NCBI RefSeq assembly: GCF_014400405.1
Contig: NZ_CP060496.1
Span: 1,736,001-1,800,000 of the forward strand
Length of the DNA: 64,000 bases
Source: Brachybacterium sp. Z12
Lineage (GTDB): Bacteria; Actinomycetota; Actinomycetes; Actinomycetales; Dermabacteraceae
Reading direction: 5' to 3'
The notes beneath the pieces are model-generated. The model searched no databases. It saw nothing but the letters and a program-made list of their open reading frames with translations, and was not told the origin of the DNA. Shown one piece after another: positions 1-64,000 of this stretch (within the stretch, counting starts at the first letter, position 1; each line of letters begins with the position of its first letter). The position numbers were made by a program, and so were the translations under genes.

Positions 1-1171
1 CTGATGACCGAGGAGATGGGCAAGCCCATCGGGGAGGCGCACGGCGAAGTCGCGAAATCCGCGTGGGCCGCTGAACACTACGCCGAGCACGCTGCGAAGT
101 ACCTGGCCGACGAGCACCTGGACTCCGATGCGACCTCTTCCTACGTCCAGTACCTGCCGCTGGGCCCGGTGCTGGGGATCCTCCCTGGGAACGCACCGTT
201 CTGGGTCGCGTTCCGCTTCTGCGCTCCGGCGCTGATGGCGGGGAACACCTGCGTGATGAAGCACGACCCCCATGTGCCGGGATGCGCTGCTGCGCTCGAG
301 GAGGTGTTCCGGGCCGCCGGCGCCCCCGAGGGGATCTTCCAGACCCTGCTGGCCGCCACCGAGGACGTCGAGCAGGCGATCCGTGACCCGCGCATCCAGG
401 CGGTCTCCTTCACCGGTTCCGACCGGGCCGGGGCGAAGGTCGCCTCGATCGCGGCGAGCGAGATCAAGCCCGCGGTGCTCGAGCTCGGCGGCTCGGATCC
501 CTGCATCGTGCTGGCCGACGCGGACCTGCAGAAGGCCGCGGAGGTCTCGGCGCTGTCGCGGATCATCAATGCCGGCCAGTCCTGCATCGCGGCGAAGCGG
601 GTCATCGTCGAGCGCTCCGTGCACGACGAGTTCGTCGAGCTGCTCACCGCGCAGCTGCGCGGCCTGAAGGTCGGCGACCCCCGAGATGAGGCCACGAAGG
701 TCGGGCCGATCGCCCGGGAGGAGCTGCGCGAGAATCTCCACCGCCAGGTGACCACCAGCGTCGAGGCCGGCGCCACCCTGGTGATGGGAGGCGAGATGCC
801 GGAGGGGAGGGGTTCTTCTACCCGGTGACGCTGCTCACCGGCGTCGAGCCCGGGATGGCGGCCTGCACGGAGGAGACCTTCGGTCCGATCGCCGTGGTGA
901 TCGCCGCGGACGACGCGGAACATGCACTGGCGCTCGCGAACGACACCCCGTACGGGCTCGGTGCGGCGATCTGGACCACGACCGAGCGCGGGGTCGAGAT
1001 GGCCCGCCGCATCGAGGCGGGACAGGTCTCCGTCAACGGGATCGTGAAGTCGGATCCACGGCTGCCCTCCGGGGGATCAAACGCTCGGGCTACGGCCGCG
1101 AGCTGGGACCGCACGGCATCCGCGAATTCACCAATGCCCAGCAGATCTGGGTGGGGCCGGTGCGCAGCTGA
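1..1171 (+). CDS. NAD(P)-dependent aldehyde dehydrogenase, 5' end outside window
   Basis: Oxidises an aldehyde to the acid; closest in style to succinate-semialdehyde dehydrogenases. The reading frame is open from base 1 and begins inside the family's EMGKP segment, so roughly the first 70 residues lie upstream. Visible landmarks are FTGSD near the cofactor site, the ELGG glutamate, the catalytic cysteine in NAGQSCIA, and ETFGP with PYGL near the C-terminus. Two frame breaks, at the G runs at 809-812 and 1071-1075, are each repaired by one extra G; the repaired protein ends in the usual GYGRELGPHGI and TNAQQIW motifs. Substrate cannot be fixed from sequence alone. Confidence 0.85.
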
Positions 1172-1196
1172 ACCGGTCCGACACTGCAGGAATGAC

Positions 1197-1235
1197 GAAC
1201 GGGCGCCTTCCGATCTTCTCGGAAGACGCCCGTTC
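1197..1235. terminator. Strong bidirectional hairpin between aldehyde dehydrogenase and tRNA-Pro
   Basis: The arms GAACGGGCG-CTTCCGA and TCGGAAG-CGCCCGTTC pair fully around a 5-nt loop apart from one unpaired base on each side. The hairpin lies between two convergent genes, so it can serve as terminator for both. No clear T tract follows. Confidence 0.75.
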
Positions 1236-1246
1236 GGCGTTTCGGT

Positions 1247-1319
1247 CGGGCTGACAGGATTTGAACCTGCGACCCCCTGACCCCCAGTCAGGTGCGCTAC
1301 CAAGCTGCGCCACAGCCCG
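1247..1319 (-). tRNA. tRNA-Pro (anticodon GGG)
   Basis: Read on the minus strand the acceptor arms CGGGCTG and CAGCCCG pair. The anticodon stem CCTGA/TCAGG holds the loop CTGGGGG with anticodon GGG, and the T arm contains GGTTCAAATCC. The length is standard and CCA is not encoded. Confidence 0.95.
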
Positions 1320-1505
1320 AAACCCTCCGTCACCGGAGGACCGTGGAACACATTACCCCGACCTCGACCTCGAGGCGAACCGGAACCGGCGTGACCTGCG
1401 GCACCTGAGTCGCCGTGGGGCCCGGAGCGCACGATGCGATAGGGGACCGCAGCACTGCGGCGTCCTCGCCGGGCGGGTCTGCCTCCCCGGCCAGAGCCAC
1501 GCTCC

Positions 1506-1511
1506 TACACT
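1506..1511 (+). promoter_or_regulatory. -10 element (TACACT) for leaderless DUF881 transcript
   Basis: TACACT ends six bases before the ATG at 1518, so transcription would start at or next to the start codon. No Shine-Dalgarno sequence is present. The rest of 1320-1505 shows no gene. Confidence 0.6.
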
Positions 1512-1517
1512 GCAGAC

Positions 1518-2462
1518 ATGCGCAAGGCAGACCATTCGACACCTCACGGCGAGACTCCGTACTCGCCGACGTCGCTGCTGCGCGCCCTCACCGCCGACCC
1601 CTACGGTGTCGACACGCTGCGTGAGCATGAGCATCCGGCGGCGGAGGCGGCACCGCCCGATGTCGGGGCGACCCGTGCGATCACCCTGCTGCTGGCCCTG
1701 CTGCTCGGCTTCGTCGTCGCGGTCTCCGTCCTGGACCTGCGACAGGGAGCGGCAGCGGAGGACAGCCCGCGCGCACTGCTCGAGCAGGAGGTGCTCGACA
1801 CCCGCGGCGAAGCGGAGCTCCTCACGCAGCGCCAGGAGGAGCTCGAGAGGGAGATCGCCCAGGCGCAGGGCGTCGTCCTCGAAGGGACCGGCGACGGGGC
1901 CCCCGAGCGACTCACCTCCTACGAGCAGGCCGGGGGCGGTGTATCCCTGAGCGGTCCGGGCGCGGTGCTCGTGCTCGAGGATTCCGCACCGCTGCCCTCG
2001 AGCCCCGGTGGCGGTGCCGGGAGCGTGAACCGCGTGACCGACGCAGATGTGCAGATCGCCGTCAACGGGCTGTGGGCCGCAGGGGCGGAGGCGGTCTCCA
2101 TCAACGGCCAGCGCATCAGCGCCACCACCGCGATCCGCACCGCGGGCTCCGCGATCCTGGTCGATTTCCGGCCTCTCTCCCCGCCGTACAGCATCACCGC
2201 GCTGGGTGAGCCGGAGCAGCTGCGTTCCGCGGTGTCCGAGGGCGAGGCGGGGGAGTACCTCGACGAGATCTCGAGCCGCTACGGCATCCGGATGTCCTGG
2301 GAGAGCGAGGAGGAGCTCACCGTCCCCGCACGCGCGGTGGGAACGCTCCGGGAGGCGTCGGTGCCCGACGACGGCAGCACCAGCACGCCGGAGACCCCGC
2401 AGACCATCAACCCGACCGACCCGTCGGCCGCCGGACGCGGCGCCGAGGAGGAGACCCCATGA
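1518..2462 (+). CDS. DUF881 family membrane-anchored protein
   Basis: A 314-residue protein of unknown biochemical role. One membrane segment lies at about residues 54-72, followed by a coiled-coil-like stretch (about 85-120) and a DUF881 domain with the GGVSLSGPGAVLVLEDS and INGQRISATTAIR signatures. It is the first of a DUF881-Sbp-DUF881 trio placed just upstream of garA, the same order as Rv1823-Rv1825 in Mycobacterium tuberculosis. The stop overlaps the next start as ATGA, implying translational coupling. The C-terminal tail is acidic and Pro/Thr rich. The start is chosen because it sits 6 nt from a -10 box. Confidence 0.88.
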   Translation: MRKADHSTPHGETPYSPTSLLRALTADPYGVDTLREHEHPAAEAAPPDVGATRAITLLLALLLGFVVAVSVLDLRQGAAAEDSPRALLEQEVLDTRGEAELLTQRQEELEREIAQAQGVVLEGTGDGAPERLTSYEQAGGGVSLSGPGAVLVLEDSAPLPSSPGGGAGSVNRVTDADVQIAVNGLWAAGAEAVSINGQRISATTAIRTAGSAILVDFRPLSPPYSITALGEPEQLRSAVSEGEAGEYLDEISSRYGIRMSWESEEELTVPARAVGTLREASVPDDGSTSTPETPQTINPTDPSAAGRGAEEETP

Positions 2463-2791
2463 TCGCCATCATCGGACTGGCGCTGGGCATCGTGCTCGGC
2501 GTCGTCGTCCAGCCCGACGTCCCCGCCGTGCTGCAGCCCTATCTCCCGATCGCCGTGGTCGCCTCGCTCGACACCCTCGCCGGCGGCCTGCGGGCGAGCC
2601 TGAACGGTGCCTTCGACTCCCACGTTTTCATCACCTCGTTCCTGTTCAACGTGCTGATCGCCTCGTTCCTGGTGTTCCTCGGCGACCAGCTCGGGGTGGG
2701 CTCCCAGCTCTCGACCGCGGTGATCGTCGTGCTCGGGATCCGTATCTTCTCCAACGCGGCGGCGATCAGGCGCCTGCTCTTCCGGTCATGA
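2459..2791 (+). CDS. sbp: Small basic protein, DUF1290 family
   Basis: A 110-residue integral membrane protein with three predicted transmembrane segments and the basic C-terminus RRLLFRS. The DUF1290 (Sbp) family is found next to division genes in Gram-positive bacteria and sits between two DUF881 genes in actinobacteria, exactly as here. Both ends overlap the neighbours by 4 nt (ATGA), so the three proteins are probably made in step and may form one membrane complex; that complex is an inference. Its molecular role is unknown. Confidence 0.88.
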   Translation: MIAIIGLALGIVLGVVVQPDVPAVLQPYLPIAVVASLDTLAGGLRASLNGAFDSHVFITSFLFNVLIASFLVFLGDQLGVGSQLSTAVIVVLGIRIFSNAAAIRRLLFRS

Positions 2792-3539
2792 GCGACGGCA
2801 CCCGCATCGCCGGCTCCCCGAGCAGCAGAAGCAGGTCTGGCGGCGGCTGCGCGAGACCCTGCGCCCGCAGGCGACCCTCTCGCAGGCGATCGTGGGCCTG
2901 CTGTGCCTGCTGCTGGGGCTGTCGATCGTGGCCCAGGTCAGGCAGGGCGATGACGCGCTCGAGGGCGCCACCCAGCAAGAGCTGGTGCGGCTGCTGGACG
3001 AATCGGGGCGGCATGCCTCTGCTCTGGAGGTGGAGAACGCGGAGCTCGATCGCACGCTCGAGGCGCTGCGCTCGGGGCGGGAGGGAGATGTCGCCGCTCA
3101 GAATGCGGCCGAGGATCGGCTGGAGGATCTCGAGATCCTCGCTGGTACGGCGCCCGCCCAGGGGCGAGGCGTGGTGGTCTCGATCGCCGATCCGGAGGCC
3201 ACGGTGCGCGCCTCGACGCTGCTCGGGGTGGTCCAGGAGCTGCGGAACGCCGGCGCCGAGGTGATCCAGATCGGTCAGGTGCGAGTGATCGCATCAACCT
3301 CCGTCACGACCGGCCCCGGCGGGAGCCTCATGGTGGACGGCACCCCCATCGAAGCGCCGTACGTCGTGCGGGCGATCGGCGATCCCTCCGTGATGGAACC
3401 GGCACTGCGCATCCCCGGGGGCGCGGCGGACTCGGTCGCCGGGGACGGTGGGACGCTCGCGGCGACGGCCGACGACATGATCCTCATAGAGGCCACGGTC
3501 GAGCTCACCGCCCCGGAACACTCCCGGGTGGTCAAGTGA
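2788..3539 (+). CDS. DUF881 family protein, second copy (frame break near 2817)
   Basis: About 250 residues after restoring one C in the run at 2816-2819; without it the ATG at 2788 runs out of frame. It has one N-terminal membrane segment (IVGLLCLLLGLSIVAQV), a heptad-rich stretch, and the DUF881 pattern with RGVVVSIADPE and GGSLMVDGTPI. It starts inside the sbp stop codon (ATGA). It is a paralogue of the gene at 1518, shorter and without the long acidic tail. The function of the family is not established. Confidence 0.85.
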
Positions 3540-3665
3540 TCGTCAATTCTTGACGCTGCATCGCCCTGAAGGTCCCCTGAGGGGCTGATCGCATGCGAAG
3601 ATGGGCGAGCCGAATCCTGTGCGGTCATCGCCCAGGGTCCGTCGCAGGCCAGGAAGGGGTGCGCG

Positions 3666-4109
3666 GTGTCCGGGAACACCGAGTGGAACGACGATAATCT
3701 CGACCACACGTCGAAGCTGAGCGCGATCTCGCCCAGCGATCCCCTGGAGGAGACCGAGTCCGGTCTCTCGTCCCAGGATCGCCGAGCGATCGAGAACCTG
3801 CCTCCGCGCAGTGCGCTGCTGATCGTCCAGAAGGGTCCGAACCTGGGGGCGCGCTTCCTGCTCGACTCCGAGACCACCGTCGCGGGACGTCACCCCAAGA
3901 GCGAGATCTTCCTCGACGACGTGACCGTCTCCCGCAAGCACGCCGCGTTCGTGCGCGACGGGGACGGCTTCCTCGTCCGGGATCTCGGCTCGCTGAACGG
4001 GACGTACGTCGGCAAGGACCGGGTGGACGAGGCACGCCTCCAGGCGGGCCAGGACGTCCAGATCGGCAAGTACCGCCTGACCTATCACCCGTTCCACGGG
4101 CAGGACTGA
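3666..4109 (+). CDS. garA: FHA-domain regulator GarA/OdhI
   Basis: A cytoplasmic 147-residue FHA protein that in relatives inhibits 2-oxoglutarate dehydrogenase and modulates glutamate metabolism. The FHA core is clear: GRHPKSEI, VSRKHA and GSLNGTYVG in about residues 65-125. It starts at GTG 3666 behind AGGAAGGGG. The usual N-terminal phosphorylation motif ETTS is missing; the only similar residues are HTSKLS near residue 16 and EETESG near residue 30. This could change how Ser/Thr kinases switch it. Position upstream of ftsR matches mycobacteria, although gcvH is absent here. Confidence 0.93.
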   Translation: MSGNTEWNDDNLDHTSKLSAISPSDPLEETESGLSSQDRRAIENLPPRSALLIVQKGPNLGARFLLDSETTVAGRHPKSEIFLDDVTVSRKHAAFVRDGDGFLVRDLGSLNGTYVGKDRVDEARLQAGQDVQIGKYRLTYHPFHGQD

Positions 4110-4113
4110 TCTG

Positions 4114-4805
4114 ATGCCGGCCTCCGCTGCGCGCCGGCCGAGCTCCTCCGTTGCCACGAGGCTGAGCATCGGTCAGGTGCTCGAGATGCTGCGGGACGAG
4201 TTCCCCGATCTGGCGCATTCGAAGCTTCACTACCTCGAGTCCGAGGGGCTGATCTCCCCGAGCGCAGCGCGGCGGGATACCGCAAGTACAGCCGCGAGGA
4301 CGTGGACCGGCTCCGGTTCGTGCTCAGAGCGCAGCGGGATCGGTTCTGGCCGCTCAAGGTGATCAAGGAGCATCTGCTCGAGCACGGCATCGACTCCGAG
4401 GTCACCTCGATCGCCTCTCGTCCCGGGCCCAGCTCCGCTCTGCAGGCGGTCCGGCTGGACCGCAGGGGCCTGGGCCGCGAGGCCTCCGTCGACGAGGACT
4501 TCCTGGCCGAGCTCGAGCAGTACGGACTGCTGGAGGAGGGTGCCCTGTTCTACGGGTCGACCGAGCTCGAGCTCGTCCGCGCCGCACGCGAGCTCGCCGA
4601 GGAGGGCCTGCACCCGCGCCACCTGGTGATGCTGCGCACCGCTGCGGAGCGGCAGGCCCACATGATCCGCTCGGTCGCGCGTCCGCGCTCCCGCGCCGGG
4701 GATTCCGCAGCACAGGGAGAAGCCCAAGATTTCGCGCGTGACCTGGGCGAATCGATGATCACCGTCCACGGGGCCGTGCTCCGCATGTCGCTGCGGGAGC
4801 ACTGA
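4114..4805 (+). CDS. ftsR: MerR-type regulator FtsR (frame break near 4257)
   Basis: About 230 residues after adding one C to the run at 4256-4259. An N-terminal winged-helix MerR domain reads IGQVLEML, SKLHYLESEGLI, GYRKYS and RLRFVLRAQRDRFWPLKVIKEHL. A dimerisation and sensing domain of unknown ligand follows. It is the counterpart of Rv1828 and of corynebacterial FtsR, which controls ftsZ expression. It begins 4 nt after garA, so the two are likely co-transcribed. The Rv1829-like bifunctional nuclease found downstream in mycobacteria is absent. Confidence 0.85.
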
Positions 4806-4934
4806 GCCGGAGCGCGTCCGTCACCTCTCCGTGATCTTCGGACGGCGCGTTGCTGTCGGCCGAGGGGTACTTCGCGCTAGTCTGAGCGTGCGCTCTCATC
4901 CTTCCCCTCGGAGAGCCGGAACCCGGAGGTAGTT

Positions 4935-5519
4935 GTGAACGCCACGAGCGGCGATGATCGCACTGAGCAGACCACCGTCCCCGCAGAGCCCGCCCAGGGC
5001 GTGCTCTTCGATGATGTCGTGGACACTCCCGGCGAGCTCGGATACCGCGGCCCGGCAGCCTGCAAGGCCGCCGGCATCACCTACCGGCAGCTGGACTACT
5101 GGGCCCGCACCGGTCTCGTCGAGCCCGGCGTGCGCGCGGCGCACGGCTCCGGCAGCCAGCGCCTCTACGGATTCCGCGACATCCTCGTGCTGAAGGTCGT
5201 CAAGCGACTGCTCGACACCGGAGTCTCCCTCCAGCAGATCCGTGTCGCCGTCAGCGCGCTCCGTGAGCGAGGCATCGATGACCTCGCGGGCATCACCCTC
5301 ATGAGCGATGGCGCCTCGGTCTACGAGTGCACCTCTGCCGAGGACATGTTCGACCTGGTCCAGGGCGGCCAGGGCGTATTCGGCATCGCGGTGGGCCGGG
5401 TCTGGCGCGAGGTCGAGAACGATCTGCTGAGCCTGCCCGGCGTGAACCCCGCCGATGACGCCGCCCTCGCGCTGCAGGACGAGCTGGCCGCGCGCCGGCG
5501 CTCCCGCCAGGCCGGCTGA
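4935..5519 (+). CDS. MerR family transcriptional regulator (Rv1830-like)
   Basis: An intact 194-residue protein. The helix-turn-helix reads GITYRQLDYWARTGLVEP, followed by RLYGFRDILVLKVVKRLLDTGVSL, standard for the MerR fold. GTG at 4935 follows CGGAGG. A possible -10 hexamer TAGTCT lies at 4878-4883, so this gene probably has its own promoter in addition to any read-through from ftsR. Regulated genes cannot be told from the sequence. A perfect terminator hairpin ends the transcription unit. Confidence 0.88.
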   Translation: MNATSGDDRTEQTTVPAEPAQGVLFDDVVDTPGELGYRGPAACKAAGITYRQLDYWARTGLVEPGVRAAHGSGSQRLYGFRDILVLKVVKRLLDTGVSLQQIRVAVSALRERGIDDLAGITLMSDGASVYECTSAEDMFDLVQGGQGVFGIAVGRVWREVENDLLSLPGVNPADDAALALQDELAARRRSRQAG

Positions 5520-5538
5520 CCGGCACCCACAGACACCC

Positions 5539-5575
5539 AAGAACGGCGAGCCCTGGGAAGGGGCTCGCCGTTCTT
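5539..5575. terminator. Bidirectional intrinsic terminator
   Basis: A perfect 15-bp stem (AAGAACGGCGAGCCC with GGGCTCGCCGTTCTT) encloses a 7-nt loop. It separates the convergent MerR and ParA genes and can stop both transcripts, with a T-rich end for the forward strand. Confidence 0.92.
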
Positions 5576-5618
5576 GTGTATGAGCGCGAGGGTCGGAGAG
5601 GGCCGCAGCCCCCGACGT

Positions 5619-6408
5619 TCAGGAGTTCTGGCGCGAATCCATCACGGTCGCGAGCAGGGCGTCGAAGTCTTCGGTGAGGCGCTTGCCGGACGCTCCCTCG
5701 TACCGGTGCAGCGGGACGGCTCCGCCCTGCGCCTGCTGCAGGCCCACCCGCTCCTCGATGACGGGCGCGAGCACAGCCTCGCCGAAGAGCTCGCGCAGCT
5801 CCGCGAGCCGGTACTGGTGCTCGACCGAGCGCGGGCGGTAGCGGTTGACCACGAGCCCGAGAGGCTGCAGGCGGGGCGCGATGCCGTCCTCGTGCATCTC
5901 GGTGGCGAGCTTGAGCGCACGGTCCGCAGCGGTCACCGCGAAGAAGCCGGGCTCCGCCACGACCAGGGCCCGATCCGAGGCGGCCAGCGCCATCTGGGTG
6001 AGGCCGTTGAGCGAGGGCGGGCAGTCGATGAGCACGATGTCGTACTGATGGGTGCGCTTGTCCAGAGCCTGCAGGAGGCGGCGCACATCCTTGGATGTGG
6101 GCGCGGGGAGTCCATGATCGCGGAGCGGCTGGAGCCCGGGATGATGTCGAGGTGCGAGGTGGCATCCGACGACCAGGGCGTCTCGATGATCGCCCGATCG
6201 ATGGTCTCGGTGCGCGGGGAGGACAGCACCTCGGCGATGTCCAGGGTGCTCGCCGGCTCCCCGAGCAGTCCGAGGGTCGAGTCACCCTGCGGGTCCAGAT
6301 CGACCACGAGGGTGTTCACCCCTGATGGAGGGCGGCAGAAGCCAGGCCCAGGGTCACGGACGTCTTGCCGACGCCGCCCTTCAGGGAACACACACTCACG
6401 ATGAACAC
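5619..6408 (-). CDS. ParA/Soj family ATPase, no partner parB nearby
   Basis: About 263 residues after repairing single-base losses at the G/C runs at 6104-6107 and 6319-6322. It has the deviant Walker A KGGVGKT near residue 10, DLDPQGDST, and DIVLIDCPPS. These ATPases move DNA or other cargo over the nucleoid. No parB or parS-like gene is adjacent, so this is probably an orphan cargo- or cell-cycle-related ParA rather than the origin-linked segregation gene. The GTG at 6408 is preferred because TAGACT ends exactly 6 nt upstream. Confidence 0.83.
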
Positions 6409-6414
6409 ACCCAC

Positions 6415-6420
6415 AGTCTA
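6415..6420 (-). promoter_or_regulatory. -10 element (TAGACT) for leaderless parA-like gene
   Basis: Read on the minus strand, TAGACT is followed by GTGGGT and then the GTG start at 6408, giving a six-base spacing that predicts a leaderless message. Confidence 0.6.
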
Positions 6421-6502
6421 CCGACCCGACCCTGCACTCCGAGTGCACGACGGGCGGTAACCTGCGTGAATCGTCCGAAGGACACTGGAAAAGGGGGAGA
6501 CG

Positions 6503-7522
6503 ATGGGCCAGATCACGCATGAGCTCGTTCTCGAGGTGCTCGACGGCTGCGGCCAGAGCGCTCTGCAGGAGGCGAGCCGGCTCGGCTTCGCCCGGCTGGT
6601 GGGACCCACCGAGCTGACATTGAACAGCTCCGATCTCGACGCAGTGCGCTCCCTGCGACGGGTGGTCGCGGCATCGAGCAGCCTCACGGTCCCTGCCCGG
6701 CGCCCCCGGGAGCTGCTGGAGACCTCGGTGCAGCAGCGCCTCGGCGAGCTGCTCGAGGACATCCGGCGTCAGAGGCCGCGGCTGCGCTTCCATGGGCTGC
6801 GCCTCGAGGCCGCAGGCGCCCACACCCCCGATATGCGTCGGCTCGCCGCAGCCATGGCCGATCTCGCCGGTGTCCCGGTCGATGAGGAGGGCGACCTGGT
6901 GGTGCGGGTGCGTCGCGGCGCCCCACCCGGCACCTGGCAGGTGCTGCTGCGGACCACCCCGCGCCCGCTCTCCACCCGGGCATGGCGCACGGTCGACTAC
7001 CCCGGAGCGGTCAACGCGACCATCGCCGCGACCGTGCTCGACCAGCTCGAAGTGGGACCCGAGGACTCGGTGCTCGACATGACCTGCGGATCTGGCACCT
7101 TCCTGGTGGAGCAGCTGCATGTGGAAGCGCCTGCCCGCGCCGTGGGAGTGGACCTGGACCCGTCCGCGATCGATGCCGCCCGAGCCCATCAGCGTGCGGC
7201 CCGTCGCAAAGGACAGGTGGAGTGGGTCGCCGCCGATGTGCTCGAGGCACCGCTCGAGCCGGGCTTCACCCGTCTGCTGACCAACCCGCCGTGGGGAACC
7301 CTCCACGGCGAGCACGACTCGAACGAACAGCTGCTCGCCGATCTGCTCCGTCGCGCCGCCGAACTGGCCGCTCCCGAGGCCCGGCTGGGGGTGCTCACCC
7401 ACGAGATCACCCGGATGCACCGGGTGCTCGAGGAGGCAGCCTCCGGCTGGCGACTCCTCCGCGAGCACCGGTTCTTCCAGAAGGGCCACCACCCGCGGCT
7501 CTTCCTCCTCGAGCGCGGCTGA
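6503..7522 (+). CDS. Putative RNA (guanine-N2) methyltransferase, UPF0020-like
   Basis: An intact 339-residue protein. The C-terminal half is a Rossmann SAM-methyltransferase with motif I VLDMTCGSGTFLVE (near residue 194) and the catalytic TNPPWG (near residue 260), typical of N2-guanine methylating RNA enzymes related to Trm14/RlmL. The N-terminal 150 residues may hold a THUMP-like RNA-binding part but no firm motif is seen. It starts at ATG 6503 behind GGGGGAGA. A target in tRNA or rRNA is inferred from motif IV; N6-adenine modification is a less likely alternative. Confidence 0.7.
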   Translation: MGQITHELVLEVLDGCGQSALQEASRLGFARLVGPTELTLNSSDLDAVRSLRRVVAASSSLTVPARRPRELLETSVQQRLGELLEDIRRQRPRLRFHGLRLEAAGAHTPDMRRLAAAMADLAGVPVDEEGDLVVRVRRGAPPGTWQVLLRTTPRPLSTRAWRTVDYPGAVNATIAATVLDQLEVGPEDSVLDMTCGSGTFLVEQLHVEAPARAVGVDLDPSAIDAARAHQRAARRKGQVEWVAADVLEAPLEPGFTRLLTNPPWGTLHGEHDSNEQLLADLLRRAAELAAPEARLGVLTHEITRMHRVLEEAASGWRLLREHRFFQKGHHPRLFLLERG

Positions 7523-7531
7523 GCCCGGGGC

Positions 7532-8168
7532 TCACAGCCCCCGTCGGCCGTCCTGCAGCGCGCGCAGCGCGGCGGGCTCTCCATGGACCCTCACCCTGGC
7601 CGCCTCGTCACGGCCGCTGACCCACAGCAGCAGCTCGAGCGGATCGCCGTACACCCGCAGGCCCCCGGCGGAGTGGCGGGCACGCACCTGGCGCCCGCCG
7701 AGCGGTGAGACGAGGGTGACGTCGGCCTGCACCTGCATCGCCAGCGGAGCCATCAGCCCGACGGCGCGCCAGGCCCCCGCGGTGGACGCGGCCGAGAGCC
7801 GTCGGGGCTCCCAGTGATCCTGCGCGCGTCGCAGATCCTCGTGGTGGATCAGCAGCTCCGCCTGCCCGCTCAGCGCATCGAGCCGGCCGATGGGGAGAGC
7901 GGGCCGGGAGCGTCACGGAAGCGGGCGACCCGCTGCTGCCAGGAGCTCTCCCGGTATCTCGCGAGCGCCTCCAGGGCCCGCGTCCGCAGCGGCCGGGGAG
8001 CCGGGCGGCGAGCATCAGGTGAGGGGCCCGCTCCCGCAGATGGAGATGCTCGAGGAGAGCGGCGGCATCCCATCCGGGCAGGATCGTCGGTGCCTCCGCG
8101 CCGAGCGCGAGGAAGGTCGCAGCGAACTCCTCGCGCTCGGTTTCGTGCTCGTTCCGGCTGCCGGTCAT
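7532..8168 (-). CDS. TIGR03085 family DinB-like metal-binding protein (two frame breaks)
   Basis: About 212 residues once one base is restored at each of the runs at 7892-7895 and 7995-7998. The N-terminus (EREEFAATFLALG, APTILPGWDAAALLEHL, RERAP) fits the actinobacterial TIGR03085 branch of the mycothiol-dependent maleylpyruvate isomerase/DinB fold. A histidine-containing segment (LLIHHEDLRRAQ) lies mid-protein. Substrate is unknown. It ends 10 nt from the convergent methyltransferase and lies 1 nt upstream of the sugar operon's last gene, so it may be read separately from it. Confidence 0.75.
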
Positions 8169-8169
8169 C

Positions 8170-9171
8170 TCAGCCCTGCTGGGAGAACGCGGCGTCGAAG
8201 GACACCTCGGAGATCGGGTAGTCGAGGGTCTTCAGGTGCGCCAGCGCCTCCTTCGCCCCGTGGAGGCGGTCCATGCCGGCGTCCTCCCACTCGATCGAGA
8301 TCGGGCCCTCGTAGCCGATCGAGCGCAGTGCGCGGAACGCCGCGTCCCACGGGACGTCCCCGCGGCCGAAGGAGACGAAGTCCCAGCCGCGGCGGGGGTC
8401 GCCCCACGGCAGGTGGGAGCCGAGGCGCGTGTTCCGCCCGGTCACGCGCACACGGATGTCCTTGCAGTCCACGTGGTAGATGCGGTCGGCGAAGTCGGTG
8501 ATGAAGGAGACCGGATCGATCTCCTGCCACATGAAGTGCGAGGGGTCCCAGTTCAGGCCGAAGGCCTCGCGGTGCCCGATCGCCTCGAGCGTGCGCTGGG
8601 TGGTCCAGTAGTCGTAGGCGATCTCCGAGGGATGGACCTCGTGGGCGAAGCGCACCCCGCACTCGTCGAAGACGTCGAGGATCGGGTTCCAGCGGTCGGC
8701 GAAGTCCTGGTAGCCCTCGTCGATGACGGACTGGGGGACCGGCGGGAACATCGCGACGTACTTCCAGATCTTCGAGCCGGTGAAGCCGATGACGGTCTTC
8801 ACCCCGAGCTTCTGGGCGAGCCGCGCGGTGTTCTTCATGTCCTCCGCGGCGCGCTGGCGCACACCCTCCGGGTCGCCGTCGCCCCAGACGGCGGAGCCCA
8901 CGATCGCCTCATGACGGAAGTCGATCGGGTCGTCGCAGATCGCCTGGCCCTTGAGGTGGTTGGAGATGGCCCAGCACTTCAGACCGTGCTTCTCCAGGAT
9001 CCCCAGCCGCTCGGCGATGTACTCGTCATCGTCCCAGCGGGATGCGTCCAGGTGCTCGCCGGCGACGGCGATCTCGAGGCCGTCGTATCCCCAGCCGGCC
9101 GCGAGTTCGGCGACTTCGTCCAGGGTGAGGTCGGCCCACTGGCCGGTGAACAGGGTGTGCGGGTGAGACAT
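8170..9171 (-). CDS. Sugar phosphate isomerase/epimerase (TIM barrel)
   Basis: An intact 333-residue xylose-isomerase-like barrel. Features include GYDGLEIAV, a histidine-containing strand FAHEVHPSEIAYDY, LNWDPSHFMWQ, YHVDCKDI and the C-terminal SIEWEDAG; the acidic and histidine residues in these strands are the likely divalent-metal ligands. It is the third gene of an operon with a Gfo/Idh/MocA dehydrogenase and a second isomerase, a combination seen in myo-inositol-like and oxidised-sugar catabolism. The exact sugar is not evident. ATG at 9171 is preceded by GAAGGAG in the operon-internal spacer. Confidence 0.85.
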   Translation of the reverse strand: MSHPHTLFTGQWADLTLDEVAELAAGWGYDGLEIAVAGEHLDASRWDDDEYIAERLGILEKHGLKCWAISNHLKGQAICDDPIDFRHEAIVGSAVWGDGDPEGVRQRAAEDMKNTARLAQKLGVKTVIGFTGSKIWKYVAMFPPVPQSVIDEGYQDFADRWNPILDVFDECGVRFAHEVHPSEIAYDYWTTQRTLEAIGHREAFGLNWDPSHFMWQEIDPVSFITDFADRIYHVDCKDIRVRVTGRNTRLGSHLPWGDPRRGWDFVSFGRGDVPWDAAFRALRSIGYEGPISIEWEDAGMDRLHGAKEALAHLKTLDYPISEVSFDAAFSQQG

Positions 9172-9188
9172 ATCGGTGATGCTCCTTC

Positions 9189-10336
9189 TCAGAGGGTGAT
9201 GGTCGTGCCGTCGGCGGCGTCGGAGGCGATGATCGCGTCGAGCACACGCTGCAGCGCGAGGCCCTCGGCGAAGTCGGGGAGAAGCGTGGCTGGTCACGGT
9301 CGTGGATGGCGAGCAGCAGGTCGCGTGCCTGGTTCGTGAAGGCGTTCTCCCAGCCCAGCACGTGTCCCTGGGGCCACCAGGCCTCGAGGTAGGGGTGCTC
9401 GGGCTCGGTGACCAGGATCCGGGCGTAGCCCTGCTCGGCGATCGGGACGGTGGCGTCGAGGAACCAGAGCTCGTTGGGGCTCTCGAGATCGAAGCGCAGC
9501 GCTCCGTCGGCGCCGAACAGCTCGATCCTCAGGCTGTTCTTCGCGCCGGTGGCCATGCGGGAGACCTCCACGGAGGCGATCGCGCCGCCGTCGAGCTCGA
9601 GGCTCGCCCAGGCCGCGTCGTCCACGGTCACCGGCTCCGGGCCGTCGTCGCCGGGGCGCTCGGGGACCATCGTCGCCAGCCTGCCCCGTACTGCGGTCAC
9701 GCGCTTTCCCGTGAGGTGCTGGATCTGGTCGATCGCGTGCGAGCCGATATCGCCCAGAGCTCCGGAGCCGGCCGTCTCCTTCCGTAGTCGCCAGCTCATC
9801 GGCGCCTCTGCGTCCACCAGCCAGTCCTGCAGATACGCAGCCTTCGCCTGGCGGATGCTGCCCAGGCGCCCGGCGTCGACGAGCTGTTTGGCCAGGGCCA
9901 GCGCCGGCACGCGGCGGTAGGTGAAGCCGAGGGCCGCTACCTGGCCCCTGGCGGTGGCGGCGCGGGCGGCCTCGACCATCGCCTCGGCCTCGGCGGTGTC
10001 GTTGGCCAGGGGCTTCTCGCACAGCACGTGCTTGCCCGCTTCGAGCGCGGCGATGGCGATCTCGGCGTGCAGGAATCCCGGGGTGCAGATGTCGACGATG
10101 TCGATGTCATCGCGCGCGATCACCTCGCGCCAGTCGGTGGCGTGCTCCTCCCAGTCCAGGCGCTGGGCGGCGTCGGCGACGGCCTCCTCCTCATCACGGC
10201 CCACGATCACCCGGCGGGCGAACTCAGGGACGTCGAACGCGGCGGAGACGGTGCGCCAGGCCTGCGAGTGGGCGCGACCCATGAAGGCGTAGCCGATCAG
10301 GGCGACGCCGAGCGGGCGGGGGGAGGGTTCCGGCAC
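9189..10336 (-). CDS. Gfo/Idh/MocA family oxidoreductase (frame break near 9277)
   Basis: About 382 residues after adding one base in the GGGG run at 9276-9279. The Rossmann N-terminus reads GVALIGYAFMGRAHSQAW and the family's EKP motif occurs in HVLCEKPLAND. The catalytic-domain helix GDIGSHAIDQIQHLTG carries the expected histidine. It should oxidise a sugar, polyol or inositol derivative with NAD(P). GTG at 10336 follows AAGGAG. It lies 26 nt downstream of the first isomerase gene of the operon. Confidence 0.87.
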
Positions 10337-10362
10337 GGGGAGCTCCTTCGTGGAAGGGGTGG

Positions 10363-11150
10363 TCACAGGGGCGTGGTCGGGTGGACGTCGCCCGCCGGTG
10401 TCGTACCGGGGGCCTCTCGCAGGAGTTCGACGAGGGTGGTGAAGGAACGGCCGACGGCGTCGAAGATGTCCCCGTCGTGGTCGTCGAACTCGATCGCCCC
10501 GATCTCGAGCCACGGGGCGGCCGCGAGGATCGAGGGCAGGTCCATGTCCCCTTCTCCGAGGCTGAGCTGGGACTTCACCTCACCCTGCAGCGGGCCGTCC
10601 TTGAGGTGGACGAGCTGGACGCGCTGGCCGAGCCGGTCCAGCAGTGCGGCCGGGTCGGTGCCGCCGACGGCCGACCAGAAGGTGTCCAGCTCGAGCACCA
10701 CCCGGGGTCGAGGTGATCGGCCAGCACCTCGAGCCCGCACCGGCCGTCGAACACCGGCCGGGCCTCGACATCATGGTTGTGATAGCCCACGCGCACCCCG
10801 TGCTCGGCGGCGATGGAGGCCAGCTCGCCGAGCCGCTCGGCCGTGCGCTCGATGTCTCGTTCGTCAGTCCACTTCTCGGCGTCCCAGCGGGGTTCGACGA
10901 CCGTGCGCACGCCCAGGTCCGCGGCGGCGGCGAAGACCCGGGCGGGATCCTCCTGCGTCATCAGGGAGGCGTGGGCCGAGGGTGCGGCCAGGCCGTTCTC
11001 GGCCAGCAGCGTCCGCAGGATCTGCGCATTCTCCAGCAAGCGGTAGGGCTCCACCGCGGTGAATCCGATCTCGGCGAGCCGGCGGAGGGTGCCGGCTGGG
11101 TCGGCGGAGAAGCTGTCGCGCACGCTGTAGAGCTGTACGGAGATCTGCAC
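10363..11150 (-). CDS. Sugar phosphate isomerase/epimerase, first gene of operon (frame break near 10704)
   Basis: About 262 residues after restoring one base at 10704-10707. It is a TIM-barrel protein with LYSVRDSF at the start, GFTAVEPYR, VGYHNHDVE, LELDTFW and QLVHLKDG, matching metal-dependent isomerases of the IolE/xylose-isomerase superfamily. The start is GTG 11150 preceded by GAGGAG. As first gene of the sugar operon it is the one closest to the palindromic operator-like sequence at 11185-11200. It is only distantly similar to the isomerase at 8170. Confidence 0.83.
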
Positions 11151-11180
11151 TGCCTGCTCCTCGGGCCGGTGGGTCGCTGA

Positions 11181-11210
11181 TGTCGGCTTGTTCACAAGCC
11201 TATGTCGGCG
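11181..11210. promoter_or_regulatory. Operator-like palindrome between sugar operon and transglutaminase gene
   Basis: A perfect inverted repeat GGCTTGT-TC-ACAAGCC occupies 11185-11200 and is flanked by direct repeats ATGTCGGC (11181-11188 region and 11202-11209). It lies in the divergent promoter region, suited to a repressor responding to the sugar. No regulator gene is adjacent. Confidence 0.5.
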
Positions 11211-11269
11211 ATCAGGTCCCAGCAAAGCCTGGAGGTGCCATGAGGCGCCGAGTGCAGGAGACTGGACGC

Positions 11270-12066
11270 ATGGAGAGACATGTGCGTGCGTGGATGAGGG
11301 CCGAGGTGGCCGAGGGGACGGACATCGCCCTGCTGGTCGCGGTTTCCGACGCCCCCGCGGCGCAGGAGGAGCTGAGCGTCCTCGCCGACGGTGCCATCCA
11401 GCCGGTGACCGAGACCCGCGATCGCTTCGGCAATCGCCTGCACCTGCTGCACGGCCTTCCCGAGGGGCCTGTCGAGATCGTCTACGAGGCATCCGGGGTC
11501 AGCGCTGCCGAGGCTCCGGACAGCGAGGAGTCCGACGCCGTGATGCATCTGCGACCCTCTCGCTACTGCGAGGTCGATGAGTTCGGGAGGATCGCCGCGG
11601 AGATCGTGGGCGGGCGCGAGGGCGCCGAGGCCGCGGACGCCGTCGTCGGCTGGGTGGATGGTCACCTGGACTATGTGCCCGGCTCGAGCACGATCACCGA
11701 CTCGGCCCGCTCCACCTATCTCGCGCGGCAGGGGGTGTGCCGCGACTACGCGCACCTCACCGCGACGCTGCTGAGGGCGAGCGGCATCCCCGCACGATGC
11801 TCCTCGGTCTACGCGCCGGGGCTCACCCCGATGGACTTCCACCTGGTGGTCGAGGCGCTGATCGAGGGGACCTGGCGGGTGTTCGATGCGACGCATCTGG
11901 CGCCGCGCGCCTCGATGGTGCGGATCGCGACCGGGCAGGACGCGGCCGACACGGCCTTCATGACCACCCTGGCCGGGAACGTCACCCTGACCGGCATCCA
12001 GGTCACCGCAGTGGTCGATCCGGGGCTGCCCCGCGAGAGCACGGGGAGCAGGTCACGCTGCGCTGA
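11270..12066 (+). CDS. Transglutaminase-like domain protein (frame break near 12030)
   Basis: About 265 residues after adding one C at 12029-12032. The core carries the cysteine of QGVCRDYAHL, the histidine of DFHLVVEALI and the aspartate of WRVFDATH, the papain-like triad of bacterial transglutaminase-like proteases. The N-terminal half resembles the beta-rich domain that usually precedes it. No signal peptide is seen, so it is probably cytoplasmic. ATG 11270 is chosen for the spacing from GCAGGAG; ATG 11240, close behind GGAGG, is the alternative. Natural substrate is unknown. Confidence 0.82.
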
Positions 12067-12076
12067 GGCAGGCCTC

Positions 12077-13032
12077 TCAGAGGCTCGGGGTCTCTGGGTC
12101 CTCGGGATCCTGCGGCGTGGGGGCTCCTCGGAGCCGCCGGCGTCCCCGGTGTCCTCTTCGAAGCTCGCGAGGTACTCCTGGACCTCGGCGGCGATCGCGT
12201 CGGCCGTGGGGACCTCCGCTCCTGCGCCGGAGGTGATCATCCGGTCGAAGCGGTTCTCGAGCCCGTCGACCATCTCCTGGAGCTGGGGCTGGGCATCGAT
12301 CTGCGCTGCGACCGCTTCGCGCACCGGCGCGGCCTGCGCCTCGAGGGCCTCGAGAGGCACCTGTGGGCCGCGCTCCTCGGTGATCGCTCCGAGCAGGGCG
12401 ATCGCCGCGTCGGGATAGGACATCTCGTGGAGGTACTGGGGGACGTGCACTGTCAGCCCCACCACCTCGTGCCCGCCCTCGGCCAGACGCATCGTCAGCA
12501 GCGCGGTGAAGGGGGCGCGCAGCCGGAAGGTGCCCGGCATGGTGCGGCGCACCGCGATCGACTCCGGGTCGCCGGCGAAGCGGGTCACCGGCAGCTCGCG
12601 GGTGTGGGGGACCGGTGCGGGGAAGCCCTGCAGCAGCAGGGTCCGCTCGATCCCGAGCTGCTCGACGACGATCCGCAGGGCGTTCGCGACCCGCTCCCAC
12701 TGGAAGGACGGCTCGGGGCCGGTGAGGAGGAAGAAGGTGTCCCCGTCGAGCGCGGTCACCTCGTGCAGGAGGATCTCGGGCTTCGCGTACTCGGTGAAGT
12801 GGTCCAGCTGCAGGGTGACCTCGGGGCGATGCCCGGCGTAGTCGTACACCTGATCCATGTCGAGGCGGCCCACTACGCGGCTCTCGAGCGTGTTCAGCAG
12901 CTGGTCGTCGACCAGCCGCTGGGCATCGCCAGCATCGCTGTAGGCGCCGAGGGTGACGAGCAGGGTCCGGCCGCGCAACGCGCGCGAATCGACGTGACGC
13001 TCGTAGCTGAACAGGGTCGTCGGATCCATCAT
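12077..13032 (-). CDS. PAC2 family protein (frame break near 12121)
   Basis: About 318 residues after repair of the five-base G run at 12119-12123. The body matches actinobacterial PAC2 (proteasome assembly chaperone 2-like) proteins: LVTLGAYSDAGDAQ, VYDYAGHRP, LLTGPEPSFQWERV and GLTVHVPQYLHEMSYPDAA. The C-terminus is acidic and disordered. Role in actinobacteria is unsettled despite the name, and no proteasome gene lies in this window. The start may be ATG 13032 or the adjacent ATG 13029, both behind GGAGG. Confidence 0.85.
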
Positions 13033-13157
13033 GACCTCCAGGGCGACGGGCCGCGGGACAGCGGCGCGGGTGACGACTCCTACAACGTGGCGGGACCCGG
13101 ACCTATTCCAGCCCGGCTGTCGGTCTCACGTGAGCAGCGCCACGAATGCGGCGCTGG

Positions 13158-13163
13158 CAGACT
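13158..13163 (+). promoter_or_regulatory. -10 element (CAGACT) for leaderless HAD gene
   Basis: CAGACT ends six bases before the ATG at 13170 and no ribosome binding site is visible. Confidence 0.5.
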
Positions 13164-13169
13164 GGTCCG

Positions 13170-13796
13170 ATGCGCGCAGTGATCTGGGACCTCGGCGGAA
13201 CGCTGATCGACACCTATCCCGATGTGGATCGGGCCCTCGCCTCGGCGCTCGATCCGCAGCCCGATGAGCAGCTGCTGCACGAGGTGGCGCAGCTGACCCG
13301 GATCTCGAGCTCCCGCGCCATCAGCACCCTTGCCGCGCGGCACCAGGTGGCAGAGCACCGTCTGCGCGCCGCTTACGAGGCGACGAAGCTGCACTGGCAG
13401 GAGCATCCGCCGGCGGCGATGGAGGGAGCCCGGGACCTGCTCGAGGCCGTGCACGGGGCCGGCGGGCTGAACCTGGTGGCGACTCATCGAGAGCGGGGGA
13501 GCGCTGCTGCGCTGCTCGAAGTTCTGGAGCTGCCGATCGACGACATGGTCTGCGCGCCTGATGGCTTCGCGCGCAAACCCGATCCGGCGATGGTGCTGGC
13601 TCTCCTCGAGCGGCATTCGCTCGCGCCGGAGGACTGCCTCGCGGTGGGGGACCGGCCCGCCGACATCGCCGCAGCCCGCGCCGCCGGAGTGCCTGGAGTG
13701 CTGCTGGAGACCGCTGGCGTCGAACTGGCAGCCGGGGACGCAGAGCGGGTGACGTCGCTGCCCGCGCTCGGCGCACGGCTCAGCCGACGTGAGTGA
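13170..13796 (+). CDS. HAD superfamily hydrolase, subfamily IA
   Basis: An intact 208-residue phosphatase-like protein. Motif I is WDLGGTLIDT, where the second aspartate of the usual DxDGT is replaced by glycine, a variant common in this subfamily's GGTL members. Motif II is VATHRE, the motif III lysine is in RKPDP, and motif IV is GDRPAD. It probably acts on a small phosphorylated metabolite. The last 17 bases overlap the convergent membrane-protein gene. Confidence 0.82.
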   Translation: MRAVIWDLGGTLIDTYPDVDRALASALDPQPDEQLLHEVAQLTRISSSRAISTLAARHQVAEHRLRAAYEATKLHWQEHPPAAMEGARDLLEAVHGAGGLNLVATHRERGSAAALLEVLELPIDDMVCAPDGFARKPDPAMVLALLERHSLAPEDCLAVGDRPADIAAARAAGVPGVLLETAGVELAAGDAERVTSLPALGARLSRRE

Positions 13797-14553
13797 CTGG
13801 CCGGGAGCCTCCGGTGGGAGTCGACAGCACCGCAGGATCCAGGCGAAGCACCCCACGGTGCGCGTCACGCTGGAACAGTCCGAGCATGGAAGCGAAGGCG
13901 ATCGCGACGCCGCTCATCTCCAGCAGCTCCTCGAGCATCGTCCCGTAGATGAAGGCGTTGTTCACGATGTGGTCGTTGCCGGCGAGGACCATCCCGTTCA
14001 CGCTTTCGACGCCGATCGCGCCGAGCAGGAAGAGCGCCGCGCCGAAGATCAGCCCGTTGCGGACTCGTGCCGGCAGGTCGAGGACGAGGCGGAGCAGCAG
14101 CAGCCCGATGACCAGTGCGATCGGTGCCCCGAACAGCACCCACGAGAACCCGAGGTCGAAGGGCAGGTGCTCGAGCAGGCGGTCCGCCGGGAGGTCGAGC
14201 CGCTCATGCACCTCGAGGTATTCGTCCACAGAGGCGAACAGGGCGATGGCCGCCACCAGCCACCATGCTCCGCGCCGGACCGGACGAGAGCACGCGATGA
14301 CCGCCGCCACCACGCCCATCAGCAGCCACAGCCCCGAGTTGTACCAGGTCGCCATGTTGTACTCGCGACCCACGTCGAAGTACCAGAACACGGTATGCAG
14401 GTTCTGCGATAGCAGCCCGGTGGTGCGTTGATGCGCCAGCAGGAACACCAGCGAGATGACGATGATCATCACGGCGACCACGATCAGGCTGAGAGCTGCC
14501 CGGTGCTGGGCCAACGGTCTGAAGTCCGCGGGTGCGGGCGACGAGGTGGACAT
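13780..14553 (-). CDS. Multipass membrane protein of unknown function
   Basis: An intact 257-residue protein with about six to seven hydrophobic segments. Conserved-looking charged patches sit between them: VGREYNMATWYNSG, VDEYLEVHERLD and MLEELLEMSGVAIAF. The acid/histidine-rich motifs facing the membrane could bind metal or protons, but no known family was recognised. It is transcribed from a TAGACT box placed 6 nt before the ATG, so the message is likely leaderless. Confidence 0.75.
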   Translation of the reverse strand: MSTSSPAPADFRPLAQHRAALSLIVVAVMIIVISLVFLLAHQRTTGLLSQNLHTVFWYFDVGREYNMATWYNSGLWLLMGVVAAVIACSRPVRRGAWWLVAAIALFASVDEYLEVHERLDLPADRLLEHLPFDLGFSWVLFGAPIALVIGLLLLRLVLDLPARVRNGLIFGAALFLLGAIGVESVNGMVLAGNDHIVNNAFIYGTMLEELLEMSGVAIAFASMLGLFQRDAHRGVLRLDPAVLSTPTGGSRPVTHVG

Positions 14554-14559
14554 ATCCGG

Positions 14560-14565
14560 AGTCTA
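14560..14565 (-). promoter_or_regulatory. -10 element (TAGACT) for leaderless membrane-protein gene
   Basis: On the minus strand TAGACT is followed by CCGGAT and the ATG at 14553, the same six-base spacing as at other starts in this window. Confidence 0.6.
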
Positions 14566-14650
14566 TGAACACTCGGTGAGATCGAGGTGAATCCACGATG
14601 TGGACGCTCTCATGCGTGTCGCGGGGGAGCAGGGCACTACCGTGGGAGGT

Positions 14651-15219
14651 ATGGCGATCATCTACCGAGCCGAGCTCAGCCCCTCCAAGACCGAGATCCT
14701 GCGTGACTTCCTGTCCGGGCGTTCCTGGGGAGAGTCCGGTGAGCTCGAGCTGCTCGGCGCGTACCGCTTCGATGATCCTGCCGGCGAGGTCGGTGTGGAG
14801 TGCCATCTGGTGCGCGTGGGGAGACGATCTACCATCTGCCGCTCTCGTATCGTCCTGCTCCCGTCGAGGATGCCGAGGCGTATCTGCTGGCCACCATGCA
14901 GCATTCGGTGCTCGGCGATCGCTTCGTGTACGACGGTCTGGCCGATGAGACCGCGCTGGACTGCTTCCGGCGCGCGATCTGTGGGGAGCAGCAGCAGGCG
15001 GCGCTCGAGATCTATGACGAGGATGGAGCACTGAGCGAGACGCTGCCGAAGAGCGTGACGCTGAGCCTCGAGGTCGATGAGGGTGAGGAGCCGCCCACCG
15101 GCGACGAGCTGCTGGACGGCACGCCGTTCACCATCGCGCGCACGCTCGGCGATCTGGACGGCGTGGTGCGCCTGCGCGCGACCTGGGACGGCGACAGCGC
15201 GGTCGTGGCAGCACTCTGA
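14651..15219 (+). CDS. Maltokinase N-terminal cap-like domain protein (frame break near 14820)
   Basis: About 189 residues after adding one G at 14818-14821. It contains the elements of the cap domain that precedes actinobacterial maltokinase and is also encoded alone: IYRAELSPSKTEILRDFL, ETIYHLPLSYR, YLLATMQHSVLG and YVYDGLADE-like text. There is no kinase domain. A link to trehalose/glycogen metabolism is family knowledge; glgA and glgC lie 27 kb away and do not prove it. ATG 14651 directly follows GGGAGGT. Confidence 0.75.
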
Positions 15220-15680
15220 GGGGAGCACAGCTCGTAGAGCAGTCCCTGCCGACCTCCAGTCCCACTTTACATAACGTACATTATCGGCGGCGTATCGAGA
15301 GGGCTGTTCAGACGCAGCTGGGGCCCTGATCGACACTGTCGGGACTGTCGAGCCCCACCAGCACGCCGCACAGAGCCCAGCGCCGTTCTCACACGCGACC
15401 AGACGACGCACACAGGCATCCGCAACACAGGCATCGACAAGCCGGCCCCGACGATCTCGCCCTCACCGCGGCAGGACGTGACGGGCGTAGGCCAGGTCGG
15501 CCAGCTCGACCAACGCCCTCACACGACGTCTCCGCAGCCGCCTCACGGCCCCAGCCGCACCGGAACGGTCCAGTCGCGCCGCTCCCCTGACAGGCACCAA
15601 AAAGTCCCCTGACCTCCACTAACGTAACGTTCCTGCAGGTCACAGCCTCGCGTACGCTGTCTCGGTATCCCCGTCGCCCG
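15220..15680. other. Gene-free interval between convergent genes, containing dif
   Basis: Besides the dif site at 15264-15291 it holds a short open stretch on the minus strand near 15475-15600 with no start signal and no recognised product, two CCCCTGAC direct repeats near 15588-15613, and TAACGTAACGTT near 15619. No convincing gene was found. Confidence 0.6.
15264..15291 (-). other. dif: dif chromosome-dimer resolution site (XerC/XerD target)
   Basis: Read on the minus strand the site consists of an 11-bp XerC-side arm GCCGCCGATAA, a 6-bp centre TGTACG and an 11-bp XerD-side arm TTATGTAAAGT. The arms match the bacterial dif pattern, and the CGCCGATAATG...TTATGT portion matches actinobacterial dif sites as remembered. 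It lies between convergent genes, as expected. XerC/XerD recombine here to separate chromosome dimers, which marks the replication terminus region. Confidence 0.88.
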
Positions 15681-17059
15681 TCAGACCACGCCGGTATGGG
15701 GATTGGCGGTGCTGCTCCCCGGCCCGCGAGCACGAAGAAGGTCACCGAGAGCATCGATCCCACCACCATCGCGATCGCCATCGGCAGCGCGGAATGGGTG
15801 CCGGCGATCCCGACCAGCGGCGCCGCGATCGAGGCGGAGAAGGAGAAGCCAAGCCCCAGCATCGCAGAGCCGGTGCCCGCGAACTCCCGCGCCTGGTCCG
15901 AGGCCAGCGCTCCGCCGTTGCCGAAGATCATGCCCTGCGGCGCGACGGTGAAGAAGAACGCCGGCAGCACGATCCATGCCGGGGTATCGAGGAACAGGCT
16001 CCCGATCAGCAGCGAGAAGCTCGCGAGCGATACGACGGCCAGCCCCACCCGGATGAGCTTGCGGGGATGGATGGTGCGGGTCAGCCGGGCGGACAGCAGC
16101 GACAGCGTCATCATGCCCACCGAGTTGATCGCGAAGCTCACCGAGTACTCGGTCGAGGTGAAGCCGAGCATCTCCTGGACCACGAAGGAGGAGGCGGACA
16201 CGTACGCCATCAGCGCGAATGCGGAGAACGCGTTGACCAGCATGTATGCGACGAAGATCCGTCGCCGCAGGAGTGTGCGCACGTTCCGCAGGAAGGTGCG
16301 GAACCCGCCCGAATGGCGACGTGAGACGGGCAGGGACTCCGGGATCAGGAACAGCACGCCGATCAGCGAGATCAGCGACATCACAGCGATCGCCAGGAAG
16401 ATCTCCTGCCACTGACCGAACACCAGGATGAGCCCGCCCAGCAGCGGAGCGACGATCGGGGCGACACCGCCCACGCCCTGCATGATGTTCATGATCCGGA
16501 ACAGCTCAGGGCCGTCGGTCATGTCGATCAGCACGGCCCGTCCCAGCACCATCCCGAACCCTCCGCCGATGCCCTGCAGCACCCGCACTCCCAGCAGGAC
16601 CTCGGCGCTCGGGGCAAAGGCGCAGCCCACGGAGGCGAGCAGGCACAGGATGATCCCGAGCAGCAGCGGGGCGCGGCGGCCGATCCGGTCCGAGAGCGGT
16701 CCGGCGACCACCTGTCCGCTCGCGGTGCCCAGGAAGAAGGCGGTGAGGGTCAGCTGCATCCGCGAGGCGGTCGTCCCCAGCTCCGCGGCGACCTCCGGGA
16801 ACGCGGGGATGTACATGTCCGTCGCGAGCGGGCCGATCGCGCTGAGCGTGGTCAGCACCACGATCACCATGGCGGTGACCTTGCCGCGGGTGCGGCGCAG
16901 CTCCTCTTCGGTGGGCCGCTGGGCGAACTCGTGGTCCGCTGGGTCCTCGAGCACGGGGATCGAACCGGTGATGGTGGGGATCGCCCCGGTGATGGTGGGG
17001 ATGCCACCGGTCACGGTGGGGGTCGGCTCCTCGTTCGAGGTGTCGTCGGCGCGGGACAC
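15681..17059 (-). CDS. Bcr/CflA family multidrug efflux MFS transporter (frame break near 15718)
   Basis: About 459 residues and twelve predicted membrane helices. The family signatures are present: LSAIGPLATDMYIPAFPEV, SGQVVAGPLSDRIGRRAPLL and VLQGIGGGFGMVLGRA. One base is missing in the CCCC run at 15717-15720, after which the true C-terminus ends in HTGVV. The N-terminus before helix 1 is a cytoplasmic tail with three repeats of the type IPTITG. GTG 17059 is preferred because AGGAAGG lies just upstream. It expels drugs or metabolites by proton antiport; the substrate is unknown. Confidence 0.88.
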
Positions 17060-17211
17060 TGCGGGCCTTCCTGGCGGCGCGGAACGGAATGGGCATGCGT
17101 CGAGCCGCGCGGATCCCTCCAGGGATCTCGCCCGGCTCGAAGCTCTCATCCTATGTCTGCCCGCAGCTGACAGTGAAGGGGTCTTGCCGAGGCTGCGGGC
17201 CTCAGGTCATC

Positions 17212-18165
17212 TCAGGAGCGCTGACGGCGTTCGTACATCCACACGATGCCCACGGCGGCCAGGTCCACCGCGATGAACAGGAGCATGAACGGTCCGCCCA
17301 TCCCGACGGAGCGGTCGATCTCGATCCCCTGGCCTCCGGCGAACAGCGCGGCGGCCACCATCATGATCACGTTGTTGGCGACGTGGAAGGCGATCGGGGC
17401 CTCGAGCCCGCGACTGATCACGGCCATCGCCGCCATGCAGAGACCGAAGGCGGTGTAGTAGGTCAGCAGCCACGGATCGATCGACATGTGCACCAGGCCG
17501 AACATGACGCTCGAGCCGATCATGCCGACGATCAGGGCGGGCTTGGCGGCGCGGACCCAGCTGGCCACGGCGGGCATCACCGCGCCGCGGAACAGCAGCT
17601 CCTCCCCTGCAGCCTGCAGCGGAGTGGTCAGCAGCGCCACCAGCACCAGGCCGACGGTCGTGCCGGTGATGGCGAAGCTCTTCAGGCCTGCTGCCTCGGG
17701 CGCGACCAGCGCGGACAGCCCCAGCGCGACGAGGACCAGCAGGGAGAAGGCGCCGAAGTACACGCCCCAGCGCCGCAGGCTCATCCGTCGCGGGGAGGCC
17801 AGCAGGGAACGCCACGGCACCCGACCGATCAGCGCGGTCAGGAGCACGGCCAGCGGTCCCATCGCGGCGAGGCTGAGGTTGATCGCCACCATCATCAGCG
17901 GGGAGATCGTCATGTCCATCGGGTCCCGCCCGAAGGCTGCCTGCTCCACCAGGATCACGATGAGGGTGAACAGGATCTGCAGCACGAACATAGCGATGAG
18001 CAGCACCGGGATGATCACCAGCGGCTTCCACCAGCGCATCCGCAGGTGCGTGCCGAAGAAGCGGGTGTCGTCCACGGCCTGGGCAGGTGCCGGGTTCTGG
18101 GCGCCAGCGGTCTCGAGGGGGTCGACGGTCGGCGGAGGGGAGGAGTGGGGAATCGTCGTATCCAT
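17212..18165 (-). CDS. CPBP family intramembrane metalloprotease
   Basis: An intact 317-residue multipass protein. The Abi/CPBP motifs are complete: EELLFRG (motif 1), FGLVHMS with histidine (motif 2) and HVANN (motif 3). A proline-rich, probably disordered N-terminus precedes the first helix at about residue 50. Such proteases cleave membrane anchors or act in bacteriocin self-protection; nothing nearby indicates a substrate. ATG 18165 follows a G-rich sequence that includes eight consecutive G on the coding strand. Confidence 0.88.
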   Translation of the reverse strand: MDTTIPHSSPPPTVDPLETAGAQNPAPAQAVDDTRFFGTHLRMRWWKPLVIIPVLLIAMFVLQILFTLIVILVEQAAFGRDPMDMTISPLMMVAINLSLAAMGPLAVLLTALIGRVPWRSLLASPRRMSLRRWGVYFGAFSLLVLVALGLSALVAPEAAGLKSFAITGTTVGLVLVALLTTPLQAAGEELLFRGAVMPAVASWVRAAKPALIVGMIGSSVMFGLVHMSIDPWLLTYYTAFGLCMAAMAVISRGLEAPIAFHVANNVIMMVAAALFAGGQGIEIDRSVGMGGPFMLLFIAVDLAAVGIVWMYERRQRS

Positions 18166-18258
18166 GGGTCCACCCCCCCCGCCGGTGCCGCAGCGCACAT
18201 GCACGGATCGGTCAGCGCCTGTTCGACCTTCGTCGGGGCGTCCGGCGACTTCCCTGCG

Positions 18259-19028
18259 TCATCCGTCGGTGCGCTGCACCTCGGCGAGCCGACGCTGGTA
18301 GCTGGCGTCTGTGCGCTTCATCCAGCGGATCACGGCGGAGGTCACCGGGATCATCGCGTACTGGACGAGCACCTTGTAGAGGACGCCGAGGATCGTGTAT
18401 TCGGCCCACTGCTCGATGGTGGTGATCCCGATCGCGACGGAGGCGATCGAGCAGAAGATGATGGTGTCCACCAGCTCGCCGAGTCCGGACGAGGTGAACA
18501 GGCGAGCGATCAGGCCCCTCTCCCCCATCCGGCGCTTCATGCGCGTGACGACGAAGGAGTTCAGGCTTTGACCGACGAGGAAGCCGGCCAGGCCCGCGAG
18601 CACCACGATCCAGACCGGGCCGAGTGCGAGCTCGAGCGCTTCCTGCTTGGCGAGGCCGTACTCGTCGGGGAACGGCGGCAGCGCGATGATGTCACCTGAT
18701 AGCTGATCGAGGCCAGGATGCTGACGGCGAAGGAGGTCAGGATCGCGCGGCGGGCACTGCGGGCACCGTACAGCTCGGTGATGATGTCGCCGAGCACATA
18801 GGCGAGGGGGAAGAGGAAGAAGCCGCCATCGGTGATGATCTCGAAGCCGGTGCCGGGGACTGTCCCGAAGCTGACGCCCTTGGCGGCGCCGATCCCCGAC
18901 AGCACCACCACGGTGACCATGGCGGCGAGGAGGATGTCGAAGTGAGAGCTGCCCCGGTCGGCGTAGACGGCGCCGACCGGGCGTCCAGACTGCTCAGCGG
19001 TGGGAGTGGGGTTCTGTTCTGAAGTCAC
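18259..19028 (-). CDS. Queuosine precursor transporter, VUT/YhhQ family (frame break near 18700)
   Basis: About 256 residues with six membrane segments after adding one base around 18700. Family motifs include FPLAYVLGDIITELYGARSARRA and FLVGQSLNSFVVTRMKRRM, plus SSGLGELVDTIIF. The YhhQ/VUT family imports 7-cyano- or 7-aminomethyl-7-deazaguanine for tRNA queuosine. No queuosine biosynthesis gene lies nearby, consistent with salvage only. GTG 19028 is chosen because TACCCT lies exactly 6 nt upstream; a GTG at 19043 is the alternative. Confidence 0.85.
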
Positions 19029-19034
19029 CGAGGC

Positions 19035-19040
19035 AGGGTA
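19035..19040 (-). promoter_or_regulatory. -10 element (TACCCT) for leaderless queuosine-precursor transporter
   Basis: TACCCT, GCCTCG and the GTG start follow one another on the minus strand, with no ribosome binding site. Confidence 0.55.
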
Positions 19041-19061
19041 CACAGCCGGCCGGTGGTGCGT

Positions 19062-19851
19062 TCAGATGCCGTCGGCGCCGTAGTCGTACTCGCCGACGAA
19101 GCGCGCGAACTGCTCCTCGCTGCCGTGCCAGAGGTTCGAGTCGCCAGCGAAGGGGCCGGAGTCCGAGTACTGCCACATCTCCCAGCCCCACCAGCGGCCC
19201 GGCAGAGTGGTGGGAGGCTCGCTGCTGTAGGAGGCGAGGAAGAGCGGGGAGTTCACCGGGGTCCAGTCCCCCACCACGTCGTTCCACCAGTGCAGGTTCG
19301 TGTACAGGACCGGCCGACGACCGGTCTGCTCGCGGTAATGGTCGGAGAAGCCCATGATCCAGTCGCGCATCTCCTGCTGGCTGAGTCCGTAGTTGCGCGG
19401 GATGCCGCTGTAGCCCTCGAGGTCGAGCATGCCGGGCAGGGTGATGCCGTCCTCGCTCCAGCCGCCGCCGTTGTTGAGGAAGAAATCGGCCTGCTCCGCC
19501 GGGTCGCCGGAGTCGGGGCGCGCGAAGTGGTATCCGCCGCGCGCCAGGCCTGCGCCACCCGCACCGAGGTACTGATGATCGAAGTCGGGGCTGCGATAGG
19601 TGCGGCCCTCGGTGGCCTTGACGTACGCGAACCGGGAACCGAGCTCGGCCTGCGCAGCCCAGTCGACCTCCCCTGCCAGCCGGAGACATCCTGGCCGTGG
19701 ATGCCCGCGGCGTTCGCGGACGGGGCGGCGAGAGCGGCGGTGCCGGTGCTGAGCGCGGCGGCGCCGAGCACACCCCACGCAGGACGGAGCGGCGGGAGGT
19801 TCCAGAGGCGGCGGGAGGAGGTGCGAGATGGCGGGGGCGGTACGACGACAT
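19062..19851 (-). CDS. GH25 lysozyme with twin-arginine signal (two frame breaks)
   Basis: About 263 residues after repairing CCCC runs at 19670-19673 and 19773-19776. The N-terminus has the Tat motif SRRSVLRG followed by a hydrophobic Ala/Leu stretch and an AxA-type end (ANAAG). The mature part is a glycosyl hydrolase 25 muramidase: HGQDVSGWQGEVDW, YVKATEG, GGYHFARP, LDLEGYSG and VLYTNLHWW. It should cleave the MurNAc-GlcNAc bond of peptidoglycan outside the membrane. tatA and tatC at 58.4-59.8 kb supply the export route. ATG 19851 follows AGGAGA. Confidence 0.85.
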
Positions 19852-19977
19852 GGCGTCTCCTGGGGAAGAGGGGAAGCGCGGTGCGACGGCCGTCACACCT
19901 GGACCACCGTACGCCCCCGCCACCCCTCGCTGTCCACGGGCTGCGCGAACCAGGCGTGTCTCGACGAATCGGACAGA

Positions 19978-20637
19978 TCAGCGCGGCGCTATGAAGGCAT
20001 GCAGGGTGCCCAGGATGGTGGTCGCGGCGAGCTCGGTCACGTCCCGCTCCTCCATGTGCTCACGCAGCATGAGATCGATGAAGATGCCGATCAGCAGCTG
20101 CGCGAGATCCTCCGGGGCCAGCAGTGCACGGGCACCGGAGGCCTCGAGGCGCATCGTGAGCAGCGCACCGATCTGGTCGCGCAGCCGCTCGCGCTGGACT
20201 GCGAGCTCGGCGCGCATCTGCTCGTCGCGCAGAGAACGCGCGATCGCGTCGGAGTAGAGCAGGTACCACTGCCGCCCGAAAGGTCGGATCCCCTCGAACA
20301 CCGCGAGCATCACGCCGGCATCGTCGAGATCCGGAACCTCCCGGCCCTCCTGAGGGGTGCCCTGAGCGACTGCGGAGTCGACCGCGCTGTTCGCGATGGC
20401 GATCAGCTCCGCGGTGACCTCGTCGAACAGTGCGCTGAAGACTTCCTCCTTGGTGGAGAAGTTCGAGTAGAAGGCCCCACGGGTGAACCCTGCGGCCTTC
20501 ACGAGGTCGTCGACCGTCGCGCCATCGACACCCTTCTCCACGAAGACCTCGAGCGACGCTCGCACCAGCTTGGTGCGAGTGTTCTCCCGGCGCCGGGTGC
20601 CCGTGGACTCGGGCAGCGGCTCGAACAGATCGGTCAT
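19978..20637 (-). CDS. TetR family transcriptional repressor
   Basis: An intact 219-residue protein with an N-terminal TetR helix-turn-helix (LEVFVEKGVDGATVDDLVKA and AGFTRGAFYSNFSTKEEVF) and an all-helical ligand domain. It is divergent from the MMPL/YhgE pair and separated from it by a promoter carrying a strong palindrome (20731-20750), so it most likely represses that pair and possibly itself. The inducing ligand is probably a lipid-like or drug-like substrate of the transporter. ATG 20637 follows GAGGAGC. Confidence 0.9.
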   Translation of the reverse strand: MTDLFEPLPESTGTRRRENTRTKLVRASLEVFVEKGVDGATVDDLVKAAGFTRGAFYSNFSTKEEVFSALFDEVTAELIAIANSAVDSAVAQGTPQEGREVPDLDDAGVMLAVFEGIRPFGRQWYLLYSDAIARSLRDEQMRAELAVQRERLRDQIGALLTMRLEASGARALLAPEDLAQLLIGIFIDLMLREHMEERDVTELAATTILGTLHAFIAPR

Positions 20638-20696
20638 GGCTCCTCGGAGGGGAAGGGCGGGTGGGATGACTCTCACTCCGCGGCACTCAGCGGACG

Positions 20697-20750
20697 TTGA
20701 TGTCCCGCTAGATCGCCCGATACTATCGCATCGATACATTCGTGTATCGA
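20697..20750 (+). promoter_or_regulatory. Promoter with TetR operator for MMPL-YhgE operon
   Basis: TTGATG (20697-20702) and TACTAT (20721-20726) form a sigma-70-like promoter with 18-bp spacing. Immediately downstream, TCGATACA-TTCG-TGTATCGA at 20731-20750 has perfect 8-bp arms and would cover the transcription start. Its position fits repression by the adjacent TetR protein. Confidence 0.72.
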
Positions 20751-20815
20751 ATGCGTGGGCGTCTCGAGTGGGGAGGTCCGGCGTCTCCCCTGCTCGTGCT
20801 CGCCATGGAGGCCGT

Positions 20816-23580
20816 GTGTCCTCGTCCCTGTACCGTCTCGGCCTGCGAATGGCCTCGCTCCGCTGGAAGATCGTCGGGGCCTGGCTGGCGCTGCTCGTGA
20901 TCGTCGGCGCCCTCGCCATCGGCCTCGCCGGCACCTTCTCCACCGACATCGAGATCCCCGGCACCGAGGGTCAAGAAGGCATCGACGCCCTGGCCAACCG
21001 GTTCCCCGAGATGGGCGGCACCGCCGGCCAGATCGTCTTCGTGACCGAGGATGGCTCCCCGGTCGACGAGCACCAGGACGAGATCGACGCGCTCATGACC
21101 GAGGTTGGAGAGGTCGAGCACGTCTCCGTCGCTCCGTCTCCCTTCGACGACCTCTCCCCGGTACCCGCGCCGAGGACGACAGCGCGCTGATCGGCCAGTT
21201 CCAGATGGACTTCCCGGCAGGGATGTACCCCGCCGGATCCGTCGACGAGATCACCGAGCTGGTCTCGGAGACGAACTCCGATGTGCTGGAGGCGCACCTC
21301 GGCGGACAGGTGCTCCAGAGCGCCGACATCCCCTTCGGAGCCGGCGAGATCATCGGCGTCGTCGTCGCGCTGATCATCCTCACGATCGTGTTCCGGTCCC
21401 TGCTGCCAGCCCTCATCCCGATCGTCACCGCGATCGTGGGCGTCGGCGTCTCGATGCTCGCCCTCGTCGCGCTCTCCGCCGGGATCGACATCCCCTCGGT
21501 CACCACGGCGCTCGGCGCGATGCTCGGCCTCGCCGTCGGCATCGACTACGCGCTGTTCATCCTCTCCCGTCACCGCGACCAGCTCAGCCAGGGCGATGAC
21601 GTGCACGAATCGATCGGCAAGGCGCTGGCCACCTCGGGAAGCGCCGTGATCTTCGCCGGCATGACCGTGATCATCGCCCTGGTCGGCCTGTTCATCACCG
21701 GCATCCCCTTCCTCACCGTGATGGGCGTCGCCGCGGCCGCGACCGTCGCGCTGTCCGTGGTGGTCGCACTCACCATGCTCCCGGCGATCATGGGGATCCT
21801 CGGTGAACGCCTGCGCCCGCGCCGGATCCGCCGCCTGATGGCGGAGAACGACGGCGCCCTGCCCGCTCCCGACCCGCAGGCGACGCCCCCGCGCAGCATC
21901 GGCCGCACCTGGGTGCGCCTGGTCACCAAGGTGCCCGCGCTGACGATCCTGATCGTGGTCGTCGGCGTCGGCGCCCTCGCGATCCCGATCAAGGACCTCG
22001 AGCTGGCCCTGCCGGACCTGGGCACCGAGCCGCAGGGCACTGCCGCCCGCGACACCTATGACGTGGTGGCCGAGGAGTTCGGTCCGGGCTACAACGGTCC
22101 ACTCCTGGTGACTGCGGACATCATCAACACCACCGATCCGCTCGGTGTGGTCGATGAGCTCGAGAGCGACGTCGCCGCCCTGGACGACGTCAGGAGAGAT
22201 CCAGATGGCGACCCCCAACCAGGGAGCCGATATGGCTGTGGTGGTCGTCATCCCCGAGGGCGGGCCCACCGATCAGTCCACCAAGGACCTGGTGGCGGCG
22301 CTGCGCGACAGCGCCGAGGGCTGGGAGCGTGATCTGTCGATCTCCGACGTCACGGTCACCGGCGCCACCGCCGTCGGCATCGATGTCACCGACAAGCTCT
22401 CCGATGCGCTGCTGCCCTTCGGGCTGTTCGTCGTCGGGCTCTCCCTGATCCTGCTGGCCATGGTGTTCCGCTCGATCTGGGTGCCGCTCAAGGCGTCCGT
22501 CGGCTATCTCTTCTCGGTCGCGGCGGCCTTCGGCGTGACCTCGATGGTGTTCGAGTACGGCTGGTTCAACGGACCTCTGTTCGTCGACGTCAACGGCCCG
22601 GTCGTCTCCTTCATGCCGATCATGGTGATGGGTGTGCTGTTCGGGCTCGCGATGGACTACGAGGTCTTCCTCGTCTCCCGGATGCGCGAGGAGTTCGTGC
22701 ACACCGGCGATGCCCGGGGAGCGATCGAGCGGGGCTTCACCGCGAATGCGCCGGTGGTCACCGCCGCCGCGCTGATCATGGTCGCCGTGTTCGCCGGCTT
22801 CGTGACCTCCGGCTGGTTCATGCTGCAGCCGATCGCGGTCGCGCTCGCCGTGGGCGTGCTGGTCGACGCCTTCGTGGTGCGGATGACCTTCGTGCCGGCC
22901 GTGCTCGCCCTGCTGGGCCGGCACGCCTGGTGGCTTCCGGGATGGCTGTCCCGAGCGCTGCCCACGGTCGACGTCGAGGGCGAGGGCCTGGCCGGTGTGC
23001 TCGAGCACCGTCACTGGACCGAGGAGCACGGCGCCCATGCCCTCCGCCTCGAGGAGACCGTCGCCCCGCTGCAGGGGGTCGCCGGCAGCATCGGCCCGCT
23101 CACCGGGTCCGTCGCCCCCGGCACCCTGCTGGTGGTCCGCGCCCCCGACGACGCCGCCCGGGAGACCTTCCTGGCGATGGCCGCGGGCCGGGTCTCCCCA
23201 GCTCCGGCATCCTCGCCGTCCACGATCGGCTCGCACCCGATGACCTCGGTGCGATCCAGGGCCGCGCCCACTGGATCGGTGCCGGCGCCCCGGTGGCCCG
23301 GCGTCTGGCCGAGATCGACGGCCGCGGTATCGGTCGCTCGGTGATCGTGCTCGAGCAGATCGAGGATCTCGCGCACGCCGCCACCGTCAGCGACGACACC
23401 CTCATCGAGCGCCTCGACGCGATGCTCGAGAAGGGCGCGACCGTGATCGTGGGCTCACGCGCCCAGAACCCCGTCGACGCCGAACGCCATCTGGCCAGGA
23501 GCCTGCGCGATCCGCGACGGCTGCTCGCCCTGTCCGTCCAGCGCTCCACCGCTTCGACCCCCGAAGGAGCCCTCGCATGA
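20816..23580 (+). CDS. MMPL family transporter with extra C-terminal cytoplasmic domain (three frame breaks)
   Basis: About 921 residues when frames are joined at 21157, about 22195 and 23197. It is an RND-type transporter with two six-helix halves; the first shows TTALGAMLGLAVGIDYALFILSRHR and the second VMGVLFGLAMDYEVFLVSRMREE, the paired acid-tyrosine motifs of MMPL proton relays. After the last helix a domain of about 200 residues reads APGTLLVVRAPDDAARETF, SGILAVHDRLAP and SVIVLEQIEDLA, resembling an ABC ATPase fold without a Walker A lysine. GTG 20816 follows GGAGG. The stop overlaps the YhgE start (ATGA). Lipid or drug export is inferred. Confidence 0.87.
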
Positions 23581-26285
23581 GCCGCTTCACGCATCCCCGC
23601 ACCCTGATCGTGGTCCTGGTGCTGCCGCTGCTGGTGGCCGCGCTGGGCATGTGGGCGCTCAGCGGTCGTGTGGACCGCCTCGACACGGTGCCCGCCGCGG
23701 TCGTGAACCTCGACAAGGGCGCCGAGATCGAGGACGCCGACGGCGAGGTGCAGACCGTGCCCTTCGGCCGTCTGCTCGCCGGGGCGCTCACCCAGCCCGG
23801 CACCGTCGAAGGGCAGGACGCCCCGGAGACCACCGGTTTCGACTGGCAGCTGACCAGCCAGGACGATGCCGAGGAGGGCCTGCAGGACGGCTCCTACTCC
23901 GCGGTCGTGGTGATCCCGGAGAACTTCTCGGAGGATCTCGCCTCCATCGGCACCCCGGAAGCCACCCAGGCGATCCTCGAGGTCGTCACCAACGATGCCA
24001 GCGGCCAGATCAACGCCCTGGTGGGCACCGCGGTGACGGAGGCCTCGGCCTCCACCACCGGCGGGACGATGGCCAAGCAGTATCTCGATGGGCTCTACCT
24101 GGGCTTCAACGACCTCGGTGACGGATTCCGCGAGGCCGCCGACGGTGCGGAGGAGCTCTCCGAGGGCACCACTGGACTCGACGACGGCACACAGGAGCTC
24201 GCACAGGGCAGCCGCGACCTGGCCGAGGGCACCCAGGATGCGGCCGACGGCGCGGAGGAGTTCTCCGGTGGGGTGTGGACCCTCGCCGACGGCACCTGGC
24301 AGTCCGCCGACGGCACCCGCACCCTCGCCGACGGCCTCGATGAGCTCGCCACCGGCAGCGAAGCTCGCCGGCGGCGTGCTCCAGCTGCAGGACGGCCTGA
24401 ACGGCACCGACGGCCAGCCGGGCCTGCTCGACGGCGCCTCGCTCCTGGCCGAAGGGGTCGAGGGCGACGGCACGCCGGAGAACCCGGGCCTGGAGGCAGG
24501 AGCCGAGCAGCTCGCCACCGGCCTCGAGCAGTTCTCCGGCGGCGTCGCCCAGGCCGGGACCGCGGTCTCCGGTGACGGCACCGCCGAGAACCCGGGCCTG
24601 GTCCCCACCGCGCAGAGCGTCGCGGAGGGCACCCAGGAGCTCGGCCAGGGTGCCCAGCAGGCGGCCGATGGCCTGGCCGGCACCGCAGAGGAGCCGGGCC
24701 TCGCCCAGGGCGCCGAGGGCGTGGTCGCCTACTCAGAGTCCACCGGCGAGATCGCCGGCGGCCTCGACCAGCTCGTGGACGGTGCGGGCACCGCGGAGGA
24801 GCCGGGCATGACCGCGCTGTCCGGGAGCATGCAGGAATCCGCGTGTGCGCTCGCCGAGCGCTACCCCGATGATCAGCAGGCGCAGATGCTCTGCGAGCAG
24901 GCCGGCGGGATGACCGAGTACGTCGCCGGTGTGGACGGATACGCCTCCGGTCTCGACACGGTCGTGAACGGTAACGGCACCGCCCAGAACCCCGGCCTGA
25001 CGGCGACCGCGCAGGGCGTCGGCGACGGCGCCTCGGCCGCCTCGGACGGCGTCCAGCAGATCGCCGACGGCATCAACGGCACCGAGGGCCAGCCCGGGTT
25101 GGTCCAGGGCACGCAGGGCATGGTCGCCTACGCCGAGGGCATCGAGACGGCCTTCGAGGGGGACGGCACCGCGCAGAACCCGGGCCTGACCGCCTCCGCC
25201 GAGCAGCTCGCGACCGGCGCCCAGGCCAGCGCCGACGGCGCCGGCGAGCTGGTCAGCGGGATCAGCGGCCTCCGTGAGGGCCTGATCCAGTACGGCCAGG
25301 GCGTGGATGGACTCGCCGAGGGCGCGCAGCAGCTCGCCACCGGCACCCGGACCAGTGCCGACGGCGCCGGTGCGCTGGCCGACGGCACCGATCAGCTCGC
25401 CGAGGGTGCGAACGCGCTGGGCACCGGCGCGGACCAGCTCGCCGAGGGCAATCGGCAGCTGGCCGATGGCACCGGGGAGCTCGCCGACGGCACCGAGGAG
25501 CTCGCCGAGGGCACCACCGAGCTGGCAGAGGGCACCGAGGAGCTCGCGGGCGGTCTGCGCGAGGGCGCCGAGGGAGTGCCCTCCTACTCCGAGGCGGAGC
25601 GCACCAGGATGGCGGAGATGGCCTCCTCCCCGTCGGCACCGAGGCGGAGCGCCAGAACGAGGCGAACGGTGCGAGCACCGCGACCTTCCCGTTCGTCACC
25701 GGGCTCGCGCTGTGGCTGGGTGCCTTCGGCACCTTCCTGCTGCTGCCGGCCCTGTCCCGCCGTCTGCTGGATCGGGCGCTGCCGATGTCCCGGGTGGTGC
25801 TGCGCTCCCTGGCCCCGGCGCTGCTGATCGCTGTGGTGCAGGCCGTGGCGGTGCTGGCCGTGCTGACCGCCATCGGGATCTCCCCGCTCTCACCGCTGTC
25901 GGTGGGGGCGGTGGCTCTCGCCGGCGCGCTCATGTTCGCGACCCTGCACCAGATGCTGCTGACGGTGCTGGGTGACCGCATCGGCCGGATCGCCTCGGTC
26001 GTGCTGATGGTGCTGCAGGTGGTGACGTTGGTGGGCATCGTGCCGGTGCAGACCGCACCCGAGCTGCTGCAGTCGATCGGCTCGCTGATGCCGCTGTCGA
26101 TCGTCACCCAGGGCCTGGTGCATGCGGCGCTCGGCGGTTCTCTGGTGAGCACCTCGAGCACCCTGCTGGCGATCGTGGCGTGGGCTGCGGTGTCGCTGGT
26201 GCTGACCCTGGTGGCCTCTCGCCGGGCGCGTCTCGTTGGACGCTCCGAGCGGGTGGGCGGCGGGGCGGTCCCGGCCGCGGTCTGA
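23577..26285 (+). CDS. YhgE/Pip domain membrane protein with long repetitive extracellular region (two frame breaks)
   Basis: About 903 residues after repairs near 24360 and 25629. The N-terminal helix (IVVLVLPLLVAALGMWAL) is followed by the Pip-type domain with VVNLDKGAEI and VVVIPENFSE. About 500 residues of DGxxELAEG-like repeats, related to phage infection protein, come next, then five membrane helices of an ABC-2-like permease (LWLGAFGTFLLLPAL onward). The repeat region also holds eight copies of a GTxxxPG(L/M) element and a cysteine pair 18 residues apart. Coupled to MMPL, it may form a long exported stalk for the transporter; this is inference. Confidence 0.85.
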
Positions 26286-26286
26286 G

Positions 26287-29200
26287 TCACTGGAAGTCCC
26301 TGGACCTGCCGGCTGCGACCAGGTCCAGGGACGCGACGTCGTCGGCGACGAGGTTCACCGCACCGCTGCGGTTCTCCACGATGCCGCGCAGCACGATCGC
26401 GCGGGCGGTGCGCAGCAGCGCCCGGTGACGGATCCAGAAACCCTGGGAGCAGACCACGTTGAGGATTCCGGTCTCGTCCTCGAGGCTGAGGAAGGTCACG
26501 TTCCCGGCGGTCGCCGGACGCTGACGGTGGGTGATCACGCCGGCCACCCGGATCCGGGTGGAGTCCTCCGCCTCACGGGTGCCGGTGATCGAGAGCACCC
26601 CGTCGGCCGTGAGCTCCTCGCGCAGCAGCGCCATCGGGTGATCGTCCAGGGTGATGCCGGTGGCCCAGGCATCAGCGGCCGCGAGCTCGGCGTCGCTCAT
26701 CCCCGGCAGCATCGGCGCCTGCGCCCCGATCGCGAGGTGCGGCAGGGTGTCCGGGGATTCCTGGGCGGCGGCCCCCGCGGCCCACAGCGCCTGCCGGCGC
26801 GAGCTCGCCAGCGCATCCAGCGCCCCGGCCGTTGCCAGCGCCTCGAGCTGCCGGGCGGTCAGCCGCACCCGTCGGGCCAGATCCGGGACGGAGGCGAACG
26901 TCCCGCCCCGCTCCCGCTCAGCCACGATCTGCTCGGCGGTCTCCGTGCTGATGCCGCGCACCTGGTCCAGGCCCAGCCGGATCGCGGGCCCGGCCGCCGC
27001 GGCCTCCCCTGGATCTGCTCGCGCGGCGGATCCACCCGGTAACCGATGTGGTCCTCGTCGGTCTCCAGATCCGTGCGGGAACGGCTGCGCAGAACATCCG
27101 GACCGCGGGTGAGCACACCGTGCCGGCGGGCATCCGCGACCAGCGACTGCGGGGAATAGAAGCCCATCGGCTGGGAGCGCAGCAGCGCCGCGGTGAACGC
27201 CGCCGGGTAGTGGCACTTCAGGTAGGAGCTCGCGTACACCAGGTACGCGAAGGAGTACGCGTGGGACTCGGGGAAGCCGTAGTTGGCGAAGGCCAGCAGC
27301 TTGCGGTGGACCGCGTCGGCGTCCTCCCCACGATGCCGTGGCGGGCCATCCCCTCGAACAGGGCGTCGGAGAGGTCGAGCATCTTCTGGGTGGAGCGCTT
27401 GGATCCCATCGCGCGGCGCAGCTGATCAGCCTGGGCGGGGGTGAAGTCGGCGACGTCGACCACCATCTGCATCAGCTGCTCCTGGAACAGCGGGATGCCG
27501 AGTGTGCGGCCCAGGGACTTCTCCAGGCGCGGATGGAGAAAGGTGACCTCCTCCTCCTTGTTCCGGCGCCGGATGTAGGGGTGCACGGAGCCGCCCTGGA
27601 TGGGGCCGGGCCGGATCAGCGCCACCTCGACCACCAGGTCGTAGAAGCAGCGGGGCCGCAGCCGGGGCAGCGTGGAGATCTGGGCACGGGACTCCACCTG
27701 GAACACGCCCACGCTGTCCCCCTCGCACAGCATGTCGTACACCGCCTCGTCCTCCTGCGGGAGAGTGCGCAGCTCGAAGCGCTGACCGTGATGCTCAGCG
27801 ACGATCTGCAACGCATGATCCAGCGCCGTGAGCATCCCCAGGCCCAGCAGATCGAACTTCACCAGGCCTGCGTCGGCGCAGTCATCCTTGTCCCACTGCA
27901 GCACGGAGCGGTCCTCCATCGCGGCCCACTGCACCGGGCACACCTCGATCACCGGCCGATCGCACAGCACCATCCCGCCGGAGTGGATGCCGAGGTGGCG
28001 GGGGCGTCGCGCAGCTGGTGGGCGAGGGCGACGACGTCCTCGGGCACATCGGCATCGGCCAGCGAGGAGAAGGAGCGCTCGATCCGCTTGGAGAACGCGT
28101 CCTGCGCGCCGGTGTCGTAGCCGAGTGCCCGGGCCGCATCACGCACGGCGAGCTTCGCCCGGTAAGTGATGACGTTGGCGACCTGAGCGGCGTTCTCCCG
28201 GCCGTAGCGGTCATAGACGTGCTGGATCACCTCCTCGCGACGGTCGGAGGCGATGTCGATGTCGATGTCCGGCGGCCCATCGCGCTCAGGAGCCAGGAAG
28301 CGTTCGAACAGCAGATCGTGGCCGACGGGCTCGACCGCGGTGATCCCCAGCGCGTAGCAGACGGCGCTGTTGGCCGCGGAGCCGCGCCCCTGGGCGAGGA
28401 TCCCCTCCTCGGCGCAGAAGTCGACGATCTCGTGGACGATGAGGAAGTAGCCGGGGAAGTTCAGATCGGTGATGACCTTCAGCTCGTGGTCGATCTGTGC
28501 CCATGCCCCCGGGATCCGCTCGGGACGCCCGGGCGCGGGCCGCGACCCGTAGCGCTCCCGGCCCTCGATCTCCACCAGCTCCACCAGCCAGCTGGCCTCG
28601 TCGTGCCCGGCCGGCACCGGGAAGGGCGGCAGATCCGGGGCCAGCAGCCGCAGGTCCAGAGCGCAGTCCCGGCCCAGCCGCGCGGCCTGCGCGATCGCTC
28701 CCGGATAGCGGGGCAGCAGCTGGGCCATCTCCTCGCCGCTGCGCAGGTGGGCGGGGCGGGAGGAGAGATACGGATCGGCTTGGGCGAGCGGCACCCCGGC
28801 GCGCAGGGCGGCGTGGGTGTCTGCGAGACGCTTGTCCGCCGGGCGGGCGTAGTGGGCGTTGGTGCTCGCCACCAGCGGCAGCGAGATCTCGTCCAGACCA
28901 TGCGACTCCCGCACCAGGCGGGCGCCCTGGGCGAGGGCGTCGTGCAGCTCATCCGCCTCTCCCCCGCCACCCGCGATCAGCTCGACCGCGACGTTGCCGG
29001 GACCGAACAGCTCCACCAGGCGGGCGATCGCCTCCGCTGCTGCATGTGCTGCCGCTTCGAGGTCCCCGAGCTCCAGGTGCGGGGCCGCTGCGCGGGTCAC
29101 GGCGCCCTTGCGGCAGCCGGTGAGGACCAGCCAGTGCCCGTCCCGGGCCAGGCGCGAGAGCTCTGCGAGCCGGTACCGCGGGGCGGCCTTCTGCCCGCTG

Positions 29201-29708
29201 TCGAGGTGGGCGCGGGCGATCGCGGCCGAGAGCTGCCGGTAACCGGCGGTGTCACGCACCAGCACCAGCAGATGCTCCCCCTCCGGGTCCGGGACACCGG
29301 CGCGGGGCGCGGAGATCACCGGGGTGGTGCTCGCGGCCTGTGCTCCGGGTTCGAGGCCCAGGGTCAGCTCGGCGCCGAACACGGTGGCGATCCCCGCCTC
29401 CCCCGCAGCTTTGGCGAAGCGCACCGCCCCGGGCAGGCCATCGTGATCGACCAGGGTGATCGCCCCCAGCCCCAGCCGGGCGGCCTGTTCGACCATGTCC
29501 TCGGGGCTCGAGGCGCCGTCGAGGAAGCTGAAGTGGGAGTGGGCGTGCAGCTCCGCGTAGTCGACGGTGCGGGCAGGCCGGTAGGCGTCCTCGGCGGTCT
29601 GTCCGGTGTGCTCGATGACGACCGGCGGGGAGACCAGCTCGGCGGGACGGTCCGAGAGGATCGCCTCGAGGTCCTTCCACGCGGGGGCCCCAGGAACCAG
29701 CGGGCCAT
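26287..29708 (-). CDS. dnaE2: Error-prone DNA polymerase DnaE2 (four frame breaks)
   Basis: About 1141 residues after single-base repairs at the runs near 27006, 27327, 28002 and 29687. The N-terminal PHP domain reads YAELHAHSHFSFLDG and TLVDHDGLPGAVRFA. The polymerase active site acids are in PPDIDIDIASDRREEV, and the fingers and tau-binding parts follow (GIPLFQEQLMQMV, SHAYSFAYLVYASSYLKCHYP). It is the translesion polymerase of the mutasome and depends on ImuA' and ImuB in mycobacteria. It lies 12 nt downstream of imuB and ends 1 nt from the convergent YhgE stop. ATG 29708 follows GGGAGAG. Confidence 0.93.
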
Positions 29709-29720
29709 CAACGACTCTCC

Positions 29721-31441
29721 CTAGTCATACAACCCCTCCACCGTCCACTCCCCCGTCCTCGACAGCGCGAGCACCGCGGTCTCTTCCGCGCTCGCGCCGC
29801 GCACCACCAGCTGCAGACGCGCGGCCCGGTGGCCGTCCCGTGCCCACCAGCGCTCATCGATCACGGTGGGCGCGCCGTGGCCGAGCACCGGGTAGCCGGA
29901 GCCCGCGCGCAGCCCCGCCCGCTGCAGCGCCGGGAGACCGGGCGCGGCGATGAGCAGCCGGGCGGGCGCGGCGCTCAGCAGGCCGCGGGCGGTGACCACG
30001 ACGGGCCGGCCGGAGGCATCCTCGAGACGCACCGACGGAGGCTGCCGGAACACAGTGGCGGGCGTCGGGCGTGGCAGGGAGCCCGGCCAGGGCCCGTCGC
30101 GCCGGGCAGGCTTCTCGCTGCGCCAGGGCACCAGGGCCATCTCCTCGGCGAGGAGCCGCCCGCCGGTGAGGACGGGGACCTGCACCGCGTCCTCCCCGGC
30201 GAGCCCCTGGGCTCGGGCGAGGGCGCGGGAGGCGCGCTGGGCCGCCTCTCCGGCACTGCCCCACAGCGCGGGGGCGTTCTCCCCCGCCGGGGCCAGCTGC
30301 AGCGGATGCAGGCCGATCCGGGTGATCGCCCCGGTTGCGGGGCCGCCCAGTCGGGCGCGGGTGATCCAGCCGTCGCACTGCCAGCGGATGCGGTCCACGA
30401 CGTCTGCGACGGTGAGCGCTCCGTCGTGCCGCCAGGTGCGCTCCATCTCCTCGCCGCCTTCGGTGCGGGCCACGATCCGCAGCCGGGTGCACACCAGTCC
30501 GTTCGCGACGAGCATCGTGTGCAGCTGCTCAGCCAGGGGCGGGCGATGAAGGCCGCCTGGTCGGTGCGCACCAGCGGGGTCTCCAGCGTGGTCTCGGCGA
30601 GGATCGGCTGGGTGGGATGGTGCGCCGCGGGCGGAGTGGGCTCCTGGCCGCGGACCAGCAGGTGCAGGGTCGCGACGTCGGGCCCGAAGCGGTCGGCGAC
30701 TGCGGCCGACGGGAGCGCGGCCAGGTCCCCGAGCGTGGCGATGCCGAGCCGCTGCAGCAGGTCGACGGTCTCGGCGAGGTCCAGCCGCCGCTCCGGGCGG
30801 GTGGCCGAGGGTTGGCCGCGATGCCCCCAGCCGGGGCCTACGGGTGCACTGCGCAGCGTCGTGATCGGATGCGGGGCGAGGTACTCGGCACTGCGGCCCT
30901 CACGCACGATCCGCCCGCGCGGGGAGGCGAGCAGGGCGGCGAAGGGGCCGTCGGCGATGCCGACCGCGCAGTCCCAGCCGGTGAGCTCGGCGACCGCGTC
31001 GAGGATCCTCTCGGCCAGCGGCTCTTCGCCGCCCTGATGGCGGGCAGGGCCGCGGGCCGACATCAGCAGCACTCCGGGGCGCAGCACGTCGACCCCGGCG
31101 GCGATCGTGTCCACCGCGGCGGCGACCAGCTCGAACAGGGCGGATTCATGCTCCCGGTCCGCTTCCAGCACGAGCGCCTCAGGACAGGCGGCGCGAGCGG
31201 CGCGACGCTTCATCCCCGGCAGCACTCCCGCTTCCCGTGCGGCGGCCCCGGCGTGGGTGACGCGGTGCTGATCGAGCAGGATCACGGGAGCGGCGGCGGG
31301 ATCGAGAACGGACGGACCCTCAACCTCAACCTCAGCTTGACCTTGAGTCTCGCTCTCGGTGCGGCGCTGGTGGCGGTCCAGTGCCGCGAGCAGCGGCCAG
31401 TCCGGAACGGTGACGGCGACGGTGCGGGTGGCCGTGCTCAT
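29721..31441 (-). CDS. imuB: Y-family polymerase-like mutasome protein ImuB (frame break near 30537)
   Basis: About 573 residues after restoring a C at 30536-30539. It has the Y-family scaffold (LLDQHRVTHAGAAAREAGVLPGM, DVLRPGVLLMSARG, RLGIATLGDLAALP) but the acidic metal-binding residues at the start are replaced by VPDWPLLAAL, as in other ImuB proteins, so it is likely a non-catalytic adaptor that recruits DnaE2 and the beta clamp. A clamp-binding motif was not pinned down. ATG 31441 overlaps the reconstructed imuA' stop (TGATG). Confidence 0.9.
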
Positions 31442-32245
31442 CAGCCAGCCCTCCTCACCGGTCGCAGCAGGCGCATGGGCTCCGCGCTCGCGTGGACCGC
31501 AGGGCGCTGCGGAGCATCCGAGATCATGCCGCTGACCTGCGGCAGCAGTACCTCGGCAGTGCGATGACCGGCGACCCCCGCCCTTCTGCGGTGATCGCGA
31601 GGCGGCGCCTGCGCAGCCGCCCCGAGCCGGCCCCGAGCCCTGCCCAGCCCTGGGTGACCGCGCGCAGGGTGAGGTCCGATCGGCCCGGCGGCGGGGCGGC
31701 GGCGAGGACCAGGGTGTCCGCGGTGCGGGCCCGGTTCAGCAGGCTGCGCCAGAGTGCGGGGGCGAGGTCCAGGTCAGGGCCGAGCACGAGCACGCCCACC
31801 CCGTCGGCCAGAGCGGAGAGCACCTGGGGGCGCTGGTCTCCGTCGGCCGGGGCGAGGGCGAGGCGGCAGGGGTCCAGGCCGGCGTCCAGGGCGGAGCGAA
31901 GGCCCAGGTCGGGCATGCCGGCGATCGCACACCAGGAGTCCTCCCCACTGCGGCGACAGCGAGGGACAGCAGCAAAGAGGTGGTCGCGGCACCCTCGATC
32001 GCCACGGAGCTGCCGGCGCGCAGGCTGCCGCGCGGGAACAGGGTCGCCAGCGGTCCCGGCACCGGCAGCCGGGTGCCGAGCCCGTCGTCGGCGGAGTCCG
32101 GGAGGGACTGCACCGACGGCTGCAGGGCGGTGCGATCGATCCGCCCACCCCAGCGGGCGGCGGAGCGCTCGGCCGCACCCAGCGCGGCCCGGGCTCGGGA
32201 CAGGCGCTGCTCACGATCCTCCACCTGGAGGGCTGTGCTCCCCAT
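31441..32245 (-). CDS. imuA': Mutasome accessory protein ImuA' (two frame breaks)
   Basis: About 268 residues after adding one base at 31943-31946 and one near 31552. The second repair replaces a short CCRRSAA ending by a longer tail ending VRRAG, whose stop overlaps the imuB ATG; this makes the repair credible. The sequence (PGPLATLFPRGSLRAGSSVAIEGAATTS, MPDLGLRSALDAGLDPCRLAL) is RecA/SulA-like without a Walker A lysine, as in actinobacterial ImuA'. It binds ImuB and localises the mutasome in relatives. ATG 32245 follows GGGAGGAGGA. The upstream LexA-type box shows SOS control. Confidence 0.86.
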
Positions 32246-32285
32246 GTGTCCTCCTCCCGATCCGGACGCCTCTTCGCACACATGC

Positions 32286-32301
32286 TCGAACAGGGGTTCG
32301 A
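32286..32301. promoter_or_regulatory. LexA (SOS) box upstream of imuA'-imuB-dnaE2
   Basis: TCGAAC-AGGG-GTTCGA is a perfect palindrome with the spacing of actinobacterial LexA boxes. It lies about 40 bp upstream of imuA' on the minus strand. A weaker half-matching copy, TCGAACATGC, occurs at 32348. It also lies about 85 bp upstream of the divergent GNAT gene. Confidence 0.88.
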
Positions 32302-32386
32302 ACTGTACGCCCCGGAGGGGGCGCCTCAAGGTATCCAGGCTGTGGCTTCGAACATGCATGCGAAGCATTGCGGAGAGGTCCGACAG

Positions 32387-32908
32387 ATGGGGCAGGATCG
32401 CCGGATGGCACAGCTCCACAGCGCTCCGCACGTGCTTCGTCCAGCCGTGCCGGGCGATGCCGACGGCTGTGCGAGCGTGCACCACACGTCATGGGTCCAG
32501 ACGTACTCCGCGCTGCTCCCGGCATCGCACTGGGAGACGGACACGCTCGAGCGGCGCGCAGAGACCTGGCGTCGATGGCTGGAGGGCGGCGTTGCTGTCA
32601 CGGTGGCGGAGTCCGGCGAGCTGATCGTCGGGTTCACCATCGCTGGCTCCGGGCGGCAGGTCGGCGCACATGCTCCGGTACGCGATCGAGAGCTGTACTC
32701 GCTCTATGTACTGGCCGCGCACCACGGCAGCGGGGCCGGTCAGGCCCTGCTCGAGGCGGTCCTGCCGGTCGGCACCCCTGCCCAGCTCTGGGTCGCCGAG
32801 GACAATCCGCGCGCCCGGCGGTTCTACGAGCGCAACGGCTTCACTCCTGACGGAGCTCGTTTCCACGACGAGACGCTCGACCTCACCGAAGTACGGCTGG
32901 TCCGCTGA
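32387..32908 (+). CDS. GNAT family N-acetyltransferase
   Basis: An intact protein of about 173 residues. The acetyl-CoA-binding core reads LYSLYVLAAHHGSGAGQALLEAVL (motif A, with the variant GSGAGQ loop) and WVAEDNPRARRFYERNGF (motif B), and the N-terminus LRPAVPGDADGCASVHHTSW is typical. Substrate is unknown. The start at ATG 32387 follows GGAGAGG; ATG 32405 is also possible. Its promoter region shares the SOS-box interval with the divergent mutasome, but there is no direct evidence that it is damage-inducible. Confidence 0.85.
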   Translation: MGQDRRMAQLHSAPHVLRPAVPGDADGCASVHHTSWVQTYSALLPASHWETDTLERRAETWRRWLEGGVAVTVAESGELIVGFTIAGSGRQVGAHAPVRDRELYSLYVLAAHHGSGAGQALLEAVLPVGTPAQLWVAEDNPRARRFYERNGFTPDGARFHDETLDLTEVRLVR

Positions 32909-32921
32909 GGAATGCAAGTGG

Positions 32922-34436
32922 TCAGAACGGCGGGGGTGGAGGGTTCTTCCGTCGCTCGAGGGCTCGCTGTCGCGCCTCGCGTTCTGCCTGGTAGCGGGTC
33001 CAGGAGTCCATGAGCTCCGTGGTCATGGCCGGGGTGGCGAGGTCGGTGTTGTCGCGGACGATCACGTGTGCCCGGTCCCGGAGTGACCAGGAGGTCTGTC
33101 CGGGGAGGCCGGGCGTGCACGGCAGGCGGGTGGGATCGAGCAGGCCGGAGGTCTTCGCGCGGTGATGCTGCCAGCACAGCAGGTGCAGGTTCTCGATGTC
33201 GGTGAGACCGCCGCGCTCCGGGTCCCCGTGGTCGTACTCCTCGATGTGATCAACCTCGGAGGCCCAGGAAGTGGCCCGGGTGCAGCCGGGGACCGCGCAG
33301 GTGGTGTTGCGCAGGCGCAGATGCTCGAGCATGGCGCGGGTGGGAGCGTAGCGCTGCGCGGGCAGCGGCAGGAAGACGCCGCTGCACGGATCTGTGAGCA
33401 CTCGGTACCAGGTCTCGCTCTGCCCGGCCAGCTCCCGCGCCATCGCCGCAGGGATCGGGATCGTGCCCTCCAGCATGCCGGGCTCCTGGGAGCCGCCGAG
33501 CAGGGTCATGACGGGCACGGTGATGTTGAGGCGGAAGCGGGGCTTCGGCACCTGGACCCCGTCCGTGTCGAGAACCGCACCTCCCAGAAGGTCGTACTGG
33601 AGGAGGGCGAGGGAGGCGGGCATCGCCGTCTCGGCGACGGTGCCTCGCGGGTCCATCGGCGGCACCTCCCCCGCCTCGAGGGCGCGGCGCTGCTCGCCTT
33701 GTACGGCACGGGCTGCGGCGTCGAGTCGTTGGGCCAGAGCGAGGATCTCCGGGGCCGGGCCGGTCACTCGCAGGCAGCCGATCCCGTCATCCCGGTCCTT
33801 AAGCAGCTCCACTCGGCGCCGCCCCTCCGGGGTCAGGTGCGTGGGCGTCTCCAGCTGGGACTCCAGCCGACCGAGGAGCCGGGAGAGCCGCTGGTGGAAC
33901 TGCTCCGTGGTCAGGGTCGTGGGCCACAGTGAGGCGGTGGCATCCACGAAGCCCATCTGGCCCGCGGTGAGGTGGCGGGTTCGGCGCAGGATGCGGTCGA
34001 ACCATGCCGCGGGGTACTCCCCGCTGTCCAGGTGGACCAGAGTGCGCGGCAGCTGGGTCACTGCGATGTGGGCATCGTGGAGGATGCGGTCCGCAACGGT
34101 GCGGGTGCAGCGCAGGGCGAGCGCCACGGAGAGCAGCTCGGCCTCGGCCACGTCCTCGTCATAGTCCTCGCCCTCCGAGTCGTGGAAAGACGGTGCGAGC
34201 GCGGTGAAGCGGGTGGCGAGCCGGCGGCTCTCCTCGATCGATGCGGCATGGACCGGCTGCAGGTGGGGCGGGAGCACGGGCGCTGCGGGAGTGGGGTCCG
34301 GGGACCCTTCAGGCGTGGCGTCGCCGGTCGCCCCGAGCGCCGGCCCGACGGCGCCGGAAACGCTCTGCCGGGCGAAGTTCCCGTCGCTGTCGTCCTCATC
34401 GAACGACACGTTCGCACTTTCGCGGAGTTCACCCAT
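32922..34436 (-). CDS. DUF222 / HNH endonuclease domain protein (13E12 repeat family)
   Basis: An intact 504-residue protein. The DUF222 region (about 70-360) is followed by an HNH domain with CAVPGC, EVDHIEEYDHGDPERGG, DIENLHLLCWQHHRAKT, so the zinc cysteines and catalytic histidines are present. The C-terminus ends in KNPPPPPF. The family is multicopy in many actinobacteria and is often considered selfish or recombination-related, but function is unproven. ATG 34436 is chosen because GGAGGAGG lies 8 nt upstream; GTG 34445 is less well placed. Confidence 0.9.
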   Translation of the reverse strand: MGELRESANVSFDEDDSDGNFARQSVSGAVGPALGATGDATPEGSPDPTPAAPVLPPHLQPVHAASIEESRRLATRFTALAPSFHDSEGEDYDEDVAEAELLSVALALRCTRTVADRILHDAHIAVTQLPRTLVHLDSGEYPAAWFDRILRRTRHLTAGQMGFVDATASLWPTTLTTEQFHQRLSRLLGRLESQLETPTHLTPEGRRRVELLKDRDDGIGCLRVTGPAPEILALAQRLDAAARAVQGEQRRALEAGEVPPMDPRGTVAETAMPASLALLQYDLLGGAVLDTDGVQVPKPRFRLNITVPVMTLLGGSQEPGMLEGTIPIPAAMARELAGQSETWYRVLTDPCSGVFLPLPAQRYAPTRAMLEHLRLRNTTCAVPGCTRATSWASEVDHIEEYDHGDPERGGLTDIENLHLLCWQHHRAKTSGLLDPTRLPCTPGLPGQTSWSLRDRAHVIVRDNTDLATPAMTTELMDSWTRYQAEREARQRALERRKNPPPPPF

Positions 34437-34870
34437 CGCACACACCTCCTCCCATCACATGGCTGCAGATTGCCCGCATGGGGCAGAATCGCAGAATGCC
34501 GCCAGGTCGAATAAACGTCGTCCCATTATTTTAGTGCCGCCCGACGCTGGCGCAAGACCTCTCCCTGAATCTGTGGATAATGTGGATAAGTGGGCGGTGG
34601 GGAGGAAAGGTACTGCTGGGCATTGTGGATGAACGGCCACTGTGGAGGAAAGGTCGCGCAGTCCGCCGTCGCCGACTGCCCACTGCAGAAGACTGGACGG
34701 GGAGCCCTGATGCTTTCCGTGATTGACAAAAGGCTCACGGCGGTTCCCACAATCTTCGCCGAGCCCTATTGAAAGCCGCGACGAAAATCCTTAACGGGAG
34801 GACTTCCATCACCGCCCCGTCGACAGAAATCTCGGCACGGTAACACACCGGCCAGAGGCGCTATAAGGCT
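34437..34870. other. AT-richer intergenic region with DnaA boxes
   Basis: This gap between divergent genes is visibly poorer in G and C than the rest of the window. It contains two tandem DnaA boxes (34572-34589), weaker box-like TGTGGATGA (34624-34632) and TGTGGAGGA (34641-34649), and a direct repeat of GGAGGAAAGGT near 34600 and 34644. No open reading frame with a ribosome binding site was found. Confidence 0.65.
34572..34589 (-). promoter_or_regulatory. Two tandem consensus DnaA boxes
   Basis: TGTGGATAA occurs twice back to back (34572-34580 and 34581-34589); each is the exact complement of the 9-mer DnaA box TTATCCACA. No gene overlaps them. They could titrate DnaA, regulate the flanking genes or be a remnant of an origin. 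Confidence 0.8.
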
Positions 34871-34880
34871 ATGAAGAAGA

Positions 34881-36194
34881 ATGCTAAGCGCACCACACAA
34901 GAGCTACTGTCGGGCAATGCAGAAGAATGCGCGCGACCGCCGACGCCCCTCTCTCGGGGCGATGCTCGCAGCCCCATACGCCTCCGCCGCCGCAACGCTG
35001 ACGGCCTCGCCCGCGATGCGCACACTCGGACTCCTGACCGGAGTGAACGCCCTGGGCAACGGGCTGTTCGCAACGATCGGCATCCTGTTCTACACCCAAC
35101 ATCTCGGCTTCTCCGTCAGCTTCGTCTCCGCTGGCCTCGTCGCCGCGACCCTGCTCGCGATCGGGGGCGACCTCATCAGCGGCAGGTTTTCCGATGCCTC
35201 GAGTCCGAAGCCGGTGCTCCTGGCCGGACTCGTACTCTCGGCCATCGCGACCGCCCTGCTGCTGGTGGTCTGGGATCAGGTGAGCTTCGTCGTCGCGCTG
35301 TGAGTGATCAGTCTTCGGCAGGGGCTGTGCATGTCTTCGAACACGGCACTTATCCGCCGGCTGGCGCAGGAGAGCCCAGCGCTTGCCAGAGCATCGCTGA
35401 GGTCGCTGCTGACCCTCGGTATCTCCGCCGGTGCCCTGCTGGCCGGGCTCGTGCTCGGCAGCGGCAGCCTGGCCGCGTTCCAGATCGCGATCCTCAGCAA
35501 TGCACTTACCTTCGTCATCGCTGCTGTGCTGCTCACGCGCATCACCCTGCCGCCAGCCCCGGACGGGGCGACGGGGCGGCCGTACCCGGTCGTTCCTGAC
35601 AGGCGTTTCGCCGTGTTCTCGCTCGCCAACGGGGCGATCGGCATCTACCTGCACGTGCTGTCCTTCGCGCTCCCGCTGTGGACGGTGATCCACCATCCGG
35701 AGCTGATGTGGATCGTCGGCCTCCTGATCGCGCTCAATGCTCTGCTCACCGCCACCTTCCAGATACCGGCCAGCGCCGGGATCGTGAGCATCGGCGCCGC
35801 GAGCAGGCGCCTGCTCATCGGTGCCGTCTTCCTTGCGGCCTCCTACCTCTTCTTCCTCTCCGGCTGGTCAGTCTCACCGCCCCTACTGGTCATCATGCTG
35901 ATCGGTTTCCTGGTGGCCCATACTGCGGGCGAGGTGCTGTACAGCGCCGGCACTATGGAGCTGCTGTTCCGGCTGGCACCGGCTCAGCAGCAGGGCCAAT
36001 ACGGCGCCTTCTACGGGATCAGCAACGGGCTGACGTCCTCCGCCGCGCCAGCGGTCCCCGGCGGCGCCATCGCGCTCAGCGGCGGGTGGGGATGGTGGCT
36101 TCTCGCCGCAGCGACGCTTCTGCTCGCCATCCTCATCCGCGCGGTGAGCAACGGGGCGCAGCCGGTCGACGCCGCTGACATGATCGACCGGTGA
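34881..36194 (+). pseudogene. MFS transporter interrupted by an in-frame TGA
   Basis: The two halves (34881-35300 and 35304-36194) are in the same frame and together give a 437-residue, twelve-helix MFS protein. The first half has helices 1-3 with FYTQHLGFSVSFVSAGL and GDLISGRFSDASSPKPVLLAG; the second begins ISLRQGLCM and carries ALIRRLAQES and the remaining helices. The TGA at 35301-35303 stands where TGG (Trp) would be natural. It may be a real nonsense mutation or a base error. The true start could be ATG 34917. A drug or metabolite efflux role is only by family. Confidence 0.72.
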
Positions 36195-36277
36195 CCCAGC
36201 ACTCACCGGTGCGCGACGGTGTGGCAGAGTCTCCTGCGAGGCGATGACCCGCCTGCCCCGCCCCTCGAAGGAGACCC

Positions 36278-37307
36278 ATGCGCGCGCTGATGCTGCACGA
36301 GAAGAACCGGATGTCCATCGAGGAGGTCGAGCCCGTCGGCACCCCGGCCCCGGACAGGTCCGGATCACGATGCACACCGTCGGCATCTGCGCCTCCGACG
36401 TGCACTACTGGACCGACGGCAAGATCGGGCCGTTCGTGGTCGAGGCACCGATGATCCTGGGCCATGAGGGCGCCGGAACCGTCGTGGAGGTCGGAGAGGG
36501 CGTCACGCACCTCTCCCCGGGGACCGGGTCGCGATGGAGCCGGGCGTGCCGGACCCCACCTCCCGCGCCGTGCGTGAAGGCAACTACAACGTCGACCCCG
36601 GAGTGCAGTTCTGGGCCACCCCGCCCGTCCACGGCTGCCTCGTCGACGAGGTCATCCACCCCGCCGCTTACACCTTCAAGCTGCCCGACAACCTCAGCTT
36701 CGCCGAGGGCGCGCTCATCGAACCGTTCTCCGTGGGGATGTACGCCGCGACGAAGGCAGGCATCAAGCCCGGAGACGTGGCCGCCGTCGTCGGCGCCGGC
36801 ACCATCGGCATCATGACCGCGATCGCTGCTCGCGCGGGCGGTGCGAGCACCGTCTTCATCTCCGATGTGCTCCCGCAGAAGCTGGCCCTGCTAGACGGGC
36901 TCGAGGGCATCGTCACCGTCGACGCCACCAAGGAGGACCTGGGCGAGCGGGTGCGTGCTGAGACCGGTGGCTGGGGCCCGCAGGTGGTGTTCGAGGCCAC
37001 CGGCGCCGCGCCTGCCTACAAGAAGCTCTGGGAGATGCCCGCTCCGGGCGGCCGCATCGTGCTGGTCGGCATGCCGGTGGACCCGGTGCCCTTCGACATC
37101 GCGACCGCGCAGAGCCGCGGTATCTCCCTGGAGACGGTGTTCCGTTACGCGAACGTCTACCAGAAGGCGATCGACCTCGCCGCGACCGATGGCGTGGACC
37201 TCTCCCGCTTCGTCTCGGAGACCTTCGCCTTCGACGACTCAGTGCAGGCCTTCGAGCGCTTCCTCGAGGGCAGGCCGACGGATGTGAAGATCCAGATCGC
37301 GCTCTGA
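36278..37307 (+). CDS. NAD-dependent xylitol (polyol) dehydrogenase, MDR family (two frame breaks)
   Basis: About 343 residues after adding one base at 36348-36351 and at 36519-36522. Catalytic zinc ligands are in [10 protein letters not shown] and GHEGAG, and the NAD site reads [10 protein letters not shown]. The segment [20 protein letters not shown] corresponds to the structural-zinc lobe but lacks its four cysteines, as in known bacterial xylitol dehydrogenases, with [10 protein letters not shown] after it. It should oxidise xylitol or a related polyol to the ketose. ATG 36278 follows GAAGGAG. It is a single gene with no transporter beside it. Confidence 0.85.
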
Positions 37308-37383
37308 GGCCCCACCTGCGGGTCCTCTTGGACCTGGATGGCACGCTGGCGGACCGCCAGCGTGCCATCGAGGCCGACAGCGG

Positions 37384-38222
37384 CTACCTCGGCAAGCTCG
37401 CCGTGAGCGCCGACCGTCGCTGCCAGAACACGACCGCGCTCGCCGCAGCGACGTTCAGCGAGTCCACTCCCCGGCCATCGGGATGACGACGTGCTCGTCG
37501 ACCGCCTGCAGCGTCGCGGGCTTCAGCCCGTGGCCCTCGGCGCCGAGCACGAAGGCGACCTTCCGCTCCGGGCTCAGATCTACAGCGTCCAGCTCCACCG
37601 CGCCCTCGGTCAGGGCGAGAGCGAGCACGTCGAAGCCGGCCTCGTGCAGCAGGTCCATCCCGGCACCCGGCCAGGCCTCGAGCTTCGTCCACGGCACCTG
37701 GAAGACGGTGCCCATCGACACGCGGATCGAGCGGCGGTACAGCGGGTCCGCGCACTGCGGGGTCACCAGCACGGCATCGACGCCGAGCGCCGCAGCGGAG
37801 CGGAACATCGCGCCGACGTTCATGTGATCGACGAGGTCCTCGAGCACGGCGACGGTGCGCGCCTCCCGCAGCAGGTCCGCGGCTGCGGGCAGCTCCGGCC
37901 GCTGCATCGCCGCGAGTGCCCCGCGGTGGAGGTTGTAGCCGGTGAGCTGTTCGACGAGCGACTCTTCTCCCGCGAACACAGGCACCTCGGGAAACTGCTC
38001 GTACAGCGGAGCGAACTTCGCGAGCCACCGCTCGTTCATGAGGAAGGAGCGCGGCGCCATCCCGGCCTCGATCGCCCGGGAGATCACCTCGTAGCTCTCG
38101 GCCATGAACAGGCCCCGCTCCACCTCGACGCGGGAGCGCAGACGCACATCGGTCATGCGCAGGTAGTCGTCCAGCGCCGGATCGGCGAGGTCGGTGACCT
38201 TCCGCAGCTGAGGGTGCTCCAC
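37384..38222 (-). CDS. TrmH/SpoU family RNA 2'-O-methyltransferase (frame break near 37470)
   Basis: About 279 residues after adding one base at 37469-37472; the repaired tail gives motif 3, VDSLNVAAASAVVFW, missing otherwise. Motif 1 is HMNVGAMFRSAAALG and motif 2 FVLGAEGHGL, diagnostic of the knotted SPOUT fold. An N-terminal RNA-binding part precedes it. The target (rRNA or tRNA ribose) is not determinable. The start is GTG 38222, 7 nt after the ABC ATPase stop, so it is probably in the same transcript. Confidence 0.88.
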
Positions 38223-38229
38223 CTGTGGG

Positions 38230-39024
38230 TCAGTTCAACGACAGCGAGCGGGCGGTGAAGCGCTCCCCGCGCTGCTCGGCCACCAGCGGCAGGCCGAAGG
38301 TGCGGGTGAGGTTCTGGGAGGTGAGCGTCTCACCGATCGGGCCCGCGGCGACGACGCCGCCCTCACGCAGCAGCGCCACATGGGTGTAGCCCGGAGGGAT
38401 CTCCTCGACGTGATGGGTGACCAGCACCGTCACCGGGGTCGCGGGGTCCTTGGCGAGACGGCCCAGGGTGCGCACGAGCGACTCGCGGCCGCCGAGATCG
38501 AGCCCTGCGGCGGGCTCGTCGAGCAGCAGCAGCTCCGGGTCGGTCATCAGGGCGCGGGCGGCGAGCACGCGCTTGCGCTCGCCGGTGGAGAGGGTGCCGA
38601 ACATCCGGGAGGCCAGGTCGCCGACCCCGAAGGCGGCCAGCAGGGTGCGGGCACGCTCCAGATCCACTTCGTCGTACTCCTCGCGCCAGCGACCCACCAC
38701 GCCGTACCCGGCGGTGACCACGACGTTCTCGGCGCTCTCCTCGACCGGGACGGTATCCGCGAGCTCCTGGCTGGCCAGACCGATCAGCGGGCGCAGCTCG
38801 AAGATGTCGACCTTGCCGAGCCGCTCGCCGAGGATCTCGACGGTGCCCGCGGTGGGGTGCATCCGTGCGGAGAGCAGGCGCACGAGGGTCGACTTGCCGG
38901 CACCGTTGGGGCCGAGGACCGCCCAGCGTTCCCCCTCCCCGATCTCGAGGGACACCCCGTCGAGGATCGCGGCGCCGCTGCGGCGGACGGTGACATCGTT
39001 CAGTGAAGCTGCTGAGACGGACAT
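38230..39024 (-). CDS. ABC transporter ATP-binding protein
   Basis: An intact 264-residue ATPase: Walker A GPNGAGKS, Q-loop LASQEL, signature LSTGERKR, Walker B LLLLDEPAAGLD and H-loop LVTHHVEE. It resembles the single-domain ModF/YlmA-like ATPases; no permease or binding protein is encoded next to it, so its partner is elsewhere or it acts without one. Leaderless start: TAGGCT ends 6 nt before ATG 39024. It is followed by the TrmH-like gene. Confidence 0.9.
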   Translation of the reverse strand: MSVSAASLNDVTVRRSGAAILDGVSLEIGEGERWAVLGPNGAGKSTLVRLLSARMHPTAGTVEILGERLGKVDIFELRPLIGLASQELADTVPVEESAENVVVTAGYGVVGRWREEYDEVDLERARTLLAAFGVGDLASRMFGTLSTGERKRVLAARALMTDPELLLLDEPAAGLDLGGRESLVRTLGRLAKDPATPVTVLVTHHVEEIPPGYTHVALLREGGVVAAGPIGETLTSQNLTRTFGLPLVAEQRGERFTARSLSLN

Positions 39025-39030
39025 GTTCCG

Positions 39031-39036
39031 AGCCTA
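39031..39036 (-). promoter_or_regulatory. -10 element (TAGGCT) for leaderless ABC ATPase gene
   Basis: On the minus strand TAGGCT, CGGAAC and ATG follow directly, again with a six-base gap and no ribosome binding site. Confidence 0.6.
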
Positions 39037-39142
39037 TCGTCAGAACCGCTGCCAGATCCCCGCGCGCTCGACGTGTCCCCGCCCCGACACCGAGTAGTCG
39101 CACACACCGTCGGGGCGCACCCGTGGGCCCGACGGCCGCCCA

Positions 39143-39148
39143 TAGACT
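39143..39148 (+). promoter_or_regulatory. Candidate -10 element (TAGACT) for the RNB ribonuclease operon
   Basis: TAGACT lies 33 bases before the GTG start at 39182, which has its own AGGAGG, so this message would be leadered, unlike the divergent ABC gene. Confidence 0.45.
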
Positions 39149-39181
39149 GGTCGGAACAGCACCGCCGTTCCAGGAGGCCCC

Positions 39182-40681
39182 GTGGCGCATCGGCCCGTTT
39201 CCCTGCACGCACCTCGCGGCTCGGTCGCGGCCGACGTGATCCGGGAGGGCATCGACGCTCTTCTCGCCGATAAGGAAGGCGAGGTGCCGCTGGTCTTCCC
39301 GCCCGAGGTCCTCGCCGCGGCCGAGCACGCCGCAGCCCGTGACCACTCGCCCGCCGAGCGCACCGACCGCACCGAGGTCCCATTCGTGACCCTGGATCCC
39401 GAGAGTTCGACGGACCTCGACCAGGCGATGCATCTGGAGCGCACCGAGGCCGGCTACCGGGTGCTTTACGCGATCGCCGATGTGCCCTGGTTCGTCGAGC
39501 TCGGCGGCCCGCTCGACCAGGAGGCGCGGCGCCGCGGCGAAACGCTGTACCTGCCGGATCGTCGCATCCCGCTGCATCCCGAGGTGCTCTCCGAAGGGGT
39601 CGCCTCCCTGCTGCCGGACCAGCCCACCCCGGCCTTCGTATGGGTGCTGGAACTGGACGAGGCCGGGGAGGTGCGCGGCATCGACCTCGAGCGCGCACTG
39701 GTCCGGTCCATCGTGAAGCTCGCCTACGACCAGGTGCAGGAGGAGCTGGACCGCGGAGAAGGGCATCCGATGATGCTCCTGCTCCAGGAGATCGGGGCCC
39801 TGCGCACCCGGCTCGAGGCGGAGCGCGGCGGGGCGAGCCTCAACGTGCCCGAGCAGGAGGTCGTGGCCGATGGCGACCTGGTGCGGCTGCGCTGGCGGCG
39901 CCCGAACCCGATCGAGGACGCCAACGCACAGATCTCCCTCATGACCGGGATGGCCGCCGCCACGCTGATGCTCGAGCACGGCGTGGGGATCCTCCGCACC
40001 ATGCCGCCCGCGGAGCAGCCGGCCGTGGACCGGTTCCGCCGCCAGAGCGAGGTGCTCGGCGTGCCCTGGGACGAGGCGCAGAGCTACGGGGAGTTCCTCC
40101 GCTCGCTGGACTGGCGGGAGCCGGCGCACCTGGCCCTGCTGAACCAGGCCACGTCCCTGTTCCGCGGCGCCTCCTACGCGGCGTTCACGACAGCGGAAGA
40201 AGCTCCCGAGGATCCGGCGCAGGCCGCGATCGCCGCGCCCTATGCCCACACCACAGCGCCTCTGCGCCGCCTGGTGGACCGCTTCGTGCTGATGATCTGC
40301 CACGACCATGTGCGCGGGGTGCGGCCGGCGCAGGAGCTGCTGGCGGCGCTGGTCGAGGTGCCCGAGGCGATGCGCTCCACCGGGACGCGGGCGGGGAGCC
40401 TCGAGCGGGCCGCGATCGAGCTGGTCGAGACCGCTGCGCTCGCCGCCTGGGAGGCTGAGACCTTCGAGGCCGCGGTGATCGAGCGGCGAGAGGCGAGCGA
40501 GTCGAAGGACGGCAACGGCGGTGCCCCCACCAGGGTAGAGGTGCAGCTGACCGATCCCCCGGTGACGGCGTGGGTGCCGATGGACGCTTCCGTCGGCGAT
40601 CTGGTGCGGGTCCGGCTCGACTCCGTGGATACGGTCGCCCGTCGGGCGGAGTTCGTCCCGGCCGACGGGGACGTGAGATGA
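39182..40681 (+). CDS. RNB domain exoribonuclease (RNase II/R family)
   Basis: An intact 499-residue protein. The catalytic RNB core begins at about residue 65 with TLDPESSTDLDQAMH, whose aspartates bind the two metals, followed by YAIADVPWFV, TLYLPDRRIPLHPEVLSEG and ANAQISLMTGMAAA. There is no clear N-terminal cold-shock domain and only a short C-terminal S1-like part, so it is shorter than RNase R. It should degrade RNA 3' to 5'. GTG 39182 follows CAGGAGG. Its stop overlaps the next ATG by the AGATGAG junction. Confidence 0.9.
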   Translation: MAHRPVSLHAPRGSVAADVIREGIDALLADKEGEVPLVFPPEVLAAAEHAAARDHSPAERTDRTEVPFVTLDPESSTDLDQAMHLERTEAGYRVLYAIADVPWFVELGGPLDQEARRRGETLYLPDRRIPLHPEVLSEGVASLLPDQPTPAFVWVLELDEAGEVRGIDLERALVRSIVKLAYDQVQEELDRGEGHPMMLLLQEIGALRTRLEAERGGASLNVPEQEVVADGDLVRLRWRRPNPIEDANAQISLMTGMAAATLMLEHGVGILRTMPPAEQPAVDRFRRQSEVLGVPWDEAQSYGEFLRSLDWREPAHLALLNQATSLFRGASYAAFTTAEEAPEDPAQAAIAAPYAHTTAPLRRLVDRFVLMICHDHVRGVRPAQELLAALVEVPEAMRSTGTRAGSLERAAIELVETAALAAWEAETFEAAVIERREASESKDGNGGAPTRVEVQLTDPPVTAWVPMDASVGDLVRVRLDSVDTVARRAEFVPADGDVR

Positions 40682-41462
40682 GCGAGGCCGCCGCAGGCAG
40701 GGACCTGGTCGCACTCCCCGTGCAGCGGTGCTGATGCTGTGGACCGCCGCCTATCTCCGTGGAGATCTCGGCCCGGACGACGCCGCGCAGATGAGCTACG
40801 GGGTGGGCCGTTCCGGCCCCAGCGGGCAGGGAGAGGACCTGTTCTCGTGGATGACCGGGTTGCGCCGGCTGCCGCTCGCGCAGCTGCGCCTGGTGCTGCC
40901 CGCCCCGGGTCGTCTCGCCGGGCTCGTGGGCCCTCCGGCGGCGATCGGTCCGGCACTTGAGGCGGAGCAGGCCATCGTGGTCACCGGTGCCGGGATCGCT
41001 GATCACACGCTGATCCCGCTCACCATGGCGGTCGAGCACGAGGAGCGTCCGGCCACCGCGGTCACGTGGATGCGGGTGCCCGCACCGATGGGCGCGCATG
41101 TCCCTCCGTCGGCCGGTTCCGGCGGTGCCCGTCAGGAGCTGCTGCATGCACTGCGCCGCGCGGCCGAGGGATCGATCGAGCTGGACCTGGTGCCCGAGGA
41201 GCCGGTCGAGCCGGCGCGGATCCCAGCCACCTGGATCTCGACCGCGCTGCCGCGGCACCTCGAACGGTCCTCGGCGCACCTGCTGGTGCTCGCTGCACGC
41301 ACGCTGCTCCTGACCCGCGGCGAGATCGAGGAGGGCCACGGCCACACGGTGCACCTGGCAGAGGCGCTCGCGCGGCGCGGCCTCCTCGATGAGCTGCACG
41401 ACGCAGCGCGCGGGGCGCTCGTCGAAGCGGTCGACGCGATCTTGGCCGCTGAGACGGGCTGA
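40678..41462 (+). CDS. Hypothetical protein coupled to RNB ribonuclease (frame break near 40717)
   Basis: About 261 residues after adding one C at 40716-40719. No known domain was recognised. It is mostly alpha/beta, Ala/Leu/Pro rich, with segments LMLWTAAYLRGDLGPDDAAQ, RRLPLAQLRLVLPAPGR and HEERPATAVTWMRVPAP and no membrane helix or signal peptide. Its ATG overlaps the ribonuclease stop (ATGA), which suggests a shared function or co-regulation. It is convergent with glgA. Confidence 0.72.
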
Positions 41463-41484
41463 GGCCGACCGAGCCCGTCCGGGG

Positions 41485-42676
41485 TCAGGACGCCTGTGCG
41501 AGGACCGTCCGGTAGAGCTCGAGGGTGCGCTCGGCGATCGACGTCCAGGCGAAGTGCTCGGCGGCCCTGCGGCGGGACGCCTCGCCCATCTGCTTCGCGC
41601 GCTCCGGATCGGAGACCATCCGCACCAGTGCGTCGCGCGTGTCCGCGATGAACTTCTCCGGGTCCACCGGTGTGCCGGTGCCGTCGGTGACCTGTTCGAG
41701 CGGCACGAGGTATCCGGTCTCGCCATCGACCACGACCTCCGGGATGCCACCCGTGGCGGAGGCGACCACGGGGATGCCGCAGGCCATGGCCTCGAGGTTC
41801 ACGATGCCGAGAGGCTCGTAGATGCTCGGGCACGCGAAGGTGGTGGCATGGGTGAGGATCTGGGTGAGCTCGTGGCGCGGCAGCATCTCGGTGATCAGGT
41901 GCACGTTGCCTCGCTCCTTGGCCAGTTCTTCGACCAGCGTGTTCACCTCCTGCGCAATCTCCGGGGTGTCCGGCGCCCCGGCGCACAGCACCACCTGGTA
42001 TTCGGGGGCAGCTCTCGCACCGCGCGCAGGAAGTACGGGAGCCCCTTCTGGCGGGTGATGCGGCCGACGAACACGATCGTGGGCGCCTCGGGATCGATGC
42101 CTCGCGAGGTGAGGGCGGAGGTCTCGGGGTTCGGGGACCAGGCGTCGATGTCGATGCCGTTGTGGACCACGTGGACCTTGGCTGGATCGACCGAGGGTAA
42201 GCCCGCAGGATGTCCTCGCGCATCCCGGCTGAGACGGCGATGACACCGGCAGCGCCCTCATAGGCGGTGCGCTCGGCGAAGGAACTCACCGCGTAGCCGC
42301 CGCCCAGCTGCTCGGCCTTCCAGGGCCGCAGCGGTTCGAGGGAGTGGGCGGAGAGCACATGCGGGGCGCCGTGCAGCAGCGACGCCATGTGCCCGGCGAA
42401 GTTCGCGTACCAAGTATGGGAGTGGATGAGGTCCGCTCCCGCGCAGTCCGCGGCCATCAGCAGGTCCGTGCCCAGGGTGCTCAGCGCAGCGTTGGCGCCT
42501 GCGAGCTCTGCCGGGGTCGAGTAGGAGTGGGTCCCCTCCTCGTTCCGCTGGGCGCCGAAGGCCCTGACCTGCACGTCGATGTGGGGCCGCAGCACCTTCG
42601 TGAGCTCGGCGACGTGCACTCCCGCCCCGCCGTAGATCTCCGGCGGGTACTCCCTGGTCAGCAGATCGACACGCAT
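41485..42676 (-). CDS. glgA: Glycogen synthase / glycosyltransferase GlgA, actinobacterial GT4 type (two frame breaks)
   Basis: About 397 residues after repair at 42004-42008 and 42195-42197. It starts with REYPPEIYGGAGVHVAEL and shows HSHTWYANFAGH, VVHNGIDIDAW, IVFVGRITRQKG and the donor-site SIYEPLGIVNLEAMACGIPVV. Actinobacterial proteins of this type are called GlgA or GlgM and use ADP-glucose, in mycobacteria making maltose-1-phosphate. It is divergent from glgC, whose product supplies ADP-glucose. ATG 42676 follows AGAAGGAA. Confidence 0.9.
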
Positions 42677-42777
42677 ATCGGGTTCCTTCTCGTTCTGGGC
42701 GGGGTGCGTCGGAGTCTCTCGGGACACCGCCGGGTCCGAAAGGAACGCTCCCCGCGTGATGGGTGCCACGTCTGGAC

Positions 42778-42783
42778 TATCCT
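42778..42783 (+). promoter_or_regulatory. -10 element (TATCCT) for leaderless glgC
   Basis: TATCCT, CGCATC and ATG 42790 are contiguous, so glgC is probably translated from a leaderless message. The glgA promoter must lie in the same 113-bp gap. Confidence 0.6.
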
Positions 42784-42789
42784 CGCATC

Positions 42790-44031
42790 ATGTCGTCCAA
42801 AAAGGTCCTCGCCATCGTTCTCGCCGGCGGTGAGGGGAAGCGGCTGATGCCGCTGACCCTCGACCGGGCTAAGCCCGCGGTCCCGTTCGGCGGTATCTAC
42901 CGCCTGATCGATTTTGCCCTGTCGAACATCGCCAACTCCGGCTATCTGCGCGTGGTCGTGCTGACGCAGTACAAGTCGCACTCGCTGGACAAGCACATCG
43001 CCCAGACGTGGCGCATGAGCTCGCTGCTGGGCAACTATGTCGCCCCGGTCCCGGCGCAGCAGCGCATGGGCAAGCACTGGTTCCGCGGCTCCGCTGATGC
43101 GATCGCGCAGTCGCTGAACCTGATCTATGACGAGAAGCCCGAGCACGTGGTGGTCGTCGGCGCCGACAACATCTATCGCATGGACTTCTCTCAGATGCTC
43201 GAGGCCCATATCGAGTCGGGCAAGTCCTGCACGGTCGCGGCGATCCGCCAGCCGATCGAGATGTCCGACCAGTTCGGTGTCATCGAGACCGATGCCGCCG
43301 ATCCCACCACGATCAAGGCCTTCGTCGAGAAGCCGAGCGTGACGGAGGGGCTGGTCGACGACCCCAGCTCGATCCTCGCCTCCATGGGCAACTACATCTT
43401 CAACGCCGACGCGCTGGTCGAGGCGGTCACCCGGGATGCCGAGGACGACTCCTCCAAGCACGACATGGGCGGGGACATCGTGCCCGCCTTCGTGGCTGAG
43501 GGCGACGCCGCCGTCTACGACTTCATCCACAACGACGTGCCCGGATCCACCGATCGTGACCGCGACTATTGGCGTGATGTCGGCACGCTGGACGCCTTCT
43601 ACGACGCGCATATGGATCTGATCTCGATCCATCCGGTCTTCAACCTCTACAACGAGGAGTGGCCGACCTTCACGGGGCACCGCAACGCGCCGCCGCCGGC
43701 GAAGTTCGTCCATGCCGGTCCGGGCCGTGTCGGCTCCGCTGTCGATTCGGTGATCTCTCCGGGGTGGTCGTCTCCGGGGCCCAGGTCTCGAGCTCGGTCC
43801 TCTCCCCGGTGTGCGGGTGAATTCCTGGTCGAACGTGTCGGACTCGGTGCTGATGGATGACGTGATCGTGGGCCGTCACTGCCAGATCCATCGCGCGATC
43901 ATCGATAAGGGGTGGTGGTGCCGCCGCGCACGCAGATCGGCCTGGATCCTGAGAAGGACCGTGCCCGCGGCTGGGTGGTCACGGAATCCGGCATCACGGT
44001 GCTGGGCAAGGGAACGGTCATCACGCCGTGA
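42790..44031 (+). CDS. glgC: Glucose-1-phosphate adenylyltransferase GlgC (three frame breaks)
   Basis: About 414 residues after adding one base at 43761-43764, 43804-43807 and 43909-43912, all in the C-terminal beta-helix part. The N-terminal nucleotidyltransferase domain is intact: [55 protein letters not shown] and EKP in AFVEKPS. It makes ADP-glucose for glycogen. Its stop overlaps the serB GTG (GTGA). Confidence 0.95.
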
Positions 44032-44708
44032 CCGGCAGCGCAGTGAAGGAGGCGGCGCCTGTGGTGGCGACGGGTCTGCTGGTCTCGGATGTCGATTCCA
44101 CGTTCCTGACCCAGGAGGTGATCGAGCTCGTCGCCGAGCATGCCGGGGTGCGTGACCGGGTCGAGGAGATCACCACCGCGGCGATGCGCGGCGAACTCGA
44201 CTTCGCGCAGTCGTTGCGTGCGCGAGTGGCGCTGCTCGAGGGCCTCGATGAGACTGTTCTCGCCACTGTGCGCGGCATCCTGGTGCCGACGCCCGGCGCG
44301 CTCGAGCTGGTGCGTCGTGCGAAGGAGGCCGGCTGGGTGACCGCTCTGGTCTCCGGCGGTTTCCACGAGGTGATCGATGAGCTCGCCGCCGAGGCGGGCA
44401 TCGACTATGTGCGCGCCAACCGTTTCGAGATCGTCGACGGGCGCTTCACCGGGAGGGTCTCCGGGCCGATCATCGATGGTGCCGCCAAGCGCGTCGCCCT
44501 CGAGGAGTTCGCGCAGCGGCACGGCGTGTCGACGGCTCGGACCGTCGCCATGGGCGACGGCGCGAACGACCGGGAGATGCTGGTCGCGGCGGGCACCGGG
44601 ATCGCGTTCAGGGCCAAGCCCGCCCTGCGCGAGGTGGCCGACGTGGTGCTGGACGGGGAGTCCCTGTGGGACGCCTGGCCTCACCTCGAGGCTGCCAGCC
44701 GGGCATGA
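44028..44708 (+). CDS. serB: Phosphoserine phosphatase SerB
   Basis: An intact 226-residue HAD phosphatase: motif I SDVDSTF, the E in [14 protein letters not shown] helix, motif [11 protein letters not shown], the lysine in GAAKRVAL and motif [13 protein letters not shown]. It performs the last step of serine synthesis. There is no ACT domain, unlike mycobacterial SerB2. GTG start inside the glgC stop implies translational coupling with an unrelated pathway. The last codons are duplicated just downstream. Confidence 0.92.
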
Positions 44709-44729
44709 CTAGCTGCCAGCCGGGCATGA
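44691..44729 (+). repeat. Short tandem duplication at the serB 3' end
   Basis: GCTGCCAGCCGGGCATGA occurs at 44691-44708, including the serB stop, and again at 44712-44729. Confidence 0.85.
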
Positions 44730-44762
44730 GCAGCCGTGCTCACCCCGGCCGGTTCCTCCCGG

Positions 44763-45290
44763 TCAGGGGCGGACGATGGTGTGGAGGGTCAGCGACTCCT
44801 CCTGCAGGTCCTGCCAGCTGCTGAGATTTCCGGAGAGCACCGCCACGCTGCCGGTGGGCATGCCGATCCGGGCCTGGGCGATCGCGCTCGCGTCCGATTC
44901 GTCGCCCGCGAGGGCCGAGGCGAGGGTCGAGATCGTCGGCTCGTGACCGACGACCAGCACCACCGGCAGATGAGCATCGACGCCGTGCACGAGGGCGAGG
45001 ACTTCTGCCGCGCCTCCGGTGTAGATCTCCTCGTGGAACGAGACCTGTCCGTCGAAGCCGGGCATCTTCGTGGCCACGGAGTCCCATGTCTGCAGGGTCC
45101 GCTGTGCGTCGGAGACCAGCACCTGGGCGACCTGCACGCTCTGTGCGGCGAGGTACTCCCCCACCAGCTGCGCCTGGGTGACGCCCTTCTCGGCCAGGGC
45201 GCGGTCGTGGTCCGGCTGACCGGATCCGCTCTCCGCCTTCCCGTGGCGCATCAGGAGGAGCAGGCGACTGTCAGGGTCGGAAGATGACAT
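44763..45290 (-). CDS. SixA-type histidine phosphatase
   Basis: An intact 175-residue protein. The catalytic RHG is in LLLLMRHGKAE and the second histidine in VVGHEPTISTLAS, placing it in the SixA branch of the phosphohistidine phosphatase (PGAM-like) fold. Substrates may be phosphohistidine proteins or small phosphates. It is convergent with serB and starts at ATG 45290. Confidence 0.87.
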   Translation of the reverse strand: MSSSDPDSRLLLLMRHGKAESGSGQPDHDRALAEKGVTQAQLVGEYLAAQSVQVAQVLVSDAQRTLQTWDSVATKMPGFDGQVSFHEEIYTGGAAEVLALVHGVDAHLPVVLVVGHEPTISTLASALAGDESDASAIAQARIGMPTGSVAVLSGNLSSWQDLQEESLTLHTIVRP

Positions 45291-45335
45291 GGAGGTGCGT
45301 TCACGCCTTAGGAAATCGATGGTGAGGGAACGGGT

Positions 45336-46226
<891 letters not shown>

Positions 46227-46233
46227 CTACCCG

Positions 46234-47869
46234 ATGGCATATCGCTTCAATCCTCCGCCGAACTGGCCGATCGACGATGCCAACTGGAGCCCGCCTCCGG
46301 GATGGCAGCCGGATCCGTCATGGGGCCCCGCCCCCGAGGGATGGAACTTCTGGGTTTCGGCCGAGCAGGCACCGGCAGCGCAGCCGGAGCAGCCGGAGAC
46401 CCCCGCCGCCTCCGCGGATGACGACGCCACGCACGTCGCCTCGACGGATGAGCAGGCGGGCGAGCCGGCCCCCGCCGAGGAGCCGATTGCTCCTGAGGAG
46501 CCTGCCGCTGCCGCAGCGCCGGAGCCCGCGGGCCAGTACGGGATGATGAACCCCTATGGGGCGGCGCCTGAGCAGGACGTCGCGCAGCCCGCAGCTGAGA
46601 GCCCGGCGCCCACCGGGCGCCATGCCGCAGAGCCTGCGGCTGAGGCCGCGGACGATGCCACCCATGTCACCGATTCCGGAGAGCGCGACGACGTCGCCGC
46701 TGCCGCCGAGGAGCCGGTCGCGAAGGAGGGCGGCTCCGCGGAGACCGCTGAGTACCAGGGCCCGGATCTCGATGCCGGGCTCGCACAGCAGGCCCCGTAC
46801 GAGACCGATGACAGCCAGCAGAGTGCCGGGTTTGGCGCAGCTGCGGGTGGTGCCGCGGCGATGGGCGGCGCAGCAGCTGCCCAGGGCCATCCGGAGGAGC
46901 CCGGACAGGGGTACGGCCAGGCATCCCCCGCACCGGGCTACGGTCAGGCTTCCCCTGCACCGGGGTACGGCCAGGCTTCCCCTGCACCGGGGTACGGCCA
47001 GGCTTCCCCTGCACCGGGGTACGGCCAGGGGTCTCCTTCCCAGGGCTATGGCCAGGCTTCCCCCGCTCAGGGCTACGGTCCCACGTCCGGTCCGGAGTAC
47101 CCGGGCCAGGGTTCTGCTTCCGACTACCCTGCCCAGGGCTACGGCCAGCAGTCCCCGGCGTCGACTCCGGGTCCGCCTGGACCGCCTCGACCGGAGCCGG
47201 TGAGCCCCCGAAGAAGGGCATCATCCAGCGCTTCTGGTGGGTCGGCTGCCTCTTCGTCCTGCTGCTGGTCCTGGCGCTGATCGCCGTGGGTGGCTTCGTC
47301 CTGTTCAACCGCTCCGGCGGGGAAGAGGCCAAGGGCGACGGTCAGACCACCACTCAGGAGGAGACCACCGAGGAGGAGACCTCCGCGGAGGAGGATCCGG
47401 CCACGGAGGAGACCACCGAGGAAGAGACTCCCTGGCCCACGGATCTGCCCACCATCGACCCCGAGGCGGAGAAGGAAGCCGTCAACATCGTGGGAACCGA
47501 CGGCACGGGCACCATGGCCGTGCACATGGCTTACGTGCCCGCGAGCGATCTCGAGCGGAGCTACGGCGGCGCGATGGACGAGCCCGAGAACGGGGACGAG
47601 TACCTCGTCCTCACCGCCAAGCTCACCGTCGCCGAGGGCGAGCTCAGCCTGAACCCGCACCAGTTCAGCGTCAACACCCCCTACGGCGGAAGATCTCGCC
47701 CGCCTCCGCGACCTTCGGACTGGCGGGCTCCGGCACCGATGGACCGATGGACTTCAAGGCCGGGGACGAGTACACCATGAAGATCCTCTTCGACGTCCAG
47801 CGTGCTGGTGGTCTCACGCTCGACTTCAACACCTACACCGACAACTACTCCTGGGACGTCCCTGCGTGA
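46234..47869 (+). CDS. Proline-rich repeat protein with membrane anchor and DUF4352-like C-terminus (two frame breaks)
   Basis: About 545 residues after repairs near 47200 and 47689. It starts with a Trp/Pro-rich motif (RFNPPPNWP, PPPGWQPDPSWGPAPEGWNFW), then a long acidic Ala/Glu/Pro region and tandem GYGQASPAP repeats. A single helix (WWVGCLFVLLLVLALIAVGG) follows, then an extracytoplasmic EET-rich linker and a beta-rich domain (DEYLVLTAKLTVAEGELSLN, DEYTMKILFDV) like DUF4352. The N-terminus is therefore cytoplasmic. Its stop overlaps the next gene (GTGA). Function unknown; the C-terminal domain may act outside the cell. ATG 46234 follows CCGGAAGG. Confidence 0.78.
46909..47070 (+). repeat. 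Six tandem 27-bp repeats encoding GYGQASPAP
   Basis: Units start at 46909, 46936, 46963, 46990, 47017 and 47044. The first four encode GYGQASPAP exactly; the last two vary (GYGQGSPSQ, GYGQASPAQ). Units three and four are nearly identical in DNA, indicating recent expansion. Confidence 0.9.
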
Positions 47870-48384
47870 CCCAGGGCCAGCGCTTCAACCCTCCGCCGAA
47901 CTGGCCGGAGCCGCCCCATGACGGATGGCTCCCGCCAGCGGACTTCCGACCCCAGCACACCTGGGGCCCGGTGCCGGCGGGGTGGAGGCTATGGCTGAAG
48001 GAACACTCGGCGGTCCGGGGCGCGGCACCGCTGCAGGACTCCGAGGACGTCCCTGCCAGCGGTGCCCGCCCGCGGAACCGGGTGGATCAGTACCCCGTCG
48101 CTGTCCTGAACCCGGGGATGTGGACGGAGAACCACCTCCAGGCGGAGGACTACGGCTTCCCTCCCGCGAAGCAGCGCACCCAGCGCCCGCGGTTGAGGCT
48201 CGGGATGACGATCGGCGTGACCGTGCTCGGCTTCGTGATCGCCGCGCTCACCGCGATCATGTTCGTGATGCTGGTGGACTTCGCCGTCGAGGATCTCGCC
48301 ACGGTCCTGGGCGAGGCCGCTGGGCACCTGCATCTCGCTGTGCCGGGGCCCGAGGCGGCTGCTGCCGCACCGGTCGCCGAATGA
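47866..48384 (+). CDS. Small membrane protein sharing the Trp/Pro-rich N-terminus
   Basis: An intact 172-residue protein. The first 45 residues (RFNPPPNWPEPPHDGWLPPA, TWGPVPAGWRLWL) match the N-terminus of the preceding gene in motif order. One membrane helix (TIGVTVLGFVIAALTAIMFVMLV) is near residue 110-135, with a short outside tail. It overlaps both neighbours by 4 nt (GTGA and ATGA). No known family was recognised; the common N-terminus could bind the same cytoplasmic partner. Confidence 0.78.
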   Translation: MTQGQRFNPPPNWPEPPHDGWLPPADFRPQHTWGPVPAGWRLWLKEHSAVRGAAPLQDSEDVPASGARPRNRVDQYPVAVLNPGMWTENHLQAEDYGFPPAKQRTQRPRLRLGMTIGVTVLGFVIAALTAIMFVMLVDFAVEDLATVLGEAAGHLHLAVPGPEAAAAAPVAE

Positions 48385-49369
48385 CGGGACGTTCCGCCCG
48401 CCGGGAGATCCTGTTCAGCCGCGAGACCCTGGTGGGACTGGTGGCTGTGCTGGTCCTGGCCGGCGTCTGTGTGCTGCTGGGCCTGTGGCAGTACGGACGC
48501 TACGAGGATCGGCGCGATGAAGCTGCGGTGGTGAACAGCAACTACGAGGCGGCCCCCGTTGCCCTCGACGAGGTGCTGCCCGATGTGGAGCAGCCTCTCG
48601 CAGCGGAGCACGCCTGGGCGCCGGTGACGCTGCATGGCAGCTACTGCACCGATGCCGACTGCGTCCTGTACGTGCGCAACCGCCAGCTCTCCGGTGAGGT
48701 CGGGTTCTGGCAGCTGGTGCCGTTCCGGGCCGACGACGGCACCACCCTCCTGGTGGTGCGCGGCTGGGTGCCGCAGGACAAGGACGAGTCTGCGCCTGCT
48801 GACCCGGCCGCGGTGCCCGAGGGTGATATCTCCGTCACCGTGCGCATGCGCCATGCCGAGCCCGTGCTGGATCGGGAGCCTCCGCAGGGTCAGACCCACT
48901 CGGTCAATCCGCGCCAGTCCGCCGGGCTGATGGGCGTGGACGACTCCGAGCTGGTCGCCCAGGCGTACGGGGAGCTGGCCGAGGAGGACCCGGCCGCTGA
49001 ACGGCCCACTGCCCTGCCCTCCCCCGACACCGGGCTCGGCCCGCATCTCTCCTATGCCTTCCAGTGGTGGATCTTCGCGCTGTTCTTCCCCGGCGCTCTG
49101 ATCTACCGCACCCGCCGGCTGTTCCTGGACGTCGCGGAGGATGAGCAGCGGCAGCAGGACCCTGCGCAGGAGGAGCCCGGCGGCGAGAGCCTGCGCAGCA
49201 CCACGATTCCGACACGGACACGGCGCGAGCCGGCGAGGAGCCCGCCTCCTCACCGCGAGGCCCGTCCCGACGACCCAATGACCATCGTCCCCGCCGTGCG
49301 GTCCGCGCCCGGCGCCGGGGCCAGGACGAGGAGGAAGAGGATGCCCTCATCGATCAGCAGGCGCCGTGA
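48381..49369 (+). CDS. SURF1 family cytochrome oxidase biogenesis protein (frame break near 49195)
   Basis: About 329 residues after adding one base near 49195. Two membrane helices bracket the extracytoplasmic SURF1 domain: LVGLVAVLVLAGVCVLLGLW followed by QYGRYEDR, then VTLHGSYCTD, VRNRQ, VVRGWVPQD, and the second helix WWIFALFFPGALIYRTRR. The family helps cytochrome c oxidase assembly. The repaired C-terminal tail is acidic (QDEEEEDALIDQQAP). Its stop overlaps the GDPD start (GTGA). Confidence 0.87.
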
Positions 49370-50153
49370 GCGCGCAGCCGCGCCGAGCTCGAGGTTCCTG
49401 CCCGGCCCCAGGCCGCGCCGGATCGCCCATCGAGGACTCGCCCTCGACGGGGCGGAGAACACCATGCGCGCCTTCGAGGACGCTCTCGCGGCCGGCGCCG
49501 ACATGCTCGAGACCGACACCCGGGCCACACAGGACGGGCTGGCGCTCGCCTTCCACGACGAGGACCTGCTGCGCGTCGCGGGCGATGAGCGACGCATCGA
49601 AGAGATCAGCGCCCGCGAGGCCGGCTCCATCCGACTCGCGGGCGATGAACCGCTCGCGATGCTCGAGGACGTGCTGGCGACCTTCACCGACGTCCCGATC
49701 AACGTCGACATCAAAGCCTCGTCGGCGATCGGGCCCGCGGTCGCGGCCATCGCCCGCACCCGCAGCGCGGACCGGATCTGCGTCGCGGGCTTCGACGGCG
49801 ACGTGGTCCGCAAGACCGTCGCCACGATCCAGGCGGCCACCGGCGTGCTGCCGGTGCGCAGCCCTTCTCGGGGCGTCATCGGGAGCTTCCTCGCGGCCCG
49901 CGCCGTCGAATCCCCGCAGGCCGTCATCCGTCGGATCCTCGCGCCCTACGGGGCGCTCCAGGTGCCTCCGACCTACAGAGGCGTCCCGGTGGTGACCGAG
50001 GCCAACGTCGCCGCGGCCCACCGCGCGGGGTGCGAGGTGCACGTCTGGACCATCGACGATGCCCCGACCATGCAGGATCTGCTGGTCAAGGGCGTGGATG
50101 GTATCATCACCAATCGGGTCGATACGCTCTCCGAGCTGCTCGACAGCGCCTGA
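49366..50153 (+). CDS. Glycerophosphodiester phosphodiesterase (frame break near 49390-49420)
   Basis: About 262 residues after one-base repair in the first 20 codons. The catalytic pattern is clear: RRIAHRGLALDGAENTMRAF, GADMLETDTRATQDG and FHDEDLLRV hold the histidines and acids of the metal site, and VHVWTIDD and GVDGIITNRVD close the barrel. It hydrolyses glycerophosphodiesters to glycerol-3-phosphate and an alcohol. No signal peptide, so probably cytoplasmic. The start is GTG 49366 within the SURF1 stop. Confidence 0.88.
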
Positions 50154-50287
50154 GACTCGAGAGTGCTCCCAGGCTCGGGAACATTCCCGGCCCCGTGCGC
50201 GTTGGCACCTTCGGGTGCCACCACCCCACAGACCTCATCGGACGGCACCCCGTCCGACCCCCATCCCCGGCAGGAAGCGAGAACCGC

Positions 50288-50638
50288 ATGAACAGCCGCA
50301 GCCTCCGAGGCACCCGACTGGGCTCCCTCTCCATGGAGACCGACGAGGGCGTCCTCGCCGCACCGCGCCAGGAGGCCGTCTACGACTGCCCCAACGGCCA
50401 CAACATCGTCCTCCCGTTCTCGGTCGAGGCCGACGTCCCGGCCGTCTGGGAGTGCCGCTGCGGCGCCTCCGCGCTGCTGCGTGACCATGAGCGTCCCGAG
50501 GTGAAGCCCGGCAAGCCCGTGCGCACCCACTGGGACATGCTGCTCGAGCGGCGCAGCGAGGAGGACCTGCAGGTGCTCCTCGATCAGCGCCTCGCACTGC
50601 TCCGCGCCGGAAAGCTCCACCAGCGCCGCAATCTCTGA
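50288..50638 (+). CDS. rbpA: RNA polymerase-binding protein RbpA
   Basis: An intact 116-residue protein. It has the RbpA zinc-less core domain with CPNGHNIVLPFSVEADVPAVWECRCG and the sigma-interacting domain RTHWDMLLERRSEEDLQVLL. RbpA stabilises housekeeping sigma factor on RNA polymerase in actinobacteria. It lies beside fxsA and lnt-ppm1 as in M. tuberculosis (Rv2050-Rv2053c). ATG 50288 follows CAGGAAG. A strong terminator follows it. Confidence 0.95.
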   Translation: MNSRSLRGTRLGSLSMETDEGVLAAPRQEAVYDCPNGHNIVLPFSVEADVPAVWECRCGASALLRDHERPEVKPGKPVRTHWDMLLERRSEEDLQVLLDQRLALLRAGKLHQRRNL

Positions 50639-50656
50639 ACACGCTCAGCACGCGAC

Positions 50657-50694
50657 AGCGCCCCCGTTCCGCCTCTCGGCGGAGCGGGGGCGCT
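50657..50694. terminator. Bidirectional terminator after rbpA
   Basis: AGCGCCCCCG-TTCCGCC and GGCGGAG-CGGGGGCGCT form a nearly perfect stem around a TCTC loop between the convergent rbpA and fxsA genes. Confidence 0.9.
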
Positions 50695-50707
50695 TCCGTG
50701 GGACCTC

Positions 50708-51286
50708 TCAGTCCTGGGTGATCGTGGGCGGCGTGCCGTTCTCGCCCCGCGGAGGATCTGCGGGGCTGTTGTCGAGGATGATCTCCCCGTCGATCACGCC
50801 GGTGCCGGAGCGACGGTAGAGCACCGTGCGGGCACCCTCGGAGCCGCTGCTGAGCCCCATCGCCTTGACTGATCGGCGCTGGACGGGGGTCAGCAGCAGG
50901 ACCAGCCCGATGAGATCGGTGAGGATCCCCGGGAAGAAGAAGAACAGTGCGGACAGCAGCGTGAACGCGGGACGGGAGAGGTGGTCCTGGACGTCGCCGC
51001 GGCCGCGCACGGCCCGGATCAGCGAGCGCAGTCGCACGAACGACTGCTGACCGGCGGCGACCAGCAGGGCGACCCCGATCACCCAGCCGATCGCGATGAT
51101 CAGCACCGACCACCACAGGCTCGTGTTGATGCCGATCAGCACCAGGATGGTGAGCTCGAGCAGTCCCAGCAGGACGATCGCGAAGGGAACGACGGATCCC
51201 CAGCGGGAGCGGGCGCGCCCGGTGTCGGTGCCGTCTGCGGAAGGGCGTCCGGAGGCGTCAGGCCTGCTGCGCTGCTGTGCGGCCAT
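50708..51286 (-). CDS. fxsA: FxsA family membrane protein
   Basis: An intact 192-residue protein with four membrane segments: PFAIVLLGLLELTILVLIG, SVLIIAIGWVIGVALLVAAG and FTLLSALFFFFPGILTDLIGLVLLL, the last containing the characteristic PGILTD signature of FxsA. E. coli FxsA counteracts phage T7 exclusion by the F plasmid; in actinobacteria its role is unknown. It is the first gene upstream in the fxsA/lnt-ppm1 order known from mycobacteria, although here lnt-ppm1 lies on its 5' side. Confidence 0.9.
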   Translation of the reverse strand: MAAQQRSRPDASGRPSADGTDTGRARSRWGSVVPFAIVLLGLLELTILVLIGINTSLWWSVLIIAIGWVIGVALLVAAGQQSFVRLRSLIRAVRGRGDVQDHLSRPAFTLLSALFFFFPGILTDLIGLVLLLTPVQRRSVKAMGLSSGSEGARTVLYRRSGTGVIDGEIILDNSPADPPRGENGTPPTITQD

Positions 51287-51323
51287 GGGTGGCTCCCTTC
51301 CTGCGACGACGAATCCGTTCAGC

Positions 51324-53725
51324 CTAACGCAGGGCCTTGCGCAGAGGCTGGGTGCGCCGTGCCAGTCCCCAGAGCGTGACCTTGACCAGCGCCTCGCGGA
51401 CGATGCCCGAGGACATCTTGCTCGCCCCTTCGGTGCGCTCGTCGAAGTCGATCGGGACCTCCCTGATCACGGCCCCCAGATCCCGGGCGCGCCGCGTCAT
51501 GTCGACCTGGAAGCAGTAGCCCTGCGAGGCGATGTCGTCGGAGACGAGGCGTTCGAGCAGCTCGGCGCGGAACACCCGGAAGCCGGCGGTCGCATCGGAT
51601 ACGCCGAGGCCCATGAGCACGCGCACGTAGAGGTTCGCGCCGCGCGAGAGCAGCTGCCGGTGCAGGGGCCAGTCGTGGACCGCACCACCGGGGACCCAGC
51701 GCGAGCCGATCGCGAGGTCGGCGCCGCGACGGACCGCCTCGAGCAGGCCGGGCAGCTGCTCCGGGCGGTGGGAGGCGTCCGCGTCCATCTCTCCCAGCAG
51801 CCGGTATCCGCGTTCGAGGCCCCAGGCGAACCCGGCCAGATAGGCCGGGCCCAGGCCCTGCTTCCCCGCGCGGTGCAGCACATGCACCGCCGGATCCTGC
51901 GCAGCGATCGACTCCGCCCACTGCCCGGTGCCGTCCGGTGAAGAGTCGTCGACCACCAGCACGTGGGCCTCGGGCACTGCGGCACGGAGACGGGCCAGTG
52001 TGCCCGGCAGCGCCTCACGCTCGTCATAGGTGGGGATCACGATGAGCGTCGGCGGCAGGGGGCGTGGGAGGGATGCATGGTCACTGACCTCGAGCTCGGC
52101 GGACGGTGCGGGGGCGAGGGCCCGGCGGTCGGTGGACAGTGCGAGCAGCAGCCCCACCATGCCCAGGGCGGCGATCCCCACCGAGATCCATGGCCCGGCG
52201 GCGACCGCAGGGGTGATGCCGGTGCGCAGGGGGACGTCAGCCATCAGCACGCCCTCCTCCCAGTGGTCGACGAAGTCGATCTGACGCCCTTCGGGGCTGA
52301 AGATCGCCGAATGACCCACGGTGGAGATGTGCACGACGCTGCGGCCGGACATCACCGCCGACACCTTCGCCTGGGCAAGCTGCTGGATCGCCTCATGCGA
52401 ATCGCCGAACAGCGCGTTGTTGGACTGCACGACGATCACCTCGGCGCCGTCATCGACGATGTCCTGGACGAGGGCGTCATAGGCGATCTCGAAGCAGATC
52501 AGGATCCCGACCCGGCCCTCACCCTGATCCAGTGCGGCCAGGTCCATCACCCCGACCTCCTCGCCGGCGATCATGTCCAGCGAGACCAGGTCGACCTTGT
52601 CGGTGACCATGCGGAACACGTCCCGCATCGGGATGAACTCGCCGAAGGGCACGGGGTGGCGCTTGGAGTACTGGTAGGGCGTGGTCTGCTCGGGAGTGAA
52701 CAGCACCGACTGGTTCAGCCGCTCCGTCTCCCCCACCCGGGTCTGGGTGCCGACGAGGATGGGCGCCCCGGCGTCCTGCGCCGCGGAGGTCAGCTGGGAG
52801 GCCAGGTGCGGGTCCTGCCGCGGGTCCCAGCCGGTCGAGTCCTCGGGCCAGACGATCAGATCCAGCTCGGCCCCCTTCTCCGCTGCCGTGTCGATGGTCG
52901 TGCGGGTGACGGCGAGATGGTTGTCGAAGACGTCGTCGGGCATCGTGTAGGAGACCGGGTCGATCCCGTCCATCGATCCCTGGATCGCGGCGATCGTCAT
53001 CGTCGGCCGGTCGCTGGGCGCCCGGTTCTGGGGATACGGGACCACCACGGTCACCAGCACCGCGGCGACCGCGACAGCGCAGGGCCAGACCCCGGAGAAG
53101 CCGGTCAGGCCGCGTCGCCGCCTGCCCAGCAGGGCGAGTGCGCCGAACAGCAGCAGCTGACCCATCAGGGCGACGACGAGGGCGAGCCCGGCCATCCCGA
53201 TCCAGGGCGCCAGGTTCAGCAGCGGGGAATCTGCCAGGGCGAAGGCGCTCGCGCCCCAGGGCAGCCCTCCCCAGGGGGCGCTGCTGCGCAGGGTCTCCAC
53301 CCCGACCCAGAGCGCGGAGACGAACAGGGCGGTCGTGACGCACAGGCCGCGGCGCACCATCACGGTGCGGGCGAGCAGCCCGAACAGAACGATATAGAGG
53401 GCCTCGAACAGCCCCAGCGCGATCCAGGGCATCGAGCCGGCGTAGGTGCTCGCCCACTGGGTGAGCGGGATGAAGAATGCCGCACCCCACATCAGGGAGA
53501 CCAGGACGGCCAGCCGGGCGGAACGCACCAGCAGCCCTGCCCCGAGCAGCGCGATCGCCACCGGGAGCAGCATCCACATGCCGTACGGAGGGAAGGCCAG
53601 CAGGGCGCAGAACCCGCCGAAGCCGCCGCACAGCAGTGCGACGGGCCATGGGGTGGGATCGAACTCGTCACGCGGCCGACGACCGCGCGCGGCTTCGCCG
53701 TCGTGGCCCGGGCGGTCGCCGTCAT
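51324..53725 (-). CDS. ppm1: Fused apolipoprotein N-acyltransferase and polyprenol-phosphate mannosyltransferase (Lnt-Ppm1; frame break near 53675)
   Basis: About 800 residues. The first 500 are Lnt: multiple membrane helices, then the nitrilase domain with the catalytic Glu in VWPEDSTGWDP, Lys in PVPFGEFIPMRD and Cys in ILICFEIAYD. After a transmembrane helix and a linker, a GT2 domain begins: IVIPTYDEREALPGTLARL, VVDDSSPDGTG, MDADASHRPEQ and PIDFDERTEGASKM, typical of dolichol-phosphate mannose synthase. The same fusion exists as Ppm1 (Rv2051c). It should acylate lipoproteins and make polyprenyl-phosphomannose for cell-envelope glycosylation. ATG 53725 overlaps the preceding stop; one base is needed near 53675 to join it to the body. 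Confidence 0.9.
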
Positions 53726-54533
53726 GCGCCGTCCTGCTGGAGCCTGTCGTGGACGATGCGGCCGTCCACCACCGTGCGCAGCGCGCGCGGGGAGCCCTGG
53801 TCGAAGTCCGGCAGCAGCGGGGTGCGGGAGCGTGGGTCGGTGGACCAGCTGTCGACCCGTTCGGCATGGGAGCGGACGGTGAGGTCCCACGGCTCCCAGA
53901 GCACGAACGTCGCCTCGATCCCCGTCTGGAGCGTCCCGGGATGACGGTGCCCGGCCACGCGCTGCCCGCCGCGCGAGGCGGCGAGGAACGCGGCCCGGTC
54001 GCTGATGCGCTGGGGAGCAGGGCTGGTGCGGGCCGCGCCGCGCACCCAGTCCCACGGATCGGCGGCGGCGGGCTCACCGGCGGAGCCGAAGGCGAGGGGC
54101 GTGCCATCGGCGAGCAGATCCAGGTAGTCGGCGCTCTCGGTGACCGGAGCCACGACGCGCACCCCTTCGCGCATACCGGTGGGGCCCGGCAGTCGCAGCA
54201 CGATTCCGAGCGACGCGGCCTGGGCGTCCTGGGAAGCGGGCGGTGCGGAACCGTCCGGGGTGGCGGCGGCGTCGACGAATCCGGGGTGACGAGGCAGCCT
54301 GTGGCGTCCACGTGGAGGGCGTCCCCGTGGAGCACGTGGGCGGTGTCCTCAGGCCCGGTCCAGGCGATCAGGCCATCGGCGACGAGCATCGCCGAAGCCT
54401 CGGGATCGTTCGCGCTGTACAGCACGATGCCGGTGTAGAGGGTCGGCGGGGCAGTCTGCCCGGGGGCGGTCGCAGAGAAGTCGTTCTTCGGCACGTCCCC
54501 CAGCTTCTCGCGTCCGCCTGGGAGAACGCTCAT
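53722..54533 (-). CDS. Amidohydrolase-like protein apparently lacking metal ligands (frame break near 54284)
   Basis: About 270 residues after adding one base at 54283-54286. The N-terminus (LYTGIVLYSANDPEASAMLVADGLIAWTG, DALHVDATGCLVTPGFVDA) and C-terminus (HPGTLQTGIEATFVLWE, LRTVVDGRIVHDRL) are the composite beta-sandwich of amidohydrolases. The expected HxH after GFVDA is AAT, and the middle is only about 130 residues instead of 300. It is probably not a standard metal-dependent hydrolase. Both ends overlap neighbours by ATGA. Rv2052c holds the comparable place in mycobacteria; homology was not tested. Confidence 0.68.
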
Positions 54534-57489
54534 CGGTCGATCTCCTGGGCCACCAGCCCGCGGCGCACGGCCCTGATCGCCTCCCGGGCGACGCGTCCGA
54601 GCTCCTCGTCGGCGGTGAGCTGATCGAGCAGGTCGATCACCTGACGGCAGTGCCGCACGAAGTCCCCGGGCGGCAGATCGTTGCCCTCGAGCGCGGCGGC
54701 GAGGTGCATCCCCTGGGCCCAGCGGTGCACGATCGCGGCGATCGCGGGATCCGGGGAGCTGGTGGGGGTGATCCCGTGGCGAGTCTCCGCGGACTGCAGA
54801 CGTGCGGCGATGCGGGTGGAGGCCTCCAGTGCGACGCCGACGGCGGGCTCGGGGATCATCTCCGGGGCGCGGTCGTCCCGGCGCGTCTCGTGGACGGCGG
54901 CGGAGACCACCGCTGCGAGCCCCGCGGGCGTCAGTCCCGCCCAGGCCCCGTGCTCGAGGCATTCGGCGATCAGCAGGTCACGGTCGCTGAACAGGCGCCG
55001 TAGCCGCAGGCCGCTGGCCGTGGGGCGCAGCTCCTGCTCCAATCCCTCCTGCTCGGTCGGTCCGGTGCGCTCGAGATAGCCGAGCTCGACGAGCAGGTCC
55101 GTGAGGCGATCGAACTGGCGGGCCAGCGAGCTGGTGCGTCCCCGGATACGGCGGTGGACGCCCTCGAGCTCCGCGCGGGACTTGCGCCAGCGACCCACCC
55201 AGCGCAGATGGGACTCGAGGTCCGGGCAGTCGGAGCAGGGATGGGCGTCCATCCGTTCGCGGAGCGCGAGCAGCTGTTCATCGGTCGCAGCGGTCGAGGG
55301 GGTGCGTCCGGCGCGCCGGCGCACCTCCTGCCGGGCGTCATCGTCCTGTCCGGCGAGGCGCTGTCGCAGTGCGGTGGCGGTGTCCTTGCGCACCTTGCCG
55401 CTGCCGAGGGAGTCCTGGCGCGGCAGGCGGAGGGTGTCGATCACCGCGGGGGTGAGGGCACGTCCCCGGGGCGGAGGCTGCGACGCCGGCCCTCGGTGTC
55501 CAGCAGATCCACCTGGGGGCCGCCGAGCACGGCACGATCCACGTCCAGCACCACGGCGTAGCCCCGACGCTTCCCGCCGGGCAGCGCGATCACCTCGCCG
55601 CGACGGAGGTCCCCGAGCACGGTGCGGGTGCGATCCCTGTCCGCGGCCGCACGGGCTCGCGCGAGGGTCTTCTCCCGTTCGGCGACCTGCTCCTGGATCT
55701 CCGCATACTCCAGCAGGTCACCGCGATCGCAGGTCACCGCGTCGCGATAGGACGCGACCGTGTCCTCGATCTCCCGGGCGCGACGGGCCAGCCCCACCAC
55801 GGAGCGGTCCGCCTGGAACTGGGCGAAGCTGGTCTCGAGTGTCTCGCGGGCGCGGGCGAGATCGAAACGGTCCAGCAGGTTCACGGCCATGTTCGGGGTG
55901 GGACGGAACGCCGAGCGCAGCGGATAGGTGCGCTTCGAGGCGAGCGAGGCCACGGCCGGGGCGTCGAAGCGGGGGCCGCCCACGACCACCGCATGCCCCT
56001 CGGTGTCGATCCCGCGCCGTCCCGCACGGCCCGTGAGCTGGGTGAACTCGCCCGGTGTGAGGTCGGCGTGCTCGACCCCGTTGAACTTCACCAGCTTCTC
56101 GAGCACCACCGAGCGGGCAGGCATGTTGATGCCCAGGGCGAGGGTCTCGGTCGCGAAGACGACCTTGATCAGCCCGCGTGCGAAGAGATGCTCGACCACC
56201 GTCTTCAGCAGCGGCAGCATCCCCGCGTGGTGCGCGGCGTAGCCGTCCATCACCGCCCGTCGGAAGGCGGTGATGCCGAGCACCTCCTCGTCCTCGACGC
56301 CGATCCCTGCGAGCTCATCATCGAGCACGGTGCGGATCTCCCGACGTTCCGCGTCATCGGTCAGGCGCAGGCGCGCGCGTGCGCACTGCTGCACCGCGCC
56401 CTCGCATCCCGCGCGCGAGAAGATGAACATGATCGCGGGCAGCAGTGCGGCGTCATCGAGCAGCTCCACCACCTCCGGCCGACGCATCGGCCGCTGGGCC
56501 CCGCCCGGGCCTCCCCGGCGTGGGCGCCGCCGCGGGGACCCTCCCGATGATCGTTGCGACGTGCGTCATCGCCGGGGTGCCCACCGCCACCGCGCCCCTT
56601 GCGCCTGTGCGGCGGCCGGTGCTGCCCGGAGCCCCGCGGGCGGTGACGCCCGCTGGTGCCCCTGCGCCCCCGATACCCCTTGCCGCGCGCCCGCCGGAGC
56701 GCTCATCGACCGGCAGCGAGAAGGAGGTGATCCGCTCGATCTGCGGGTTCACCTGCCGGTCGCTGCGGGCTCCGGGGCCCTGGGAGACCACGGCCTCGCC
56801 GTCGGCGTCGACGAAGAGGTCCAGCAGCTCGTCCCCGACGATGACGTGCTGCCACAGCGGCACCGGCCGGGTCTCGGAGACGATGATGTCGGTGCTGCCG
56901 CGGACCTCCTGCAGCCAGGCGCCGAACTCCTCCGCGTTGGAGACCGTCGCGGACAGCGAGACCAGCTGCACCGAGCGGTCCAGGTGGATGATCACCTCTT
57001 CCCACACCGGCCCGCGCAGGCGGTCGGCAAGGTAGTGCACCTCATCCATCACCACGAACCCGAGACCCTCGAGGAGGTCGGAATCCGCGTACAGCATGTT
57101 GCGCAGCACCTCGGTGGTCATCACGACCACGTCCGCGTCGGGCCGGATCGAAGTGTCGCCGGTCAGCAGCCCGACCCGGTCGGAGCCGAGCAGTCCACCA
57201 GCTCCTCGAACTTCTGATTCGACAGCGCCTTGATCGGGGCGGTGTAGAAGACCTTGTGGCCGCGGGCCAGCGCCAGATGGACCGCGAACTCCCCGACCAC
57301 CGTCTTGCCGGCGCCGGTGGGGGCCGCGACCAGCACCGAGCTGCCGCGCTCGAGCGCGCGCCCGCCGGCCAGCTGGAAGTCGTCGAGTTCGAAGGGATAG
57401 CGGTCCCTGAAGGCGGCCAGCTCGGCGGCGGGCTGCTCGTCCTGCTGCGCTGTCCTCCATCGGGCGTAGCGGTCTGCGGGTGAGGTCAT
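54530..57489 (-). CDS. helY: Ski2-like DEAD/DEAH helicase HelY (four frame breaks)
   Basis: About 987 residues after repairs near 55457, 56497, 56695 and 57193. Helicase motifs: FELDDFQLAG (Q motif-like), APTGAGKT (I), VMDEVHYLADRLRG (II), LSATVSNAEEFG (III) and QLTGRAGRRGID (VI), then the DSHCT C-terminal domain ending VAQEIDR. Between RecA domains lies a Gly/Arg/His-rich linker of about 60 residues. Related proteins unwind RNA or DNA; the bacterial role is unclear. ATG 57489 follows GGAGGAA and overlaps the lipid-kinase stop. Confidence 0.9.
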
Positions 57490-58451
57490 GGCGTTCCTCC
57501 GCTGTAGTCGGCGCCCCCAGGAGCGCCCGGCAGGTCCGCGAGCAGGCGGACCGCGCCGGGCAGCACCCTGGCGGTCAGGGGCAGCACCGCGCGGGGCTCG
57601 CCGTCCGCGTAGGCGCGGACGGAGCGGCCGTGACGAAGCCCCACGGTCACCTCGCGCACCGGGGTGATGTCGACGGCGTCCAGCGTGGTGTGGGTGCCCT
57701 TGTAGACGCGGGGGAAGAGCCGCAGCAGCTGCCTGCGCCCGATGCCGGAGACCGAGACGAGCTCCAGCGCGCCGTCGTCGATCCGAGCGTCGGGAGCGAT
57801 CCTCATCCCGCCGCCGAAGATCCCGGAGCTGCACAGGGTCAGGATCGTGGCATCCAGCTCGATCCGCTCACCGCCGTCGATCTCCAGCCAGTAGGGCAGG
57901 GGCGAGAAAGCGGGCAGCTCGCGCATCATCGCGGCGGTGTAGCGGACCGTGTGCCCGGCCCGGGAGCCGTTTGCCCGCTCGTTGACCAGTGCATCGAAAC
58001 CGAAGTTGACGTTGCCGAGCGCGAGCGACCGGTGCGGCAGCGCGTGCTCGCCGGCGGCGAGGATCTCGATCGCGTCGATCGTCACCACCGGGCGCGACAG
58101 CGCGTGCAGCAGCGCACGGGTGGACTCCTCCGGATCGTTGACGGTCAGCCCCAGAGCACGGGCGAAATCGTTGCCGCTGCCCGCCGGGACGATGCCGAGC
58201 CGCACAGCGGAGCCCGCCACGATCTCGGCCCCGAGCGAGACGGTGCCGTCCCCGCCCACGACGACCAGGGCGGTCAAGGAGTCACGGATCTCCAGCGCAC
58301 GGGCCCGGGCGACGTGCGCGGAGGGGCCGGAGAGATCCACCACGGAGATCCCCGCCAGGCGCAGCAGGTGTCCCACCTGGCGACCGACCCGGTGGGCGGT
58401 CCCCTGGGCCGCCGTCGGATTGGCGAGCAGGCCCACGCGGAGCCTGCTCAC
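57486..58451 (-). CDS. Diacylglycerol/lipid kinase family protein
   Basis: An intact 321-residue protein with the DAGK catalytic domain: ANPTAAQGTA, VVVGGDGTVSL (the GGDGT nucleotide loop) and VPAGSGNDFARALG. The C-terminal beta-domain has AYADGEPR. It phosphorylates diacylglycerol or a related lipid, possibly for phosphatidylinositol-mannoside or phospholipid recycling. The GTG start overlaps tatC (GTGA) and the stop overlaps helY (ATGA), so it is translated in series with both. Confidence 0.9.
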   Translation of the reverse strand: MSRLRVGLLANPTAAQGTAHRVGRQVGHLLRLAGISVVDLSGPSAHVARARALEIRDSLTALVVVGGDGTVSLGAEIVAGSAVRLGIVPAGSGNDFARALGLTVNDPEESTRALLHALSRPVVTIDAIEILAAGEHALPHRSLALGNVNFGFDALVNERANGSRAGHTVRYTAAMMRELPAFSPLPYWLEIDGGERIELDATILTLCSSGIFGGGMRIAPDARIDDGALELVSVSGIGRRQLLRLFPRVYKGTHTTLDAVDITPVREVTVGLRHGRSVRAYADGEPRAVLPLTARVLPGAVRLLADLPGAPGGADYSGGTP

Positions 58452-59359
58452 CGCCCGTCCTCGTCGGCGTCGTCCAGGCTGGACGGGCCGTCGATCTTCT
58501 CCACCTCGTCATCGATCCGGCTGGCCTCGTCGTCCCCGAGATCCTCGTCGCCGCTCTTGCGGGCCGCGCGACGATCATGGATCAGCGAGATCACGATCGC
58601 GCCGAAGAAGAGGCTCGCGATCGCGGCGGACATCGCGATCAGGGTGAAGGGCTCGGGCGTCGGCACCATCACGGCGGTGAAGGCGAAGCTGAGGAAGATG
58701 ATCCAGCGCCACGCCTTGAGCATCGCCTTGCCGCTGACCAGGCCCATGAAGTTCAGCAGCACCATGACCACCGGGATCACGAAGGCGACGCCGAAGGCGA
58801 GCATGGTCTTGATCAGCAGGGCCAGGTACTGGTCGTACGGGATGATCTGCGAGGTCGCACCCTCGGTGGGGGTGAAGCTCATCAGCACCGGCACGAGCTG
58901 GTTCACGGCCCAGTAGCCGGCGACGCAGCCGAGGAAGAACAGCGGGATCGCGCTGCCGAAGAACCCGATCGCGTACTTGCGCTCGTTCTTGTGCAGGCCC
59001 GGCATCACGAACAGCCAGATCTGCGCGATGATCATCGGGGAGGACAGGATCAGGCCGATGTACGCAGCCATCTGCAGCTTGACGTTCAGCCCCTGGCCCA
59101 CGCCCTGGAAGTTGATCAGCGCCTGGAGGTCGGAGTCCTTGCCCGCGGCCTCGATCGGTGCCTTGACGGCATCGAAGACCCAGGGGAACAGGAACCAGCC
59201 GACGATCGAGAGCAGCAGCACGGTGATCGCACTGATCATCAACCGGTTGCGGAGCTCGATGAGGTGCTCGCCGAGGGACATGCGGCCCTCGGGGTCCCTG
59301 CCCAGATTCTTCGCGGGCTTCGCCGCGGATCCTTCGCGTCCCTGCGTATCACTCGCCAC
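58448..59359 (-). CDS. tatC: Twin-arginine translocase subunit TatC
   Basis: An intact 303-residue protein with six helices. MSLGEHLIELRNRLM, the conserved TatC opening with the signal-peptide contacts, lies near residue 27; FVMPGLHKNERKYA and PYDQYLALLIKTMLAFGVAF follow, with the helix-6 motif TPEPFTLIAMSAAIA. An acidic tail (about 50 residues, KSGDEDLGDDEASRIDDEVE) extends past the last helix. TatC receives folded Tat substrates such as the GH25 lysozyme at 19 kb. Confidence 0.97.
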   Translation of the reverse strand: MASDTQGREGSAAKPAKNLGRDPEGRMSLGEHLIELRNRLMISAITVLLLSIVGWFLFPWVFDAVKAPIEAAGKDSDLQALINFQGVGQGLNVKLQMAAYIGLILSSPMIIAQIWLFVMPGLHKNERKYAIGFFGSAIPLFFLGCVAGYWAVNQLVPVLMSFTPTEGATSQIIPYDQYLALLIKTMLAFGVAFVIPVVMVLLNFMGLVSGKAMLKAWRWIIFLSFAFTAVMVPTPEPFTLIAMSAAIASLFFGAIVISLIHDRRAARKSGDEDLGDDEASRIDDEVEKIDGPSSLDDADEDGR

Positions 59360-59442
59360 GGATCTGCTTCCTCCCAGCGCTCCGGGCCCGTGCGGTCACC
59401 CGCGCGGACCCGCTGTCGACGACGCGTTCTGCGTCGAGATGC

Positions 59443-59771
59443 TCAGTCGCGACGGTAGGAGTCGTCATCCTCGTTCGCACGGATCGGCTCACGATCGCGT
59501 TCGGCGTCATCACGGGGTCGTACTCGCGCTCATCACGGGCGCGGCGGTCGTCGGCGCGGTCATCGCGCGGCCGAGCGGCACGGGTGGGACGCTCGTCATC
59601 CTCGTCCTCGGAGCCCTTCTCGTCGCCGCGCAGCTCCTCGACCTCGCTCTTGAAGATGCGCATCGACTTGCCCATGTTGCGGGCGAGGCCCGGGAGCTTG
59701 TTGGCCCCGAACAGGAGGATCACGAGCACGATCAGCAGGACGATCGCCCAGGGGTTGCGGAAGAAGTTCAT
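59443..59771 (-). CDS. tatA: Twin-arginine translocase pore protein TatA (frame break near 59515)
   Basis: About 109 residues after adding one base at 59514-59517. The N-terminal helix with the amphipathic hinge is typical (NPWAIVLLIVLVILLFGANKLPGLARNMGKS), then MRIFKSEVEEL and a highly charged tail. The repaired frame continues in acidic sequence and ends EDDDSYRRD at a natural stop; without it the frame runs on into tatC. It oligomerises with TatC for Tat export. ATG 59771 is the start; 59775-59781 provides a weak GGGAC upstream. Confidence 0.92.
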
Positions 59772-59941
59772 GGAAGTCCCTTTCAACAGCGCCACGAGAC
59801 AGCGCGGGCGCACCTATCATCCCACAGCGGACTGGGCGCCGGACGGGCCACCCCGGTGGCGGCTCGGCCCACCGCACGGCGGGTCGTCCCAGGGTAACGG
59901 CTCCTAGGACGTGTGACGTACCACTGCGTCCCGCGCCACGG

Positions 59942-61892
59942 TCACGATCGTGTCTCTGAGACCGTCCGGGAGAGCACCTCGGCGGCGCCGGCGGATTCCA
60001 GCACCGCGTCCACCAGCGGCGCCAGTAGCGGGGAGTCCAGCCGGGCGTAGGTGGTGTCCTCTTCGCCGTCGCGCAGGGAGGCTGCCCCGAACGATTCGGC
60101 GATCCAGTGTCCGGCAGGTTCGAGGCGGAGCCAGACCTCGCCGTCGACCCTTCCCGCGAGCGCGGCACCTCCCCGGCGTCCGCGTGGCTCATCGCCGTGC
60201 CGGCAGGCAGGATCTCGACGATCCGGTCCAGGCGGAATCTGCGCTCGGCACCGGCCAGCTCACAATCCGCCAGCAGGTAGGACCTCGCGCCACCGGTCTC
60301 GATGCGCAGCGGACGGATCCGGCGCACGCTGGTGCCGGGCCGATCGGAGGAGGAGTACCGGATGGTGAGCGAGGAGCCCTCGGCGTCCGTCTCGGCATGC
60401 AGTGCGGCCTGCACGGCGGCAAGGACCGCCTCGGCGCGATCCGCGGTGCGGGCGGCCATCTCATCGGCGCTGAGCGCCTCGGCGAGCTCGGTGCGGGTGG
60501 GGGCCCGCGCCGGATCGGCGGGCGCGTCGTGCATGCCGGCGAGCAGCTTCTCCCGCGCTCCGGCGACGATCTCCTCGGTCCGGCCCGCGACGGGCTCGAG
60601 GGCCGCGAGCCCGGCCAGCAGGGCGGTGATCTCCACGGCGCTGAGGCTCAGCGCGCGGCGCAGCGGTTCGGCATTGCGCACGCGCACCGTGCCGTGCTCC
60701 CACTCCGCCTCGATCAGGTCCTCCCAGCCCGCGCCCATGTCACCGCAGACGAAGAGCACCTGGAGGTCCGTCACGAGCTGCTTCTCGCTGATGTCGAGCG
60801 CCTCGGCGAGTTCCGACAGATCGGCTTCGCCCCGGCTCATCACGTAGGACGCTGCGGAGATCAGCCGGGAGAGATGATCACCGCTCTGCGGCGTGAGCCG
60901 GATGCGCGGCGAGGGGCGCGCGGGGGCGCTCTCGAGCATCGAGAGATCAGCCTGTCGTTCGTGGAGATCGGCGATGGTGCGCAGCACCTGCGCGAGCTCC
61001 TCCCGCCACGGCGAGGGCTCGATCAGCTCGACCCAGCGGATGTCGCCCAGCAGCAGGCGACGTGCGGCCGGGCGCGGGAGGCTCGGCAGGACCAGCTGCT
61101 CGGCCTCCATCGCCGCACCGGCACGGTCACGCAGGGACAGCGCCTTGTAGGGGGCGGCCCGCAGCACGGCGGAGGCCCGGTCGTCGCTGTCGAGCATGCG
61201 CTCGAGGATCGCGGAGAGATCCGTGACCTCGGGACGGGCCTGCTGGGCGGCGGGGCCGTCAGCGGGGAAGGACTCGATGCGGGAAGCACGGAACAGTCGC
61301 GGCGCGGAGCGATCGCGATCCCAGCCGTACACGTACCAGTGCCCGTCGTGGACACCGACCACCCAGGGCTCGACGCGGCGCTCGGACGGGGTGCCATGGG
61401 TGCCCCGGTAGGAGAACCGCACGGAGCGGCCGGCGACGACCGCGTCCAGCAGCGGCGAGAGCACGGGGAGCGATTCGATCGCGCCGCGCGGCGTACGGCG
61501 CAGCAGATCTGGGTCGGCGTCGTGCCCGAGGCTGAGCAGCTTGGAGCGGACCCGGCGGGCCGCTCCCCGGCCGCCGCGGCATCCCAGGCGCGGCTCGCCG
61601 CGAGCAGGACGGTGTACTCCTCCGTGGTGAGATCGAGCACCGCACCGGACTGCGCCGTCTCGATCCGGTAGTACACGGTGTTCTCGTCGAGCACGTCGCG
61701 CTCGGTGGCGAGGGGCAGCCCGAGCTCGAGGATCGCCGCTTTGTCACGCTCGAACATGCGCTCCGCAGCCTGGTCCGAGACTGCATTCGCGTAATCGGGG
61801 ATGACGGAGAAGAGCTTGGCGCGGTCGATCCGGCGCCGCGATCCGATCGTCATGATGACGTTGAGGAGTCTCTCCACATTCTTCGAAGCCAC
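59942..61892 (-). CDS. pafBC: Fused DNA-damage transcription activator PafBC (two frame breaks)
   Basis: About 650 residues after repair at 60171-60174 and 61565-61568. The first half is PafB (HTH region RLLNVIMTIGSRRRIDRAKLF and a WYL domain with VRFSYRG, VVGVHDGHWYVYGWD), the second PafC (another HTH, ADLSELAEALDISEKQLVTD, and a WYL domain ending ETRS). In mycobacteria these are two proteins; the fused form is known from Arthrobacter. PafBC activates LexA-independent DNA-damage genes by modifying RNA polymerase. GTG 61892 has a TAGTCT box 6 nt upstream. Confidence 0.92.
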
Positions 61893-61898
61893 ATGGTC

Positions 61899-61904
61899 AG
61901 ACTA
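61899..61904 (-). promoter_or_regulatory. -10 element (TAGTCT) for leaderless pafBC
   Basis: On the minus strand TAGTCT, GACCAT and the GTG start follow at the common six-base distance. Confidence 0.6.
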
Positions 61905-61947
61905 ACGGGCCGAGCACCGGGAGTGGGCCGCTTGCACCCGTCGGCCC

Positions 61948-61953
61948 TAGGCT
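61948..61953 (+). promoter_or_regulatory. -10 element (TAGGCT) for leaderless DUF3866 gene
   Basis: TAGGCT, GGGCCC and ATG 61960 are contiguous. It lies 44 bp from the divergent pafBC -10 element, so the two promoters share a compact region. Confidence 0.6.
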
Positions 61954-61959
61954 GGGCCC

Positions 61960-63073
61960 ATGCTGCGATGGGAACGGGGAACCGTGAAGGACGCGCTGAG
62001 CTCCTGGCACGGTGTGGATCGGCTCGAGATCGAGCTCGAGGACGAGGCAGGCACGATCACCGCGATCGCGTACCGCGAGCTGACCGGACAGCCCCGGGTC
62101 GGTGAGCGGGTGCTGCTGAACACCAACGCCCTGCGCCGCGAGCTGGGCACCGGCGGGGACGCCATGGTGGTGGCCCGCCTCGACGTGCTGCCCGAGCCCG
62201 AGGAGATCGGCGGGCACATGGTCAAGGCCCGCTACACGCCCATGCAGACCATGGTCAACGCGCTGGATGATCCCGAAAGCGAGCACTACGAGACCATCCG
62301 CACCGCCAAGGGGATCGACGGGATGCCGGTGGTGGTCGCGGACCTCCATTCCTCGCTGCCGGCCATCATCGCGGGAATCCGGGCCGAGCGACGCTCGGCA
62401 AAGATCGCCTACGTGCACACCGACGCCGCCGCCCTGCCGGCCGCCTATTCGCGCAGCGCCGCCCGACTCCGCTCCGCGGATCTGCTCTCCGCAGTGATCA
62501 GCGCCGGTCAGTCCTTCGGGGGTGACTTCGAAGCGGTCACCGTCCACTCCGCACTGCTCGGGGCGAAGCACGTGGTGGGCGCTGATGTCGCGATCGTGAT
62601 CCAGGGCCCGGGCAACCTCGGCACGGGGACCGGCTGGGGCTTCTCCGGAGTGCAGGCCGCGGAAGCGATCCATGCCGCCGCAGTGCTGGGCGGCCGGCCG
62701 GTCGCGACGCTCAGGGTCTCCGGGGCCGACGAGCGCAAGCGCCACCGAGGCCTCTCGCACCACTCCTCGACCGCCTACGGCCGCGCGCTCCTGGCACCCG
62801 TGCACCTCCCCGTGCTCCCCGGAACGACAGCCGTTACAACCCTTTTCATGAGTCCGTGCGGAAACAGGTGAAAACCACGATCCTCAAGCCGGCGAAGAAG
62901 CGGGGGTGCTGCACCACCTCATTGAGGTCGACGCCAAGGGACTGCGCGATGCGCTCGAGGAGATGCCCGTGCGGATGACCACGATGGGCCGCACCCTGGC
63001 GGAGGATCCCGCGGCGTTCCAGTACGCGGCCCTCGCCGGTCGCTGCGCCGCGACCCTCGCCGCGCGTGACTGA
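61960..63073 (+). CDS. DUF3866 family protein (two frame breaks)
   Basis: About 371 residues after adding one base at 62817-62820 and at 62902-62906. The repaired C-terminus reads SRYNPFHESVRKQVKTTILK, HHLIEVDAKGLRDAL and TTMGRTLAEDPAAFQYAALAG, which is the conserved end of DUF3866; the untreated frame stops early. The centre contains VIQGPGNLGTGTGWGFSG and LRVSGADERKRHRGLSHHSST. It is actinobacterial and lies beside pafBC, but no activity has been assigned to my knowledge. Confidence 0.87.
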
Positions 63074-63077
63074 GACG

Positions 63078-63544
63078 TCAGTCCCCGCGACTGGCCTCTC
63101 CTCGTTCGCGTACGAGGCGGCGCAGAAGATGGGCCGCAGCGATCGCCCGCTGCCCGTCGTAGCGCTGCACCGCATGCAGGGCGAGGGTCGTGCCGTCCGC
63201 GAGATCGAGGTGCGCCCACGGGTCACCCATCGGGAAGCTGATCCCGATCACCTCCGGCCATTCCAGGGTGCGGGTGCGCATCAGATTGCGGACCACGAGC
63301 TCCTGGGGTCGCGCAGTGACCATCACCGAGGCCTCCAGGTGGCAGAAGACGGCCACGAGCACGCCCATGAGGAGCAGCCCGATGCGGCCGCCGAGCTGGA
63401 AGCTCGTGATCATCACTGCGCCGGCGATCATGCCGGCCATGACGATCGCGGCGCTGAGATAGGCGGCCACGCGCACTGCGCGGGGACGCAGCACGATCGT
63501 GGCATTCCCGTCCCCGTGCCCGTCCAGCGCTCCGGGGTGCTCAT
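63078..63544 (-). CDS. PH-domain membrane protein
   Basis: A small protein with two membrane helices (VAAYLSAAIVMAGMIAGAVMI and GRIGLLLMGVLVAVFCHL) followed by a bacterial PH-like domain (VTARPQELVVRNLMRTRTLEWPEVIGISF and LDLADGTTLALHAVQRYDGQRA). The uninterrupted frame begins at GTG 63494 (138 residues). An ATG at 63544, just after the hisG stop, could start a 155-residue form if one base is missing near 63520, which would add the upstream residues DGHGDGNATIVLRPR; I chose the longer form. Such proteins often sit after hisG in actinobacteria. Function unknown. Confidence 0.75.
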
Positions 63545-63551
63545 CGGCATC

Positions 63552-64000
63552 TCAGATGCGGCAGGCCTGGATCGCGGTGACCAGGATGGCGCGGGCGCCG
63601 GCGTCGTAGAGCTCGTCCATCATGCGGTGGGCGGAGCGGGTGTCCACCATCGCGCGCACCGCAGACCACTCGCCGCCGTGCAGCGGGGACACCGTCGGCG
63701 ACTGCAGGCCGGGGTGATCTCGACGGCACGCTCGAGGAGCGCGGAGGGGATGTCGTAGTCGAGCATCACGTACTCACGGGCGACCAGCACACCGCGGATG
63801 CGGCGCGCGAGGACATCGAGCACGTGCGCGCCCTTCTCGTCGAGCTCCAGCCCGGGGCGCGAGAAGAGCACGGCCTGGCTGGTCATGATCGGCTCGCCGA
63901 ACGGCTCCAGACCGGCCTGGCGCAGCGTCGTGCCGGTCTCGACCACATCGGCGATGACATCTGCGACGCCCAGCCGGATCGAGGACTCGACCGCGCCGTC
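63552..64000 (-). CDS. hisG: ATP phosphoribosyltransferase HisG, C-terminal part (5' end outside window; frame break near 63712)
   Basis: About 150 residues of the long form with a HisG_C regulatory domain. The visible part includes the PRPP-binding-loop region [29 protein letters not shown] and the histidine-feedback domain [45 protein letters not shown] and [12 protein letters not shown]. One base is restored at 63711-63714. It catalyses the first step of histidine synthesis. The remainder of the his operon lies to the right of the window. Confidence 0.93.

Follow-up and report, generated by a model that had tools for sequence, protein, structure and literature searches.

A single chromosomal dif site and a strand-polar G-rich motif that inverts around it in Brachybacterium sp. 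Z12

The stretch analyzed here (the window) comprises 64,000 nucleotides of the Brachybacterium sp. Z12 genome, positions 1,736,001 to 1,800,000 of a single contig of 3,511,914 bp. Coordinates below are those of the window unless they are given as genome positions. On the minus strand, positions 15291 to 15264 read exactly GCCGCCGATAA-TGTACG-TTATGTAAAGT, which is the layout of a dif site: two 11-bp inverted arms, a 6-bp spacer between them, and the XerC arm ahead of the XerD arm. The element lies at genome position 1,751,264, and its surroundings contain the following features.

14800..15219, plus strand: 3' part of a CG0192-like gene, pointing to dif (family match below the NCBIfam cut-off)
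15219..15225, plus strand: AGGGGAG, the nearest inward-facing polar motif on the XerD side
15251..15263, minus strand: outer flank on the XerD side, rich in purines when read on the dif strand (non-random composition in the 43 family sites)
15264..15291, minus strand: dif site, 28 bp (exact reading, uniqueness, and conservation among relatives)
15264..15274, minus strand: putative XerD-side arm TTATGTAAAGT (assigned by comparison with known dif sites)
15275..15280, minus strand: 6-bp central spacer TGTACG (exact reading and 43 family sites)
15281..15291, minus strand: putative XerC-side arm GCCGCCGATAA (assigned by the same comparison)
15292..15303, minus strand: outer flank on the XerC side, rich in pyrimidines when read on the dif strand (non-random composition in the 43 family sites)
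15389..17149, minus strand: ORF of a Bcr/CflA-type MFS transporter, pointing to dif
15582..15588, minus strand: AGGGGAG, the nearest inward-facing polar motif on the XerC side

The neighboring genes converge on the site, as the original prediction had it, with the plus-strand ORF ending at 15219 and the minus-strand ORF at 15389. The CG0192-like gene (14653 to 15219) is apparently split into two frames near 14,800 to 14,832, and both parts match the same relatives. Its homologue faces dif from the XerD side in at least 21 of 43 loci from the family Dermabacteraceae, and a homologue of the transporter does so from the XerC side in at least 16 (Z12 is included in both counts, which are lower bounds because most family loci extend only about 1 to 1.5 kb on each side of dif). 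A 17th transporter homologue is found on the XerD side, pointing away from dif. Across the window, 10 plus-strand and 5 minus-strand genes lie to the left of dif, and 14 plus-strand and 24 minus-strand genes lie to its right. This mixed orientation had been attributed to dif, a link that finds no support: rough gene calls place 541 of the 864 genes sampled on the leading strand, a mild bias of the usual sort and not one caused by dif.

The 28-mer has one exact match in the whole genome. No second copy is found there with up to three mismatches, and the reversed pattern gives no match. At 70.3% GC and with bases taken as independent, 1.4e-12 exact 28-mers would be expected per genome by chance, and 1.3e-2 matches to the 15-base core with at most one mismatch. 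The order of arms and spacer, the very low likelihood of chance agreement, and the lack of a second site at up to three mismatches are all borne out.

The core GCCGATAATNNNNNTTATGT is conserved throughout the family. With at most one mismatch, it is found once in each of 43 out of 47 Dermabacteraceae genomes, including all 42 that are near complete (at least 90% complete, at most 5% contamination). The four genomes with no match at this threshold are 74 to 88% complete. The reversed core yields one match among the 47 genomes (G042). In the alignment of the 43 sites, leaving aside the first two bases, 21 of 26 positions are identical in at least 42 sequences; the core search itself had fixed 15 of these 26 to within one mismatch. 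The closing AAGT of the XerD arm, which lies outside the letters fixed by the search, is identical in 43 of 43. The most variable positions are the first two bases and the spacer, whose third base is T in 32 sites and C in 11. Such counts come from related genomes, which are non-independent samples.

A contig scan with a 25-base version of dif recovers 62 loci, of which 21 are classed by title as Dermabacteraceae (Brachybacterium, Dermabacter, Helcobacillus, and one Dermabacteraceae bacterium). The other 41 include, by title, 21 Acidimicrobiia, Acidimicrobiales, or Acidimicrobiaceae, 8 uncultured actinobacteria, 7 Actinomycetes bacteria, 2 Acidobacteria, and one each of Gordonia, Frankiaceae, and Saccharibacteria. 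Two of the loci, L049 and L090, are contigs of one metagenome-assembled genome (PKWY01, titled Acidimicrobiaceae palsa_657); each carries a dif core and their flanks differ, which may indicate a mixed bin or two replicons. A looser core (at most one mismatch) is present in 218 of 296 genomes drawn from the class and absent from 78. Thirty of the latter are all the sampled genomes of one family (f23), 5.8 to 11 Mb in size; we infer that these are streptomycetes, whose linear chromosomes would need no dif.

The site lies opposite the replication origin, both here and in relatives. The sole dnaA match in Z12 is at genome position 27,427, at a distance from dif of 49.1% of the chromosome. In single-contig relatives of exact length, this distance is 48.7% (G008), 48.2% (G010), 48.5% (G037), 47.3% (G041), and 47.1% (G042); rounded genome sizes give about 49% (G002), 48% (G017), and 46% (G020). 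For the multicontig assemblies (2, 2, and 4 contigs), it is about 48 to 49% (G012), 44% of the total size (G021), and 49% of the main contig (G035). The best dnaA match was used in each of these 11 relatives; G021, G037, and G042 each have a second, far weaker one.

The GC skew, expected to switch near 15 kb, does not do so: the cumulative curve of the window rises from 0.01 to 0.45 with dips and makes no turn at that point. In 57 genome pieces sampled outside the window, the mean skew is -0.0085 for the right arm (27 pieces) and +0.0090 for the left arm (30 pieces, one straddling dnaA; Mann-Whitney P = 0.012). This signal is very weak, and its sign is the opposite of that of a G-rich leading strand; if anything, the leading strand in these pieces is slightly C-rich. 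The lack of a switch near 15 kb, named in the original prediction as a result that would speak against it, is thus literally observed, but a skew this weak decides nothing in either direction, and GC skew was set aside as uninformative on the polarity switch. The further claim that dif fixes where replication ends is not supported; the available text of Kono et al. (2011; PMC3025954) argues that termination does not occur strictly at dif.

A far clearer polarity is carried by a short motif. In a blind count of 6-, 7-, and 8-mers in a first genome sample, scored for strand polarity, the most polar heptamer is GGGGGAG (155 leading to 13 lagging), one of 8 heptamers with z > 5. In an enlarged sample covering 32.2% of the genome, 196 of 215 copies are on the leading strand and 19 face the wrong way. 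With the origin fixed at dnaA, the maximum-likelihood change-point of GGGGGAG falls at -655 to +3248 bp from dif, bracketing it. For [AG]GGGGAG (290 of 337 leading), the best switch interval narrows to -59 to +310 bp, with 2-lnL support from -655 to +3248. Used as a marker, the motif places the terminus region with an error of a few hundred bases in the best case and of a few kilobases in the worst. Its origin switch, at 10.2 to 20.6 kb of the genome, misses dnaA by about 7 kb. Two further candidates were rejected as polar motifs of this genome. The B. subtilis motif, GAGAAGGG, is split 29:24, and GGGNAGGG is only weakly polar (164:121 in the first sample and 214:159 in the enlarged one).

Such a polarity might be secondary to the orientation of genes or the composition of the strands, with G runs resembling ribosome-binding sites, and so be silent on FtsK. 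The bias of called genes toward the leading strand (63%), the likeness of G-rich heptamers to Shine-Dalgarno sequences, and the spread of polarity over eight heptamers are what this explanation has in its favor. When copies of the motif are sorted by gene direction, using rough calls of 864 genes that make up 69% of the sample, leading and lagging copies number 79:4 on the strand of the gene, yet still 57:12 on the opposite strand and 60:3 between genes. The motif read backwards, GAGGGGG, shows a ratio of 106:84 overall and 33:37 opposite to genes, and the overall GC skew is, as noted above, weak and inverted. The by-product explanation therefore appears quite unlikely. GGGGGAG, a polar motif that inverts at dif independently of gene direction, would instead be the signal that FtsK reads, to judge from the analogy with known systems.

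The same polarity surrounds dif in relatives. In five of them, within about 40 kb on each side, GGGGGAG points toward dif in 57 of 62, 56 of 57, 24 of 24, 33 of 35, and 21 of 21 cases, as against 45 of 76 for the reversed motif and 67 of 121 for GGGNAGGG. Within about 1 kb of dif in the 43 family genomes, 126 of 129 copies of [AG]GGGGAG point to it. In 28 other Actinomycetes (24 of the same order and 4 others, after removal of two Dermabacteraceae loci), inward and outward copies of GGGGGAG within 1.5 kb number 23:0 on the left and 45:2 on the right; in the 41 mostly Acidimicrobiia-type loci, the ratios within 4 kb are 39:1 and 41:5. The original prediction had proposed a check of FtsK-orienting motifs around the site, and dif indeed sits at the polarity switch of a motif of this type (an architecture imparting sequence, or AIMS).

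The inward-facing [AG]GGGGAG nearest to dif tends to lie on the XerD side in Dermabacteraceae (38 versus 4 on the XerC side, 42 sites) and, less markedly, in the other Actinomycetes (16 versus 7 of 26 sites, the rest being ties). This preference was rejected as a general rule, since it is reversed in the Acidimicrobiia-type group (5 versus 10 of 27 sites, the rest again ties); in the family, it is perhaps partly inherited with the conserved neighboring gene. In Z12, the XerD-side copy at 15219..15225 overlaps the left gene by one base, the final letter of its stop codon.

The genome encodes candidates for the proteins that would act at this site. Five matches to the tyrosine recombinase domain PF00589 represent three genes. 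The pieces at 1,716.8 to 1,717.4 kb score higher with the XerD model than with the XerC model and adjoin a ParA-type gene, whereas those at 1,153.6 to 1,154.1 kb score higher with XerC and lie downstream of a DprA-like ORF (the names ParA and DprA come from reading the translations). In this assembly (stated completeness, 85.7%), the coding sequences of both xerC and xerD are spread over different frames, and every piece stays below the NCBIfam whole-protein cut-off. The splitting of all three of the CG0192-like gene, xerC, and xerD suggests sequencing errors or decay. The third recombinase gene, at genome position 1,849,392, is phage-integrase-like and stands beside a glutamine-synthetase-like ORF (named from its translation). 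A single FtsK gamma domain (PF09397) is found at 1,197.5 kb, scoring 80.5 bits against a cut-off of 30.6.

By analogy with known systems, XerC would bind the GCCGCCGATAA arm and XerD the TTATGTAAAGT arm. Two sister chromosomes become joined into a dimer when the number of crossovers between them is odd. FtsK at the septum would then pump DNA in the direction read from polar motifs of the GGGGGAG type until it meets XerCD at two dif sites, where its gamma domain would activate XerD and recombination would cut the dimer into monomers. This FtsK-KOPS-XerD mechanism is described in the available part of a review (PMC5357621), and binding, activation, and recombination at the Z12 site are predicted from it.

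Elements of the IMEX type that integrate at dif copy dif-like sites. The 28-mer could in principle be an attachment-site copy left by such an element, or a plasmid-type Xer site, rather than the dif of the chromosome itself, and the phage-integrase-like gene is only 98 kb away. An origin of this kind is extremely improbable, given the lack of a second site genome-wide at up to three mismatches, the presence of exactly one core in each of the 42 near-complete family genomes, the convergent neighbors with homologues similarly arranged in 21 and 16 of the 43 family loci, and the flip of motif polarity at the 28-mer. The 28-mer is almost certainly the single chromosomal dif of a circular actinobacterial chromosome. 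Points that count against this are the missing GC-skew switch with its tiny, inverted arm means, the four less complete family genomes that gave no core, the fragmented xerC and xerD, the 19 GGGGGAG copies of opposite orientation, and the roughly 7-kb gap between the origin switch and dnaA. Of the original claim that a chromosomal dif marks the terminus, the first part stands on its uniqueness, its position opposite dnaA, its conservation in relatives, the FtsK gamma domain, the xer pieces, and the polarity switch; the second applies only to motif polarity, which flips at the site. Even so, dif provides a firm landmark of the terminus region in Z12, where GC skew offers no usable one.

A bias in base composition extends beyond the 28-mer. 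In the 43 family sites, the flanks are pyrimidine-rich at positions -11 to -7 and -3 and purine-rich at -4, -2, +2, +3, and +7 to +12, so that non-random sequence in Dermabacteraceae reaches about 12 bp beyond the 28-mer; farther out, the bias is weaker, except for an excess of C between about +27 and +45. The purine profile over 16 bases on each side correlates between the family and the 28 other Actinomycetes (rho = 0.70; the highest value among 110 far-flank controls is 0.33). For the Acidimicrobiia-type group, the correlations with these two profiles (rho = 0.30 and 0.37) stay within the range of the far-flank controls, whose maxima are 0.57 and 0.56.

The flanks could belong to a transcription terminator of the two convergent genes and not to dif. 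The placement of dif between such genes fits this explanation, as do a strong XerD-side hairpin in some family members and a XerD side that is slightly more stable than shuffled sequences in Dermabacteraceae (mean z = -0.31; 9% of 43 below -2). Against it, flanks from the same genome pair across dif no better than flanks from different genomes (P = 0.42 for 30 bases and 0.23 for 20), the pairing of the XerD-side G-rich part with the C-rich part gives P = 0.14, and in other Actinomycetes the XerD side folds with z = -0.03 (27 sites) and the XerC side with z = -0.30 (28 sites), both inside the control range of -0.42 to +0.15; moreover, the purine profile is shared with those Actinomycetes. A terminator is accordingly a possible but rather doubtful source of the pattern, and neither it, on either side, nor a hairpin across dif finds general support in the pairing and folding tests. 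Candidate explanations for the flanks are longer Xer contacts, an accessory protein, or remains of terminators.

A more speculative proposal joins flanks and motif for Dermabacteraceae and related Actinomycetes. The working site would be longer than 28 bp, with two outer arms, a pyrimidine-rich one about 7 to 11 bp ahead of the XerC arm and a purine-rich one about 7 to 12 bp beyond the XerD arm. Either the outer portions of the Xer proteins or an accessory protein would read this outward-facing purine dyad, and GGGGGAG would be the FtsK loading signal of the phylum, its closest copy being kept on the XerD side in Dermabacteraceae. Taken as a whole, this proposal is unlikely to be correct in all its parts. 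Dermabacteraceae would be a good place for testing dif and the possible outer arms experimentally.

Neither the site nor the motif is of a new kind, and this dif is ordinary for its phylum; AIMS-type octamers and actinobacterial dif sites are already in print (PMC2830990 and PMC3025954, as far as their available text goes). According to the accessible part of Kono et al. (2011; PMC3025954), dif was predicted in all 66 actinobacterial genomes used, none of these sites having been confirmed experimentally at that time. The dif suggested there for Frankia alni likewise has 28 bp, an 11-6-11 layout, and the core CCGATAAT....TTATGT, and 23 of its 28 bases equal those of Z12. The five differences are the first two bases, two in the spacer (TGTACG in Z12, TGCACA in F. 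alni), and one in the XerD arm (TTATGTAAAGT in Z12, TTATGTCAAGT in F. alni). Compared with the sites predicted there, GC skew is of no help in Z12.

In Corynebacterium, the AIMS G(A/T/C)GGGGGA and (T/C)GGGGGAG were used to find dif, and in C. aurimucosum these octamers are distributed 856:61 in favor of the leading strand (available text of PMC2830990 and PMC3219685; the former credits the sequences to Hendrickson and Lawrence, 2006). They share with the Z12 motif the G-run core, the strong leading-strand bias, and a switch that locates dif. In contrast to what those texts describe, the Z12 counts use the shorter GGGGGAG and [AG]GGGGAG, with a best switch interval of a few hundred base pairs, and the motif is followed here round dif in Dermabacteraceae, the 28 other Actinomycetes, and the 41 mostly Acidimicrobiia-type loci. 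The E. coli KOPS, GGGNAGGG as printed in the part of PMC13342612 that is available, is likewise a G-rich polar motif that inverts at dif, whereas the same sequence is only weakly polar in Z12, as the counts above show. No match linking GGGGGAG with FtsK was found in the open-access literature searched, and none of its best-ranked matches brings together a dif site, XerCD, and Brachybacterium. The additions beyond what is in print are modest: the same motif polarity in relatives and the non-random flanks in Dermabacteraceae.

A different sequence adjoins dif in the mostly Acidimicrobiia-type loci, of which 40 were compared (the 41 minus L082, whose sequence is identical to that of L197). The box A[GTC][TC]ATA[ACG]CA, defined after inspection of these same sequences, starts at position -24 in 18 of the 39 loci with enough sequence and occurs nowhere else in the loci on either strand. 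An ORF beginning with MRR or VRR and reading away from dif starts 30 to 32 bp from it in 23 of the 40 loci (131 to 142 amino acids in 22 of the 23); in the set L038 to L099, these include L050, L061, L065, L069, and L072, where the ORF is found just before the XerC arm. Judging from its N terminus, the product is probably secreted. Because this ORF starts so close to dif and reads away from it, the box was rejected as an accessory dif element and is most simply read as the -10 element of a leaderless promoter.
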